The notes beneath the pieces are model-generated. The model was not told where the DNA came from, ran no database searches, and saw only the letters and a program-made list of their open reading frames with translations. A stretch of 64,000 nt of DNA from Prosopocoilus inquinatus (taxonomy: Eukaryota; Arthropoda; Insecta; Coleoptera; Lucanidae). Location of the stretch: positions 23,224,001-23,288,000 of the forward strand of contig CM069870.1 in NCBI GenBank assembly GCA_036172665.1, given 5' to 3'. Below are positions 1-64,000 of the stretch, piece by piece; position 1 is the stretch's first letter, and each line of letters begins with the position of its first letter. The position numbers were made by a program, and so were the translations under genes.

Positions 1-167
1 TTTTCTTTCTCCAAAATGGTACTGTTTAAATACGACTTAACAGATTTTATACATATACAAAAGTTTCAAGCTTGTCAAATCCGAAAGCTTTCAAAATTTT
101 TAAGTGCCTCCTGAGAAGTCGTATTTAAACAGTACCATTTTGGAGAAAAAAAAATTACAGGAAACTG
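1..167. mobile_element. MITE family M1, copy 1 (left end outside the window)
   Basis: Foldback element. The first 30 bases (key string CCAAAATGGTACTG) return as their reverse complement at about 118-145, and the right end continues to GAAACTG followed by TA. The copy at 16181-16448 shares both ends, which fixes the family terminus as CAGTTTCCTG. The left terminus of this copy lies before base 1. No coding capacity. A TA next to the terminus suggests a Tc1/mariner-type non-autonomous element (inference). Confidence 0.75.
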
Positions 168-1292
168 TAATTGCTATCGACTGTGTATTTCTTAATCAAT
201 TATTAACCACAGATATTTTTCTGAAGAGAAAAATAATAACCATCACCTCGGTTGGCAGGCTAACAGATTAAGGCTACTAAGCCACAAAATGCGGTTTCTT
301 CTTTCCTTCTATAACAGTACACACCTTCTCCTTCTCCTAACTGTAAACAATACAAAAAACGGATGGGCAAGGAGAAAATATTTTTACTAGGTAAAACAAT
401 GACGAAGCTGAGCATTTCTTCAAACCGCAATTATTTATTTATTTTTATTGCTTAATTTTCTTTTACGCCGAACACATTATCGTTCTAAAAATGGCATACC
501 TAGGAGGATATTCGGTTGACTGATAGACCGTGGCCGAAGTGTTCTCTTCTTTTACAATGGAAACCACGTAATCAATAATAACATGCTCGGACCCCCCCCC
601 CATTCCGTTTGCACAGGATTCCAAATCGCGAACGGAAGATTCGAGAATTTTTTTTTAATCCGGAATGAATTAATTATTACAAAACGGTCAAGTAGGACTG
701 TTTGAGTTGGCAATGCTGAATTTTATTTTGAAATGGTACAACGGGAGTGACTTCCTGTTTGTTGATGGCTTGAGGCTGACAGTGACTCGCTGACAGAGAT
801 TCAAAAGTAAACACTCGACGTAACCTCCAATTTTGTCGCTAAATCAAATATCTGTCAAATTATTCAATAAAATATATCCGGTTGCAGAGATGCAAATAGT
901 TGAGAATAAGAAAATGTTCTTAATTGTGCTGCCAACTCAAACAGTTCTACTTGATCACCCAGTATTATTGAATTAATATGTAATCGATGGCAAGATTAAA
1001 TTGTCAGGTCAATGACGTGGTAGGTACGCGTGTCACGCGAACGTTTCTATTTTGAAAAGCGAATTTCTTCGTCCACGCGAAGGTATTTTCCATGACAAGG
1101 AAGGTTAATTAACATTATTTGTTTTCTATATATTATATATACCGGTCGTTGCTGCAAAATGAGAAACATGCGCACTAACGTAGGGTCTCAGGATGCAATC
1201 GACGTTTAACTTGCTTAAGAGGGTTCGGACATTTTTGTTTAGTAACTTTATAATACAATCTTACTAATTCGAGTGCATGAATTATTAACAAA
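168..1292. other. AT-rich DNA without recognised genes
   Basis: No convincing open frame, RNA gene or repeat boundary. A C homopolymer lies at about 592-601. I see nothing else here that can be supported. Confidence 0.5.
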
Positions 1293-1830
1293 CCTAGGCG
1301 CATTATTAGCGGAAGGTTTCGTTAAATATACGATGAACTACTAATATGCTGAAACTATTATAGTCGGAAAAAATTCGAATCTTTAACGCGTCTACTCTGT
1401 AGAAACAAAACAATAAACCAGTCGAAGACCGAAAAGTCTATGCGGCACGCAGTAACCACTACAGTACTGGTCGACTGGATATAAAAACTTGTTTACATAA
1501 CCGAATCACTTCCAAATGAGCTCGCATTCTTTTTTGCAGTGACGGCGCTATAATTGATATGAATTATATGTTTTATGCCAGTCTTTTTAAAAGTTACATT
1601 AAAGGAATATAATGTTTTCATAATTATTAATTTGTAAGAAACTATAAAGGCAATTCTGTTACATACGTAATTTACATCAAACGGTTGATGCTGATGCAAT
1701 GAGCGCGAGAGTGAGAGTGCCTCGGGCATATAAACCGTTCAGCGGCGACGTTGAAATCTACGCCGCTGCTTTGTTTATTTTTATACTGGTTTTTACCAGA
1801 TATCCTAGGAATGTCCGACCCTTAATTATT
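1293..1830. repeat. Dispersed repeat R1, copy A
   Basis: About 540 bp shared with 17230-17620 and 40747-41281. All three end in the same block (CCTAGGAA.GTCCGACCC) and share an internal TATAAAAACTTGTTTACATA string at about 1480. Copies A and C begin at the same point (TAGGCGCATT) and copy B is 5'-truncated. I find no terminal inverted repeats, no open frame and no clear pol III boxes, so it could be a solo LTR, a SINE-like element or the end of a larger transposon. Class unknown. Confidence 0.7.
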
Positions 1831-3064
1831 AAGAGAGGTTGAGGTTTCGTGTCAACGAACGTTAAAAATAAGAAAGTTGCGGTAATAACGACGCAGAGGT
1901 ATTGTGACGTTAGGCGGTGTTTGCTCGAAAACAAAGTCATTATTATTAATTAGAAAACAATGAGTCACCCACCGAACAATGCTGAAGAATTATGGAAATT
2001 ATCACCACGGATTTGGCAATGGTGGGTAGGTAATAATAATAGAAAGTCCTCGTGCATTAAGTTACCATTTAATTCTGGGAAGGCATTTCATTCAAGTTTA
2101 ATAACGATTTGGTCGTTTGGTATTGGCCCAGAACAGGACGGTTATCCATCACTTTGCTACTTTCGTGTTTTATCTCCTTATGCGAATAATAGTTTCTTCG
2201 AACGCAACGTACAAAAAAAAATGATTATAATTAAATTAAATCAATGAAATTCACAACGTAAAGCTATGCAGAAAAAAATGTGAGTAATAAAAAATTAAGT
2301 TACACAGGGTGATTTTGTAATTACTTCCATGTTATGTAATACTAGCGATTTAAACATCATTGTCGCTAGTAAAATTAATAATTAATCTTAATCCTTGTTT
2401 TTTTTTTTTATACAAGTCAATCAGAATTAATTTCTGAACGCAAAAACTAAGTTCAGTAATAAAATAACAAATGCAAAATAATTCGATTCCCACTGCTTCA
2501 GTTAGTCAGCAGCTACGATGTGCTTCAAAATCTTTTTTAATCTAGTCAACTGCAAACCGCGTAAAATTAAAAAAAAAAACTACGAAAATAAAGTTACATA
2601 ACCTCAAAATACATTGGGAAAGTGGTTAAACGATGGTATAGGCAACGAAACGATGACGAAAGGAAAGGATAAAATCCACTCATCATCTAACTTCTCTTTT
2701 TAAAGTCCGTGTGTATCACGTTTCTGTTTAAATTTGATCGATTTATTAAATTCTTAAATCTAGCGGATGTTATTTGATTGACAGCTGTCAGAATGTAATA
2801 TAACAGAAATAACTACTAAATATTTGACTAAACTCTACACAGAAGTGTATTGTATTTATTAAGTAGTGGAGGGGGGGGGGCAACTTACCTGCATGGACGA
2901 AACATAGACAGCTCCAAATTATAGTCGTGTATCGCCATAATTTAAATTTTCTTGACATTTTAGTTTCCTGTAAATAAAAAAGAAAATTAATGTGTTTTAA
3001 CTTTTAAGCAAAACAAAAAAAAACTGAATTATGACGCGTAAAATTGAATAAAATTTTATTTAAT
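1831..3064. other. AT-rich DNA, no supported gene
   Basis: A 95-codon ATG frame at 1960-2247 (plus) has no recognisable domain, ends in a lysine/isoleucine-rich AT tail and is not supported as a gene. A G homopolymer lies at about 2870-2881. Confidence 0.45.
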
Positions 3065-4170
3065 GTACGTCCGATCCAACTCAAGGTCAACTTAACCCAA
3101 CTACAGTCCAAGCGCAACTCCAAAACAATTTCAAGGTCAACCCAACTGAATTCATCCTACATAAGCTCATATCAAGAAGAGTTTTAAACATAAATTTTAA
3201 ATTATTAAATATTATTATTATATTATTATTATTACAATGTAAGTGAACTCAGTCCAACTCCAATTAATAAATTTAAAATTAAGAAAGCAAAAGAAAAATC
3301 ATACTTAAGTCCAAAAAATTAAAACTAAAGATGGAAAACATTAAATGTGGGGAATTCAAGGTCAACCCAACCCAACTGAACTCAGTCCAACTCAAAAATA
3401 TATTATGTAAAACTAAAGAAACGTATAGGAAACTAATTTCAAGGTCAACCAGCTCAACTGAACTCAACCGAATTATTTAAGTAAAAAAATTAAAAATAAA
3501 AAGTGGTAAAAATTAAAAAAAAAATACGCTCAATCAATTTCAAGGTTACCCCAACCCAACTAAAATCGTCCGAATTATTATATATTATTAATATTTTATT
3601 ATTAATATTAAAAAAAATAAGCTTAGCCAATTACAAAGACACTCCAACAACTAAGATCGGCTGAATTATTCAAGTAAAAAGATAAGAGAAATAAAAACAA
3701 TGGTAAAAATTAAGAAAATGAGCTCAGCCAATTTCAAGGTCACCAGAACGCTACTAAAATCAACCGGATTATCCAAGTAAAAAAAATCTAAAGAAATTAA
3801 AAATAAAAAAGTGGTAAAAGTTCAAAAAAGTAAATTAAAAAAAATGGAAAATATTAAAATTCAATGGAAATCAACTAAAGATCAACTCAACCCATCTGAA
3901 CTCTCAAGTAAAAAAATAAAAATTAAGAAAAATAAGTTAAAAAACTAAAAATAAAATTAAATTAAATTTAGACATTAAACTGGAATTTCAAAGTTAACCC
4001 AACCCAACTGATCAATCTCGGTAAGCCCCGGGAGAATTTTTATTAAATTAACTCCAAACATACCTAACTAACCTCAATCTAAAAATGTAAAAAAATAAAA
4101 TTAAAAACTAAACACGTTAAATTAGAAAAACCAGGGTCAACCAAACTTGACTCAACTTTCAAAATTCACC
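3065..4170. repeat. Degenerate tandem tract D, copy 1
   Basis: The phrase AAGGTCAACCCAACCCAACT followed by GAACTCA-like words recurs every 60-120 bases, separated by A-rich spacers. The phrase itself is built on CAACC/CAACT steps. The same tract type recurs at 4560-4880, 13500-14110 and 42590-43480. It is too degenerate to fix a period by eye. Confidence 0.65.
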
Positions 4171-4184
4171 TGTGATTAAGAAGA

Positions 4185-4321
4185 AGTCATCTACTGAAGA
4201 TGGCAGCATAGCTGCCGAAATACGTATAAGTATAGTGAACAGATAAAACAGCGACATCCTACGATCGCTTTTTGACCAGACATTGTAGTCAAAAACGATT
4301 TGCAACAAAATTTTTATTAGT
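4185..4321 (+). ncRNA. Hammerhead-like motif, family 2, with foldback debris
   Basis: The order is CTGAAGA (4194-4200), a stem II hairpin GGCAGC-ATA-GCTGCC (4202-4216), GAAA (4217-4220) and then TACGTAT with A as the would-be cleavage nucleotide. This matches the hammerhead core CUGANGA...GAAA, apart from one extra T between core and stem II. Stem I is not well formed in this copy. It is followed at 4237-4321 by a fragment matching the arm of the foldback at 36130-36469 joined to the tail of the family 1 ribozyme repeat. Probably an inactive relic. Confidence 0.45.
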
Positions 4322-4361
4322 ATAATAATACTAAAGAATACAAAAAAATTGGATGAATCAA

Positions 4362-4476
4362 GTCAATAAAACAATAAAAATTGGATGAATCTCCTAACCA
4401 CATTTTGTGGTTAAGAGATTCATCCAATTTTTAAATGTGGTCAGGAGATTCATCCAATTTTTATTGTTTTATTGAC
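4362..4476. repeat. Inverted repeat with a third internal half copy
   Basis: Arms of about 44 bp (4362-4405 and 4433-4476) contain AATTGGATGAATCTCC and its complement with almost no mismatch. The 27-base loop carries another inverted partial copy. Non-coding foldback of unknown origin. Confidence 0.8.
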
Positions 4477-4485
4477 TCAACCTAA

Positions 4486-5360
4486 TGATCTAAATAAAAA
4501 ATTAAAAAGGATTAAAAGTAGAAAATGTTCCAAAATACAATTTAAAAAAAAAACAGCAGCTCAACCAATCTCTAAGTCAATCTAATCCAAGCGAAAATTT
4601 AAAATGACATAAAAGTTAAACTAACTAGAAACTCAAAAAAGAAAAATGAAAACTCAGTTAGAATTATGTAAGTCTAACACAAGCAAGACAGACAACAAAA
4701 CATCAGAAAATCAAAATTAAGTCTAACGCAATATCAAGGTCAACTCAGTTTAACTGAAAGCAATTTAGGCAAGCCCAAACCTAGAGAAGAGTTTTCAGAA
4801 AATTAAAAACACTAAAACTGAATAAAAATCAACTCAAGGACAAGGAAACCTAACAGAACTCAACCGAATATGAAATTTGTAATGATGACAAAATAAATAA
4901 AAGCCTCTTACCACCGTCGCTGCTTATGCTGATTATGTGTACTATAATAATAATTACGAAAATAATTTGTGTTGTGGCATTATTCATGATAATAGGCGCT
5001 CGGGCAATGTTGTCGTACGTAACTATAACGTTTGACTTCACTAATTATATAAAATCAATGATTGCGTAACCTTGACCAAAGAAACGATACGTCTTCTTAG
5101 TACTGAGAATGATCGGGCCTAAGAATACCGATCATAAACTTCAATGTTATTATTATTGTTTAAGCTGTAACCGCTTTACAATGATAATAGTGACAATAAT
5201 AGTTAAATCCAAGTAAATTTTTTTAAACAAAACAGTAAAAATTTTTAATTAAACAAAACAGTTAAAACCGAGACTTAAAATAAATCAAAACTCGTTTAGA
5301 ATTAAGTTCAATTTAAGCAAAATTAATCCCCATCGAAGCAGAAAAGCAAGAAACATCAAG
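4486..5360. repeat. Weaker continuation of tract D and A-rich DNA
   Basis: Scattered words of the AAGGTCAACTCA type occur at 4560-4880, then fade into A-rich DNA with no recognisable feature to 5360. No gene seen. Confidence 0.4.
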
Positions 5361-6687
5361 AAATCTAATCTAATCAATATCTCAAGCATATTGAGTTGTT
5401 AAGATTTGACAAGACAGTTCTTCTTCATAAATTGCAGATTACATCTAACCTCAAATTAAAAAGTTGTTTAGTTTACGCACTCATACCAACTGTGTAATGC
5501 AAACCGCGGCCTGCTTTTTCTGTAATTGCCTGTATCTTCCAGCGTCTCGCTAAAATTTGAAAGAGTTTTAAGTCAAATTATGTATAAGTCGGTTGGGTAT
5601 GATTAAATTTTGTTCGGAATTATAAAGTCCGCGAACTTCAAGAGCGCAATATTAACGCCGCCGCCAAATTAAAATTAATTCGAAGGAAATTGAATTTCTA
5701 AAACAACTGGAGAGAATTATTTTCTTGCTGCACCCGCAGCACCCCCTCCCCCCCCAGCAATTAAGCTAATCTCATGCTTTGAAAATTATTTTGTTTTAAC
5801 TCAACTAACAGCTCGAAACTTCGCTTCTCAGATTGCGTAAACTTTATTGGGAGCATTATTTATTAACGGACGGATACTTTCGGTGTTAGCCGGATTCGCT
5901 TTCGATAAAAATGACTTTACATTATTATTTGTCAGAGTCCGTTATTCGTCTTCTTGCGTAAAAAGCACCTCGCTTACGGCTTCTTATTTTTGTTTTCGCT
6001 CTGCGCAAGAACGAGAGCAACGAAAGACGAACTGCCTGTACAAGAAAATGCATCTTCAGGAGGAGAAAAAGGAGGTCAACGGACTATGATGGCATTTTAA
6101 TATTACACTTACTTAAAACTGAATATTAATTTTTAAGCGAAGAAGTTTCTTGCGAGCAACGGTTTACAGTGGCGGGGGGGGGGGGGGGGTCATGTGTGGA
6201 GCGCGATAATTTTTGTATTATTTCGATTACACATATTTTATTTCGCTTTATCGTGACTATAGAGGTAGGAATCGCATATTTTGACGTGATCTACAAGAGC
6301 TGCAATTGTTTGTTTACAAAATGCAGGATATTTCGGGGGTAACTAAGATATTAATTAAGTTTTTCATAATCCATCATTACTGACGACAACTCGATACGAG
6401 TGTGTTGATCAATGATGACTTCAAAATATGCGACTCCGTTCTTTAATCATAACATTCATAACATAATATTTATAATTATTCGTACGTGTATTCATATCTT
6501 TTTTTTTAAACTGTTCTGAAAAGAATATTTGAAGGTAAAAAAGGAAACTTCCAAACATTCAGGTGAATTGATATGTCATATACAGCCAGTCCAAAGAGCA
6601 TTAAAAAATGTTTTTGGAAAAAATGAAAAGCAAGTGTCAAGTGGCGCCTTCAAATTCAAAACTAGTGTCAAAATTACTGTATTCTTG
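5361..6687. other. AT-rich DNA, no supported gene
   Basis: C-rich and G-rich homopolymer stretches lie at about 5742-5755 and 6172-6190. Two short frames (5847-6089 and 6529-6723) have no recognisable domain. Nothing else supported. Confidence 0.45.
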
Positions 6688-7100
6688 AAATTTTTTGTTA
6701 TGAGTAATGTGAATTCGCTTTAAAATTTAAGATGTCAAAATAAGCGTCGATATCGTAACCGTGGTAACACCTCATTAATCAGTGTTAGAGAGCGCTAGCT
6801 GACACACTTGGCTTGGCTTGCCGTTCAACGCCATCTATGGGTTTTATCAGTTGACATGAAATTCGACAGACAAAGAAAGACAAAAACCAGAAGAAAAATA
6901 TACTGTCACAAAAGCAACTTCATGGATTATATTTACATTACATAGTTGACCATTCAGCGCCGTCTATTGGTTCTATCGTTTGACATAAAATTCGATAGAT
7001 AAAGAGGATAATATATCAGAAGAGAGAAAGAAAAAACACTGAAACAAAAGAAACGTCATGGATTATTGCATTACAGCCAAGCCACGCCACGTCATCTGTG
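6688..7100. repeat. Repeat cluster: 130-bp direct repeats and a copy shared with 7775-7910
   Basis: 6688-6825 and 7775-7910 are diverged copies sharing words such as GTCAAAATAAGC and TGGTAACA. Within 6820-7080 a roughly 130-bp unit occurs twice (GCC.TCTAT.GGTT.TATC followed by TTGACAT.AAATTCGA). Non-coding. Confidence 0.6.
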
Positions 7101-7385
7101 AATGGAAAACTCATCACTGGTGCTCTTCGGCGCCGCCTACCGAGACAATCCCGAAGTCACCGCATGAATTTCTAAAATCAAAAAGAAATAAAACAATTGA
7201 GAAGTAATGTTATAACAAAAACGATAATGAAAATCGCATAGCAGAATTCTTTTACGTCATCTACCGAGGAAACTTCTAAGTTATTTTACTCAGTTACGTT
7301 TCATGAACCACTAGGAAACAAGGGAAGAGAAGCTTGAAGCAAATTAACAAAATTTCACATCAAAACGGATTAAAGTCTAAGAGGA
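7101..7385. other. AT-rich DNA between repeats
   Basis: No gene recognised. The interval contains GCCGCCTACCG and TCATCTACCG, diverged words of the GCGCCATCT type. Confidence 0.4.
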
Positions 7386-7533
7386 TGGACATGATGTGTC
7401 AGATTGGAAAATTCAAGGCGGAAAAACAGTTGACTAGTCAAGAAATAAATTAAATCCTTTTATAAGGAGAGCGATTCACTTGACTGGTCAACTGTTTTGG
7501 ATCTTCCAAATTGACAAATCATGTCTATTTTCT
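7386..7533. repeat. Foldback element of about 150 bp
   Basis: Left arm 7386-7441 (GACATGATGTGTCAGATTGG then ACAGTTGACTAGTCAAG) pairs with right arm 7478-7533 (CTTGACTGGTCAACTGT...CATGTC) with a few mismatches. Terminal class not determined. Confidence 0.7.
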
Positions 7534-8760
7534 TAGTAATAAGGGGCTTTAGAACGGTAAGGTCGCCGGCGCCATCTACTGAGGAAGTGCCGAAGCCTAA
7601 AAGTTCAATTCCATTTCTGAAGTTTAGAAGGAAAAAAAAAACGGAAGGAAGAAGAATGAAACAAAACAAGGGAGAAAGTTAATTAACGTCATAAAAAAGA
7701 AATAATGACGAGAAACTTTTTGTTTACACAATAGCGCCATCTATTGACACAAATCAATCAGAGGAACAGATCTTGAAATTTTTGGTTATGAGAAATGTCA
7801 ATTCGTCTTGATATTGAACTTGTCAAAATAAGCATCGGTGTCGTAGCCATGGTAACATCTATTAATGAGTATGAGAGGGCGCTAATTGACACGCTTCATG
7901 GCTTGCTTTACTGGAACACATTTTTAGGCGAATTGGACTGGCAGTATATGACATATCAAATCAGCTGGCCGTGATAGGTACGTTATTGATTGGACAACAA
8001 AGTAAGATGCCGTGATCGTCGTAATCCAGAAAAGGTTACAACAACATGCGGTGGTTCATATGGTTCTGGTTCGTTACGTGTTTTTTAGTTGCCACCACTG
8101 CAGTTTCATCGATCAGATAAACAATCGAATCTCTTCGCCGTAATACATTATCATGAGCCTTCCAGCGATCAGTTAGTTAATGCGTTCGAAGGTTATGACA
8201 TGACTGACGTTCGTTCAACGAATTAAATAACAATAAACGATTTTTTCCGGAAATTTTTAAGCCTTGACGCGTTATTGTCTTACCAACTCGGAGACTGCGT
8301 AGGCAAATCAATTGTCGCAGCGCTTAGAAAAAGAACGTGAAGGTAGTCTTCATTAGTAAAGTCCGAACAAGTTTAGTCAACGCGCAGATACCTAGTAGCA
8401 TTGCTAACTATTAAAAAAAAATGAATCGGACAGATAGTGCCTGAATTCAAATAAATTTTGAAAAAAGTTAGGAAACTCGCCAACAGCTAGACGGAAATTT
8501 CTGATTTCAAAGATGATGTCAACTAAGCACTAGCAGTAGCGAGAAATCCGCTAAGTTGGCAACACCGATACCCAGATGCCACCCAGAACAAAACACGTGC
8601 AAGCAAACAGGCGCGGAGTAGGCATGGCTTTTATGGGCTGCAGGCCCAGGGCCTCGTTCAATCAAAGGGCCCTTTCGCGGTCAAAAATTAAATTAGTAAC
8701 GTTTCGTTTCAGTCTCGATTTTTTTTGACGATTTGTCAAAGACAACGTCACGACTTACAA
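7534..8760. other. AT-rich DNA with a diverged repeat copy
   Basis: 7775-7910 is the second copy of the repeat at 6688-6825. Two GCGCCATCT words lie at 7569-7577 and 7734-7742. No gene is supported. Confidence 0.45.
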
Positions 8761-9230
8761 AATTTAGAAGAAGCATCTCAAGCTTGATTACGTCTAAATA
8801 TGCGAATCTTGCAATGTACCTCGGCCACGACTATGGAATCTTGAAACTCACCTCAGCCACAGCATAAGCACTACACTAACGAAGTTACCAATATCTTCAG
8901 AGAAAGAATGTGATGCCTGTAGGCAACCAGTGAAAGGCAACGTTGTTTTTCGCATTATTATCCTTATTATTATTATACAACAATTTGGCAGTTTTTTCGA
9001 TCGATAAAAATATTAAATTTATTTGTTTGAATACTCGTAGACTCTGTGATTACAGCCTAGAGTCGACACTTACAATTTCCGTCCCGTTTTACGAAACTCA
9101 GAAGTTGGTAATCCTACCCAAAACATCGCAAGCACAATTATTTCCAAACTCGCGCATCTTGAAATATACCTCAGCCACGGCATGTGAATCTGGAAACGTA
9201 CCTCAGCTACAGCGTAAGAAATAAATGACG
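8761..9230. repeat. Dispersed half-hairpin words of the 11.2-kb satellite
   Basis: Diverged copies of TGAAATGTACCTCAGCCAC lie at about 8810-8870 and 9160-9210. This is one arm of the hairpin found in every unit of the satellite at 11181-12470. No open frame of interest. Confidence 0.5.
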
Positions 9231-10420
9231 ATCATTACATTAAAAAAAATCAAAACTCAAATCGGCGCCCGAACATTCCAAACGAATTTCACAGATGAGG
9301 AAATGGAAAACAAAAAACAAATAACAGTCACAATAACATTTTGAGTAAGAAGTTAAACGAAAAAGAAAAAGTTTATTTTTTTGCGACTGTTTGCAGTTTT
9401 TCTTTTTTGTTTATCTTTTTCCCCAAAATGTTGCGATCGTCATTTGTTTCATTTTCCTTTTCTTCGCTTGTGCAGTTCATTTTAAACGTTTAGGCATTTT
9501 TAATTACCTTTTTTAAAATCGTTATTCATTTTCATTCTTTTAATTTCTTCGGGGATCTAATTTTTATTTTTCAATGGAAATAGGTAGGTGTGTGTCCTGA
9601 TTGTCAAAAGCGTTCTTCTTTTGTTTTGTTATCAGTTGTTTAACATTTTCCAAGAAGTAACCGATGAAAAATAAAACAAAAAAAAATGCCTGACGAAAAT
9701 TCAAAATAAAAAAAAGGAAAATGACGATCATTGTAATCATGTCTAAAGTAGAATAAAGTGAATTTGAATTCTAAAAAAATCAAAACTCAAAGCGACGACG
9801 CCTAAACACTCGAAACTAAATTCTCAGATAAAGAAAAGGAAAACAAGAAACAAATGAGAATCACATTTTGAGGAAAAAGATAAATAAAAAAAGAGAAACT
9901 TAATCATTTTGCGATTGTTTGCAGTTTTTCTTTTTTTGTTTATCTTTTTCCCCTAATGTTGCGATCGTCATTTCTTTTTTGTCTTCATGTTCTTCCTCTG
10001 AATTTCGTTTCGAGTTTTTAGGCGTCGAGTTCTGACTTTATGACAATGATCATTTGTTTTTTCTATTTTCACTTTCGTCAGGCATTTTTTTTTTCATTTG
10101 GAAACAACACATATCTGGACTGTCAGAAGCATTCTTCAATTCTTTCTTCTTGTTTTCAATTGTTTACAAAATTCAGAATTAAAATAATCAATAATTCCTT
10201 TGTGAAATTTCAACATTTCAATTGCTTTTCTTGACGTTATCATCAAGAACGGTTTCCACTTTTTTTTTATTTCCGATTGTTCAACCATTTCTTTTTTTAT
10301 CCTTTTATACCAAAATGTTTGATATTGAAAAGGAGGATAAAATAGTACATCGTACCAACTGCAAAACAATCCTACGAATACGATTATATACTACTCCTAT
10401 TTTTCTTTAGGTTTTGTTCG
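9231..10420. repeat. A/T-rich low-complexity inverted and direct repeats
   Basis: A block starting AAAATCAAAACTCAAA at about 9247 recurs at about 9778. Both are followed by GCGA.TGTTTGCAGTTTTTC and GTTGCGATCGTCATTT. The right end (9960-10060) is the reverse complement of the left (9720-9840), so the region is a set of nested foldbacks. The overlapping frames here are lysine- or phenylalanine-rich low-complexity artefacts. Confidence 0.6.
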
Positions 10421-11180
10421 TTTGTCAATTGTTTTCGAATTTGTCAATGTCCTATTTGATATTTCCGAAATTGCAAAATGATTTGACAAGTAGAGAAACG
10501 TAATAAAAAGAAAAATACTGTAAGTATGTACTACGACGCTTAACTTAAATGATACTCCTGCATAAGAACCACACCCTTAAGAACATTCAACGTAAGGGCT
10601 ACGAAACTGTCAAATGGTATCATTTATGGTGAGTGTCGTTGTACATATATATACGGTTGGCGATATTGGATATGCGAACCGCTACTTTATCTGCGTAGGC
10701 CGTAGACTCAAACGTGGATAAGACAATTTGTTGTTCTCTACTTTATCAGTACTGCAACTGTTTGAAGTTTAAAAATAAATTAAGTCCTTTAAGCAGATAA
10801 GCATGCAACGTTTGAGTTTTATGGTTGGTGGGTTCGAAGTGACGCGCAAACCAAACAACAGAATCGACCCGTTCCTCCTTCCATTACAATATCAAAGGAC
10901 TTTCAGTTGACGAACGTTACACCCCGTGCCTTGTACTCGTTTCTGGAGTGACTGGAAAGCGCTTTAATCCAGCCAAAAATTGCGCAGAAGTAATTTCGGA
11001 CGGAAATTACCGTCGAGAAACCTAGGCCATTTCCGGAGAAGGGTCGCTGCGAATTTAATCTCTCGCACTGTCGGGAAATGAAAAGCAATTAAACAGTTAC
11101 GCGGGAAAATCGTCCTCTGACAAATTATGTACGAAGTCTCGCGCCGGATTAGAAATCCACCCTCAAATGTTGATACGAAA
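10421..11180. other. AT-rich DNA, no supported gene
   Basis: No recognisable coding, RNA or repeat signal. A frame of 61 codons (10903-11088, minus) shows no known domain. Confidence 0.45.
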
Positions 11181-12470
11181 GTTTGCTTCGCAGCAAAACT
11201 TATAATAAAATTAGGTCTGTCTAAATTGAAATTCGCTTGGGCTTGGGATTAACACTTTGGATAGTTTTAATTAATTAAATTGATTAATGACATTGATTTT
11301 ATACGTTATTAATGCCCAAGACGCGAATCCTGAAATGTACCTCAGCCACAACATGAGCGCGTGGCTGAGGTACATTTCAAAATCCGGCCTTACAGATCAT
11401 ATCCTTCAGTAAGTTAAACTCCTAGCTCAAGTTGAAGAGAAGCCAATGTTGGTACTAGTATAACATTAAATAATGTTCGCTTCGGAGCAAAACTTACATT
11501 TAGAAAATTAGGTCTGTCTAAATTGAAGTTCATTTGTGCTTGGAATTAACAGTTTAGATATTCCTAATTAATTAAATTGATTAATAAAACTAATTTTGTA
11601 CGTTATTCATGCCCTAGATGCGAATCTTGAAATGTACCTTAGCCACAACATGAGCACGGAACTTATACTGTGGCCGAGGTATATTTCAAAATCCGGCCTT
11701 ACAGATCGTATCTTTCTGTACGTTAAATTTCTAGCTCAAGTTGAAGAGAAACGAATGTTGGTACTAGCATAACATTAAATAATGTTCACTTCTGAGCAAA
11801 ACTTACATTTAGAAAATTAGGTCTGTCTAAATTGAAGTTCATTTGTGCTTGGAATTAACAGTTTAGATAGTCCTAATTAATTAAATTGATTAACAAAACT
11901 AATTTTGTACGTTATTCATGCCCTAGATGCGAATCTTGAAATATACCTCAGCGCGGAGCTTATGCTGTGGCTGAGGTACATTTCAAAATCCGGCCTTACA
12001 GATCATATCTTTCTGTACGTTAAAGTCCTAGCGCAAATTGAACAGAAACCAATGTTGGTACTAGTATAATGTAAATAATGTTCGCTTTGGAGCAAAACTT
12101 ACATTTATAAAATTAGGTCTGTCTTAACTGAAGATCACTTGCGCTTGGAATTAATAGTTTAGATAGTCCTAATTAATTAAATTGATTAATCAAACTAATT
12201 TTATACGTTATTCATGCCCAAAATGCGAATCTTAAAATGTACCTCAGCCACAATAAGAGGGCGAAGCTGGGGAGCTGAGGTACATTTCAAGATCCGGTTC
12301 CTTTCTTCTGTAATGAATTCTGTGAATGCCAGCAGATTAAAAATAATAATAAATTATCTTTATTGCATTAGAAATTTACATGATAATTTGAACTAAATTA
12401 ATTATGTAATTAGCAATCAATCCTTAGCTGAAATTGAAGTGAAACCAATATTGCCACTGCTATAAAATTA
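11181..12470. repeat. Satellite S1: four units of 294-309 bp, each with a hairpin
   Basis: Units start at 11181, 11475, 11784 and 12080 with GTTYRCTTCNNAGCAAAACTT. Each holds ATTAGGTCTGTCT, then AATTAATTAAATTGATTAA, then an inverted repeat whose arms are AATGTACCTCAGC and GCTGAGGTACATT, then TCCGGCCTTACAGATC. The last unit appears interrupted around 12304-12410 and resumes to about 12470. Spacers between hairpin arms differ among units while the arms are well kept. Non-coding. Confidence 0.85.
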
Positions 12471-13440
12471 CTTCTTCTTATTATTAGGTACTATTCCTTT
12501 GTGTTTTCCAAAATAGACCAACAGTAAAAAAGAATTTGAAAATTGCCTTTTCACAATGAAGAAAAGAAAAATAAAATAAAGAGATTAGGTGCAGAATTTT
12601 ATATCTACGATCGAAAATTCTTTTCTTTCTTTTGGTTTTTTCTTTCAATTAAATAGAAGGAAACGCAAAAATTAAATAGAAGAGAAAAAAGTTTATTGTG
12701 CAACTTTTTTTTTAAGCATCAGAACAGAAAATCCCCGACGTTTTCCGTCGACAAAAATTCTTTTAGTTCTTTAAGTTTCATCTATTAAAATAAAATTAAT
12801 TACTTAGTTACTCCTGAACAACATTGCAAAAATTTTGGTACGGTGTAAGATAGGAAATGGTCACCGATGCATTTATTTATATTTGCACTGTTTAAATCTG
12901 GCTCGAGCGCTTCGTTTTTTTTTGTGCAAATTAAGAACCAATGAAATCAGAATCCACGGCGTCGTTGGCGATTTTTGCAAAAAGATGCGCAAAAAACTGA
13001 GTCAGTTTGCCCTTGTCAGGTGCGTGTAATATCCTGTCACTTCTTTATAACTTGTCGCTTCTTTATAAAAATGTAATCGAGTAATTGTGCAGAACTTCGT
13101 GAAGTAATCGGAAGTGTGTTTTCTTAGTTTGTCGCGAAAACTGTGGAAAACGCGATTGTTTTTATTGAAGACGCCGACGCCGATAGTTTCGTTTTATTAC
13201 GGCCGGGAAAACTACGCGGAAAACTTTATACATAATTAGTAAAATAAATATTGGTATCCATTTAAATTTAATTTGCGTCGAAACGTGGATTTTTAACTTT
13301 AATTTCATAAGGTGAAGTAAGTGATTCGTGTGACGATGACGACTTGTAGAGAGAGAGTTCGCAGTAAAATAGCAAAGGTAGGTGGCAGTTTCGTTTTTTT
13401 GCAGTCGATTCAAAAACATTATATCAAAACATAGCGGGTT
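12471..13440. other. AT-rich DNA, no supported gene
   Basis: Small frames at 12835-13029 and 13162-13419 have no recognised domain. Nothing else supported. Confidence 0.4.
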
Positions 13441-14134
13441 GGTTAATGAAAATTAAAAAAAGGCGTCTCAAAATTAAAAAATAAAAAACTATCAAAAATA
13501 AAATACAAAATTAAACTCAATACAAATCAAGTCCTAGGCAATTTCAACTCAACCAAACCCAATTTAAGAAAAGAATTTGAAACATATAAAAATATTTTAA
13601 AAAAATATAAGTCCGAAGTAATCTCAAGGTCAATTCAACTGGTCTGAACTCCTAACCTAAACCCGTCCAAGGAAAATAATATTTAGAAAATTTTTTTTGT
13701 GCAAATCGTTTTTGATTGCAGTGAAAACCTCGAGCAGCCTCTGGACAGCTGTTTCAGCCCTGCTTGTCAGGTCAAAAAGCGATAGTAAGATGTCGCTATT
13801 TTATCTGAAAATAATATTGTAAAAAATATAAACTAAACTCTATACAAATCAAGTCCTAAACAATTTCAACTCAACTCAATCGAACGTAACCCAAGAAAAG
13901 AATTCAAAAGAAATTATAACTTTAAAATGAAAAATTAAGTCCAAAGTAATCTCAAGGTCAATCCAACCCGACTGAACTCAATTGAACCTAACCTAAGAAA
14001 AGAATTCAAAAGAAATTAAAAAGTAAGTCCAAAGTAATCTCAAGGTTAATCCAACCCGACTGAACTCGAATCGGACCTAACCCAAGAAAAGAATTAAAAA
14101 TTAAGTCCAGAGTAACGTCAAAGTCTAAAGGAAG
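13441..14134. repeat. Degenerate tandem tract D, copy 2, with a half hammerhead
   Basis: AAGTCCAAAGTAATCTCAAGG, TCAATCCAACCCGACTGAAC and related words recur at 13500-13680 and 13850-14110. Embedded at 13701-13815 is a fragment of the family 1 ribozyme repeat joined to an arm of the foldback type seen at 36130-36469. Confidence 0.6.
13729..13766 (-). ncRNA. Half hammerhead motif, family 1 (3' half only)
   Basis: Read on the minus strand, this holds the second stem II strand GGGCT, GAAAC, the AGCT loop of stem III, GTC, the CAGAG stem I strand and GCTCGA, matching the complete copy at 44616-44680. The CUGANGA half is missing: the sequence switches at about 13765 to foldback arm sequence (TCAGGTCAAAAAGCG). 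It cannot be a functional ribozyme. Confidence 0.7.
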
Positions 14135-14420
14135 GAGACTGTGGTTTAAGAAATAATTGAAATTAATCTCCGGTGACAATAATTTTATATCCGTATTTCG
14201 GTAGCTAAGCTGCCATCTTCAGTATGCTACCAACTTAAAAGCACTTTAAAAGATCTAAAAACAACCTAATCATCCTATTATGATTTTATTAGGATGATAA
14301 GGTTGTTTTTAGATCTTTTTAAGTGCTTTTAAGTTGATAGCATACTGAAGATGGCAGCTTAGCTGCCGAAATACGTATCTATACGTATAAAATTATTGTG
14401 GGCGGAGATTAATTTCAATT
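14135..14420. repeat. Head-to-head foldback carrying two family 2 hammerhead motifs
   Basis: Nearly perfect inverted repeat centred on about 14282. The arms hold ATCTAAAAACAACCTAATCATC, AAGCACTT and the hammerhead-like motif. Left motif (minus, TTTC at 14196-14199 and TCTTCAG at 14216-14222) has lost about 8 bases at the cleavage site. Right motif (plus, CTGAAGA at 14345-14351, GAAA at 14368-14371) is complete apart from a short stem I. The outer left edge has GGAGACTGTGGTTTAAG, whose complement bounds the related cluster at 44235. Confidence 0.7.
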
Positions 14421-15546
14421 ATAAAGGTGAAAGAAAATATTAAAAATGTGTAAGACAGTGAAAACAATGACCTTATTTTTTCAGTTTTGCCACTTTTAAA
14501 AGGTCTCGTTAGTGTCAAATTGACGAAACTTTGTACTTTCAAAGACAAATTTCCAACAAATTTCAGCAAAAAAAGTCCCGTCAGTATCAAGTTGAGAATC
14601 TTACCTAACCTTGCTTGCTTATTTTTAAATGTCAAATTCAAATGTTGGCGCCAAACTGCACTTCCATTCTTTCTTATGATTGGCTAAAGTATATTTTGCT
14701 GAAATATAGCGGAACCAATTAAAATACTCGTGTTCCTGCCAGACTATTACTAGACGGTTTCTAATTTTTCTTATTAAAAGCGCCATCTGTTGGTTACTGA
14801 TTTTCGCAAAATTGTACAACCTTTAATCGTTAAGTGTCTAATTCAGTGCCGGCATTGCCAAAACAATTTTTTTAATTTGACAGTTGTCAAGGAGTTTTTG
14901 CTAAAAATAGGGGCAGAAAGGAACAAAAGAAAATTAAAAAGAGAAACACAAATCAGAAACAAAAGAGAAATGAAAGAAACAGCAACAAAAGACAAGACGG
15001 AAGAACAAAAACAAAAGAAGATCGATGACAAGTTGAACGAAATCAACAGTTTTCTGGACGAATAAAAAAAAAGAGTTCCCAGAAAATCAAAGTAAAAAAG
15101 TCAACAATACGATTAAAAAAAACGAAAAAAGAAACGAACTACGAAATACAGTGCGCTAAACAAAAAATCACAATTGTGATGGTTACAAAACACATGAAAA
15201 ACGATCAATTTAGTAATTATTGTTGAAATAAACTTTGTTATGTGTATTTAAACTGGCATTGTACGATTGCATTACGAAGAAGCGCCAATAAAATGTGAAA
15301 AATTAATTTGCTAAGAAAAGGAAAAGAAAAATCAAAAGCATAGAGAACAGAAAAAAAAACGAAAGAACATTGATGACCAAGATAAACTAAACACACTAGT
15401 AGAAAACAAAACACAACTGTAAAAAAGGGTGAGTCAACACAATGTGAGAAAAAAATGATAAACAGAAGAGAAAAACCCAGAGCATAATAAATGAATTAAA
15501 GAAAATAAACAAAAGTGCCATGACATTAATATCGTTTTCCACTAGA
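14421..15546. other. AT-rich DNA with a purine-rich segment
   Basis: A CAGATGGCGC-type word lies at 14780-14788 (complement strand). 14900-15170 is lysine/glutamate-codon-rich, giving low-complexity frames (91 codons at 14790-15065) that I do not accept as a gene. Confidence 0.4.
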
Positions 15547-15635
15547 TGCACCAGTGCGCACTGAGTGTACCTCCATCTCGGTTCAGCTTTATATAATAAA
15601 ACAAGATAGAGGTACACTCAGTGCACACTGGTGCA
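15547..15635. repeat. Hairpin with 27-bp arms
   Basis: Arm 15547-15573 (TGCACCAGTG then CACTGAGTGTACCTC) is complementary to 15609-15635 with one mismatch. The loop is 35 bases. Function and family unknown. Confidence 0.85.
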
Positions 15636-15779
15636 GCCAGTAGAGAATGCTATAAGATGAGTGAACTTTCTGCATCCCATTTTTTGAGTACAGTATGAAA
15701 AGTTCTCCCGTTGACATGACAATAATGGCATTCTTGAAATGGTTGAACAATAATCATGAGTGACAAAGGTAGGATTGTA

Positions 15780-16125
15780 CCATCGTAATCACAATAACAG
15801 ACTACACTCAAAACAGTTGTAGATTGAAGCGTGCTTCAAAAGGCACATTTGTCATTTTGACGTTAATGTCATTTTGACAAACCAAACTGCACTTAAATAC
15901 AATTCAGAAGGCGATAATTCAAACATGATTACAAGAGAATCAGCTGTCGAAGAATTGCAATTAGTCCTGCACACCGTTTCATGTGCGAATGAAATAGATG
16001 AGAATTTATAGGTTAACAAATAGGTGACATACACTGTCAAAATTAACAATACACAATTAAAATTTTTGAAAATGGAAATGTCTCACTTCGCTGTAGGCTG
16101 TAGTCAGTTTTTATGATTACGATGG
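15780..16125. mobile_element. MITE flanked by TA (Tc1/mariner-type), 346 bp
   Basis: Termini are CCATCGTAATCA and its complement, with inverted similarity continuing about 45 bp inward (GACTACA...). TA directly flanks both ends (15778-15779 and 16126-16127), as expected for a Tc1/mariner-mobilised element. No transposase. Confidence 0.75.
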
Positions 16126-16180
16126 TACCACCCATATTACACTTCTTATAAATCTGAACGCAACCCTGTGGTAGACAATT

Positions 16181-16448
16181 CAGTTTCCTGCAATTTTTCT
16201 TTCTCCAAACTGGTACTGATTAAATACGGCTTCACAGATGACAGTAAAAAAAATTGAAAGCTAACCTTCAATATAGTTGGTTGTTTCAAATCTACTGTTA
16301 ATTTCGTCCAATGACGTTCCTTAATCAGATAATTAAATTAATTGCTGAATAACATTTATTTTATGAATCCACCGTATATCTTTTGCAAAATCTGTGAAGT
16401 CATATTTAAACTGTACCGTTTCGGAGGAGGAAAAATTACAGAAAACTG
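16181..16448. mobile_element. MITE family M1, copy 2
   Basis: Complete foldback with terminal inverted repeats of about 60 bp beginning CAGTTTYCTG.AATTTTTC and continuing GGTAC.G.TTAAATA..ACTTCACAGAT. Same family as 1-167; the fragment at 57465-57484 is the outermost 20 bases of the same terminus. Confidence 0.8.
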
Positions 16449-17229
16449 TAAGTGTGTACTATTTTTTTGACTTCGACTGAATGTCTGAACATGACTTCAT
16501 TTTGTTCATAAATATTTTCATAGGGTGGTGCTATTTTTAAAGTAAGGCCTAGGTATTTAATAAATTACGCTTAAAGCTTAGTGTCGGGCTTGACGTTAAA
16601 TGTGGAGGGCTTTAATTTACCTTAATAAAAACGAACACACTGCGGAATGAAAATAGAACTCTTATATAACCATTATTACTGGCCGCGGGAAGAGGTATAA
16701 TTAACTGGCGCATTTATTATTTAAATTTTAATGTGTTTTTAAAGCTTCTCCAGTCTGGAGGCGAGCGCAATTACGGCCCAATTATCTCCTCGCTGAAAAT
16801 ACATGAAATTATTTTCATATTATACATTGTTCTTTGCTTCGCGGCTCGATCATCGTTCTCCTTCTTGACGACTCGCAACAACATACTGCAAAACAAACAA
16901 AAATAAATTCACTATGCGAGAATCCAGTTTTGTTTTGTGCCGTAATAAAACAAACGAAGTGCGTCCGTCCACTTTTAGTTTCGATATTATGATGATGATG
17001 ATGATGGTGATAATTTTTTTTTTGCATTGCTGCAAACCGGTATATTGCTCTTAAATGCATTAAATTATTTGATGTTAAACCATAATTACGTCCATCGGTA
17101 GCCGCATAGCTAGCTTGATCGTGCAGACGATGCTTAAAAGTATTTTTATTATCACAGCAAGGTTAATGTTTCTTGAGGAATACTGAGTAAGAATAAACAG
17201 TTAAAGTAGGCTTTGAGTTTGTTAAAGTT
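16449..17229. other. AT-rich DNA, no supported gene
   Basis: An ATG trinucleotide microsatellite lies at about 16987-17006. The reverse-strand frames across it are histidine or isoleucine artefacts. Nothing else supported. Confidence 0.5.
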
Positions 17230-17620
17230 TATGCGGCACGCAGTAACCACTACAGTTCTGATCGACTGGATATAAAAACTTGTTTACATAACCGAATCAT
17301 TTCCAAATGAGCTCGCATTCTTTTTGCAATGACGGCGCTATAATTAACATGAATTAAATGTATTATGCCAGACTTTTTAAAAGTTATATTAAAGGATTAT
17401 AATGTTTTCATAATTATTAATTTGAAAGAAACTGTAAAGGCAATTCTGTTACACACGTAATTTACATCAAACCGATTGCTTCTGATGCAATGAGTGCGAG
17501 GATGGGAGTGCCTCGCGCATAAAAGCCGTTCAGCGGCGATGTTGAAATCTACGCCGCTGCTTTGTTTATTTTTAAACTGGTTTTTACCAGATATCCTAGG
17601 AACGTCCGACCCTTAGTAAT
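17230..17620. repeat. Dispersed repeat R1, copy B (5'-truncated)
   Basis: Matches copies at 1293-1830 and 40747-41281 from TATGCGGCACGCAGTAACCAC to CCTAGGAACGTCCGACCCTTA, lacking about the first 150 bp. Confidence 0.75.
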
Positions 17621-19500
17621 TAGTTTGCAAGTGATGGCAATATTTTGAGACAAAAAACCGGTAAATAAAATTTTGGGTAAATACCCGTATATTTACCCGG
17701 TAATTACCCAAACATTGGATAGATTTGGGGCAAAATTCAGGATATCGCCAAATAATAACAGGAAAAATAAAAGAACAATAAAATTAGATTAAAAGCAAAT
17801 TTAAGGCAAATGAAAACAAAGATGGACAACAAGAGAAAGACGAATTATGTATAAAATCAAGCTAAAGGCGAATAATAAAATGTAGCAGAAGTGAATAAAA
17901 GAAACAAGGAAAGGTCGTTGAAATTAAATTCAAAAATTTTAAAAAAATATGAGGGGTTGGAGGAGGACGGCGCAAGCGAAAAATCAAAAGTGAACGAGAG
18001 AATGAAACGCAAAATAATCAATAAAATGAAGCAACAAAAAAACAATCAATAAATAGACAAAAATAGGAACAATAAAAATCAGAAATTAAAAACACAGAAA
18101 TGAAAAAAAAAAGAAAAACGAAAGATGAAAACAACGTAACAGAAAATGACTGAATCCATAATTAATAAAATAAACAAGGAAGACAGTAAAACTAGATTAA
18201 ATGCAACCGAAAACGAAAGACGAACAACGAAACAAAGCAAAACAAGTGATGGAACAACGAAACAAGAAAGAGAAAAGAAAAACGGTTAATAAATACGAAA
18301 AGAAAAAAAAAATCGATCGCGTTTAACGAAAATCAAGAGAAACGGAAAACAAAAAGTGAATGAAACGAACAATAATTATCAACGAAATAAAACAAAAGAC
18401 GATCCATGAAATTAAAAAAAAAAACCAAATCGAAATATATGTTTTAAAGAACGGGAAACACAAATGAGAAAAACAACGGCGAACGTTGGAATGAAACAAA
18501 AGACACGCAGTAAACAAAAGGGAATCGAGAAGATGAAAATCGTTCGATAAAACTGAAACAAAAGTAAAAAAATGGCAATAAAATGACACCGCCAATCGTA
18601 TTTTCGTTTTATTTCGTTGGTTATTTTTTGTTTCGCTCTTTCTTGTTTGTTTGCATTTCCGACAAGGAATCAATGAAAATAAAAAAGAAAAAAGAGTCAA
18701 TAATATTTAAAAAAAAGAAAATCGATCGAACTAAATAAGAATTGGAAAAAGCAACGAAGAACAAAAAGTGAATATAATAGAGTGAATTTAAAAATAATCT
18801 ATAAAATAAAACAAAAGACGATCAAATGAAGTTAAATATTTATTTTAAAAAAGAACAGCAAACGCAAATGAGGAAATAAATGACGAACGTTGGAATAAAG
18901 CAAAAGATAAACGATAAAACAAAAGAGGACCGACAAAGATCGATAAAATCAAATTAAAATCGAAAGATTTATAAAATGACAGCGATTGCCTTTATAGTTT
19001 TATGTCGTTGATAAACTTTATTTTTAGAAAAGGATTGTCTTTTTTATTGCGTTGATTATTTTTTGTTACACTCTAGGATTCGCTTTTTGTTTTTGGTTTG
19101 CATCATTGATAGGGAGAGGAACGACGAAATTAAACAAAAACAAAATACGATTGACATAGGATCAACGGAAATTAAAAAAAAAAAAAAAACAAAAGAATCA
19201 TGAAAGGAAGCGGCGAATGCAAGTGAGAACAAAAAAACAAAACAAATAAAATGAGAAAACGCTGATGAAACCGGGGAAACCCAGGACGAACGCATCAAAT
19301 TATGTGGTATTTACTCTGGAATTTTCCCGATGGATATTTACCAAAATAATATCCACTGCAATCATTTTTTGGTTGTATGAAATTAGTTTCGGTAAATGCC
19401 AGAATTTTACCCAAACCTTTTCTATCAATCCAGTCCATTGGGTATTTGCCCAACTGCCATCATTGGTTGTGGTTTACAGTTTTACTAGAACTGTTTAATT
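17621..19500. repeat. Purine-rich low-complexity block bounded by related words
   Basis: Strong A/G bias on the plus strand with recurring ACAAAAGACGATC, AACGTTGGAAT and GAACAA words. Short T-rich flips at about 18590-18660 and 19010-19100 look like complements of the same words. Left (17660-17710) and right (19310-19450) ends share GGTAAATA/TTTACCC words in opposite orientation, so this may be a single decayed foldback. The 125-codon minus frame at 18323-18700 is Phe/Ser/Leu-rich and follows from the base bias. Confidence 0.5.
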
Positions 19501-20380
19501 AAAAGCAAATTACCTTCTCCATCTAATCTAGCTTGTAACTGTGTCGCAATACCCGCTTTCTAATTAACTTTCTTCGTTAATGAAATAATAATAATAATGA
19601 CAGTTACATTCAGGATTTATTGCGCAAGACTGTAGCAAATCTAAGACACACTGGCAACACTGTCTCGTACTGTCATTCTCAGCTGGTTCTCACTGGTGTT
19701 TATTTACACCTTTGACCTACACCCATCTTCACCGAGCTAAGTAAGGCAATGGCCGTTGAAAACCAAAAATAAAACTAAAAAAAATCAGAAAAATTTTACA
19801 AAATCCACGAATCTACGTATCTCAATATGCTGTCGAAAAGAATTTGAATAATACACGACGAAAGAAAAAAAAACACATCATCCCCAGTTGAAGGCCGGCC
19901 GGAATAATAGAATACACACAATATACTCCCGTGAGATAAATAGCTTGTTTAATATTTTATACAGCGGAAATAAATTAAGCTATTTACAAAATTTATAAGA
20001 GTGCTTGGAAAGAGATATAGTCCGGATTAAGAAAGAGAGACCCCGAGACGTGTCTGTGCGCTTTTCGTTTCTTTATTTTCCTTGGCGGGTGATGTTTCGT
20101 TTCCGTCGAAATTTCTTAGAGATTCCCCAACATTTAAATTTATGAAATACGAAGCGCCATCTTTCGGTGACCCAAGGCGCGCAAGCCTTGTATAATTTAT
20201 TTACAATACATGCATTAAACAAGAACGAATCCTCCCTCCCTCCTGCATATTATTTAAACATTTCACTTCACCACAAAAGCGAAGCGCATTCTTTCAAATA
20301 CTTTATCGTCAAATATATATTTTTTTTAATTTTATTTATTTATTTTTATTATAATCGACGAGTGCAGGTGATTTAATTTG
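19501..20380. other. AT-rich DNA, no supported gene
   Basis: One GCGCCATCT word at 20154-20162. No recognised gene or repeat boundary. Confidence 0.45.
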
Positions 20381-22440
20381 CGAAAGTCCCTTTAGTTCGT
20401 AAGAAACAAAAGAAAACTCGAAAATGACGAGCAACGGGGTATGAAGAAAAAGACCAGAACAGAAAACGGAAGGCGGATTTCTGGAGAATTAAGGTGTGAC
20501 AAGAAAACAAAAGAAGAAACCGAAAAGTACCAAAATGCAACGCCGAAATCAGAAGTAAACGGCGAACAAGAAAAAACAAAAGAAAGTCGGCGTTTCTGCA
20601 GCGGAATACGTACATCAAATCGTCAACGGAAAACAAAAGAAAACTCGAATTATGAACAACGGAGTAGGAAGAAAAGGTCGAACAAAAAAAAACAAAAGGC
20701 GAATTGTTCGAGAATCAACGCTGACTAGAAAACAAAAAAGAAGAAATCGAAAGAGAACTGAAATACACCATCGAAATAAGAACACGTGAACAAGAGAAAA
20801 CAAAAAAATCGGGGTTTCTGGAGTGGAATACATACATCAAATCGCCAGTGGAAAATAAAAGAAAACTCGAATCCTGAACAACGGAGTGGGAAGAAACAGT
20901 CGAACAAAAAAACAAAAGGCGATTGTTCGACAATCAAGAAAACAAAAAAGAAGAAATCGAAAGAGAACCGAAATACACCACAGAAATAAGAATACGTTGA
21001 ACAAGAGAAAACAAAAGCAAATCGGCGTTTTTGGAGTGGAATACATGTATCAAATCGTCAAGGGAAAACAAAAGAAAGCTCGAATTATGAACAACGGAGT
21101 GGGAAGAAAAAGTCGTACAAAAAAAAAACAAAAGACGAATTGTTCGAGAATCAACGCTGACTAGAAAACAAAAAAAGGAAATGGAAAGAGAACCGAAATA
21201 CACCATCGAAATAAGAAGAACACGGTGAACAAGAGAAAACAAAAGTAAATCGACAATTCTGGAGTGGAATACATACATTAAATCGCCAGTGGCAAACAAA
21301 GAAAACTCGAATCCTGAACAGCGGAGTGGGCAGAAAAAGTCGGACAAAAAAAAAACAAAAGGCGGATTGTTCGAGAATCAATGCTGACAAGCAGACGAAA
21401 GAAGAAACCGAAAGAGGACCGAAGTATACCGTCAAGATAAGAACACGACGAACAAGAAAAAACAAAAGGAGATCGGCGTTTCTGGAGCGGAGGACATAAA
21501 ATAATGTGAACGGAAAATAAAAGAAAATTTGAATCATGAACAACGTACTAAGAAAAATTCGAAGAAAGAACAACAAAATGCAGATTGTTCGTGAATCAAT
21601 ATTGACGAGGAAACAAAAAAAAAGAAACTGAAAGAAAACCCAAAGGACAACGTTGAAATAGGAAGAACACGACGTACAAGAAAAAAACAAAAGAAGGTCG
21701 GCGTTTCTGGATCGGAGCATATACATCAAATCAACGGAAAACAAAAGAAAACTCGAATCTTGAACAACGGAATAAGAAGAAAAATTCGCACAAAGAAAGA
21801 ACAAAATGCGGATTGTTCAAGAATCAATATTGACAAGGAAACAAAAGAAGAAACTGAAAGAAAATCCAAAGTACAACGTCGAAATAATAAGAACATGGCG
21901 AACAAGAAAAAACAAAAGAAGAGTAGGAAGAAAAAGTCGAACAAAAAAACAACAAAAGGCAAATTGTTCGAGAATCAACGCTGACTAGAAAACAAAAAAG
22001 AAGAAATCGAAAGAGAACCGAAATACACCATCGAAATAAGAACACGTCGAACTAGAAAAACAAAAGGCGAATAATTGTTCGAGAATCAACATTGACAAGA
22101 AAATAATAGAAGAAAACAAAAGAGAACCGAAGTACAACGTAGAAATAAGAAAAATACATGGTGAACAAGAAAAAAACAAAAGGAAGTCAACGGAAAACAA
22201 AAGAAAACCTGAATCATGAACAACGGAATAGGAAGAAAAAGTCGAACCAAAAAAAAAAACAAGGCAGACTGTTCGACAATCAACGCAGCCAACGAAACAA
22301 AAGAAGAAACCGAAATAGAACAGAAATACAACGCCGAAATAAGAAGATGGCGAACAAAAAAAAAGAATGTCCGCGCTTCTGGAGCGGAGTAGGATCTAAT
22401 TGTCAATGGAAAACAAAAGAAGAAACTGCGTGAAGTTAAT
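20381..22440. repeat. Satellite S2: purine-rich tandem array, period about 222 bp
   Basis: The landmark CGTTTCTGGAGYGGA recurs near 20591, 20813, 21026, 21254, 21477, 21702 and 22374. The spacings are 222, 213, 228, 223, 225 and 672 (three units), so about nine units. Other unit landmarks are TTGTTCGAGAATCAACGCTGA and GAACCGAAATACACCATCG. All six frames are long because purine-rich DNA lacks stops; the resulting Lys/Arg-rich and Phe/Ser-rich frames are not treated as genes. Confidence 0.85.
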
Positions 22441-23230
22441 GCGATAAATAAAAAAAAAAAACAGTCGAATAGAAAGAAACATTTCATTTGTTATATTGTG
22501 CTTACAAAAAAAATAACAAAAACAAAAAACAAATGAAAGCTTTTGAAGCTTATAAAAGACAAAAACAATAATAACAATAATAATGAAATAAATGAACGCC
22601 TGATTTGAGTTTGAAAGGTACAAAACTTTTTTTTGTCCATTTTATTAATATATAATTAATTTTTATTGTTTTTGTTTATTTTTATCAAATTGATTTCTCA
22701 AATTTTGTTTGTTGATTGACGCTTTTTTACAGTTGTCTTTTATTTCCTACCAGCTATTTTTTTTTATTTCGTCTAGAGATTCATTTGTTTTCTTGTTCTT
22801 CTTAGTCGTCAAACTTTTTTTTATGTTCTCTCTATGCGTCCCTTCTACGTATTTCTCTTTTGTTTTTCTTATCGAATTGACCTTTTTTTTGCATTTCATT
22901 GACTTTCTTTGCCTTTTTTAAATGTTTGATGTCGATCTCAGTTGGATCATCTTTTTTTTTGTTTTTATCGTGTTACTGACTTGTTAATTGCATTTATTTT
23001 CTGAGAATTGTTTGATTCGTCCGGGAAATTGGTTGTTTTTCGTTTGGCTTGGCGTCGTCGATCTTCTTTTGTTTTTCTTCTTATTCACTTCATGCCTTGT
23101 ATTTTCTTGCTGCTGTTGCTTCATTTCTCTTTTGTTTCTGATTTTTTACAGATTTCAGTTGTTTTCTTGTTTATGATTATTTTTTTTTAAACAAATCTTT
23201 TTTGATTTTTTTTAAACAACAATCTTTCGA
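22441..23230. repeat. Pyrimidine-rich block following satellite S2
   Basis: From about 22620 the plus strand changes from A/G-rich to T/C-rich (CTTTTTTTGCATTTCATTG, TTTTGTTTTTCTT words). The vocabulary looks like the complement of the preceding purine block, though no long exact inverted repeat is visible by eye. Confidence 0.5.
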
Positions 23231-24673
23231 CGATGAAACATAAAATTACTTTTTCTATTTTGGTGCTTTAATGGCGGCTTACATTATAAAACTCAAATGA
23301 TTCACTTGGGTTTCGTAAAGCAGAACATTGAAGCACTGGACATTTTATTTTGTCAAGTTGGTGGCTATATTTGTTTTTTTGTTCAAATCTTTAGAAATGA
23401 AAACCTAACCTCCAAATTACAGAAGTTACAGAGATTTCCCTTATTTGTTGAGGTCGCAAATTATAATCATAACCAAAACACTTTATAAGTTCACAAAATA
23501 TATAATTATCATGAATTATCAGCATAACCTCTAAACTGACATTTGTTTGAAATTATTTTTAACGTTATCCAATGTCGTCTATTGCCATCCATCAACAAAA
23601 CTAAATCAATAAAATCACATCTTATGTAATTTTTGTTCTTTAATACAACTAGTATCGTTAAATTTTTCTATTTTGTGGAAAAAACATCAGAAAATCCTAT
23701 TTTTTTTTAATTCAATAACAATAATCAATCACCAGATCCAGTGATAAAATCACAACGTCTGACAATGCTGTGATCTTTTACAAAAAAAAAATTCTTAACA
23801 AAACTTCCGCTAGGTGTCAGCCACTCTGTGACCTTAAATTTCGTGATGATTCATCAACATCTGAGCGAAGCTGTGCGTGTCAGTGGATGGCGAGCTAATC
23901 TCGAACGTTCAATATAAATCCAAATACTTCCGTCGACGGAATAGGATACATGAACATTTTTTTTAAAGATTTTATTTGAAAGTACGCAAAAATACGATAA
24001 TTTAGACATATTTCTTTTTTTTTCATAAATGAATATTAAAGCCGTAAAAATTAAAGAAATTTGAATTGATTAAATTCCCGCCAAAACGCACATTCTGACC
24101 GTGTGACGTCAATGTTCATATGTTGTCATATCGTAATAAGTGAATATCAATACGAACACTTAAAACTTATTACAATAAATAATAAAACATATTATCAGTA
24201 TTGTGCTGTGCTATAATGTAAAAATACCTGTGCTAGAACTCCGAATAAATTATTTATAAGCGTTTCACAAAAGTTAGTGTTACCAACCTTACTTCTCAAT
24301 GGCGAAAAGTTCCCGTTCCCACCACAAATTTCTCACCAACAAAGTAAAAAAATATAATAATTTCTTTAAGACATTCACTTCGTAATTGTTGCTTAAATTA
24401 AAACTATATTTTTCAGCACATATTAAGAGCAAACATTCAAACTATTTGACAAGGGTCTGCATGCAACATAAACGTCAAGGACAATGTATGAACACTGACC
24501 TCACAACGAATGGGAAGTCTTTCGAAACCATATGATTTATATTTGAATATTTTTGATTTTATTTATTAATTTAAGATAATAATAAATAGAAACAGCGTAC
24601 AAATTTGGTGTTTTCGCGTGTGTTATTGACTATAGTCTCGATTAGAGAGCTTTAATTAATGGTTTTATATTAT
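23231..24673. other. AT-rich DNA, no supported gene
   Basis: One 63-codon frame (23297-23488) shows no known domain. No repeat boundary identified. Confidence 0.4.
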
Positions 24674-24893
24674 TGTCATGTACCCTATTCTCTCGGCCAA
24701 GAAGCTTCGCGAAACCAGCCGGGTTATAAAAGTAAGCGCCCAGTGAATAGAACTCGTATTAGAATTGCCAAGAGATCGTTCGGCTTATGTTTAAATAAAT
24801 AAGTGTTTTATTGTAACGTTTTAAATAAATTAGTTTGTTAAATATATCGAGTATTTATTTAAAAATAAATTAACGAAACCTAAATTCGTAACA
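24674..24893 (+). mobile_element. Small Gypsy-type solo LTR related to the 48-54 kb element
   Basis: 220 bp, TGTCATG...GTAACA. It follows the plan of the Gypsy LTRs at 47981-48305 and 54112-54436 read in sense: a TATA box just before GCGCCC (GGGTTATAAAAGTAAGCGCCC here), an AAATAAATTAGTTT block, ATCGAGT, then a terminal CGTAACA. Flanks are TTAT and ATAT, so the 4-bp duplication is imperfect or lost. No internal domain follows, hence a solo LTR or LTR fragment of a sister family. Confidence 0.6.
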
Positions 24894-25399
24894 ATATTAT
24901 CTTAAAATTTCTGGAAATTTTTAATACATACTCAACTTTGAAGCGATCATAAATCGTAAATTTAACGTTTTAACGTTAACGCCCTTATCAGTATTTGTAA
25001 TAATATGTAAGTTCGCCTACAACGTTGCCATAATTACAGATTGAAATTTCCAGAAGCCTGCTGCACCCATCAAAACGTTTTGACGTCGTTTCGTTTATTT
25101 TTGGTTAATTAATTATCTGAAATTCAATGCGCCATTCTATTATGTTGCATTGTTAATTTACGGTCCGATTGCAGAATTGAAAAGAATTATTGCACTATCC
25201 AATCACTTATTCGAATCCCATTGAGGGAATGAGTCAGTCATTCACAAAGGTTTTCCTATTCAAATCATGAGAACGATTTTTTTTTAATTCGAGCCGCCAA
25301 TGTTAAATGGAAACTGACGCATTGCAATTTTTTTTATACAATAATGTACCGATTGAAGACTTTGACTCTTGCCATAACATACTGCGCCTTCATCGCAAA
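24894..25399. other. AT-rich DNA, nothing recognised
   Basis: No gene, RNA or repeat signal that I can support. Confidence 0.45.
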
Positions 25400-25622
25400 C
25401 AAATGAATCGATGAGTGCATAATGGTGTTCAGTCCAAATTTGCTGTGTTGAGAAAACAACAGATAACTTTTTAGATATTTATGTTAAGTGACTTATTGGC
25501 GTAAAATTCTTTCGGATAAGGATGTCTGAAGCCTCCTGAAGCCAATAATTATTTATAATAAAAATCTAGAGAAAGTTATTTGTAAATTTAGACTGAACAC
25601 CATTATGCACTCATTGATTCAA
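25400..25622. mobile_element. MITE of about 220 bp
   Basis: Terminal inverted repeats of about 38 bp: GATGAGTGCATAATGGTG then TTCAGTC.AAATTT on the left, and the complement on the right (GACTGAACACC, ATTATGCACTCATTGATTC). No coding capacity; target duplication not resolved. Confidence 0.75.
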
Positions 25623-26052
25623 ATTATTAAATAGTCTTCTCCTTGATGTGATGTTATTGGCTAAATTGAAAGCCTTCAATCCGTATGTACTAGCGCACAA
25701 GATATGACGGGTTTGAATGCATTTACTAACGTTTCTGTCAATCGTAACTCAGTTGTGGATCAGTAGTTTCCGCTTGCTATGCATTAATAACATAGTTAAT
25801 AAATAACGAATGAATCAGTCTGGAAGAATGTCTTTTCATAACCGATGCAAGTATTATTAAAACGCGTTGATTATGATTGATTATTTACTTTCACTAATTT
25901 AAATGGGCGTCTCAGATTGCTACGACCAAACAAACTTAGGCTTACAAAATATACGAGGTTTGACTATAAAGTTGAATTAAATCCAAATTAATTTGTTGGT
26001 TATATATTTTTCTTGCTTAGAGAGGAAGAGCGATCCTTATTTTACTGGTTTG
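25623..26052. other. AT-rich DNA, nothing recognised
   Basis: No gene, RNA or repeat signal that I can support. Confidence 0.45.
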
Positions 26053-27274
26053 TCTTTGTTGTAGTTATTTATTTTAGAAGTTTAGAATTTAAGAAAACTT
26101 ATGCATTTTCGGGATATCTCTGAAGCACTAGCATATTTGTCTACGTTATTAGTTTGGTAATATGATATGGGGGAGTGTTTAGTCTGAGCAGCAAAGAAAA
26201 CGGAAGAGGAACGGCAGTCTCCCGAGGGTTAGCGCGGTAGGTGAACGTGGAATAACCGGGGCTCTCGAAGGTGGTTAAAATGTATAGTGGATATTTGATA
26301 AGGGCTGTCCACGAAATATTAGCCTCGAGGAAGCAATGATTTATTAGAGATGTGTTATGTGGTGGCCGCGGTGTGTTGCCGGGCATTAGCCAGAGGGTGT
26401 CTGCAGAATATGACCTGAGATGGTATATTCTGGCAGAAGTGTTAGAGCGGTACATTCTCACGATTGGCAATGCGGTTTGAGGGTCATGAGTCATGAATTA
26501 TGCGGAGGCATTCTGGTAGCAGAATATTGTCCGGGGCGCGATCCGGGGCGTTGGCCAGAGAATTCTACCGTGCACCAGCATACGGTATCGGGGCTCTTGC
26601 CGCGGCGTGCAAGCAGCGCCGATGAAGAGCACGATACCGGCAAAGCAATTAGCTGTATTCTGCATTCTTCGTGAGTGGGAATTCGGTTGATTGCATTCCT
26701 GACCAGGTGATGGCATTGAGCTATCCAGATAGGTCTGACATGATGATGTTATTGGACTGGTACGGAGAGGTGCTTGACACTCACGCAGTCGGTGCATCAA
26801 CTGATCCTGAGAACGTACGCTCGGGAGGTAAGGTACGCTAATATCCATCGGGAGGGGTGGGTTTTGTATCCACAGGTGAATGTGGGGGGTAATGCATGCG
26901 AAGATAAGAAGTCAACGTGCGAGGATGTCTTCCCCAGTGTCCAATATCATCATGAGGCTACAGCTTCTAAATTCGCCGCTGGAGCAGGTGGGGCCGGGAA
27001 AGCGGCCCCGATAAGTGGAATGTTCCATTTTACTGAACAGATACTTGTAAAGGGGTACTTATAATTTGCATGGTCCTTATCGAAATGGAATGCGATGCCC
27101 GGGAGCTAAGACGTTTACCTTCAGCGCCTGTTGCGGTCAGGGAAGCGAGAAAGACAGAAAGAACATTAGGAATGAGAGATCTAACCAATGGTGAATGAAT
27201 GTTTATTGTAACTTGGTCCTCGGATAGTATTGTTTGTCTATAATATTTAAACAAAAAAATCTAGCCAACATCTT
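26053..27274. mobile_element. Solo LTR L1, copy A (1214 bp, TSD TCTT)
   Basis: Element 26057-27270 begins TGTTGTAG and ends CTAGCCAACA, the TG...CA ends of an LTR, and is flanked by perfect TCTT repeats (26053-26056, 27271-27274). A homologous copy at 34374-35490 has the same ends and its own TSD. Four-base TSDs fit Ty3/Gypsy integration. It is visibly more GC-rich than its surroundings. No internal domain, primer site or pol lies next to it, so it is a product of LTR-LTR recombination. It has about 100 bp not aligned in copy B (26245-26360). The short frames inside are not genes. Confidence 0.85.
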
Positions 27275-28142
27275 ATTGTTCATTAAATAATAATTTAATA
27301 CGAAAATAAATAAGACAGAAAAGAAGTCTTCCATCGACGGAAATTAAAATTAAATTAATAAAAAAACCAAGGTACCTACCAAAATAACAAAAAAAAACAC
27401 TGTGAAGAGATTTATCTTCATTCGCGAAATTAATTACAAACTGAGGAAACTGACTGATTCGACTGTTTCGAAACCCATTGCTTAAAATTAGAACATACTT
27501 GCAGGAGTATCGTCTTTATTAAGCACGATAGTACCATGTTATTGATTTGAAAGCATTATTGTTTGCGCTATTTTTTTAACAGTTTGCTTTACTATTATCA
27601 TATCGCATACACGTCTGTGAAATGCACATTGTAAACACCCGATTTTATTTATCCGTTAAGTTTCCAAACACCTATAAAATTAATGTACGTCTCGAATTTA
27701 TGGGTATTTTATGTTGATCCTTCTTCTGCAGTACACACGCATTCATGTTTAAAAATGGTGTTCGAACGGTACTTTACAACAGAACCATATTTTATCTCGG
27801 CGCGCTCACACATGTGTAAAAGAAGTTCATGCAAGTATGCAAATGAATTGAACATTTTTTAGTGAAATTTATACTTCGAAATTCCTCCTTGCGTCATCTG
27901 CTTGGCTCTTGCGTAACAGTTGCCGCCACATTCCAAGTTTCTTTTTTTCTTCTCTTTGTTTTAATTATGCTTTGTGCAGCAGCACTCACGAAATTTATGA
28001 TAAACGCGTTAATTCCACCATTTTTTTAAATTTATTATTAAAAAAAAAGTGCCGACTGTAAGTTATTAGCGAAGTTAGGAACATTCCAGACGGGCACGGA
28101 CGCGTGCTAAATATAATACATGATTTTTTTAATTTATTAGTA
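27275..28142. other. AT-rich DNA, nothing recognised
   Basis: No gene, RNA or repeat signal that I can support. Confidence 0.45.
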
Positions 28143-28866
28143 TAATGGCCTTTTCATAATCAAACTTTAAGGAAGCTTTAATTTAAAGTCACTTTAAGAA
28201 TAGGGAAACAAATGTATTTTTTTAGGTTCAAGTAACTTTAACCTAAAAAATTAAAATTAAAAATTAAAGTAACTTTAACCTAAAAAGTAGTTAATTGTAT
28301 CACCAGCCAGACATAGTCATTTTGAAAGTGAGAGCACTTGCAAAGGTGTTTCTGGCCGTGTGATACAAACTATTTTTTGGTCCGATCTATTTAAATTGTC
28401 TCAAAAAGTTAAAAAAAAAAATTAAATAGTTTGAGCTAGGGAAGTATGTATTCAGGTTGGCAACACAATGCCTAACACCAGATTTCGAGTTGAAGTAAAA
28501 CATTTTCGTTCTAACCTAAAAAATAAAGAAATTTCACTTTGCGAGTCGTACTCACGTTCGATAAAACAAGCTGCAACGTATTGTATACATAAGTTTTCAG
28601 CTAAACTTAACTCCAGATTAAAAAAAATTATTCAATACATCAAACCTCTTGTTATTTAAGAAATGTCACCCACAGATGTCAACATATGGTAAATTTTTTT
28701 ACGGCCTAGGCCTTCAATAGGTCTGTTTCCGGACGGTTTTGAGAATGAAATACCAACATTTCTGGCAGGAGGGCAGGAGGAGGACCAAAAAACACATTTT
28801 TCTTTCCTATTCTTAAAGTGACTAAATTAACGCTTCCTTAAAGTCTGATTATGAAAACGGCCATAA
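28143..28866. mobile_element. MITE of 718 bp with TAA target duplication
   Basis: Element 28146-28863 has inverted ends of about 60 bp (TGGCC.TTTTCATAATCA.AC, then TTTAAGGAAGC, then GTCACTTTAAGAATAGG) and is flanked by TAA on both sides (28143-28145, 28864-28866). A three-base TWA duplication is the signature of PIF/Harbinger-type transposition (family assignment inferred). The interior has a 63-codon frame (28468-28659) without any known domain. Confidence 0.75.
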
Positions 28867-29480
28867 GTGCAATTAATCCTGATAAATTTAGCGCACGATT
28901 TTTTAAATGCTATTTAATATCTTCCCCACGCGACGCTTATCAAAACTGTTTTTTGAAGTAGTCGATTTAATCTTTATGTTTTTTTTTTTACTACAAAAAA
29001 AGAAAACGCTAGCTCGGCAATAAATCTTGTGAATTTCCTTCGTTTAGGGGCACGCTCTTTTAGTTGGAACGCCGTACTAGTAAAATTCATGAAATTCGGA
29101 AACATGTGTTTTGTCGTAGTCAATTGGAGCAATTTTGCAAAAAATCGTGTATATTTTTTTTTAAAGTCCGAAATTTCCCGGACTGTGGTTATTAGTAAAT
29201 GGTGAAATTCCGTGCGATACGCGTTTCTTCTCGATGAAATTCGCAGAACGATTTACAGTCGAAGGAGTACCTGCATTATTTTTCCAGGTACTACGAGTTA
29301 CGCGTAGAAACCGCATTCTGGAAATAGAAAGGGGGGAGGGGACCACTTGCTGGAAATAGAAAAGGGGGGCTTAGCTCACTCTTCTTGAAATAAGTAATTT
29401 TTCTCTTCTCAGAGATCGGCTGCAAATAATCCAAACATTTTTTTTCATCATTGTAAAAACGTATTATTGCGTTCACATAA
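28867..29480. other. AT-rich DNA, nothing recognised
   Basis: No gene, RNA or repeat signal that I can support. A short G-rich duplication (GAAATAGAAAGGGG) lies at about 29320-29370. Confidence 0.45.
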
Positions 29481-30620
29481 ATATAGGTAATTAAATGCTC
29501 ACCCTATCCTTCGGCTACTGGGAACCTTCCGCCACCATCACCTCCCAATGACACATTGCGTTCGTGCAACAATAACATGTGTTTACAATCATTTGTAACA
29601 GACAACAGTTAATTACTCACCGGGGACCCCCGGTCCCCAAGGCCACAACGGCTTACACTTCATCTGCCCAACCGACCCTCTTGGTCCATTTATAACTCAT
29701 ACTCGTGCCTCCACCATCTTTCTTAATGGTACCAACCTTGAGCCTCCCAAACTCATTTCTGTTGGTCTCTCATATGCTCCAATTCTCTAAAATATTATTT
29801 CCACAAGCACAGTCTACATGCATTGCAGATAGCCTCACTTAGGTACAAGCAAACACACTCAACCCTACGTATTGATACTACTCGTATCCGACTCGTAGAT
29901 TGAATACTATCCAATCTACTCTTCAACCAGATGGGTGGCATCTTACCACCGGCCTCCACCTGGCACGTAAGGCTGGTGACAATTCAACTTCTCATTTCCG
30001 CCCGCTACATCGGGTCCCCAAGGGATCACCGTGGGCCCATGAACAGTACGTCGTTCACTCTCGGCTGCGTTTTTAAACATTGTTAGTACAATCCCCCTGA
30101 AGGGGTAGCGAAACATGCACGACGTCCCAGACGTGACCGAAGCTCCCCTCGCCGACATCATTCACACAGTAGTCAGCGGTCAAGTGATATAGCACCTGCC
30201 ACGCCATGCCGAGCCTACACCCAGGGGAATCACTCATTCATACCAAGCAAGAAATAAATCAAGCTAATTCTCCAAGTATCACGTAATTTGTTACAACATC
30301 TAAATCGTAGTGCACTTCTTATCCCTCCGGCGTGGCGTACAACATTCCCTAAACACACCCTGTAATACGGACCTTGTATATAACACACGTCGATTATAAG
30401 CGCACGCAAACGTCGCAACCCGCGAGCCGCGAGATTAGCCAATAACGCGCCTGCCGTCTAATAATATTAATTATTAATACCGCAAACACTTATTAACGTG
30501 TGCATCGATTAAGAGCACTGGCCCTGGGGCCCTTGGACGAAGCTATGTCGCGCCGACCGAATTTGTTTATTGTTTACGTTTGGCATTCCAACCGTCTGGG
30601 TTTATAATATTCGATGCATT
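29481..30620. other. GC-richer block, probable remnant of an unclassified TE
   Basis: Base composition departs sharply from the flanks (CCGGGGACCCCCGGTCCCCA, GGCCCTGGGGCCCTTGG). In texture it resembles the solo LTRs at 26.06 and 34.37 kb but is not the same family. On the minus strand a TATAAATGGACC string lies near 29685. I could not find paired TG/CA ends with a target duplication. Short frames (29943-30161, 30230-30442) show no known domain. Confidence 0.4.
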
Positions 30621-30703
30621 TTAGGCGAAGCTGCAATTTCTTAAGTTATAAATTCTTTACATTTTTACTTAATAAAAATATAACTTATAGTATATTGTAA
30701 TCT

Positions 30704-30829
30704 GTTTTTTATTTCGGAGGAGTACTTTCAAATTTTGGCGCTAAAAACGAGCTTTGTCATTGGTAGATGGCCAATGACAAAGCTCGGTTTTAGCGCTAAA
30801 ATTTCAAAGCACTCCTCCGAATTAAAAAA
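30704..30829. repeat. Near-perfect 126-bp palindrome
   Basis: Arms 30704-30762 and 30771-30829 (59 bp each, eight-base centre) share CGGAGGAGT.CTTT, TTTTGGCGCTAAAA and GAGCTTTGTCATTGG. Probably a very short foldback MITE. No flanking duplication defined. Confidence 0.85.
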
Positions 30830-32439
30830 TAGAGTATAGTCTACCAGTGATGCGAACCCTGTACAGACTGCTTTCCCTTTCTAAGCGGCACAGATTCCTT
30901 ATTTTGCATTAAAAAAAATCCCCAAAATCAATAATTTAAGTGCGCGCAACGGGTGACAACAAACCTTCTTTTAATTAATTCATCAATTAATTAAAAATAC
31001 ATAATTAATTTTAGACACAAATTAAAACTAATCCGTGATTAAACCGTGAAAAAAATATTAAAAAATCAATTATCAAACGTTAAATGTTAACGAATGATAC
31101 TTTTCCCTCAAATACTGTGTAAATTCGCTTTTTCCCTTTTCGTATTACAAAATTCCCCGAAAAAAGGGAATTTCCCTGTCAGTTGGCAACACTGGAGTCT
31201 ACGTGCAGGTGAATTTCGTGAACGTCGGTGTCATCATAGCTGCTCAATAGAATAGAATAAGATAAAGAGAAAACAAAAGACGTACCGTTGATTCTCATGC
31301 GCCGAGGAGGAACTGAAATAAACAAAAAAAAGATGTCGAGAACAAATGAAAAGGTAACAAATTTCTGGCGCGAGATTTTTGAAAATCATATTTTTATTTG
31401 CTTGTAACTTTTTGTAAAAAAAACTTCCAAACTCAATTCAGGCGTTTATTTGTTTATATTTCTTTATTATAGTTATAATTTGTTCTTTTTTAATAGCAAA
31501 ATCTTAAAAATCACATGCTTAATCATTTGTTTTTCTTTCGTTTCATGATTATTTCCTATTTCTTATTGTAAGTCCATAACTTAGGACTCCGTTGGGCAAA
31601 CACCACAGATAAAAAAAGCAAAGAAATGACGATTTACAACGAAAATATTTTAAAAATCAAATCAACTGTAATTTGCTTCTTTGTATGTCATTACATTATT
31701 GTTATGCATTTTTTGTTTCTTTTTGTAAGCAAGAAAAATCGACGATTTACAATGAGAAGTCTGTGAAAGCTTTCATTAGGATTTCTTATTTTTTTTTGTT
31801 TTAACTATTCATAATTATTTTTTTGTTAAATAATTCTTTTTTGGGTTGCTCCCACTTTTGGGGATTTTGTGGTTTTGTTTAACCTCCATTAATTTTATTT
31901 CTTTGATTTAACTTTTTGAAAAAAAATTTTTCAGTTCCTTTCATTTCCTTCCAATTTTTTCACAATTTTTCTTGAGTTAGGTAGGCCTCGAACATTTTCC
32001 TCGTGATTTCTTTTTTAGAAATTTATCACTTTTAACATTTTCAGCTTATAAACTTTCATAATCCTTTTTTTTTATAATACTTTCCTTTGGTTATCCCTAT
32101 TTAGATGGCGTCAGTTTGACTTTTTTTTTTTTTTTAATTTCTCTAATTCTTTCAAGTCCTCCTTTCTTTAATTTCATCACTTTTATCGCTTTTATGTTTC
32201 ACTCTTTCATAATTCTTTTTTTTATACTTTCCTTTGGTTGTCCCTTTTTAGAAGACCTGTTTTTTAATTTTTTAAAATTCTTCTGATTTTTTCACGTTTT
32301 TCTTTCTTTAATTTCCTTCCGATTTTTTGACAATTGTTCCTGGCTTGGGTTGGCTTTGAAACTATTTTTTCCAACTATCAACATTTTTGGCAGTTTTTTT
32401 TATTTTTAGAGCGGCTTTCTGTTCCTCAATTTTTGAAAA
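30830..32439. other. T-rich low-complexity DNA, no supported gene
   Basis: From 31400 the plus strand is T-rich with recurring TCCTTTGGTT, TTCATAATC and TTTCTTTAATTTC words (for example 32080 and 32210), suggesting a decayed tandem array. No gene seen. Confidence 0.4.
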
Positions 32440-32900
32440 TCGAAGTCGACGAGAAACTTCCCCCGTCCTCCAACAGATGCCGTTGCTAAATTTCCGTTTA
32501 TAAAGTTCTTTATTATAAATATACATTGTTTGACAATTTGGAAGGTTAATATATACTTCCTCCGTCCTTCAACAAATGGCATCTTTTATAAAGTCCTTTA
32601 TTAGAAAAATATACACATTCAGGGACACTCAAAGGCTGAGAGGCTTACTCAACAATCGTTTGTGATTGGCTATTACCTTAATGTGAGCCAAGCACAAACG
32701 ATTGCTGACTAAGCCTCACAGCCGCTGAGCGTCCTTGAATGCATCCATTGTTTGACAGTTTAGAAGGTTAATATATATTCTTCCCCCGTCCTTCAATAGA
32801 TGGCGCTCCAAAATGATCGTTTATAAAGTTGTTTATTGGAAAAGTATACACGCTGTTTGACAATTTGGAAGATTAATAGGGGAATAAACGGTAATTCAAC
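32440..32900. repeat. Short tandem repeat of about 100 bp, interrupted by a MITE
   Basis: The order CCGTCCTYCAA.AGATG, TTTATAAAGT.CTTTATT, ATACA, TTGTTTGACA.TTTGGAAGG recurs three times (landmarks at 32462, 32563, 32785). The third unit is displaced by the insertion at 32616-32742. A perfect AGATGGCGC word lies at 32798-32806. Confidence 0.65.
32616..32742. mobile_element. Small foldback MITE inserted in a tandem repeat
   Basis: Inverted arms of more than 50 bp (GCATTCARGGACRCTCA..GGCT then CAATCGTTTGTG and GGCTATTACCTTAATGTGAG) interrupt the ATACA|TTGTTTGAC step that is continuous in neighbouring units. Exact ends uncertain by a few bases. Confidence 0.7.
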
Positions 32901-33040
32901 CTAAAGCGAATTGTTTCTCTTTATAAAGGAATTAGATTGTTCGATTGGTTTATTTCGCCGTGAATGTTCCAAACTGTCACACCTTATGTACTCTTATTAT
33001 AAAGGATTTGAAAGAGCTACTGTGAACAGAAAAAATATGA

Positions 33041-33545
33041 AACTTTGCAATGGAAAGAAATGAAACGAAAGAATGAAACGTGATGGATGAAATCGTTCCT
33101 CCGCTATACAACAGATGGCTTTGTTTCTCGCCGGTGTCCGTCTGTTCTTCTTTACAATTACATTTTAATCACGAGCGAAACTTTATGAATGGTGCAACCG
33201 AAAAGACTTTGCAGATTTCTCTCTCTTTTCTATTTGGACGTATATTAAAATACGAAAATTTGCAATGGAAAGAAACGAAATGAAAGAATGAAAATGTGAT
33301 GGATAAAATCGTTCCTCTGCTATACAATAGATGGCTCTGCTTTCCGCCGGTGTCGAAAGAAACGAAATGAAAGAATGAAAATGTGATGGATGAAATCGTT
33401 CCTCCGCTATACAATAGATGTCTGCTTTCCGCCGGTGTCGAAAGAAACGAAATGAAAGAATGAAAATGTGATGGATGAAATCGTTCCTCTACTATAAAAC
33501 AGATGGCGCAGCTTCTCACAGGTGTCCGTCTCTTTTTCTTTACAT
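33041..33545. repeat. Tandem repeat, unit about 86 bp
   Basis: The unit GAAAGAAACGAAATGAAAGA, ATGTGATGGATGAAATCG, TTCCTC.GCTATACAATAG, ATGGCTCTGCTTTCCGCCGG starts near 33268, 33355 and 33440; a longer diverged unit lies at 33055. The block after the array (33522-33610) repeats 33140-33235, so the array has expanded inside a larger duplication. Frames across it are artefacts. Confidence 0.75.
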
Positions 33546-34369
33546 TTTAATCACGAGCGAAAGTGCTTTATACATAGTGCAAACCGAAAAGACTTTACAG
33601 ATTTCTTTTCTTTTTTATTTGGACGTACATTGGCTCTTTTAATTAAAATACTCGATGACAAGCTGATTGTGAGTGCCAACTATTTAATTAAATTTGACAG
33701 AATTACTTGGCCATTAAGAAGAAAGAATATATTTTGAGTCCAGCATTCGTGATTAATCATTCTATATACGATAAGAAATATGTACAGGGAATGTGCTATA
33801 ACGTAAATCACCATAGAAGTTTCATGCGTAAAACATCTTTTAGCGATTTCCAAAAAAAGAAAAAAAAATATCGAAAACATAAATTAAAAAAAAAAAAACG
33901 ACGAATAAATGAAAATGAAAGCGTGACCGTGCCCCGAATCGATAAGGTGTCAATAAAAGACTTATTACTTTCGGCGATTAAGACCGGAAAACCTAGCTAC
34001 AAAACGTGCCCATATCGCACTCGTCAAGCACGTTCTTCCCGGCAGGCAGGCAGGCAATCTTTCGGGGATAAAGAAAAGTTTCTACGCCGAGAGAACTCTT
34101 AATTCGAGGAGGACGTAACTCGGCCTTTCAAAGCCTTGTCTGAATTGGATTTTTCAAATCTCGCCCATAAATTATTTGAGGCAATTTTTATACTTTCGTA
34201 TTCCTTCCTTGACTGATTTATTCGAACAAATATTTCCTGTTTCTCTACACACACACGACGAGATGTGAATTAGAATCCGAAGTTTTCTCTCATTTCTCAT
34301 TTTAGCAACAATACATTCCAAAAATTTAAAATCGCCTAATTTATAAACCATAAGTTACGATAACCATAT
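33546..34369. other. AT-rich DNA, no supported gene
   Basis: A 131-codon frame at 33707-34102 (plus) has no ATG at its start, is lysine-rich through an A-homopolymer region and shows no known domain, so I do not call a gene. GGCAGGCAGGCAGG lies at about 34040. Confidence 0.4.
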
Positions 34370-35494
34370 CCATTGTTATAGTTATTTATTTTAGAAGTTT
34401 AGAATTTAAGAAAGTTTATGCATTCTTGGGATATCTCTGAAGCACTAGCATATTTGTTTACGTTACTAGTTTGGTAATATGATATGGGGGCGTGTTTAGT
34501 CTTGGCAGCAAAGAAATTGCAGAGACGGCAGTCTCCCGAGGGTTAGCGCGGAAGGCGAAACGTGTCGGTAAACGGGGCCACGGATGGGCCTGGTGATATA
34601 TGTGGTGGCCGCGGTGTGCTGCAGGGCATTAGCTAGAGAATGTCTGCAGAATATGACCTGAGATGGTATGTTCTGGCAGAAGTGTTAGGGCGGTACATTC
34701 TCACGATTGGCAATGCGGTTTGAGGGTCATGAGTTATGAATTATGCGGAGGTATTCTGGTAGCAGAATATTGTCCGGGACGCGATCCGGGGCGTTGGCCA
34801 GAGAATGCTACCGTGCACCAGCATACGGTATCGTGGCTTTTGCCGCGGCGTGCAAGCAGCGCCGATGAAGAGCACGGTAGCAATTAGCTGTATTCTGCAT
34901 TCTTTGTGAATGGGAATTCGGTTGATTGTATTCCTGACCAGATGATAGCATTCAGCTATCCAGAAAGATCTGACATGATGATGTCATTGGACCGGTACGG
35001 ATTGGTTCTTGACACTTACGCAGTCGATGACATCAACTGATCCTGAGAACGTACGCTCGGGAGGTAAGGTATGCTAATATCCATCGGGAGGGGTGGGTTT
35101 TGTATCCACAGGTGAATGTGGGGGGTAATGCATGCGAAGATAAGAAGTCAATGTGCGAGGCTGACTTCCGCAGTGTCCAATATCATCATGAGGGAGGTAC
35201 AGCTTATAGATTCGCCGCTGGAGCAGGTGGGGCCGGGAAAACGGCCCCGGTAAGTGGATTTTTCCATTTTACTGAATAGATACTCGTAAAGGGTTACTTA
35301 TAATTTGCATGGTCCTTATCGAATTGGCATGCCATGCCCGAGAGCTAAGACGTTTACCCTCAGCGCCTGTTGCGGTTAGTGAAGCGAGAAAGAAAGAAAG
35401 AACATTAGGAATGAGAGATCTAACCAATGGTGAGTGAATGTTTATTGTAACTCCGTCCCCAAATAGTATTGTTTGAAAATCTAGCCAACACCAT
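34370..35494. mobile_element. Solo LTR L1, copy B (1117 bp, TSD CCAT)
   Basis: Element 34374-35490 begins TGTTATAG and ends CTAGCCAACA, flanked by perfect CCAT duplications (34370-34373, 35491-35494). Highly similar to copy A at 26057-27270 over nearly its whole length, including GGTGGGTTTTGTATCCACAG and GCAGGTGGGGCCGGGAAA. Divergence from copy A is visible throughout, so the two are separate, older insertions of one Ty3/Gypsy-type family whose internal region is absent from the window. Confidence 0.85.
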
Positions 35495-35941
35495 TAAATT
35501 TTTAAAAAAGTCATAATGTCATAATAGAACGAAGTGAAGGGTGGTATCAACACGTTCGTGCAAGGTCACAAACACAGGTCGCATATCCGCCGCCACCGTT
35601 GGTTATTGCAGACTGTTACATTTCAAATTTTCGTTTAAAGGAGTAGCAACAACCCTGGTGATATTTAGCATTTTTGAAATTTGTGTTGGTCAGCCTCAAA
35701 GATTTTGGTCGTACTTTTTTCCTATTGATTACTGCTTATGTCATCCAACCCAAATATCTTTCTCTTTTGGATTTGTTATTTGTTATTCTATCGCCTCCTT
35801 CTGTATGGACAAAACATTGGATTCTCCTCTGGTTTCGGGGCGGATTTCTTGATCTAATTTGCGATTTGCGTACGTCATGCTCGTGCTACGCCGGAGACAG
35901 CACGTTCCATCGAATTCCGTGCAATCTTAGGCAATCTTAGA
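35495..35941. other. No supported gene
   Basis: Two overlapping short frames (35541-35852, 35674-35940) show no known domain. A perfect 10-bp duplication GCAATCTTAG lies at 35921-35940, just before the next MITE. Confidence 0.4.
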
Positions 35942-36118
35942 GGGTCATTCTAATCGGAGTTGCAAGTTGCAACAAGTAACGTTTCTATTACCGAGCATTA
36001 CCGAAGTTGGACAACGCTGTATCCTGCTACTACCGAACCTTGCCGAAGTTACAGCTTCTTACAACGTTGCTAAGGAAGTATCGTCGTTGCTAGGTAGCAA
36101 ATCCGATTAGAATGACCC
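35942..36118. mobile_element. Foldback MITE of 177 bp
   Basis: Inverted ends GGGTCATTCTAATCGGA and its complement, with internal inverted words built on TTGCCGAAGTTAC/GTTGCTA. No target duplication recognised, so the superfamily is not assigned. Confidence 0.7.
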
Positions 36119-36129
36119 AAAACAAGGAC

Positions 36130-36469
36130 GAACAAATAAAATAGCGACATCTTACTATCGCTTTTTGACCTGACATTGCAGTAGGATAGACAAATTGAAG
36201 CGGGATTTGCTCCTAATAAGTCCCCCATGCAAGGCGGCCATGCTTGCTGTCAAAGCATAATGAAAATTTTTAGAAAAATTTTGTGCAAATCGTTTTTGAT
36301 TGCAGTGAAAACCTCGAGCATCCTCTGGACAGCTGTTTCAGTCCTGCTTGGGGCTTCTTCAGCAGAGACGTAGCTCGACATTTCCACTGCAAATCCCACT
36401 TCAATTTGTCTATCCTACTGCAATGTCAGGTCAAAAAGCGATAGTAAGATGTCGCTATTTTATTTGTTC
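36130..36469. mobile_element. Foldback element carrying a hammerhead ribozyme motif
   Basis: Perfect-looking inverted arms of 81 bp (36130-36210 and 36389-36469) contain GAACAAATAAAATAGCGACA, then TATCGCTTTTTGACCTGACA, then CAAATTGAAG. The 178-base loop contains the family 1 hammerhead on the minus strand. Arm fragments recur near 4237-4290 and 13770-13815, each time next to hammerhead sequence. No protein. The combination is a non-autonomous, ribozyme-bearing repeat. Confidence 0.8.
36314..36378 (-). ncRNA. Type I hammerhead ribozyme motif, family 1
   Basis: On the minus strand in order: TCGAGC (outer stem I), CTCTG (inner stem I), CTGAAGA core, AGCCC, a six-base loop, GGACT (stem II, one mismatch), GAAAC, AGCT loop, GTC with C as the predicted cleavage base, CAGAG, and GCTCGA. 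Core residues fit CUGANGA/GAAA/NUH. Compared with the copy at 44616-44680, core position 7 is A instead of T, the cleavage base is C instead of A, and stem I pairing is kept. Self-cleavage is inferred. Confidence 0.7.
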
Positions 36470-37378
36470 ATCAATCTTACATCGCAATTGCGAATAAATT
36501 GGACAAGTCGTTTTTGTTTGCAGTTGTTTTGAGTTCTTCAATGCTTAAGTTAGGGTTGATTGAAAATCCACGTCCACCGTCGATTTAGGGAGTTTACACG
36601 ATTACGGAAGTTTTTAATTTTAAATTCACATTTGGTTTTTTCTTAGTAGGTAAATATAAAAAATATGTCACGCTCTATGACATGTTTGTATTTCTTATTA
36701 TGGAAATTGGAAATCTAAAAGGCGTGATGAACATTTTTTAGAACGCCATCTCTTAAATAAAAATTAAAGCATGTTCGTCCTGATTTCAAACAACAAGCAA
36801 CAACGTCCATTTCTGCCTTTGCATTCACATTTTATTTTATTTATTATTTAAAGGAAGTTGAAGTTAGTTAGTTAAAGCGAAACGTCATAGTGAATCGTTT
36901 ATAGCGCCATCTCTCTGACCAATTTATACTTGTTTTGTTTATGAATCGTTCGTTGTTTCAATTTTTACGCGGAAAGCCACAAACAAAAACGTTTCACACT
37001 AACGCTTAACTGCTAAAATTTTTATTTTAATTTTATCGAGACTACCTGATTATTTTAAATAAGATAACACCCAACAACAATAACAATACCCATAAAGGTA
37101 CCAATAAAGATACCAATAAAAATAACAGTAATAATATAAATAACTATAACAGTTGATTTAAATGTGAATCAATCTCCTTGTGATAGAAAACCATATCATT
37201 TTGAAAATTTTCTATGTTGTTATTAATGTTAAATCAATTGTTATTATTATTATTATGGTTATAGTTTAATTGGTATTGTTATTGTCCTTTGTTGCATTCC
37301 TTAACTTTACTTCATCTTACTTAAAATAATCGGGCAATGTTGGTAAAATAAAAATTAAGTATGCATATCGTCTGTGAT
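36470..37378. other. AT-rich DNA, fragment of a ribozyme-repeat neighbour
   Basis: 36489-36530 (GCGAATAAATTGGACAAGT then TTTTG.TTTGCAG) matches 44571-44606, which lies directly upstream of the hammerhead at 44616. The rest is AT-rich with GTTATTATT microsatellite runs near 37200 and no gene. Confidence 0.45.
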
Positions 37379-40315
37379 GTCATAAATCAAATGAGTGTTT
37401 TTTTTAACAGACTAGAAACTAGAAACAGACTCATTACAGAATTTCTAAATAAAATCAACTGTATTATAGACAAAATATTCCATTAGAAGATGGAATATTG
37501 CTGTTTTATGAATTTACAAATTTGACATCTTTCTGTGTGTAGGCTTGTTGTGTAACACATACTGAACCGTATATCATTGTAAAGCTGAATCAAAGACCTA
37601 TTAAATTCAGTTATAAAATATAGGGCGTTCCATTTAAACTAACCGAGTAAAGTAAATATCGGAGTTATGAATCACTTTGTGTAAAATAATAGGAATAAGT
37701 TCGAGATGGAAATTGTTTTCTGTTCCACAGAGGTTATGTAATGTTAGTGTAAAATTTAAATGCCGAATTTTAATAAACACCTAATCTGTAAATCATCAAA
37801 TAATAGCATTTAGCATTTTTTACATTTAAATGTCAATATCTCAAAAACTATTAGGTTTAGGTACATAATATTCTTATAATAAATTTATCTACTCTTAAAG
37901 GCGAATCGAAATAAGCCATAATATACGGTATGTTCCATTTAAAAAAGCATAACTTTGGTCTGGCACAGCCACACGGAACACTCTGTATAATTGTAACTAA
38001 TTTTAAGTCATGCATCTGTACCACAGGTGAGTAATAGCGAAAACAGATTTTAAAAATATGCATTAATATAGGCGCTATCCACTACTACGCACTATTGGCC
38101 CACCCTGTATGTATATTTTAATGTGTGTGTATATTTTAATGTGTTCATATTATACATTTTTTTTAATTGTACAAATTCCAATGTTCTACACCGCTGATAA
38201 TCAGAATAAAGGTATACTACTATTACCTTTTACTTACCGCAGCCTAAAAGTCATGTGGTCATGTTTTACATGTGTGATTCACGTATAAAAAGCTGTAACA
38301 CGCTGCTTAGGCGTTTTTGTTTTGTTCTGAGATACCTGCGCCCTGGGCTTTTAATGCACTGACAATTCGCTAATCGAATAGAAGTTACCGTACGCGAATG
38401 CATCAATTTTAGTAAGCTTTATTCTATTTATCTATAATAAATTCGCTTAACTTTAAATTAAAACACAGTGAGTGATTATAATAACTGCATAAGTGTAGAG
38501 GTAAGTGAATTTTGAAATCCTTTAATTTTCTTGCGTTTGTGCGAAATACAATGAATGAAAAAATTGCGATTTCCATACTTATTTTGTCCTGGAATGTGTA
38601 TTCGATTGTACAGGTGTTCCAAACTTCTGAAAAGTCCAAAAATGTCTCTTTAAATTCATTTTATTAAGAAAATGTCTTAACGGGCTGTGTAGGTTTTCAT
38701 TCCGCGTAAAATTTAACATTATTTTCAGAGATCCGTAAAAGTTTCTTAACTTTTTTGCTACTCCAGGTATAGACTCGAATTTTTTTTCATGTTATAGGAG
38801 CGCTTCTATTGCACATTTTAAAAATATTTTCATAAATGAAGTTGATTCTTGTCCGATGAAAATTACAAGTAAAAAGTTTTTAATCTCGAACAATCTTAAA
38901 CAAAGGAAAGGCATTCAACGTTTCACTATCGATAGTGAATCGTTGAGTGCATTTCCTTTTATAATTTTGTGCGGTTTAATATTAAAAACCTTTTACCTGT
39001 AAAAATATTTTCGTGTGTATGCAGCGTGTCCAAGCATTCAGGGTGGGCCAATAGTGCGTATTCGGTGGATAGCGCCTATATTAATGCAGATTTTTAAAAT
39101 CTGTTTTCGCTATTACTCACCTGTGGTATAGATGCATGATTTAAAATTACAATTATACAGGGTGTTCTGTGTGGCTGTGCCAGACCAAAGTTGTGTTTTT
39201 TTTTTTTTAATGGAACATACTATGTATTATGGTTTATTTCGATTCGTCTTTAACAGTAGATAAATTTATTATGAGGATGCTATGTACCTAAACCTAATAG
39301 TTTTTGAGATATTGACATTTCAATGTAAAAAAATGCTATTATTTGATGTTTTACAGATTAGATGTTTATTAAAATTCGGCATTTAAATTTTACAGTAATA
39401 TTACATAACCTCTATACAATAGAAGACAATTTCCATCTCGAACATATTCCTATTATTTTACACAGGGTGATTCATAACTCCGATGCTTATTTCACTCGGT
39501 TAGTTTAAATGGAACACCCTATATTTTATTACTGTATTTAATAGGTCTTTGATTAAGCTTTACAATGATATAGGGTTCAGTATGTGTTAAGCCCGCAATA
39601 GACGATCATAAATTGCATGAAATTTACATGTAATTTATGACAAAACCTATTTTTCAACATGTATAGCGAGCAAAAAAAATTACATGAATTTATGCACGTA
39701 AAATTGAAAACAAAGAGCAAGTTCTATTTCTCAAGGTTTTTGACGTGAAATTTTAGTAAATTCTAGTGATTTTGATTATTGCTGTTGGCTGTTGGCTCAG
39801 ATGAATGAAGAACGACTTCAGCTGGTTTATGTGGGTTATGTTTATAAATAATTTTAGCTTCAAGGCAGTTTAATCAGTGATGATCATGTGCTCTCCGTTT
39901 GGATGATACCCTTGATAACATAATCCAACATTCCCAGCTGCTCAAAAAAAAATAACTTGAAGTTAGAAGCATTAAGGAGTTACCATTTTCACCAACATTA
40001 ACATTCTAAATTACTATTTAGCGGAACATCTTTTTAATAATATAATTGAAACGTGTATTGCGAATTACAATTCATGAATTTATACACACATGTTTACATG
40101 AAATTTTATGTGAAATTATTGGATCATGTATTGCCGGCTTTACACAACATAAACCTACACACAGTAAGATGTCAAATTTGTAAATTCATAAAACAGCATT
40201 ATTCCGTCTTCCAATGGAATATTTTGTCTATAATATCGTTGATTTTATTTAGAAAATCTGTATTGAGTCTGTTTCTAATTTCTAGTCTGTTAAAAATGAC
40301 ACTCATTTGATTTAT
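37379..40315. mobile_element. Giant foldback element, arms about 730 bp
   Basis: Left arm 37379-38110 is complementary to 39040-39589 plus 40143-40315. Landmarks present in both arms are CATTTAAATGTCAATATC, TATTAGGTTTAGGTACATA, AGGCGCTATCCAC and ACACATACTGAACC. A second, inner inverted segment (38816-38880 against 38975-39030) surrounds a small palindrome centred on ATCGAT at about 38936. The right arm is split by a 550-bp insertion and the left inner arm by about 700 bp (38111-38815). No transposase, so a non-autonomous foldback of unknown superfamily. Confidence 0.8.
39587..40142. mobile_element. Nested MITE, 550 bp, TSD TTA
   Basis: Element 39590-40139 has inverted ends AGCC.GCAATA and is flanked by TTA on both sides (39587-39589, 40140-40142). 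The empty site can be read from the opposite arm of the host foldback, where the sequence runs GTTACACAAC without interruption. A TTA duplication fits PIF/Harbinger. The interior has ATGAAATTTACATGTAA-type inverted words and no supported gene; an 85-codon frame at 40053-40310 runs across the junction. Confidence 0.8.
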
Positions 40316-40656
40316 CGCCAATTTGTATCTGAGTTTTTAATGCAATTCATCTTAAAAACTTGCTTCTAAAATTCCGGGGAACAAGGTAAATATGAATATC
40401 GTTACAGTCGTAAGTTGAGATGCAGAGAATTCAAACAAGAGGTGCCATCTATTGGTCGACTGACTCTTTTGAGGGTTGATGGTTCACAATTGTTACAGTG
40501 TTTCCGAGAACGTACGCGACCTGTACGTCATGGAATGTTCCAGCAAGTACGCGAAGATTGCGGGGTGTTTCCGTACATTTCTAGTAGCGGACGAATTTGA
40601 TATATAAGCGGAAATAGGCGCGAGATTTGAACAGTAAATGGTAAAATATAAGATTA
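40316..40656. other. No supported gene
   Basis: Contains one diverged GTGCCATCTATTGG word near 40441. The 61-codon frame at 40415-40600 has no known domain. Confidence 0.4.
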
Positions 40657-40740
40657 TTGAAATAAGTGTTGTGGATTTTTATACGTGTAATTTGTGTTAT
40701 ATTAAACGAGTTGCTTTTGAAATCGGTCGACGATTATTAT
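40657..40740 (+). pseudogene. Fragment of the CR1/Jockey-like endonuclease region
   Basis: 84 bp matching the reverse complement of 55565-55658, the 5' remnant of the non-LTR element at 46122-55663 (shared ATAAGTGTTGTGGAT and ACGTGTAATTTGTGTT). The match stops abruptly at about 40740, where repeat R1 copy C begins. It is a relic of a second copy of that element. Confidence 0.65.
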
Positions 40741-40746
40741 CAGGCG

Positions 40747-41281
40747 TAGGCGCATTTTAGGCGGAGGGTTTCGTTCAATATACCAGGAACTACTAATATG
40801 TTGAAAAGATCATAGTCGGAAAAAGTTCGAATCTTTAACGCGTCTGCCCTGTAAAAACAAAACAATAAACCAGTCGAAGCCCGAGAAGTCTATGCGGCAC
40901 ACAGTAACCACGACAGTTGTGGTCGACTGGATATAAAAACTTGTTTACATAACCGATTCATTCCGAAATAAAGTCGCATTCTTTTTGCAGTAACGGCGCT
41001 ATAATTGATGTGAATGAAATGTATTATGCCAGTCTTTTTAGAAGGTACATTAAAGAATTATAACGTTTTCATAATTATTAATTTGAAAGAAACTATAAAG
41101 ACAATTCTGTTACACACGTAATTTACATCAAACGGTTGCTTCTGATGCAATGAGTGCGAGGGTGAGAGTACCTCGGGCATAAAAACCGTTCAGCGGCGAC
41201 GTTGAAATCTACGCCGCTGTTTTGTTTAACTTTATAGTGGTTTTTACCAGAAATCCTAGGAATGTCCGACCCTTAATTATT
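40747..41281. repeat. Dispersed repeat R1, copy C
   Basis: Full-length counterpart of 1293-1830, from TAGGCGCATTTTAG to CCTAGGAATGTCCGACCC. It abuts the endonuclease fragment at 40657-40740 with only a few bases between. Confidence 0.75.
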
Positions 41282-42589
41282 ATTTACTAACGCTGAAGTC
41301 GTAACAATATTTACGAAACGAAATAGCAGTTCTCCTTTAAATTATGTTTTTTAATTTTTTTTACGCTTCACGTACTCGTACGTAATGAAGCATCATCTCG
41401 GGGCACCCACCGTGTTAACGTTAGTCGAGTGCCCACGGTTTCAATCTTTTTTTTTCCGGCGTAATGACTAGCAGAATAAATCACCATGGTGACACCCTAC
41501 ACATTATTCAATATTTCCACCCCTGCTGTGCGCTCTGGTTTCCTTCCAATTTACAGAGCAGGTAAATATGATTTGCATTATCTAATGCTCGCGATAACAC
41601 AATTAGTTGCCCGAGCCCGAAAGTTATATCGGAGTAATTGCTTTAGGTTCAATATACTTACCGTTGCGGCGGACGCCACTGACGTAGCAGTAATTGACGA
41701 GATTATTAAATCATTTCACAGGAAGGAACTCAACATATTTATTTTTTTTTTTTAATTTTTTAAAACAAAAAGATTCTGTTCGATTAAAAATTTGAAAATC
41801 TGAAAATCGGTGACAGTTGCAAAAAATATTAATTAATTACTAATCCTCTGTGTGAACAGTAAATATACATGGTATATTATCGGATGGAATCTTTCCGTTT
41901 GCTGGCTGGCACATTTCTCTTTCGTTACCTAACCAAGCCGAGCCGTTGAACAATCAGACATTTTAATAAGAAGTTATGTGTGTGTGTGTTGACGAAAGCT
42001 CGCGCGGAAGTGAAAAGTGATGTTACATAAAATTTATATTGTCTGCAGTTCGATGTCTCCTTGTATCATGTACTAATAATAATAATGATGGTGAAGATGA
42101 TAAGCCGACGGAACTGACGGAAATTAATTAGTATTGTTAATAAATTTCCCTTTCTCTCTGTCTCTGGCATATACAAGATATCGACATCGATGTTCAACAT
42201 TTACTTATTCTTCTTGTTAATTAGGAGTTAATTAACAAGAAGAAAGTGGTCCCTGTTGTGTATGCAAGGAATTAAATTTAATGGGAAGGAATTTCTGAAG
42301 GACGCAGATGATAATTTAATAATAATTAATAATAATAATATTTATTTTCAATAAAAAAACAAAGAAGATACATCATTGTTAGAAATTGAAAATGTCAAAT
42401 GTAACAATACTTATATAGATACTTTGTTATGAACTCGTCATGTAGATACATTTATTATTTAAGTATTTCCACGCACGGTTAGATATACCGGATGCACCTC
42501 GCTAACCAGGCGTATAATTTACATCAGCAAAATTTAAAAAAAATAAATAAAAAATAAAACTTTCACCGCCTTAAAATACCGAAAAATTC
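41282..42589. other. AT-rich DNA, hairpin and microsatellites, no supported gene
   Basis: An 89-codon ATG frame at 41486-41755 starts in a good context (ACCATGG) but has no known domain and ends in poly-Phe. A perfect 16-bp-arm hairpin (TTCTTCTTGTTAATTA, 42208-42244) and TG and AAT microsatellites are also present. Confidence 0.4.
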
Positions 42590-43500
42590 AAGCCCAATTG
42601 AAATTAATAAGGCCAACCGAATTCAACTGAGGTTAACCCAACTCAACTCAAGAGACTATTCTAAAATATTGAAATATCATAAAATTGAAAACTTTCAAGA
42701 AATTCAATTATGTACAATTCTGTCCAATTCAACTCAAGGTTAGCCCAACTCAACCTAACTAGCCAACCTAAACAGTAAATTAGAAATATTGAGTAATAAA
42801 AGAAAAACCCGAAAAACTGAAACACAAAAAAAAGTAAAACTCTCAAGAAATAAAATTCAATTTAAATTTAGTCCGATCCAATGCAAGGTCAGTCGAACTC
42901 AACCTAACTTTACCCAACCCAAACAACAAATTATAATTAAGAATAACAAGAATAACAAAACAAAAACCCGAAAGTCAGTTGAAAGTAAGCGCAATACAGG
43001 GTTACAACTAATTAGAGGGCCACTATGGAGATTTCGTAAACTATAAGAGATACATAGATGGTTAAATTACTGAAAAGTTGCGTTATCTTGAGGTCTAAAA
43101 AAACATGCAAAAGAATCTTTTCATTCGTTTTTGAAATATCTTCAAAAAACTGAATATCTCATTTTCGAAAATCTCAAATATCTTATTTATTTCTTAAGAT
43201 AAAATCATAAAATTCTGTGTTTTTATATTAAATTCCACGGACAACCTAATGCAGTTCGAAGAAATAGGTTGGCTTTGACAGTTCCGCAGATACGACTGTC
43301 AACTGTTTCTTTTATTATGGACGCTACCTTAGATATTCAGCAAATCTCAAAGTCAACTGAACATTCTTACACAAGTAAATTTTTTTTTTAAATACTTTAA
43401 AAAATATAAAACTTTATACATGGTCAATCCAATCGAATTGACATTAACCAAACTTCATCTAACATAAGTAAACGATTAAAAATTATTAGAAAACTAAAAG
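42590..43500. repeat. Degenerate tandem tract D, copy 3
   Basis: Words such as CCAATTCAACTCAAGGTTAG, CCCAACTCAACCTAACT and CCAATGCAAGGTCAGTCGAA recur between A-rich spacers, matching the tracts at 3065-4170 and 13500-14110. As there, hammerhead-bearing foldbacks follow directly. Confidence 0.6.
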
Positions 43501-43707
43501 TAAAGATTAAAAAAAAAAATTAATTCGCCTATTTTAGTCGCCAGTTGCCATTTTAGAAAAAATGATGTCAGCCAAAAAATTACCAAAGGTAGTATATGTG
43601 GCGATAAATCACCAAGGTTGGTAACGCTGTGTTTTTAATTGAAATTTTTGTTTTTCATTTTCTTTTGTGTTCGCGTTGACGATAAAAGAAAATTTGAGAA
43701 CTGGTGA

Positions 43708-44035
43708 CGTTATTCAATCGTTTCTCGTCAATCAATTATCTTATTTAATTGAAATTAACCTCCGCCCACAATAATTTTTATATCCGTAGATACGTATTTC
43801 GGCAGCTACGGCCATCTTCAGTACGCTACCAACTTAAAAGCACTAAAAGAGATCTAAAAACAACCTATTAGATGATTAGGTTGTTTTTAGATCTTTTTAG
43901 TGCTTTTAAGTTGGTAGCGTACTGAAGATGGTCGTAGCTGCCGAAATACGTATCTTCGAATATAAAAATTATTGTGGGCGGAGGTTAATTTCAATGAAAT
44001 AAGATAATTGATTGACGAGAAACGACTGAATAATG
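43708..44035. repeat. Head-to-head foldback with two family 2 hammerhead motifs
   Basis: Inverted repeat centred on about 43872. From outside in, both arms hold CGTTTCTCGTCAATCAATTA, AATTAACCTCCGCCCACAAT, the hammerhead-like motif, then GCACTAAAA and AGATCTAAAAACAACCTA. Minus motif: TTTC 43797-43800, TCTTCAG 43815-43821. Plus motif: CTGAAGA 43922-43928, GAAA 43943-43946. The minus motif keeps a 4-bp stem I (CGTA/TACG); the plus motif has one mismatch there. Stem II is shortened in both. Confidence 0.65.
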
Positions 44036-44255
44036 GCCTAAGCTGCCATCTTCAGTACGCTACCAACTTAAAAGCACTAAAAAGATCTAAAAACAACCTA
44101 ATCATCTAATAGGTTGTTTTTAGATCTTTTTTAGTGCTTTTAAGTTGGTAGCGTACTGAAGATGGCAGCTTAGCTGCCGAAATACGTATCTACGGATATA
44201 AAAATTATTGTGGGCGGAGGTTAATTTCAATTATCTCTTAAACCACAGTCTCCTT
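44036..44255. repeat. Second foldback with a half and a complete family 2 motif
   Basis: Same arm sequence as the preceding foldback, centred on about 44108. The left motif (minus, TCTTCAG 44049-44055) has lost its GAAA and stem III half. The right motif (plus) is the best family 2 copy. The outer edge AAACCACAGTCTCCTT (44237-44252) is the complement of the edge at about 14135. Confidence 0.65.
44152..44194 (+). ncRNA. Hammerhead-like motif, family 2, best copy
   Basis: CGTA (44152-44155) pairs with TACG (44191-44194) as stem I. The core is CTGAAGA (44156-44162). Stem II is GGCAGC-TTA-GCTGCC (44164-44178). GAAA is at 44179-44182. A short stem III with an ACGT loop ends in ATC, with C44190 as the predicted cleavage base. 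The T at 44163 between core and stem II has no partner, which departs from the usual consensus and may lower or abolish activity. Confidence 0.5.
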
Positions 44256-44489
44256 TACTATTTTAGTTTTAAATTATCTTATTTATTTAGTTTTTAATTT
44301 TTGCCTTTCGCATTTCTTTTGATTTCGTTGTTAAAATCATTCAATTGTTATTAGTTTAAAAATACTATTATTATTTTATAATTTTTGTCTTCCACTTTTC
44401 GTTTGTTTTCGCGTTATTGAATTAGAAAGAAAACTTAGGAATTGTTTCTTTCTGCGGTAGCGTTATTCAACTGTTTATACCAATTAATA

Positions 44490-44740
44490 GTTATTTTATT
44501 CAGGTATTTTTGACATTAACGCGACTTTTTGCTGAAAGATGATGAACCAAAAACGACTTGTCCAATTTATTCGCGAATAAATTGGACAAGTAGTTCTTGG
44601 TTTGCAGAGAGAATGTTGAGCTACATCTCTGCTGATGAAGCCCCAAACAGGGCTGAAACAGCTGTACAGAGGCTGCTCGAGGTTTTCAGTGCAATTAAAA
44701 ACGATTTGCAACAAAATTTTGAAAAACCTAAACTTTAGAA
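44490..44740 (+). repeat. Family 1 hammerhead repeat unit
   Basis: Contains an inverted pair around GACTTGTCCAATTTATTCGC (44553-44606), the complete ribozyme motif (44616-44680) and a tail AAAAACGATTTGCAACAAAA. The tail recurs at 4288-4315, and, reversed, at 13701 and 36286. Frames across it simply mirror the inverted repeat. Confidence 0.65.
44616..44680 (+). ncRNA. Type I hammerhead ribozyme, family 1, complete
   Basis: Stem I: TTGAGC (44616-44621) with GCTCGA (44675-44680), an internal loop, then CTCTG (44627-44631) with CAGAG (44667-44671). Core: CTGATGA (44632-44638). Stem II: AGCCC/GGGCT (44639-44643, 44650-44654) with a six-base loop. GAAA (44655-44658) then C starts a minimal two-pair stem III with an AGCT loop, ending GTA; predicted cleavage follows A44666. 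Every conserved core position is present. The short stem III and bulged stem I are typical of the type I hammerheads found in Penelope-like elements and animal retrozymes. Confidence 0.78.
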
Positions 44741-46121
44741 ATAATAGTAATCACAGATTAATTTTAAAGACAAATTTAATTTGAATGCTTTTTCAGATAA
44801 TTTCGAACGCAAAATGTCAGAATTTTGTGTTTGTGTTTAAAAAATGTAAGTTTTATTTCATTGTAATGTATTTATTTCTCTTCCTTTTTTTAAAGAGCGC
44901 ATCCCTTGAAAACCTAAAAGAAAACCTAACCTAAACCGACAGAAAATCCTAACTGAATCCGTAACCGAAATCAGCTTAAAATTAAAACCGAGACCTTAAC
45001 CCTAACCTTTTATAACATGCGTGTACATCTCTGCCTGTAATACATTACTCATAAAACAAAAGTAGTCATAGTAGTCATTCTTGTGTTTTTATGTGTTTGA
45101 TATGGCCGATCATTTTTAAATATGTTATACAAGTAAGAGGTATACTAAACAAGCAGCAGTTTTACAGATATGATAAATTTTACATACAAATTTTAAACCT
45201 TACTTTTCTTTTTTTGAGCAGTGTGTATTCTTCATAAATGGTAACGATTGAACTCGTTATGTCCTTACGAAAAAATAAAACAGTTTTCGAGAAAATCGCA
45301 GCTGAAAACTTTCCCAAAACTGTTTGAGAACCACTGGCATGTAATTCTCAAAATTATTAGAGCCAGTTGCACCAAACACTTAAGCCCATCTCAACTTTAA
45401 GTGCCGCTTAGAATGTGAATTGTATTAATAATATGCAGGGACAAATATCACATTATAAGCAGTACTTAAATTTAAGCTCGGCTTAAGTGTTTGGTACAAC
45501 AGTGATATATTAGGAGTTTCAAGCTTTGCACAACTATCACAGTCACACTGTATATGTATATATATATATATAAAATCTATAGCATACACGTTTTTCCATT
45601 TTGGGAGTCTCTCTCTTGGTAATTAGCCGGTAAAAAAGAACCTCAATAAAAATCAACTGGTTCGTCGTGGTTATCGTTTCAAAGGAACGCAATTTACGCT
45701 AATTTAAATTCTGCACGCGAATTTTGAATAACTTCCCAGCTTAATGATGAGAGGAGCTTGAGTTATGAAGAGGCGCACGGCGCAAAAACCTGACTTACGC
45801 GGACTGAAGGCAGAAAGAAGTCGAGCGTATTCAATTCGCTAGAAATAATTACGTGTGCTACCCGACAGAGAGCGTTACGTTAATAAGCACGGACAGGTAA
45901 TGAAGTACATTTTAGGCCTCTCAGGTTTTGAAAGGCCTGAAATTCGCTCTGCATTTTTGTAGTGTCCACTCTTACATCTGTACACGGTGTCCCAAACGTC
46001 TGAAAAAGTCCAAAATGTCCCTTTAAATTCATTCATAATTAAGAAAATGTCTTAACAGAAGTTTGTAGGTATTCATTCCGCATAATTTAAAATTATTTTC
46101 AAATTTACAGGTTATTCATTT
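44741..46121. other. AT-rich DNA with a small MITE and a shared fragment
   Basis: 45366-45500 is a foldback with ends GTTG.ACCAAACACTTAAGC. 45981-46100 matches 38609-38728 (GTCTGAAAAAGTCC, TTTAAATTCATT, AAGAAAATGTCTTAAC). An AT microsatellite lies near 45552-45573. No gene supported. Confidence 0.5.
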
Positions 46122-47976
46122 AATAATAATAATAACATATCTTTATTAGTTCAGGCTATTCGTTTACAATCATACATGTAATATATTTATATTCTAAGCT
46201 ACACTAAAAGTAAATTATAGTTAATCTGCGTTTATAGTGTACCTATCTTATATTTTAAAATCAGTTTTAATAATATTAATTAACGCCTTCTTGAAATTAT
46301 TTAGATTATAATTTTTGATTTAATTTGGTAAATCGTTAAACATTCGTAACCCTTTATAAAATAATGATTTATTTGTTTTACTTTTAGTACAATTACTAAC
46401 AGAAAATTTACTTGCACTTCTTGTCGGATAACTGTGTATATCACTGGCATATACAGTGAGAATCTTGTAACGCTGCACATAGACGAAAATTACGTGATCA
46501 GATAATACATTTCTGAATCACATAAAATTGCACATAGGGGTTTTAACATTACGTTGCTATAGTTACTGCTTAATTCTTAAGGCTGAATCATTTACAAATT
46601 GCACATAGGAAGTATTAAGGAAGGGAATAATTGATCTATCTGGAAATTTGGAGACAAATAGCGCAAATACCTATGTCAATGAAGCTCCATTTGAGAATAA
46701 TGTGTACCTACATTTCCACTTTTTCGGCGGTTGTATACATTTTATAATAAATCGAAAGAACAGTTTAATTCAAACTGACAATTTAAAATCAGTAGTGTCA
46801 TTACTAACAACGCACGGTAACCATGGCGAATGAAATAAATTTGGAAATATTGTGATAATGCTTCCGTTGATAATAATTGCTATGTGCAGTCTTATAAGAT
46901 TCTCAGTGTATAAGTCGCTCACATATGTACGTAGGACGGCATTTTTTTGTGTTTCATTTTGTAAATAAAAATCATTTTTTATAAATAATTCTCTGTTCAA
47001 CACTCATTAAATTTAGAGTCATTAACATGTTATAAATAGGAGTGTATATACTACGTTTTAAAATTTGTCGCATCGCTCTATTTTGTATTTTTTGTAACTG
47101 CTGTATTTCATTTTTATTTAAGTAGAAAAGTACCGTGGAAAAAATTCTAAATGAGGAGCAATAAAAGCTTTATATAACAAACTCTTAGTATATAAGCTTA
47201 ATGATTTTCCTACTCTGTACAAAAAAATTACTTTTTGTGACATTTTTCGCATTACATAATTTGCATGACTTTTAAAATTGAAGTTACAATCGATTATGAT
47301 GCCTAAATATTTAATTTCATTAACTCGTTCAACTCTTATATTGTTTATTAATACATCTTTGGCTATTTTTAAGTTATTTAATTTGTAATAATTATAAACT
47401 TTGTTTTACTCATATTTGCACACAAACTATTATTACATAACCATCTATAAACATTATCCAATTCCATATTCATAGTATCGATCACATTGTTTATGTTATT
47501 ACATCTTATATATAGCATTGTATCATCGGCAAACAAGCAAATTTCACATTTTTTTACAATTTTTACCATATCATTAATATACAATATAAATAGAAGTGGC
47601 CCCAAAACTGTTCCTTGCGGGACACCATGTTTAATGTCAAAATCATTGGAAACGTATTCCTTGAATTTAACTTTTTGCTTCCTGTCACTTAAGTATGATC
47701 AGATCCGTTCCCACACCGTATCACATATTCCATAATGCGCCTCAGTTTCGTCAATCTCTTTTAACCATTTCATACAATAATTATAATTACTGATTCACAA
47801 GAATGTTGTTTACGGAATCCCGATTGTTTTTCAGTTATGATATTATTTTCGTCACAATAATTTATTAATTGTTCTTTCACAAACATTTCAATTATTTTTT
47901 CATAGGGAGATACTGTATTTATGGGTCTAAAGTTTTCACAACGATTTGAGTTCGCCACTTTTGGAACTGGGGTAAC
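46122..47976 (-). pseudogene. CR1/Jockey-like non-LTR element: reverse transcriptase C-terminal half and 3' end
   Basis: Downstream half of the element split by the Gypsy insertion. The minus strand first encodes RT segments with NFRPI (near 47925) and EKQSGFR (near 47825). Then, after a frameshift/stop, come HGVPQGTVLGPLLF (47590-47625) and the catalytic LFADDT (near 47533), and next the KTKF segment. Codons continue to about 46260 once the MITE at 46454-46908 is disregarded, including a YPTR motif common near the C-terminus of CR1/Jockey-type RTs. The 3' end is an ATT microsatellite tail (about 46122-46140). Several stops and frameshifts make it inactive. Confidence 0.75.
46454..46908. mobile_element. 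MITE inside the non-LTR element (TA-flanked)
   Basis: Inverted ends CAGTGAGAATCTT...GCTGCACATAG and complement, flanked by TA (46452-46453, 46909-46910). Leaving the MITE out brings the flanking RT codons back into one frame, which supports the boundaries. TA target duplication indicates Tc1/mariner-type mobilisation. No transposase inside. Confidence 0.8.
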
Positions 47977-47980
47977 GTAC

Positions 47981-48305
47981 TGTTACGTTTCTAGGGTTTG
48001 AGTTTATTTATTTTCACGAATAAAACACTCGATAAAAACTTAACCGTAATTTAATGAAGCTTAAAAACTAATTTATTTATTACAATTTATTTTCACACTA
48101 AAATCTAACTTCGACTATCGCTGCTCGAATTCGACTGACTCGTGAGTCAACTCCGGGCGATTTTATATCTACTGTTGGCGTCTGGAAGTCTCGATGCTGG
48201 AAGATTCTAGTTTGCTCGATATGGGCCCCGAACGCGTGACGGCCGATGATACATCGAAGCGGCCGACTTCTTGGCGCCTTGCGCTAAGCCGGTTGGTGCG
48301 CCACA
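47981..48305 (-). repeat. 3' LTR of the Gypsy element
   Basis: 325 bp. On the plus strand it reads TGTTACG...GCCACA; in sense it begins TGTGGCGC and ends CGTAACA. It includes a TATAAAA box (complement at 48161-48167) upstream of a CGCCCGGAGTTGACT start region and several AATAAA-type signals. The pol frame runs into it and stops at 48207. Confidence 0.95.
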
Positions 48306-51300
48306 CTGCCCCCTTCTTAAAAACGTTTCGTCTCGAAATGTTCCTGGTGATAGTCTTGAAGGAGGGTGTCGGAATCTACATGCTGGCCCATTCTTGCAAC
48401 TTCCCGTCTGGAAGAAGTAACAGTCTACGGTTTTGCTGTTGCTGACTGTTGCCTGTGGGTGGTGGCTGCAGACTAGGACTTCAATTCCCGTTCTGTGGAA
48501 GATGACTTCCAGCATGCTTCGAATTACTCTCCAGTCTAGTCCGTCCAATCCGCAGCCCAATTTGGGGATGGCTAACTTCATCTGATGGGTCTCTATTAGC
48601 TGTCTCCTTAGGCTATATAGGGCTCTCCACATACTTTGATAGTCAGGTTTACCGCTTGATGTCTTCTTAGTGACTAAATAATGCACGTGGCGCCTCCGAT
48701 CTGCCGTCGAATCAATGATCTGCAAGCTCTTGCCTACCACGGGATGCTGTCTTCGTAGCTCCTCGATTTGGCCAAATTTCTTCCTAAACACCTGAGCGAT
48801 TCCTTTGGACATTTTCAGGTCTTCTGCTACGCAGTGGGCCAGACTGTACTCCGGTGGCACTTTAAAGAGATCTTGTTGCTTCTCCGTGGTCACTCCAAAC
48901 CGTGCCTTGCTTCCTTCGGCGTGATGAGACATGAAGGTTTCGAAGTTCACTTCGGAAACTTGCGCCCTTTGTACTGTCCCTTCATCTGCTTCTCCATGGT
49001 AAGGGGCTATCCGGTTGAAGTGGATTACTTTGGGTTTGCCATGGGGGACCTTCTTGATGCGGTAAACGACGTCGTTGATCCGTTTCATCACTTTGTAAGG
49101 ACCTTCCCAAGAGGTCTGTAATTTTGGGGAGAGGCCTCGACGTCTTTGGGGGTTATAAAGCCAGACCAGTGCTCCAGGTTGGTATCCCCCGTGTTGAGCG
49201 TTGATGTCATAGTGCTCCTTCATCCGATCGCTGGCCGTCTGTATATTGTGACGCACTTGGTTGTGGATATCATCCATTTTCCTGCGTAATTTGCTCACGT
49301 AATCTTCGTCGGCAGAGACTTCGCCAGGCTTCACACCAAACTTCAGGTCGCAGGGCAGTCTCGGCTCTCGCCCGAATACCACTTTCGCGGGAGTCTCCCC
49401 TGTTGTCTCATGAACAGATGAGCGGTATGCCATTAGAAACAGGGGGATGTACGTGTCCCAGTCCCTCTGATGATTGGAAACGACCTTGGACAAATGTCGG
49501 TTGATGGTTCTATTGAACCTTTCCACCATTCCGTCCGACTGTGGGTGGAGTGCAGTTGTTCTAGTTTTTCGTACGCCGAGCAGAGTACACACGTTCTTGA
49601 ACAAGGCCGATTCAAAGTTCCTTCCTTGGTCTGAATGCAGTTCCATAGGTGCACCATACCGACTGATCCATTCCCTGACAAGGACTTCCGCAATAGTGAC
49701 CGCCTCTTGGTTAGGTAGGGCGTAAGCTTCAACCCACTTACTAAAGTAGTCCATTACCACGACGATGTACTTGTTTCCACCATTCGTTTCTGGAAACGGG
49801 CCGGCTACATCGATGGCAACTCTCTCAAAAGGACTTCCAACGTTGTACTGTCTCATGGGAGCCTTACCCCGCCTGTGGGGACCGTTACTGGCTGCGCAGA
49901 CTGTACACTTTCTGCACCAATCCTTCACGTCTTCCTTGCAGTTCACCCAGTAAAATCTTTCGCGCACCTTCTCCATAGTCTTCTTAACTCCCAGATGCCC
50001 TCCCGAAGTTCCATCGTGAAGTTCCCTCAGAACTTCTGGCACCCTATTCTTGGGGATCAGTAACTGTGTCTTCTGTTCCATGCCTTCCTGATTCTCTATG
50101 CTTCGTCTCAGAAGACCACGATCCAACACTATGGAGTCCCACTGCGCCCAGTATGATTTTACGGACGGTGCACATGGTGCTACCTCTTCCCAGGTAGGCC
50201 TCGCGTCCCTGCTTTTCCATTCTAGCACTAATTTCAAATCCGGGTCGTTCTCCTGGTCTCTTCGCAGTTCTTCGCCTTGCCATTTGTCATCAACAATGGC
50301 TGTCCTCGCAGTCGTGGCTACTTTCTCGTCCAAACGACTACAGTGCTTACAGTCTTCGGCACAGGGTCTTCTCGACAGAGCATCGGCATTTCGATGGCTA
50401 GTTCCTGCCCGATGCTGAATTTCAAAATCGTACTCCTGAAGTCGTTCGATCCATCGTGCAACTTGCCCTTCTGGGTTCTTGAAACGGAGAAGCCATTTTA
50501 GAGCGGCGTGGTCGGTCCTCAGCAGGAAGCGTCTACCATACAAGTACTTGTAGAAGTGTTCTATCGTTTTTACGACGGCTAGCAATTCCCTTCTTGTGAC
50601 GCAATAGTTTCGTTCCGGCTTTGATAGGACTTTACTGAAGTAGCCGATCACCTTCTCTTGCCCCTCTTGTATCTGGGAGAGTACGCCACCAATCCCAACG
50701 TTGCTAGCATCTGCGTCCACGACGAACTTGCCTTCCGGGAGAGGATAACTCAGAATAGGAGCACTAACCAAGTACTGCTTTAGTTGTTCAAAGCCAATTT
50801 GACACTGTTGGTCCCATTCAAATGGACGACCTTCTTCAGTGAGTTTTGTTAACGGCTTAGCAATGTCTGCAAATCCAGGAACGTAGCGCCGATAGTAAGT
50901 GCACAGGCCAAGGAAACTCCTTATTTGGTGTTTATTTGTGGGAGTTGGCCAGTCTTTCACCACCTGAATCTTCACAGGGTCCACGGCGATTCCGTTTCCA
51001 TTAACAATGTGCCCCAGGTAATTCACTTCCTTCTGGAACAGGTGACACTTCTTGAGGCTAAGCTTTAGTCCAGCTCCGCGAAGCCGCTGGAACACTCCTT
51101 CCAGGTTCCTTAGGTGGTCGTCGAACGTCTTTCCCACGACAATTATGTCGTCAAGGTACACCATGCACGTTGTCCAGGACAGACCTTTCAGAACCGTCTC
51201 CATTAACCTCTCGAATGTCGCTGGGGCATTACATAACCCGAATGGCATCACTGTGAACTGCCACAGACCCATACCAATGGAAAACGCCGTCTTTTCTCGA

Positions 51301-52631
51301 TCTTCGGGCGCCAGCTCCACTTGCCAATATCCACTCTTTAAGTCCAAAGTTGAGAAGATCTTTGAGCCGGCCAGGGTGTCCAGGGTATCATCAATCCGGG
51401 GCAAGGGATAGCTGTCCTTCTTGGTGACATTATTGAGTAACCGGTAGTCTACACAGAACCTGGTGGACCCATCCTTCTTCTTCACAAGCACTACTGGTGA
51501 CGCCCACGGGCTGCTTGATGGTTCTATTACATTATCCTTTTCCATCTCGCGAATAATGCGTTCCGCTTCCTCACGCTTCGCCAACGGTAATCGCCTTGGA
51601 GCTTGACGGATAGGTCTTTCTTCTCCAGTCTCTATTTTGTGTTTCACGACATCAGTTCTTCCCTTGGATCCATCTTCTACCTCGAATACATCTTGATAGC
51701 GGCCGATCAGATTCTTTGCTTTTGTCTTCTGGTCTGGAGTCAATTCCTGGGCTGTTGACATAACCATTTCCCATAATTTCTTTGGGACTTTCGCTTCTGG
51801 CACGTTTGTTTCAAGTTGCCGGGAGATGGAGGACACCATGGTGCAGCTTCCCAAGATTGTTCCTTTCTTGATATTGACAGAGAAACAATTGACGTTCATC
51901 AGGCGGACAGGTACTTCCTTCTTCGCCGTCAACAACATTTTCCCAACGAGGACTCCTCTTCCAATCCTTTGATCATCAGTATTAGGTTCAACCATAATGA
52001 CTTGCCCATCTTGAAAAACACCGTCCAGTTTTGCGTCGACGATAACCTCAGTCCTGCTGGGTAATACAACGTCTTCAGCGAGGACTACTCGAGCGGCCAC
52101 GTCCCCTCGTTGATGTAGAACCAACTCCTCATTATTGACCGCCATCACGCCACGCTTTAAGTCCAATTGGAACCCGTGGGCACACATGACGTCCATGCCC
52201 AAAATTGCCTCGTCCTCTATATCTGCCACCAGTGCACGGTGTTTTATTGGAGTTGAACCAATGGTGATGATAACTTCTACTTCACCGTGGACAGTTGCTG
52301 ATGTTCCAGTTGCAGTTTTCAGTCTCCACTTGGTCGGCTCGGTGCGTCCAGATGACTTAATGACGTCGGGTCTTAGGATGGTCTTCGTCGCACCCGTATC
52401 CAACAACATGGTGTGAGGAATGTCATCAATGGTGACATCCACGAAGACACTGCTGGTTAACTGCCGTAGGAAAATTACTTGGTTGGCTTTCGTCTTTGGG
52501 GGCCTTTGAATACGGGTCGACGTTTGCCCCTCTGCACCGACCCGGCTTAGTTTAACTGTGGCTTCCTTGGATCCTGTCTGGGCTTTGGACATCGCCTGCG
52601 AACATGTCCTTCCTCCTGGCAATTCCAACAA
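48207..52631 (-). CDS. pol: Pol polyprotein: protease, RT, RNase H, integrase, macrodomain, CCCH finger
   Basis: An open frame of 1474 codons in the -1 frame relative to gag; the frame opens with TTG and the first ATG is codon 14, so expression by frameshift from Gag is likely. Residue positions: protease DTGA at 78-81; reverse transcriptase about 350-560 with YLDD at 492-495; RNase H about 630-755; integrase HHCC zinc site at 872, 879, 906/909 and 912; integrase core D941, D1001, E1037 (DD35E); GPY at 1177-1179. Then, unusually, a macrodomain of the TARG1/OARD1 type at about 1248-1390 (SLAHCVAED, KKFG, TKK 1321-1323, GCGLDGLDW 1359-1367), and a C-X7-C-X5-C-X3-H zinc finger at C1404, C1412, C1418, H1422. 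The last 33 residues come from LTR sequence. The ADP-ribose hydrolase role is inferred from motif conservation. Confidence 0.93.
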   Translation of the reverse strand: MLELPGGRTCSQAMSKAQTGSKEATVKLSRVGAEGQTSTRIQRPPKTKANQVIFLRQLTSSVFVDVTIDDIPHTMLLDTGATKTILRPDVIKSSGRTEPTKWRLKTATGTSATVHGEVEVIITIGSTPIKHRALVADIEDEAILGMDVMCAHGFQLDLKRGVMAVNNEELVLHQRGDVAARVVLAEDVVLPSRTEVIVDAKLDGVFQDGQVIMVEPNTDDQRIGRGVLVGKMLLTAKKEVPVRLMNVNCFSVNIKKGTILGSCTMVSSISRQLETNVPEAKVPKKLWEMVMSTAQELTPDQKTKAKNLIGRYQDVFEVEDGSKGRTDVVKHKIETGEERPIRQAPRRLPLAKREEAERIIREMEKDNVIEPSSSPWASPVVLVKKKDGSTRFCVDYRLLNNVTKKDSYPLPRIDDTLDTLAGSKIFSTLDLKSGYWQVELAPEDREKTAFSIGMGLWQFTVMPFGLCNAPATFERLMETVLKGLSWTTCMVYLDDIIVVGKTFDDHLRNLEGVFQRLRGAGLKLSLKKCHLFQKEVNYLGHIVNGNGIAVDPVKIQVVKDWPTPTNKHQIRSFLGLCTYYRRYVPGFADIAKPLTKLTEEGRPFEWDQQCQIGFEQLKQYLVSAPILSYPLPEGKFVVDADASNVGIGGVLSQIQEGQEKVIGYFSKVLSKPERNYCVTRRELLAVVKTIEHFYKYLYGRRFLLRTDHAALKWLLRFKNPEGQVARWIERLQEYDFEIQHRAGTSHRNADALSRRPCAEDCKHCSRLDEKVATTARTAIVDDKWQGEELRRDQENDPDLKLVLEWKSRDARPTWEEVAPCAPSVKSYWAQWDSIVLDRGLLRRSIENQEGMEQKTQLLIPKNRVPEVLRELHDGTSGGHLGVKKTMEKVRERFYWVNCKEDVKDWCRKCTVCAASNGPHRRGKAPMRQYNVGSPFERVAIDVAGPFPETNGGNKYIVVVMDYFSKWVEAYALPNQEAVTIAEVLVREWISRYGAPMELHSDQGRNFESALFKNVCTLLGVRKTRTTALHPQSDGMVERFNRTINRHLSKVVSNHQRDWDTYIPLFLMAYRSSVHETTGETPAKVVFGREPRLPCDLKFGVKPGEVSADEDYVSKLRRKMDDIHNQVRHNIQTASDRMKEHYDINAQHGGYQPGALVWLYNPQRRRGLSPKLQTSWEGPYKVMKRINDVVYRIKKVPHGKPKVIHFNRIAPYHGEADEGTVQRAQVSEVNFETFMSHHAEGSKARFGVTTEKQQDLFKVPPEYSLAHCVAEDLKMSKGIAQVFRKKFGQIEELRRQHPVVGKSLQIIDSTADRRRHVHYLVTKKTSSGKPDYQSMWRALYSLRRQLIETHQMKLAIPKLGCGLDGLDWRVIRSMLEVIFHRTGIEVLVCSHHPQATVSNSKTVDCYFFQTGSCKNGPACRFRHPPSRLSPGTFRDETFLRRGQCGAPTGLAQGAKKSAASMYHRPSRVRGPYRAN
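48306..48319 (-). promoter_or_regulatory. Polypurine tract
   Basis: Sense TAAGAAGGGGGCAG directly upstream of the 3' LTR; primes plus-strand DNA synthesis in LTR retrotransposons. It also encodes part of the pol C-terminus. Confidence 0.85.
48462..48890 (-). other. Captured TARG1/OARD1-like macrodomain segment of pol
   Basis: Encodes pol residues about 1248-1390. The arrangement SLAHC, M..GIA..F.KKFG, YL.TKK...KP.Y and P.LGCGLD.L.W is that of the small macrodomain proteins that remove ADP-ribose from glutamate/aspartate (TARG1/OARD1). Both catalytic residues of that family (human K84 and D125) have counterparts: K1322 or K1323, and D1363. The segment lies in frame between the integrase C-terminal domain and the CCCH finger, with no stop. 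A host OARD1-like gene as source is inferred. Confidence 0.85.
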
Positions 52632-54007
52632 ACCAGCGGCCTCTTCTGCTTGAAGACCTGTTCCACAATGCGGCGAACATCCTCGGCGGTGGCATACTCC
52701 CTGGCTCGCTCCTTTATAGTAGATCCCACCTTGGCGTTAGCGGATTCTTCCTCTTCTTCCTCTTGGAAGTCCATAGCCGCTCGCACCTTGACATGCCCTC
52801 TTGAGACTCGTCTCGCTGCTTCAAATTCCAAGGCATAAGCTAATGCGTTCTTGGACGTCTTCGGATGGGTCATTCTCAATGCCTGCTGGTTGTCTGGGTC
52901 ACGGATTCCATCTATGAAGGTCTGCACCGTCAAACATTTGAGGAATTCAACAGGAGCTGTGGGATATGCCAACTGGGCCAGACGCGCAACGTCTGCTTCG
53001 AATTCCTGAAGAGTTTCTCCGGATTTCTGACAGCGATTCCTCAACTGCGCATGGTATACCTCGGTCAGATGGGCCTGTCCGTAACGCATTTCCATCCTAT
53101 TCACCAGCTTGTCGAAGTCTTCTTGTTCCTCTGGCGGCATCGTCTGCAGCACATCGATAGCGTCCCCTCTCAAGGCCACAATTAACGAAGTGGCTTTTTC
53201 GCTGGCCGTCCATCTGTTTGCCTTTGCTGCTGCTTCGAACTGTTTGAAGTAGTTGGGCCAAGAAGACTTTCCATCGAACGTTGGTGGTTTTATCTTCAGT
53301 TTAGAATTTTCTGTTGGTCCTTCCACAATTCGGGTTTCATTATTTTCTAGTACTTCTACTGGTGGCTGATCCCCGAACACTCGCAACCCCGCCATGATTT
53401 GTTCCAGATTTTTGATTTTATTATCCTGCTGGAATATTATTTCTTCCACATTTTCTTGAAGGTTTCTTGTTTCTTCCGATATTTTTACCACTAGTTTATC
53501 TTCGAGTCCTTTCGTCTGTTCTAGAAATTCACCCTTCAAATTTCCGGACTGTTCTAGAAGTTTCTCGTCGAAATTTCTGGATTGCTCTAGAAATTTCTCG
53601 TCTAAGTCTCTAGATTGTTCCAACAATTTATTTTGTAATTTGTCGAAATTTCCAGATTGTTCTAGAAGCTTCTCCTCTAAATTTCTGGATTGTTCTTGAA
53701 GCTTCTCTAAATTTCCAGACTGTTCTTGAAACTTCTCGTCCAAATTTCTGGATTGTTCTCGAAGTTCGTCCTTGAAATTTCTGGATTGTTCTCGAAATTC
53801 ATCCTTCAAGATTTTATTAAAATCGACGGGACCACACGAAATTTCGAAAAGGAACGTCTCTGGATCTTCACCAGCTGTTAACAAATCGGATCGGAGACGC
53901 TGTTGAAGTGCGCCTTTCAAACCACAGGTTTCTAACTCTCGTTCTTCCAATTCGGTTTTTAATTCGGCCACTTTTAAGTCTTTCAACAACACTTTTCTCG
54001 TAGCCAT
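52547..54007 (-). CDS. gag: Gag polyprotein with SAP-like domain, coiled-coil repeats and CCHC knuckle
   Basis: 486 codons from ATG at 54007. Residues about 7-43 (LKVAELKTELEERELETCGL and following) match the SAP fold pattern L.V.ELK..L...GL...G.K..L..RL, a DNA-binding helix pair. Residues 68-170 are a tandem array of about 11-13-residue units with the core LEQSRN.DEK, predicted coiled coil. Residues about 245-400 form the typical retrotransposon Gag/capsid region (W..Y...FE, then L.G.A...L, then the major-homology-like Q..L.RC). An acidic stretch (EEEEEE, about 416-421) precedes the zinc knuckle C460-X2-C-X4-H-X4-C473. The product packages RNA and assembles particles; the SAP domain could tether to chromatin (inference). 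Confidence 0.92.
   Translation of the reverse strand: MATRKVLLKDLKVAELKTELEERELETCGLKGALQQRLRSDLLTAGEDPETFLFEISCGPVDFNKILKDEFREQSRNFKDELREQSRNLDEKFQEQSGNLEKLQEQSRNLEEKLLEQSGNFDKLQNKLLEQSRDLDEKFLEQSRNFDEKLLEQSGNLKGEFLEQTKGLEDKLVVKISEETRNLQENVEEIIFQQDNKIKNLEQIMAGLRVFGDQPPVEVLENNETRIVEGPTENSKLKIKPPTFDGKSSWPNYFKQFEAAAKANRWTASEKATSLIVALRGDAIDVLQTMPPEEQEDFDKLVNRMEMRYGQAHLTEVYHAQLRNRCQKSGETLQEFEADVARLAQLAYPTAPVEFLKCLTVQTFIDGIRDPDNQQALRMTHPKTSKNALAYALEFEAARRVSRGHVKVRAAMDFQEEEEEESANAKVGSTIKERAREYATAEDVRRIVEQVFKQKRPLVCWNCQEEGHVRRRCPKPRQDPRKPQLN
52550..52556 (-). promoter_or_regulatory. Candidate -1 frameshift site (sense GTTAAAC)
   Basis: Sense GTTAAAC lies immediately before the gag TAA stop (52547-52549), in phase as G TTA AAC. 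Slipping back one base gives GTT AAA and continues in pol. The heptamer is a known variant of the X XXY YYZ slippery class. Gag and pol frames overlap by 85 bases (52547-52631). Confidence 0.55.
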
Positions 54008-54094
54008 TGTTTTTTTTTTTTTTTCTATACTGTACTTATTTAATAATCTGATTAAATTTAATTTACTTTAAATTGTTTATTTATTTGCACAAAC

Positions 54095-54110
54095 CCCACA
54101 CCTGACACCA
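54095..54110 (-). promoter_or_regulatory. tRNA primer-binding site
   Basis: Sense TGGTGTCAGGTGTGGG begins one base after the 5' LTR end. TGG complements the tRNA CCA end. The complement CCCACACCTGACACCA has the layout of a leucine tRNA 3' end (discriminator A, GUCAGG-type acceptor stem); the tRNA identity is from memory. Confidence 0.75.
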
Positions 54111-54111
54111 C

Positions 54112-54436
54112 TGTTACGTTTCTAGGGTTTGAGTTTATTTATTTTCACGAATAAAACACTCGATAAAAACTTAACCGTAATTTAATGAAGCTTAAAAACT
54201 AATTTATTTATTACAATTTATTTTCACACTAAAATCTAACTTCGACTATCGCTGCTCGAATTCGACTGACTCGTGAGTCAACTCCGGGCGATTTTATATC
54301 TACTGTTGGCGTCTGGAAGTCTCGATGCTGGAAGATTCTAGTTTGCTCGATATGGGCCCCGAACGCGTGACGGCCGATGATACATCGAAGCGGCCGACTT
54401 CTTGGCGCCTTGCGCTAAGCCGGTTGGTGCGCCACA
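54112..54436 (-). repeat. 5' LTR of the Gypsy element
   Basis: 325 bp, identical by eye to the 3' LTR. The promoter TATAAAA (complement at 54292-54298) lies 15-20 bases upstream of a likely start in GGAGTTGACTCACGAGTC. The transcript reads toward lower coordinates through gag and pol. Confidence 0.95.
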
Positions 54437-54440
54437 GTAC

Positions 54441-55663
54441 GTTATTTTCCATTTGCTTGGAAACACACCATACTCCAATGATGTATTTATAACGTCCAAA
54501 ATACGATCACCCACAACCTCACAAGCATCTTTTAAAACCACCGTGGAAATCCCATCTTCGTATCCATTAGAATTTTTAAGAACATCCACAATTGATAATT
54601 GATCTCAAGTCCTTCATTTCCATTTTCTTAAATTTTTTGATTTTAAAGTCACATTCATTAATTGAAGTTGTTCTTATACTGAATTTAGAAATCGCATTGA
54701 TTATATCATTTATACTGTCTATGAAATATGCATTAAACCTATTTGCAATCATTTCAGATGTATTTATTTCAGTGTCATAAAATATTACGCTATTATTTAC
54801 AGATGTTTTTTTATTTCCCAACACATTTTTTATATTTTTCCAAGTTCCTTTACTATTATTTTTATTAGCATCAATTACACTACGTAGATACTCTTATCAT
54901 TCCAATGACTTTATTTCTTAGTAGTTTAAATTCTTCCCATACTCCGGTTACTTTTGTTATCATTGCCTCTTGGTATTTGTAGTTTCGTTCTCTCATTGCT
55001 GAAATAATTTCATAACTAATCAATTTATTGTGCTGAAATCTTTCGGGCATCTCACTACTTATTAAAGGACACATTGAGGTAAATACATTAGATATGTCAT
55101 TTATAATGTTATTCTTCAACATTTGCCATACCATTCTTCCATTTCAGATTTCTTAGATTTTTTTGAAATTTCTCGTTATTTATAAGTACGTTTTAGAAAT
55201 ATGACTTTTTTATTGTTATGTCTTAAAATATCAATATTCAATGTAATAATAGAGTGGTTACTGATTCTTGGTGTTTGGTAAACTTTGCAATGTTTTTATT
55301 ATTAGTAATAACAAAGTCAATTAATGTTGCACTATTTACATTAATTCTAGTCGGTTCCTTAACCATTTGTTGAAATCCGTTTTTGTAAATTAAATTCTTG
55401 CATTTATTACTGTAATAAGTGTCATTGTTTAAGTCAAAATTAAAGTCTCCGACTATAACTGCATTTCCGTCAAATTCAGTACAGTTTTCAACGAGGTTCC
55501 CAAAATAGTCCATAAAAACCGCGTCATTATTTTGTGGTGGATGATACATACAAATTCTTACGACTTCAGGGTTAGTAAATAATAATCGTCGACTGATTTC
55601 AAAAACAACTCTTTTAATACAACACAAATTACACGTATAATAATCCACAACACTTATTTCAAT
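54441..55663 (-). pseudogene. CR1/Jockey-like non-LTR element: endonuclease remnant and RT N-terminal part
   Basis: Upstream half of the element split by the Gypsy insertion. 55238-55648 encodes an endonuclease/exonuclease/phosphatase-type fragment (VGDFNFDLNND near 55440, LIDFVITN near 55310). 54880-55237 and 54576-54824 are linker segments in changing frames. 54441-54589 encodes the RT entry motif YGVFPSKWK, interrupted at the Gypsy target site. Frameshifts and stops are frequent. The 5' part (start of endonuclease, ORF1) is missing; the remnant ends where the mariner begins. Confidence 0.75.
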
Positions 55664-56943
55664 CCGTGGGCTGCTGGAAAATTTTCTGGAATCTAGTAGC
55701 TCTAGAATTGTTAGCGTTTATCAACTGTCATATTTGAAAAATTTGACGTTTTTCGCCTATAATTCTATTGACAGTTCCTATCCAAGTGAACCAGTTTTGT
55801 TTGTACAACATTTGAGAAAAAGTAATTTTGTGTAAACATGGAAATCTCGCGTGAAAATTTTCGTGCCATGATTTTTTACGATTTCAAATATGGTCTAACG
55901 CCGAAACAATGCCTCGATCGGCTTCATTTGGCTTTTGGAGATGAAGAACCATCAAAGAGCAGTGTTTATAATTGGTTTGCCGAATTCCAACGTACACGTA
56001 CCTCTTTCAATGACGAATTTCGTGAAGGTCGTCCATCAACATCTGTTGTTGCCACTAATGTAGATGCTGTGCATGAAACGCTTGAGCGAGAACGACATGT
56101 GACATACCGTGAGATTCAAGCATCCTTACGCATTGACATGAAAGCAATACACCAGCTTTTGCATGATCACTTGAACGTACGAAAGTTTTGCAGTCGTTGG
56201 ATCCCACACAATTTAACAGAAGCACAAAAGCAGGGTCGTATCAAATGGTGCGAAGAAATGCTCAAGAAATTCAATGGAGGTCGTTCAAATTTAGTTTATA
56301 ACATCGTTACTGGTGACGAAATGTGGATCTATTCGTACGAGCCAGAAAGTAAACAACAATCTACCGTTTTGGTATTTCAAAATGAACCAAAACCAACAAA
56401 AGTTGTCCGTTCACGCAGTGCTGCGAAGCAAATGATTGCTTGTTTCTTTGGTTTAACTGGACATGTAGCAACCGTGGCTTTAGAGGATCGAAAAACCGTG
56501 AATGCTGATTGGTATACTACAATTTGTTTGCCGGAAGTCATCGATCAAATAAAAAGAAACAATCGAAATCGACGAATTATTCTCCATCATGACAACGCAG
56601 CTCTCACGGTTGATTTTTTGTCCAACAAAAATATTGACGTAATGACTCATTGTCCATATTCACCTGATTTATCACCTAATGATTTCTTTTTGTTCCCAAA
56701 TATCAAAAATAAAATGCGTGGTGAGCGATTTTCGTCGGCTGAAGCAGCGGTTGAAACATTCCGGACACTGGTTTCTGAGGTACCATGTTTAGAGTGGAAA
56801 ACGTGCTTTAGAACTTGGTTCGAGCGTATGCAAAAGTGTATTGACGTTAAAGGCGAATACTTCGAAAAACAATGATACCGTTTACCAAATTTCATATGCG
56901 TTTTTTCATACCGTTTCCAGAAACTTTTCCAGCAGCCCACGTA
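55663..56943 (+). mobile_element. Mariner element, 1277 bp
   Basis: Element 55665-56941 has terminal inverted repeats CGTGGGCTGCTGGAAAA.TT plus TCTGGAA, 26 of 27 bases matching. The right side is flanked by TA (56942-56943); the left flank is TC (55663-55664), presumably a mutated TA. Inserted at the 5' edge of the non-LTR remnant. Length and structure are typical of mariner. Confidence 0.88.
55838..56875 (+). CDS. Mariner transposase (in-frame deletion in catalytic domain)
   Basis: 345 codons from ATG, uninterrupted. N-terminal paired helix-turn-helix region (about 1-110) with the GRPSTS linker motif; catalytic domain with D160 (VTGDEMW), D252 (HHDNA) and D282 (YSPDLSPNDFFLFP). Mariner transposases have 34 residues between the second and third Asp; here there are 29. 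The missing segment follows HHDNA, where an SHT-type motif is normally found, so about five codons have been lost in frame. The protein is probably inactive despite the open frame. Normal role: cut-and-paste transposition at TA in the nucleus. Confidence 0.88.
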   Translation: MEISRENFRAMIFYDFKYGLTPKQCLDRLHLAFGDEEPSKSSVYNWFAEFQRTRTSFNDEFREGRPSTSVVATNVDAVHETLERERHVTYREIQASLRIDMKAIHQLLHDHLNVRKFCSRWIPHNLTEAQKQGRIKWCEEMLKKFNGGRSNLVYNIVTGDEMWIYSYEPESKQQSTVLVFQNEPKPTKVVRSRSAAKQMIACFFGLTGHVATVALEDRKTVNADWYTTICLPEVIDQIKRNNRNRRIILHHDNAALTVDFLSNKNIDVMTHCPYSPDLSPNDFFLFPNIKNKMRGERFSSAEAAVETFRTLVSEVPCLEWKTCFRTWFERMQKCIDVKGEYFEKQ

Positions 56944-57757
56944 CATAAAAAATAGGTGCAACTATATTGAAATCATTCATGCTAATTATTTGCCTATTAC
57001 ATTTTACGTGCAGTTTATTTTTGTTTATGGCGAACGAAACTTATTTATGAGGAAGATAAATATGGAGCTGTCGCGTTCCTTTACCGATTACCTTTCGAGA
57101 AACGAAACCTAATCGACCCGGTATTGCCATCGGCCTACCGATGCAGAATTTACTTCTTAAAGGAAGAAAACGGGAGGAAAGAAGTAAAGATTTCAAATTA
57201 ACTTTCTATTGCGAAAGTGGTACTTGATCGTTTGTTTCAGAGGTTTTCACGGCCCGCTGGATTCTTATTTCGACCCTGACTTCGTCTGCGGGTATCTCTC
57301 TCTCTCTCTCTCTCTCCATTTAGGAGACGACGTGATTCATTTCACACGATTGAGCAAAGCAATGATGAAAACTCAAAGAGAATTCCTACTAATATTATTC
57401 ATGTAGAAAAAAAAATGTCAGTACAGTCGAAAGAAAAAAAAAACTAGACAATTATAGACAATTACAGTTTCCTGTAATTTTTCACCATAGAACAAAATTT
57501 TCCAAAAAGGACGCCGTGACATCATTATTTTCTATGTAGAATCGATGAATCATACTAAAATTTGAGGATAACAAACGCGAGTTGGTTATTAATGAGCGTC
57601 TGCTCTGAGAACTGATTAACGGGAAAGTACGTAATTAAAAAAAAATGTGATGCACCCAATTTCTGACAATAATAAAGGCTACATACAACTGGACTCTCCT
57701 TTGCAATGTGATTAAAGCGCGCTTTCAAGTTTTACCCCGAAGTCAAATAAATAAAAG
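56944..57757. other. No supported gene; microsatellite and MITE-end fragment
   Basis: A CT microsatellite lies at about 57295-57317. 57465-57484 (CAGTTTCCTGTAATTTTTC) is the outer end of MITE family M1. The 65-codon frame at 57209-57406 shows no known domain. Confidence 0.5.
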
Positions 57758-57924
57758 TACAGTCATAGCACAAAGAATTGAATGTTTGGACGGGTAAACG
57801 GCCACCCGACTTCGCCCGACCTAGAGAAAACGCCGTAGCTCCACCTGTCCGAAATACCCAATCCGGGCGAAGTCGGGTGGCCGTTTACCCTTCCAGAGTT
57901 TCAATTCTTTGTGCTATGACTGTA
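57758..57924. mobile_element. Tc1/mariner-type MITE, 163 bp
   Basis: Element 57760-57922 has inverted arms of about 60 bp (CAGTCATAGCACAAAGAATT, then GGGTAAACGGCCACCCGACT, then TCGCCCG) and is flanked by TA on both sides. The centre is about 45 bases. It is GC-richer than its flanks. Confidence 0.88.
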
Positions 57925-58286
57925 CATGTTTCTAGTTGTGTAATGTTTAAATAAATGGTATTAGTCACCCTTCAACCATTCACAATTATTATTGTTTCAA
58001 TGTTACAACAACGTCCGCTGTTTCACCAGCTCAAGAGATTATGACTTTATTTGTTGTATTTATCGCCTCCTTAAGGTCATATCTAAAACTTATTAGTATG
58101 TACTTGCCCACAACTTCGATTTTATGGTATGGTTATAAGAATTTCGTTCACACGAAAATTCTTACCCTTGTGCAATTAGTTTAAAAGAAAGAATAAACAA
58201 AAAACAAAACTGATTTTATTCCTTCTCATCAAACCAGTGTAATAAAATGCGCAGGTAAAATTCTCGAACTTATTGCCGCATAATTC
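57925..58286. other. AT-rich DNA, nothing recognised
   Basis: A small hairpin AAGAATTTCGT/ACGAAAATTCTT lies at about 58137-58163. No gene. Confidence 0.4.
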
Positions 58287-58898
58287 TTGCGTTATGTTCC
58301 GCTCGATGGGTCGTCGTCGACGATGGTTCAACTTGAGCGTGAGGAAAGTAAAAACTTGCGACTGCTGGAATTAATAATAACAACTAACTACCAACTCCTG
58401 CTGCTGCCGCAAGTGAAAATACTTCTTCAGTATTTCAGTCACATCACCACATCCGACCCAGACGAAGATGTGCGGTATTCAATGTCGACGACTTACCTTG
58501 TTCCAGTAGAATTTATGGATGTGCATGCAGAAATGTTCTGCTGTTTAAACTTGCAAGAAATGGTTTCGCAGAGGCGCCGGGTGCCCTTCCTCTCTCATGC
58601 ACTCTCCGCTTCTTCTGCCTCCTCGTCTTGCAACGTTGTGGTGTTACGTGACGTGAGGAACATATTATTACATGATGCGAAGAACCTGTACGTCAATGTT
58701 TTGCTAATGACTAATAACAGAAACGACAATAAATTTGAGAGAGAGAGGAAGAAAAAAAACAGTGTCGCCACCCTTATTGGGACACCCGGTCCCAATAAGG
58801 GTGGCGACCTACGTAAGACCTACGGGTTCGAGAGAGAAGAAAAAAATATAATCAAAGTGATCAAGAGAAACTCAAAGAAAATACTTTTAAGTACCTGA
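58287..58898 (+). CDS. Unassigned open frame, doubtful
   Basis: A 203-codon frame; the first ATG is codon 13 (58323). I recognise no domain. Composition is Ser/Leu-rich early and Lys/Arg-rich late, and the last third crosses a perfect 20-bp-arm hairpin at 58764-58808, which argues against a conserved protein. It is the longest frame here outside the transposon genes and the satellite, so it is listed, but it may be chance. Confidence 0.15.
   Translation: MRYVPLDGSSSTMVQLEREESKNLRLLELIITTNYQLLLLPQVKILLQYFSHITTSDPDEDVRYSMSTTYLVPVEFMDVHAEMFCCLNLQEMVSQRRRVPFLSHALSASSASSSCNVVVLRDVRNILLHDAKNLYVNVLLMTNNRNDNKFERERKKKNSVATLIGTPGPNKGGDLRKTYGFEREEKNIIKVIKRNSKKILLST
58764..58808. repeat. Perfect hairpin, 20-bp arms, 5-base loop
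   Basis: GTCGCCACCCTTATTGGGAC and its exact complement around ACCCG. GC-rich against an AT-rich background. It could be a tiny foldback or an RNA hairpin; no terminator T-run follows. Confidence 0.9.
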
Positions 58899-59032
58899 GT
58901 TGACTTCAAGGGGGCGCAATCAATAGGCCCAATAATAAAAATTAATTATGCTAACAAAAGTCTTAGAATAATCTGCAGCTTTGACAGCGTCATTGGAAAG
59001 CTGCACAACTTTGATTTTAGGTATATTATCGT

Positions 59033-60978
59033 AAAGGAAATTAAACTTCCTTGTGCGAGGTGCTTCATAAAATTATCGACACTTTATTTTAACAAGTTTG
59101 ACAGACAGTAAAAGAAAATTGAAAAATATCATAACTTCGAACAATTATAAATGAGCGTTCGCCTTCTGAATCGAAAAACAAAAAGAAAAATAATATTATC
59201 ATACTGCGTACTCCAGGATCTTCACAGCACTTCTGACAACATTTTACCTTAAGAACTTTGACAGTTAATTTAAAAAAAAAAAAAACAAAAATCACCGCAA
59301 CCAACCGACTGTTAATTGTCGTTTTCTTCTCATCCCCAGAATAAAAGAAGGAAAAAAATTAAACTTTTATGTACGGGATGAAATATCGACATTTTATTTT
59401 AACAAGTTTGACAGATAATGAAAAAAATATAGTTTTCTTATTATAACACTTTCTCATACCCTGAAAATTATGAGAGAATAAGTAATTTAAGTAATTAAAA
59501 TGGATCGGACAGCTAATAAAAAACTTAACAAGTTTTTGTGTTTGACAGCTGTCAAGCGCACAGCGGATCGTCGACAAATCGGTTGATTTTAATTACTGCA
59601 TCTATCAGAAAATTGGTGTCAGGTTAACGGCATGCCATAAGATGTTTCACGCCCGCGTAACGTATTTTTGTGTACATTTTTAATTAGTTATAAACTGTAC
59701 CATTGTTCAAATATTTTTCCCGTAATCTCTGATGTCTGTTCTTTTATTTGCTTTTCATTTTGCAGCGCATTCAAGAATCACCCTGTTTTTTTTCTAATTT
59801 AAAAAATAAAAGAATTGCACGCGAACCATAACTTCACTTTATTGTTACTTGTTTACTTCATAAAGGTAAATAAAATATAAAATTAAAGAAAATTGAATAT
59901 AAAATTTTGTATTTTGAAAATTTTATTAATTGCATGCACAACTTTGATTTTAGATTTATTATCGTATCGCCATTATTAAAGATGGGGGGAAACGGTTGAA
60001 TTATTTACTTAAAAAAATAGAAGTTTGTTGTACGTTTTAAAGCAAATAATTCAAGTGTTTCCCCCACATTTATTAATAGCGATACAATAACAAAACTTTC
60101 AAAATACAAAGTTTTATATTCAATTTTTTTTAATTTTAAATTTTATTTACCTTTATGAAGTAAACAAGTAACAATAAAGTGAAAGCACGCTTCGCGTGCA
60201 ATTCTTTTATTTTTTAAATAAAAGAAAATACAGGGTGATTCTTGAATGCATTGCGAAATGAAAAGCAAATAAAAGAACAGACGTCAGAGATTACGGTAAA
60301 AATGTTTTAAAAATGCTACAGTTTATAACTACTTAAAAATGCACACAAAAATATGTTGCGCGGGCGTTAAATGTCTTATGGCATGCCGCTAACTTGACAC
60401 CAATTTTCCGATAGAATAAGTAATTAAAATCAACCGGTTTCTCGACGTTCCGCTGTGCGCTTGACAGCTGTCAAACACAAAAGCTTGTTAACTTTTTTAT
60501 TAGCTGTCCGATTGATTTTAATTACTTATTTTCTCATAATTTTCAGGGCATGATAAAGTGTTGTAAGAAGAAAACTATATTTTTTTCATTATTTGTCAAA
60601 CTTGTTAAAATAAAATGTCGATATTTCATACCGTACAAACAAATTTATTTTTTTTCCTTCTTTTATTCAGGGGATGAGAAAAAAAACGACAATTAACAGT
60701 CGCCTGATTGCGGTGATTTTCATGTTTTCTTTTTTAAATTAACTGTCAAACTTCTTAAGGTAAAATGTTGTCGGAAGAGCTATCACGATCATGGAGTACC
60801 CTGTATGAGAATCTTATTTTTTTTTGTTATTCGATTCAGAAGGAGAACACTCATTTATAATTCTTTCGCAGTTATGATATTTTCCACATTTTTTTACTGT
60901 CTGTCAAACTTAAAATAAAGTGTCGATAATTTTATGAAGCACCTCGCACAAGGAAGCTTAATTTCCTTTCACTCTCTA
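59033..60978. repeat. 1.9-kb imperfect palindrome
   Basis: Left arm about 59033-60004 is complementary to right arm about 60006-60978. Paired landmarks are CCTTGTGCGAGGTGCTTCAT, CAGGGTGATTCTTGAATGC, GGCATGCC, GACAGCTGTCAA and TTATTGTTACTTGTTTACTT. The centre at about 60005 lies in a GGGGAAAC...GTTTCCCCC context. Each arm contains units of the 300-bp array that continues to the right, so the palindrome is an inverted junction of that satellite with a unique centre. Confidence 0.8.
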
Positions 60979-62420
60979 ATCTAGAGAAGAACAGAAAACG
61001 TCAGTAGTTGTCGTGATTTTCATGTGTTTTTTTAATTACATGTCAAACTTTTCAATGCAAAATGTTATTAACTATCGAGAATCTGAAATACTTTATGCAA
61101 TATTTTATTATCAATAGAAAGCAAAAGTAAATAACAGTTGTTTGGTTTGAATAGTTCGCATTATTTTCAAAAATTTTGTTTTCGTGACTACATCTGTCAA
61201 ACTTATTAACGTGAAATGTCCATAATTTTATGTAGTATCCTGTATAAAAAAGTTTCATTATCTCTCTCTCTGGTTTGGAGATAAGCAGAAAACAGATTGT
61301 TCGTTAGCGTGATTTTCATGTTTTTTTTTTAATTAACTGTCACTTGTCAAAGTGAAATGTCAAAAAAATTAATTCTTTTTCTTAATCTTGAGATACACGC
61401 AATTATTAGTTGTTTCTTAAAGTAAAATGTTGTCAAAATAATTTATATGAGAGTATATTTTTGAATTGCTATATTTCTCTATTTACTGTCATTATCTGTC
61501 AAACATCTTTTTTAAATTCGACAATTCTATGAAATATCCCGTAAAAAAAAGAATAATTTTCTTTCTCTACCTAATCTGGAACCTCTGGAGGTAATCACAA
61601 ATACTTTTTGTGTTTTTTTAAATTAACTGTCAAAGTTTTCAATGCAAAATGTTATTGGCTATCAGGATTCTGAAGTAAATACTTTATATAACATTTTTCT
61701 AAATAGAAAGCGAAAACAAACATCAGTTGTTATCTTAGTTCGGATTCTTTTCAAAAATTTTGTTTTAGCAATTGCATCTGTCAAACTTATTAAAGTGAAA
61801 CGTCCATAATTTTATGAAGTACCCCGCACAAAAAAAAACTTTAATTCTCTTTCTTTCTCTAATCTGGAGATGAGCAGAAAACATCAGTTGTTTGAGAGCG
61901 TGATTTTCATGTCCTCTTTAATTAACTGTCAGACTTGTCAAAAATGAAATGACGCCAAATTAATTTAATTCTTTTTCTTAATCTTGAGGTAGGTGTTTAC
62001 AATTATTAGTTGTTTGTGAGTTGCTAAAATTTGTACACTTTATTTGCATTATCTGTCAAATTCATTAAAATGTCGATAATTTTGCGAAACAACCTGTATA
62101 AAAGAGTTATTTTTCTTCTTCTTTTTCTATTCAGAAGGCGTGCACAAATATCGGTTATTTTGCTAATTAGTTCGCACAATTTTCGAACAATTTTTTTAGC
62201 TACTGCAAAACCTGTCAAAGTTTATCGGCAAAGTTTCTGAGAAACATCTTTGCATAGAGTACTTATACTTTTCTCTTCTTTTATGAATCTGGAGATATAT
62301 GTAAATATTAATCTTTTATCCGTTGTCATATTTGTCATTCTTTTCACTCCCTGTCAAGCTTGTTAAAATAAAAGTCACAGTTTTCTAAAGCATACCGTAA
62401 CAAAAAAGTTTAATTTACTT
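60979..62420. repeat. Satellite S3, period about 300 bp
   Basis: GTGATTTTCATG landmarks at 60713, 61013, 61309 and 61900 give spacings of 300, 296 and 591. Each unit has CTGTCAAACTT.TTAA, AAATGTC.ATAATTTTATG, and CTCTAATCTGGAGAT.AGCAGA words. The array continues from the right arm of the palindrome and fades near 62420. Frames within it are artefacts. Confidence 0.75.
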
Positions 62421-63452
62421 TCTTTCTTTCTCATCTTTTCATCATCATTCCAGCCCCAAGCAATAATTAAATTTGTCAAGAAATTTGGGGAACTAAATAT
62501 ATATGATAATTTAATTTTCCTTGTGTCATATCTTCTCCCCCCCCCCCTTCGTAAAAAAATATTTTTATTATCTCAAGGTAATACCAATACATAGTTAAAT
62601 TTACGCCCGGCCCCTCCACCAAAAATGTTAGGGTAAACGTAGGGGGACGTAGACCAGGGTATACAGAGTGTGCTGAAATTAAAAGAAAACGAGTTAAACG
62701 TTTGCCGCCCAAAATACAAATAGGCTCAAATTATCCTAGGTACGTTTATCAAGTTATTTCAATTAAATTAAAAAAATATATATTATAAGTCTTCTTTCTA
62801 AACTAGCCGCAGCTTTCTTATATCACTAAGATAAATATGGCCGTTACATCGAAGGACAGCCTGTATAGAGCAAGATATTAACGTAATTTATTTTCTCTTT
62901 TTTTTCTTTTTTGGTACAAATATACGTATTTGTTTTTTGGCGAACGTTTCCAATCTTCCCGTAATTAGTGGGATTTGAAGTGGTCCTTCGATTTCCTATT
63001 GTCCGTGATCCCTTGCCCCTTACCTAACAGCCCGCAGGTTAAGCATAATTGGATCCCGAACAAGCTGGAACACCTGAAGGGACGTACCCAATAACCCACC
63101 ACCACGTACCCCCATTTCCGCATGAAATCAATAATGACGAAGCTCATGACTCCGGAAGGGACTACGAAACGCATCACAAAAAAATCCAAAAAAATCACTA
63201 GCGCTAAAACGGCGTTATACAGGGTGATTTTTAATTAACTCGACAAAATCAAACCAGCGACAGAATCGATACCCGAGATTATGGGAAAAATATTACAAAG
63301 CTGTTCGTAGTTTAGTTTTAGAGAAATAAACAATTAATCAAAAATAAAACCCAAAAACCGCGATATTTCTTGCTTAAGGTGGAGTATTCATGGCATGAAC
63401 AACAAAATTCACTAAGGAAAACAAACCACAAACGTAAGGTTTCGTTACGTCA
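62421..63452. other. No firm gene; one GC-richer segment
   Basis: 62965-63198 is GC-richer than its surroundings and open on the minus strand for 77 codons (hydrophobic, with VVVGYWVRPF and CSSLF). I recognise no family; it could be a relic exon or part of an unclassified TE. CAGGGTGATTTTTAATTAA (about 63220) resembles the CAGGGTGATTCTTG words near 60232. Confidence 0.35.
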
Positions 63453-64000
63453 GCGCCATCTCTGTACATTTTGTCGTACTACAACTTGTCGGCACCTAAT
63501 TTGAAACGAAAAAAGTCGCTCTAGCACAAAAACCGTAGATTTGTCGGCACGAAATTTGAAACGAAAAAAGTCGCTATAGCCGATCCACATTTTTTAATTT
63601 TTTTCTCTTGAGTACAATAAATCTATCTGAAATTGTGTTCGTTAGCGCCATCTGTATATATTTTATCCAACTATAATCTGTCGGCGCGAAATTTGAAATC
63701 CACTGAAGCTGCTGCCGCTGATGAATAATTTTAAATTTTTTTTCTAAATAATTCCATGTAAAACCGTGTTACGTCAGCGCCATCTGTGTATATTTTGCCG
63801 AACCACGATTTGTCGGCGCGAAATTTGTAATGAAAAAAAGTTGTTGCAACGGATGCACATTTTTTTAAAATTTTTTTGAGCACAATGAATCTATTTGAAA
63901 TTGTGTTCGTCAGCGCCATCTCTATATATTTTGTCGAACTAAAATCTGTCGGCGCGAAATTTGAAATCCAAAAAAGTCACAGCCGCCGATGCATAATTTT
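63453..64000. repeat. Tandem repeat with GCGCCATCT and TGTCGGCGCGAAATTTG words
   Basis: The order GTCAGCGCCATCT, ATATATTTTGTC, TGTCGGCGCGAAATTTGAAA, AAAAAAGTCGC.GC.GC.GATGCA recurs with landmarks at 63453, 63645, 63777 and 63913. Successive spacings are 192, 132 and 136. The array runs off the window end. Confidence 0.75.

Follow-up and report, generated by a model that had tools for sequence, protein, structure and literature searches.

The minus strand of the window (the whole stretch of DNA analysed, 64,000 nucleotides) carries an LTR retrotransposon of 6,456 bp that looks complete (Table 1). Its two LTRs are identical, 325 bp each, run from TG to CA and are bordered by the short duplication GTAC, and a profile search recovered the domains of Pol in the order protease (PR), reverse transcriptase (RT), RNase H (RH) and integrase (IN), both as in Ty3/Gypsy elements (Metaviridae). 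The putative primer binding site presumably resembles the 3' end of a tRNA-Leu. An env ORF behind pol, which distinguishes Errantivirus and other env-bearing Gypsy elements, was not found, nor was any other minus-strand ORF of at least 100 aa overlapping positions 42000-52000; since the pol stop codon (48207-48209) falls within the 3' LTR, there is no space for env. The element belongs to the Ty3/Gypsy LTR retrotransposons and has been active recently; at the end of its Pol stands an accessory module composed of a macrodomain and a single CCCH zinc finger of the RNA-binding type. As to its surroundings, the flanks (47381-47980 and 54437-55036), when joined without the element, form an unbroken stretch whose translation resembles the RT of a non-LTR retrotransposon across the junction, and the host site, read in the same way, resembles a degraded frame of such an RT. 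A 345-aa ORF at window positions 55838-56875 matches the Mos1-type HTH profile (PF17906, 29.8 bits) and represents a mariner-like transposase.

Table 1. Features of the Ty3/Gypsy element and its insertion site (window coordinates)
Feature	Position	Strand	Remarks
Target-site duplication GTAC, 5' side	54437..54440	.	
5' LTR	54112..54436	-	325 bp, TG...CA; 0 differences from 3' LTR
Putative primer binding site	54094..54111	-	abuts 5' LTR; from sequence only
gag ORF, 486 aa	52547..54007	-	SAP domain, glutamine/glutamate-rich repeat-like middle, CCHC knuckle
pol ORF, 1474 aa from TTG	48207..52631	-	frame differs from gag
Aspartic protease	52188..52442	-	PF13650, 41.2 bits
Reverse transcriptase	51003..51485	-	PF00078, 131 bits
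RNase H	50430..50816	-	PF17917/PF17919
Integrase, H2C2 zinc domain and core	49551..50057	-	PF17921, 74.9 bits; PF00665, 49.3 bits
Integrase C-terminal domain, p58_C/GPY-type	49002..49103	-	PF22938, 45.4 bits
TARG1/OARD1-type macrodomain	48462..48890	-	pol residues 1248-1390
K1322 codon	48666..48668	-	equivalent of TARG1 K84
D1363 codon	48543..48545	-	equivalent of TARG1 D125
CCCH zinc finger	48360..48434	-	C-x7-C-x5-C-x3-H; nearest in PDB: CPSF4/CPSF30 fingers
3' LTR	47981..48305	-	325 bp
Target-site duplication GTAC, 3' side	47977..47980	.	

An earlier note on this DNA had claimed that the pol frame continues from the integrase/GPY region into a TARG1/OARD1-like macrodomain with counterparts of the catalytic residues K84 and D125, and had proposed profile searches and structure prediction as a check. 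Both parts of the claim held. The relation to TARG1 is highly significant in sequence (E 8e-29 to 4j5q/4j5r), the predicted fold is a macrodomain nearest to TARG1, and the alignment offset places the catalytic dyad at K1322 and D1363; a chance match of motifs is thereby ruled out. The score against the Pfam Macro model PF01661 is 20.1 bits, just below the gathering cut-off of 22 bits, and pieces from other families of the same genome pass it (37.2 bits for L057, 34.5 for L040 and 25.3 for L046), while a piece of L069 has no PF01661 match at E 0.01. The domain is a predicted ADP-ribosylhydrolase domain of the TARG1 type, with putative hydrolase activity. It differs from TARG1 in four extra residues ahead of the K84 strand, and from both human TARG1/OARD1 (C6orf130) and the bacterial DarG macrodomain in lying within a retrotransposon polyprotein alongside a CCCH finger.

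That finger, absent from the first reading of the sequence, begins about 10 residues downstream of the macrodomain and matches PF00642 with 27.9 bits. Its top chain in the PDB is CPSF4, at an E of 8.7e-16 that is summed over fingers, the best single finger reaching only an i-E of 0.002, and the region has no confident predicted structure (model residues 145-185 at pLDDT <50). The spacing C-x7-C-x5-C-x3-H after TV[DE]C recurs in 107 of 120 listed relatives, the 13 others being without it as annotated; a stricter pattern gave 92 among the same 120. In L057 and L040, no CCCH model matched the pol piece. The finger is probably why several Molorchus copies go under the name Cleavage and polyadenylation specificity factor in UniProt.

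The earlier note had also allowed that other copies of the family might lack the segment, which would make it a private chimera. Searching the same genome with the 167-aa macrodomain-CCCH region yielded 1,419 candidates. The 150 that were scored match throughout at 98-100% identity, and 149 of them have no internal stop. It should be noted that these places were found with the segment itself as query, such that copies without a macrodomain could not have appeared, and that the remaining candidates may stem from other families. A 42-mer from the window RT has 918 genome sites at up to three mismatches (none for the reversed control), and the K and D of the dyad are kept in 63/63 own-genome loci representing 58 distinct places. 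With these near-identical copies and with fusions in other beetles, described below, a private chimera is ruled out. An open frame of at least 1,940 codons is present at 25 of the 150 scored places, where gag and pol probably share one frame; in the window copy they occupy two. In one locus (L034), a second macrodomain, 42% identical and with K and D kept, lies within the same 3.5 kb as a copy of the window family.

Fusions of RT, integrase and macrodomain, which the earlier note had suggested looking for in insect genomes, occur in other beetles. With the region as query, 125 of 498 candidates in the protein database match; among the 120 listed, 116 derive from two longhorn beetles, Aromia moschata and Molorchus minor, and 4 from metagenomes, and the closest relatives of the element among the matches listed are from beetles. 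The K84 and D125 equivalents are kept in 117 of the 120, mostly copies from two species, the exceptions being one D to G replacement and two gaps at K. A query with the macrodomain only returned 11 proteins, including fragments from Pyrocoelia pectoralis and Leptinotarsa decemlineata with an integrase end before the macrodomain. Identity between the window element and its relatives is 79-82% in RT (n=3) and 74-86% in the integrase core (n=4), and 48-64% in the protease (n=3) and 51-61% in the macrodomain (n=7); the macrodomain thus evolves faster than RT between species.

Other Gypsy families of the same genome carry the same kind of domain, which the first reading had not seen. A second family has it after the integrase (L040, L041, L049, L052, L056), and further (sub)families have it 5' of RT (L004, L006-L008, L039, L042, L043, L046-L048, L054, L057, L069-L071). 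In L057, L046 and L069 the macrodomain lies between PR and RT, and it follows the protease wherever this was checked among the pre-RT families. Because a TARG1-like domain occupies two positions in Pol, any benefit that it confers seems not to be bound to one of them.

Selective constraint on the macrodomain, as the earlier note had supposed, is supported by sequence comparison: the dyad is conserved in the relatives and own-genome loci enumerated above, and omega is well below 1 between subfamilies. Five macrodomain pairs across subfamilies, which share members, gave 0.13 (L042/L057), 0.16, 0.17, 0.19 and 0.26; the upper bounds from the bootstrap lie at 0.23-0.48. Three bootstrapped closer pairs gave 0.33-0.37 with bounds that include values above 1, and close pairs overall ranged over 0.19-0.53, apart from two higher values, 0.81 (4 changes) and 1.50 (7 changes). 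For the macrodomain of the window family, a comparison of 29 copies counted 7 nonsynonymous against 11 synonymous codon changes, a figure biased low because copies were chosen as best protein matches; the counts from 28 copies are 26 against 17 for the integrase part and 5 against 4 for the finger with the tail. Between L057 and L042, dN is 0.19-0.32 in three macrodomain windows, 0.39-0.59 in flanking linker windows and 0-0.03 in RT, and identity is 99.4% in RT versus 67% in the macrodomain. A module swap between these two is not needed to account for this pattern, as synonymous divergence is high over most of the frame; a local exchange may have taken place in the part of RT where dS is lowest (0.17-0.33).

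In the macrodomain tree the window family is grouped (97/96). Three groupings were not rejected by AU tests: a clade of the window family plus L040 (p 0.42), a split of all elements from hosts (p 0.36), and a single clade of every PR-RT form (p 0.37). The 18 host rows of this tree comprise 12 dipterans and six others; beetle host genes are missing, as flies made up most of the 120 matches listed out of 6,984. No host OARD1 gene was recognised in the inspected part of 151 same-genome matches (150 of 1,306 candidates were scored, with elements at the top).

What could such a module do for a retrotransposon? We consider it fairly probable that the macrodomain and CCCH finger remove mono-ADP-ribose placed by the host, and so let the element escape silencing or damage linked to ADP-ribosylation. 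The module would be produced as part of Pol and travel in the particle or the pre-integration complex; the marks would be placed by PARP-type enzymes of the host during retrotransposition, on Glu/Asp of element or host proteins or on nucleic acid, and their erasure would allow evasion, with the CCCH finger perhaps anchoring the enzyme to element RNA or cDNA. This role is suggested by the chemistry of TARG1 and DarG and by changes of elements in flies that lack PARP-1. TARG1 is described as cleaving ADP-ribose from Glu/Asp and as reversing thymidine-linked ADP-ribosylation of DNA, as does DarG, and its K84A mutant gave no rescue (PMC8501950). In PARP-1-less flies, eight mobile elements are reported as significantly changed, five up and three down, with three gypsy-superfamily members among the eight, and ten further elements as rising, nine of them gypsy-superfamily, with mostly weak statistics; the authors consider that the effect of parp-1 may be indirect, via repressors (PMC7712786). 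Several observations weigh against erasure by the module, namely the faster evolution of the macrodomain than of RT, this weak and possibly indirect effect in flies, the PF01661 score below cut-off, the selection of copies that lowers the nonsynonymous count of the window family, and, in close pairs, the two higher omega values and the bounds that span 1.

Alternatively, the domain could act on nucleic acid rather than on proteins, stripping ADP-ribose off RNA ends, cDNA or DNA bases that belong to the element itself in a repair like that of DarG or TARG1, with the CCCH finger as RNA or DNA anchor. We regard this as unlikely, since no CCCH model matches the L057 or L040 pol piece, and we know of no DNA or RNA ADP-ribosyltransferase that acts on insect retroelement cDNA. 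Less probable still is that the domain reads ADP-ribose, tethering the integration complex to ADP-ribosylated chromatin, for instance at break sites, with hydrolysis incidental. In the window family and in L040 it directly follows the C-terminal domain of integrase, a place that would suit such a tether, and chromoviruses have a chromodomain at the integrase end, but a reader does not account for the retention of both catalytic residues in nearly all relatives, nor for the families in which the domain lies between PR and RT, off the integrase. That the domain is a functionless passenger, captured once and hitch-hiking on a successful element, is very improbable: the recent amplification indicated by identical LTRs could spread any cargo, but the same module, dyad and finger recur in several lineages from beetles or metagenomes, with a macrodomain 51-61% identical to that of the window, and omega is 0.13-0.26 in related families. 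Equally little credence attaches to a small-molecule role in O-acetyl-ADP-ribose deacylation or ADP-ribose recycling, which the name O-acetyl-ADP-ribose deacetylase 1 of the human protein in the PDB would fit but which gives no reason for retention in Pol of several families.

Viral macrodomains are regarded as countermeasures to PARP-based defence. TARG1-like macrodomains of arthropod viruses in BFVD include Kadipiro virus VP8 (A0A8E0KJF2, 42% identity), a protein of the thrips virus Frankliniella flavi-like virus 1 (A0A7G9IR66, 32%) and one of the isopod virus Armadillidium iridescent virus (A0A068QL15, 32%). These viruses share with the element the kind of domain and the parasitic way of life in arthropods, but present it in another protein context; their possession of it fits a general pressure. 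A macrodomain match was also found in 12 phage records (five listed at 34-38% identity), while in IMG/VR none of 10 pattern stretches was confirmed as a relative. Returning to removal of host-placed ADP-ribose as the preferred function, we propose, only tentatively, that beetle Ty3/Gypsy elements acquired TARG1-type domains at least two times, behind the integrase and between PR and RT, as a counter-defence against an undescribed ADP-ribosylation-based restriction of retroelements in insects, under the same pressure as insect viruses. If so, the conflict between macrodomains and PARPs would extend to high-copy, genome-resident retrotransposons, and ADP-ribosylation would be hinted at as an insect defence against mobile elements. 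As the domain is small, with a predictable fold and known catalytic residues, the proposal is directly testable.

Ty3/Gypsy elements with accessory Pol domains, such as a chromodomain or dUTPase, likewise have an extra domain fused to or within Pol; here the extra domain is of the ADP-ribosylhydrolase type and stands at two different positions across families. A retroelement with a captured accessory enzyme domain is of a known kind, of which the TARG1-type macrodomain within Gypsy Pol appears to be a new form. A search of open-access full text, a scope that leaves out preprints and most subscription journals, returned no report of a macrodomain in a Ty3/Gypsy element. The nearest case there is that of epsilon-like ERVs of ray-finned fish, retroelements with additional ORFs that encode macro domain proteins (PMC4977317, citing Basta et al. 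2009). As described there, those are vertebrate retroviruses with the gene in extra ORFs, whereas the window element is an env-less insect Ty3/Gypsy element with a TARG1-type domain in frame with Pol. For genome annotation, OARD1-like or CPSF-like genes in beetles can be pieces of retrotransposons: the Leptinotarsa decemlineata protein P0124, named ADP-ribose glycohydrolase OARD1-like isoform X2, bears an integrase p58_C end and is part of a retrotransposon that was annotated as a gene of the host.
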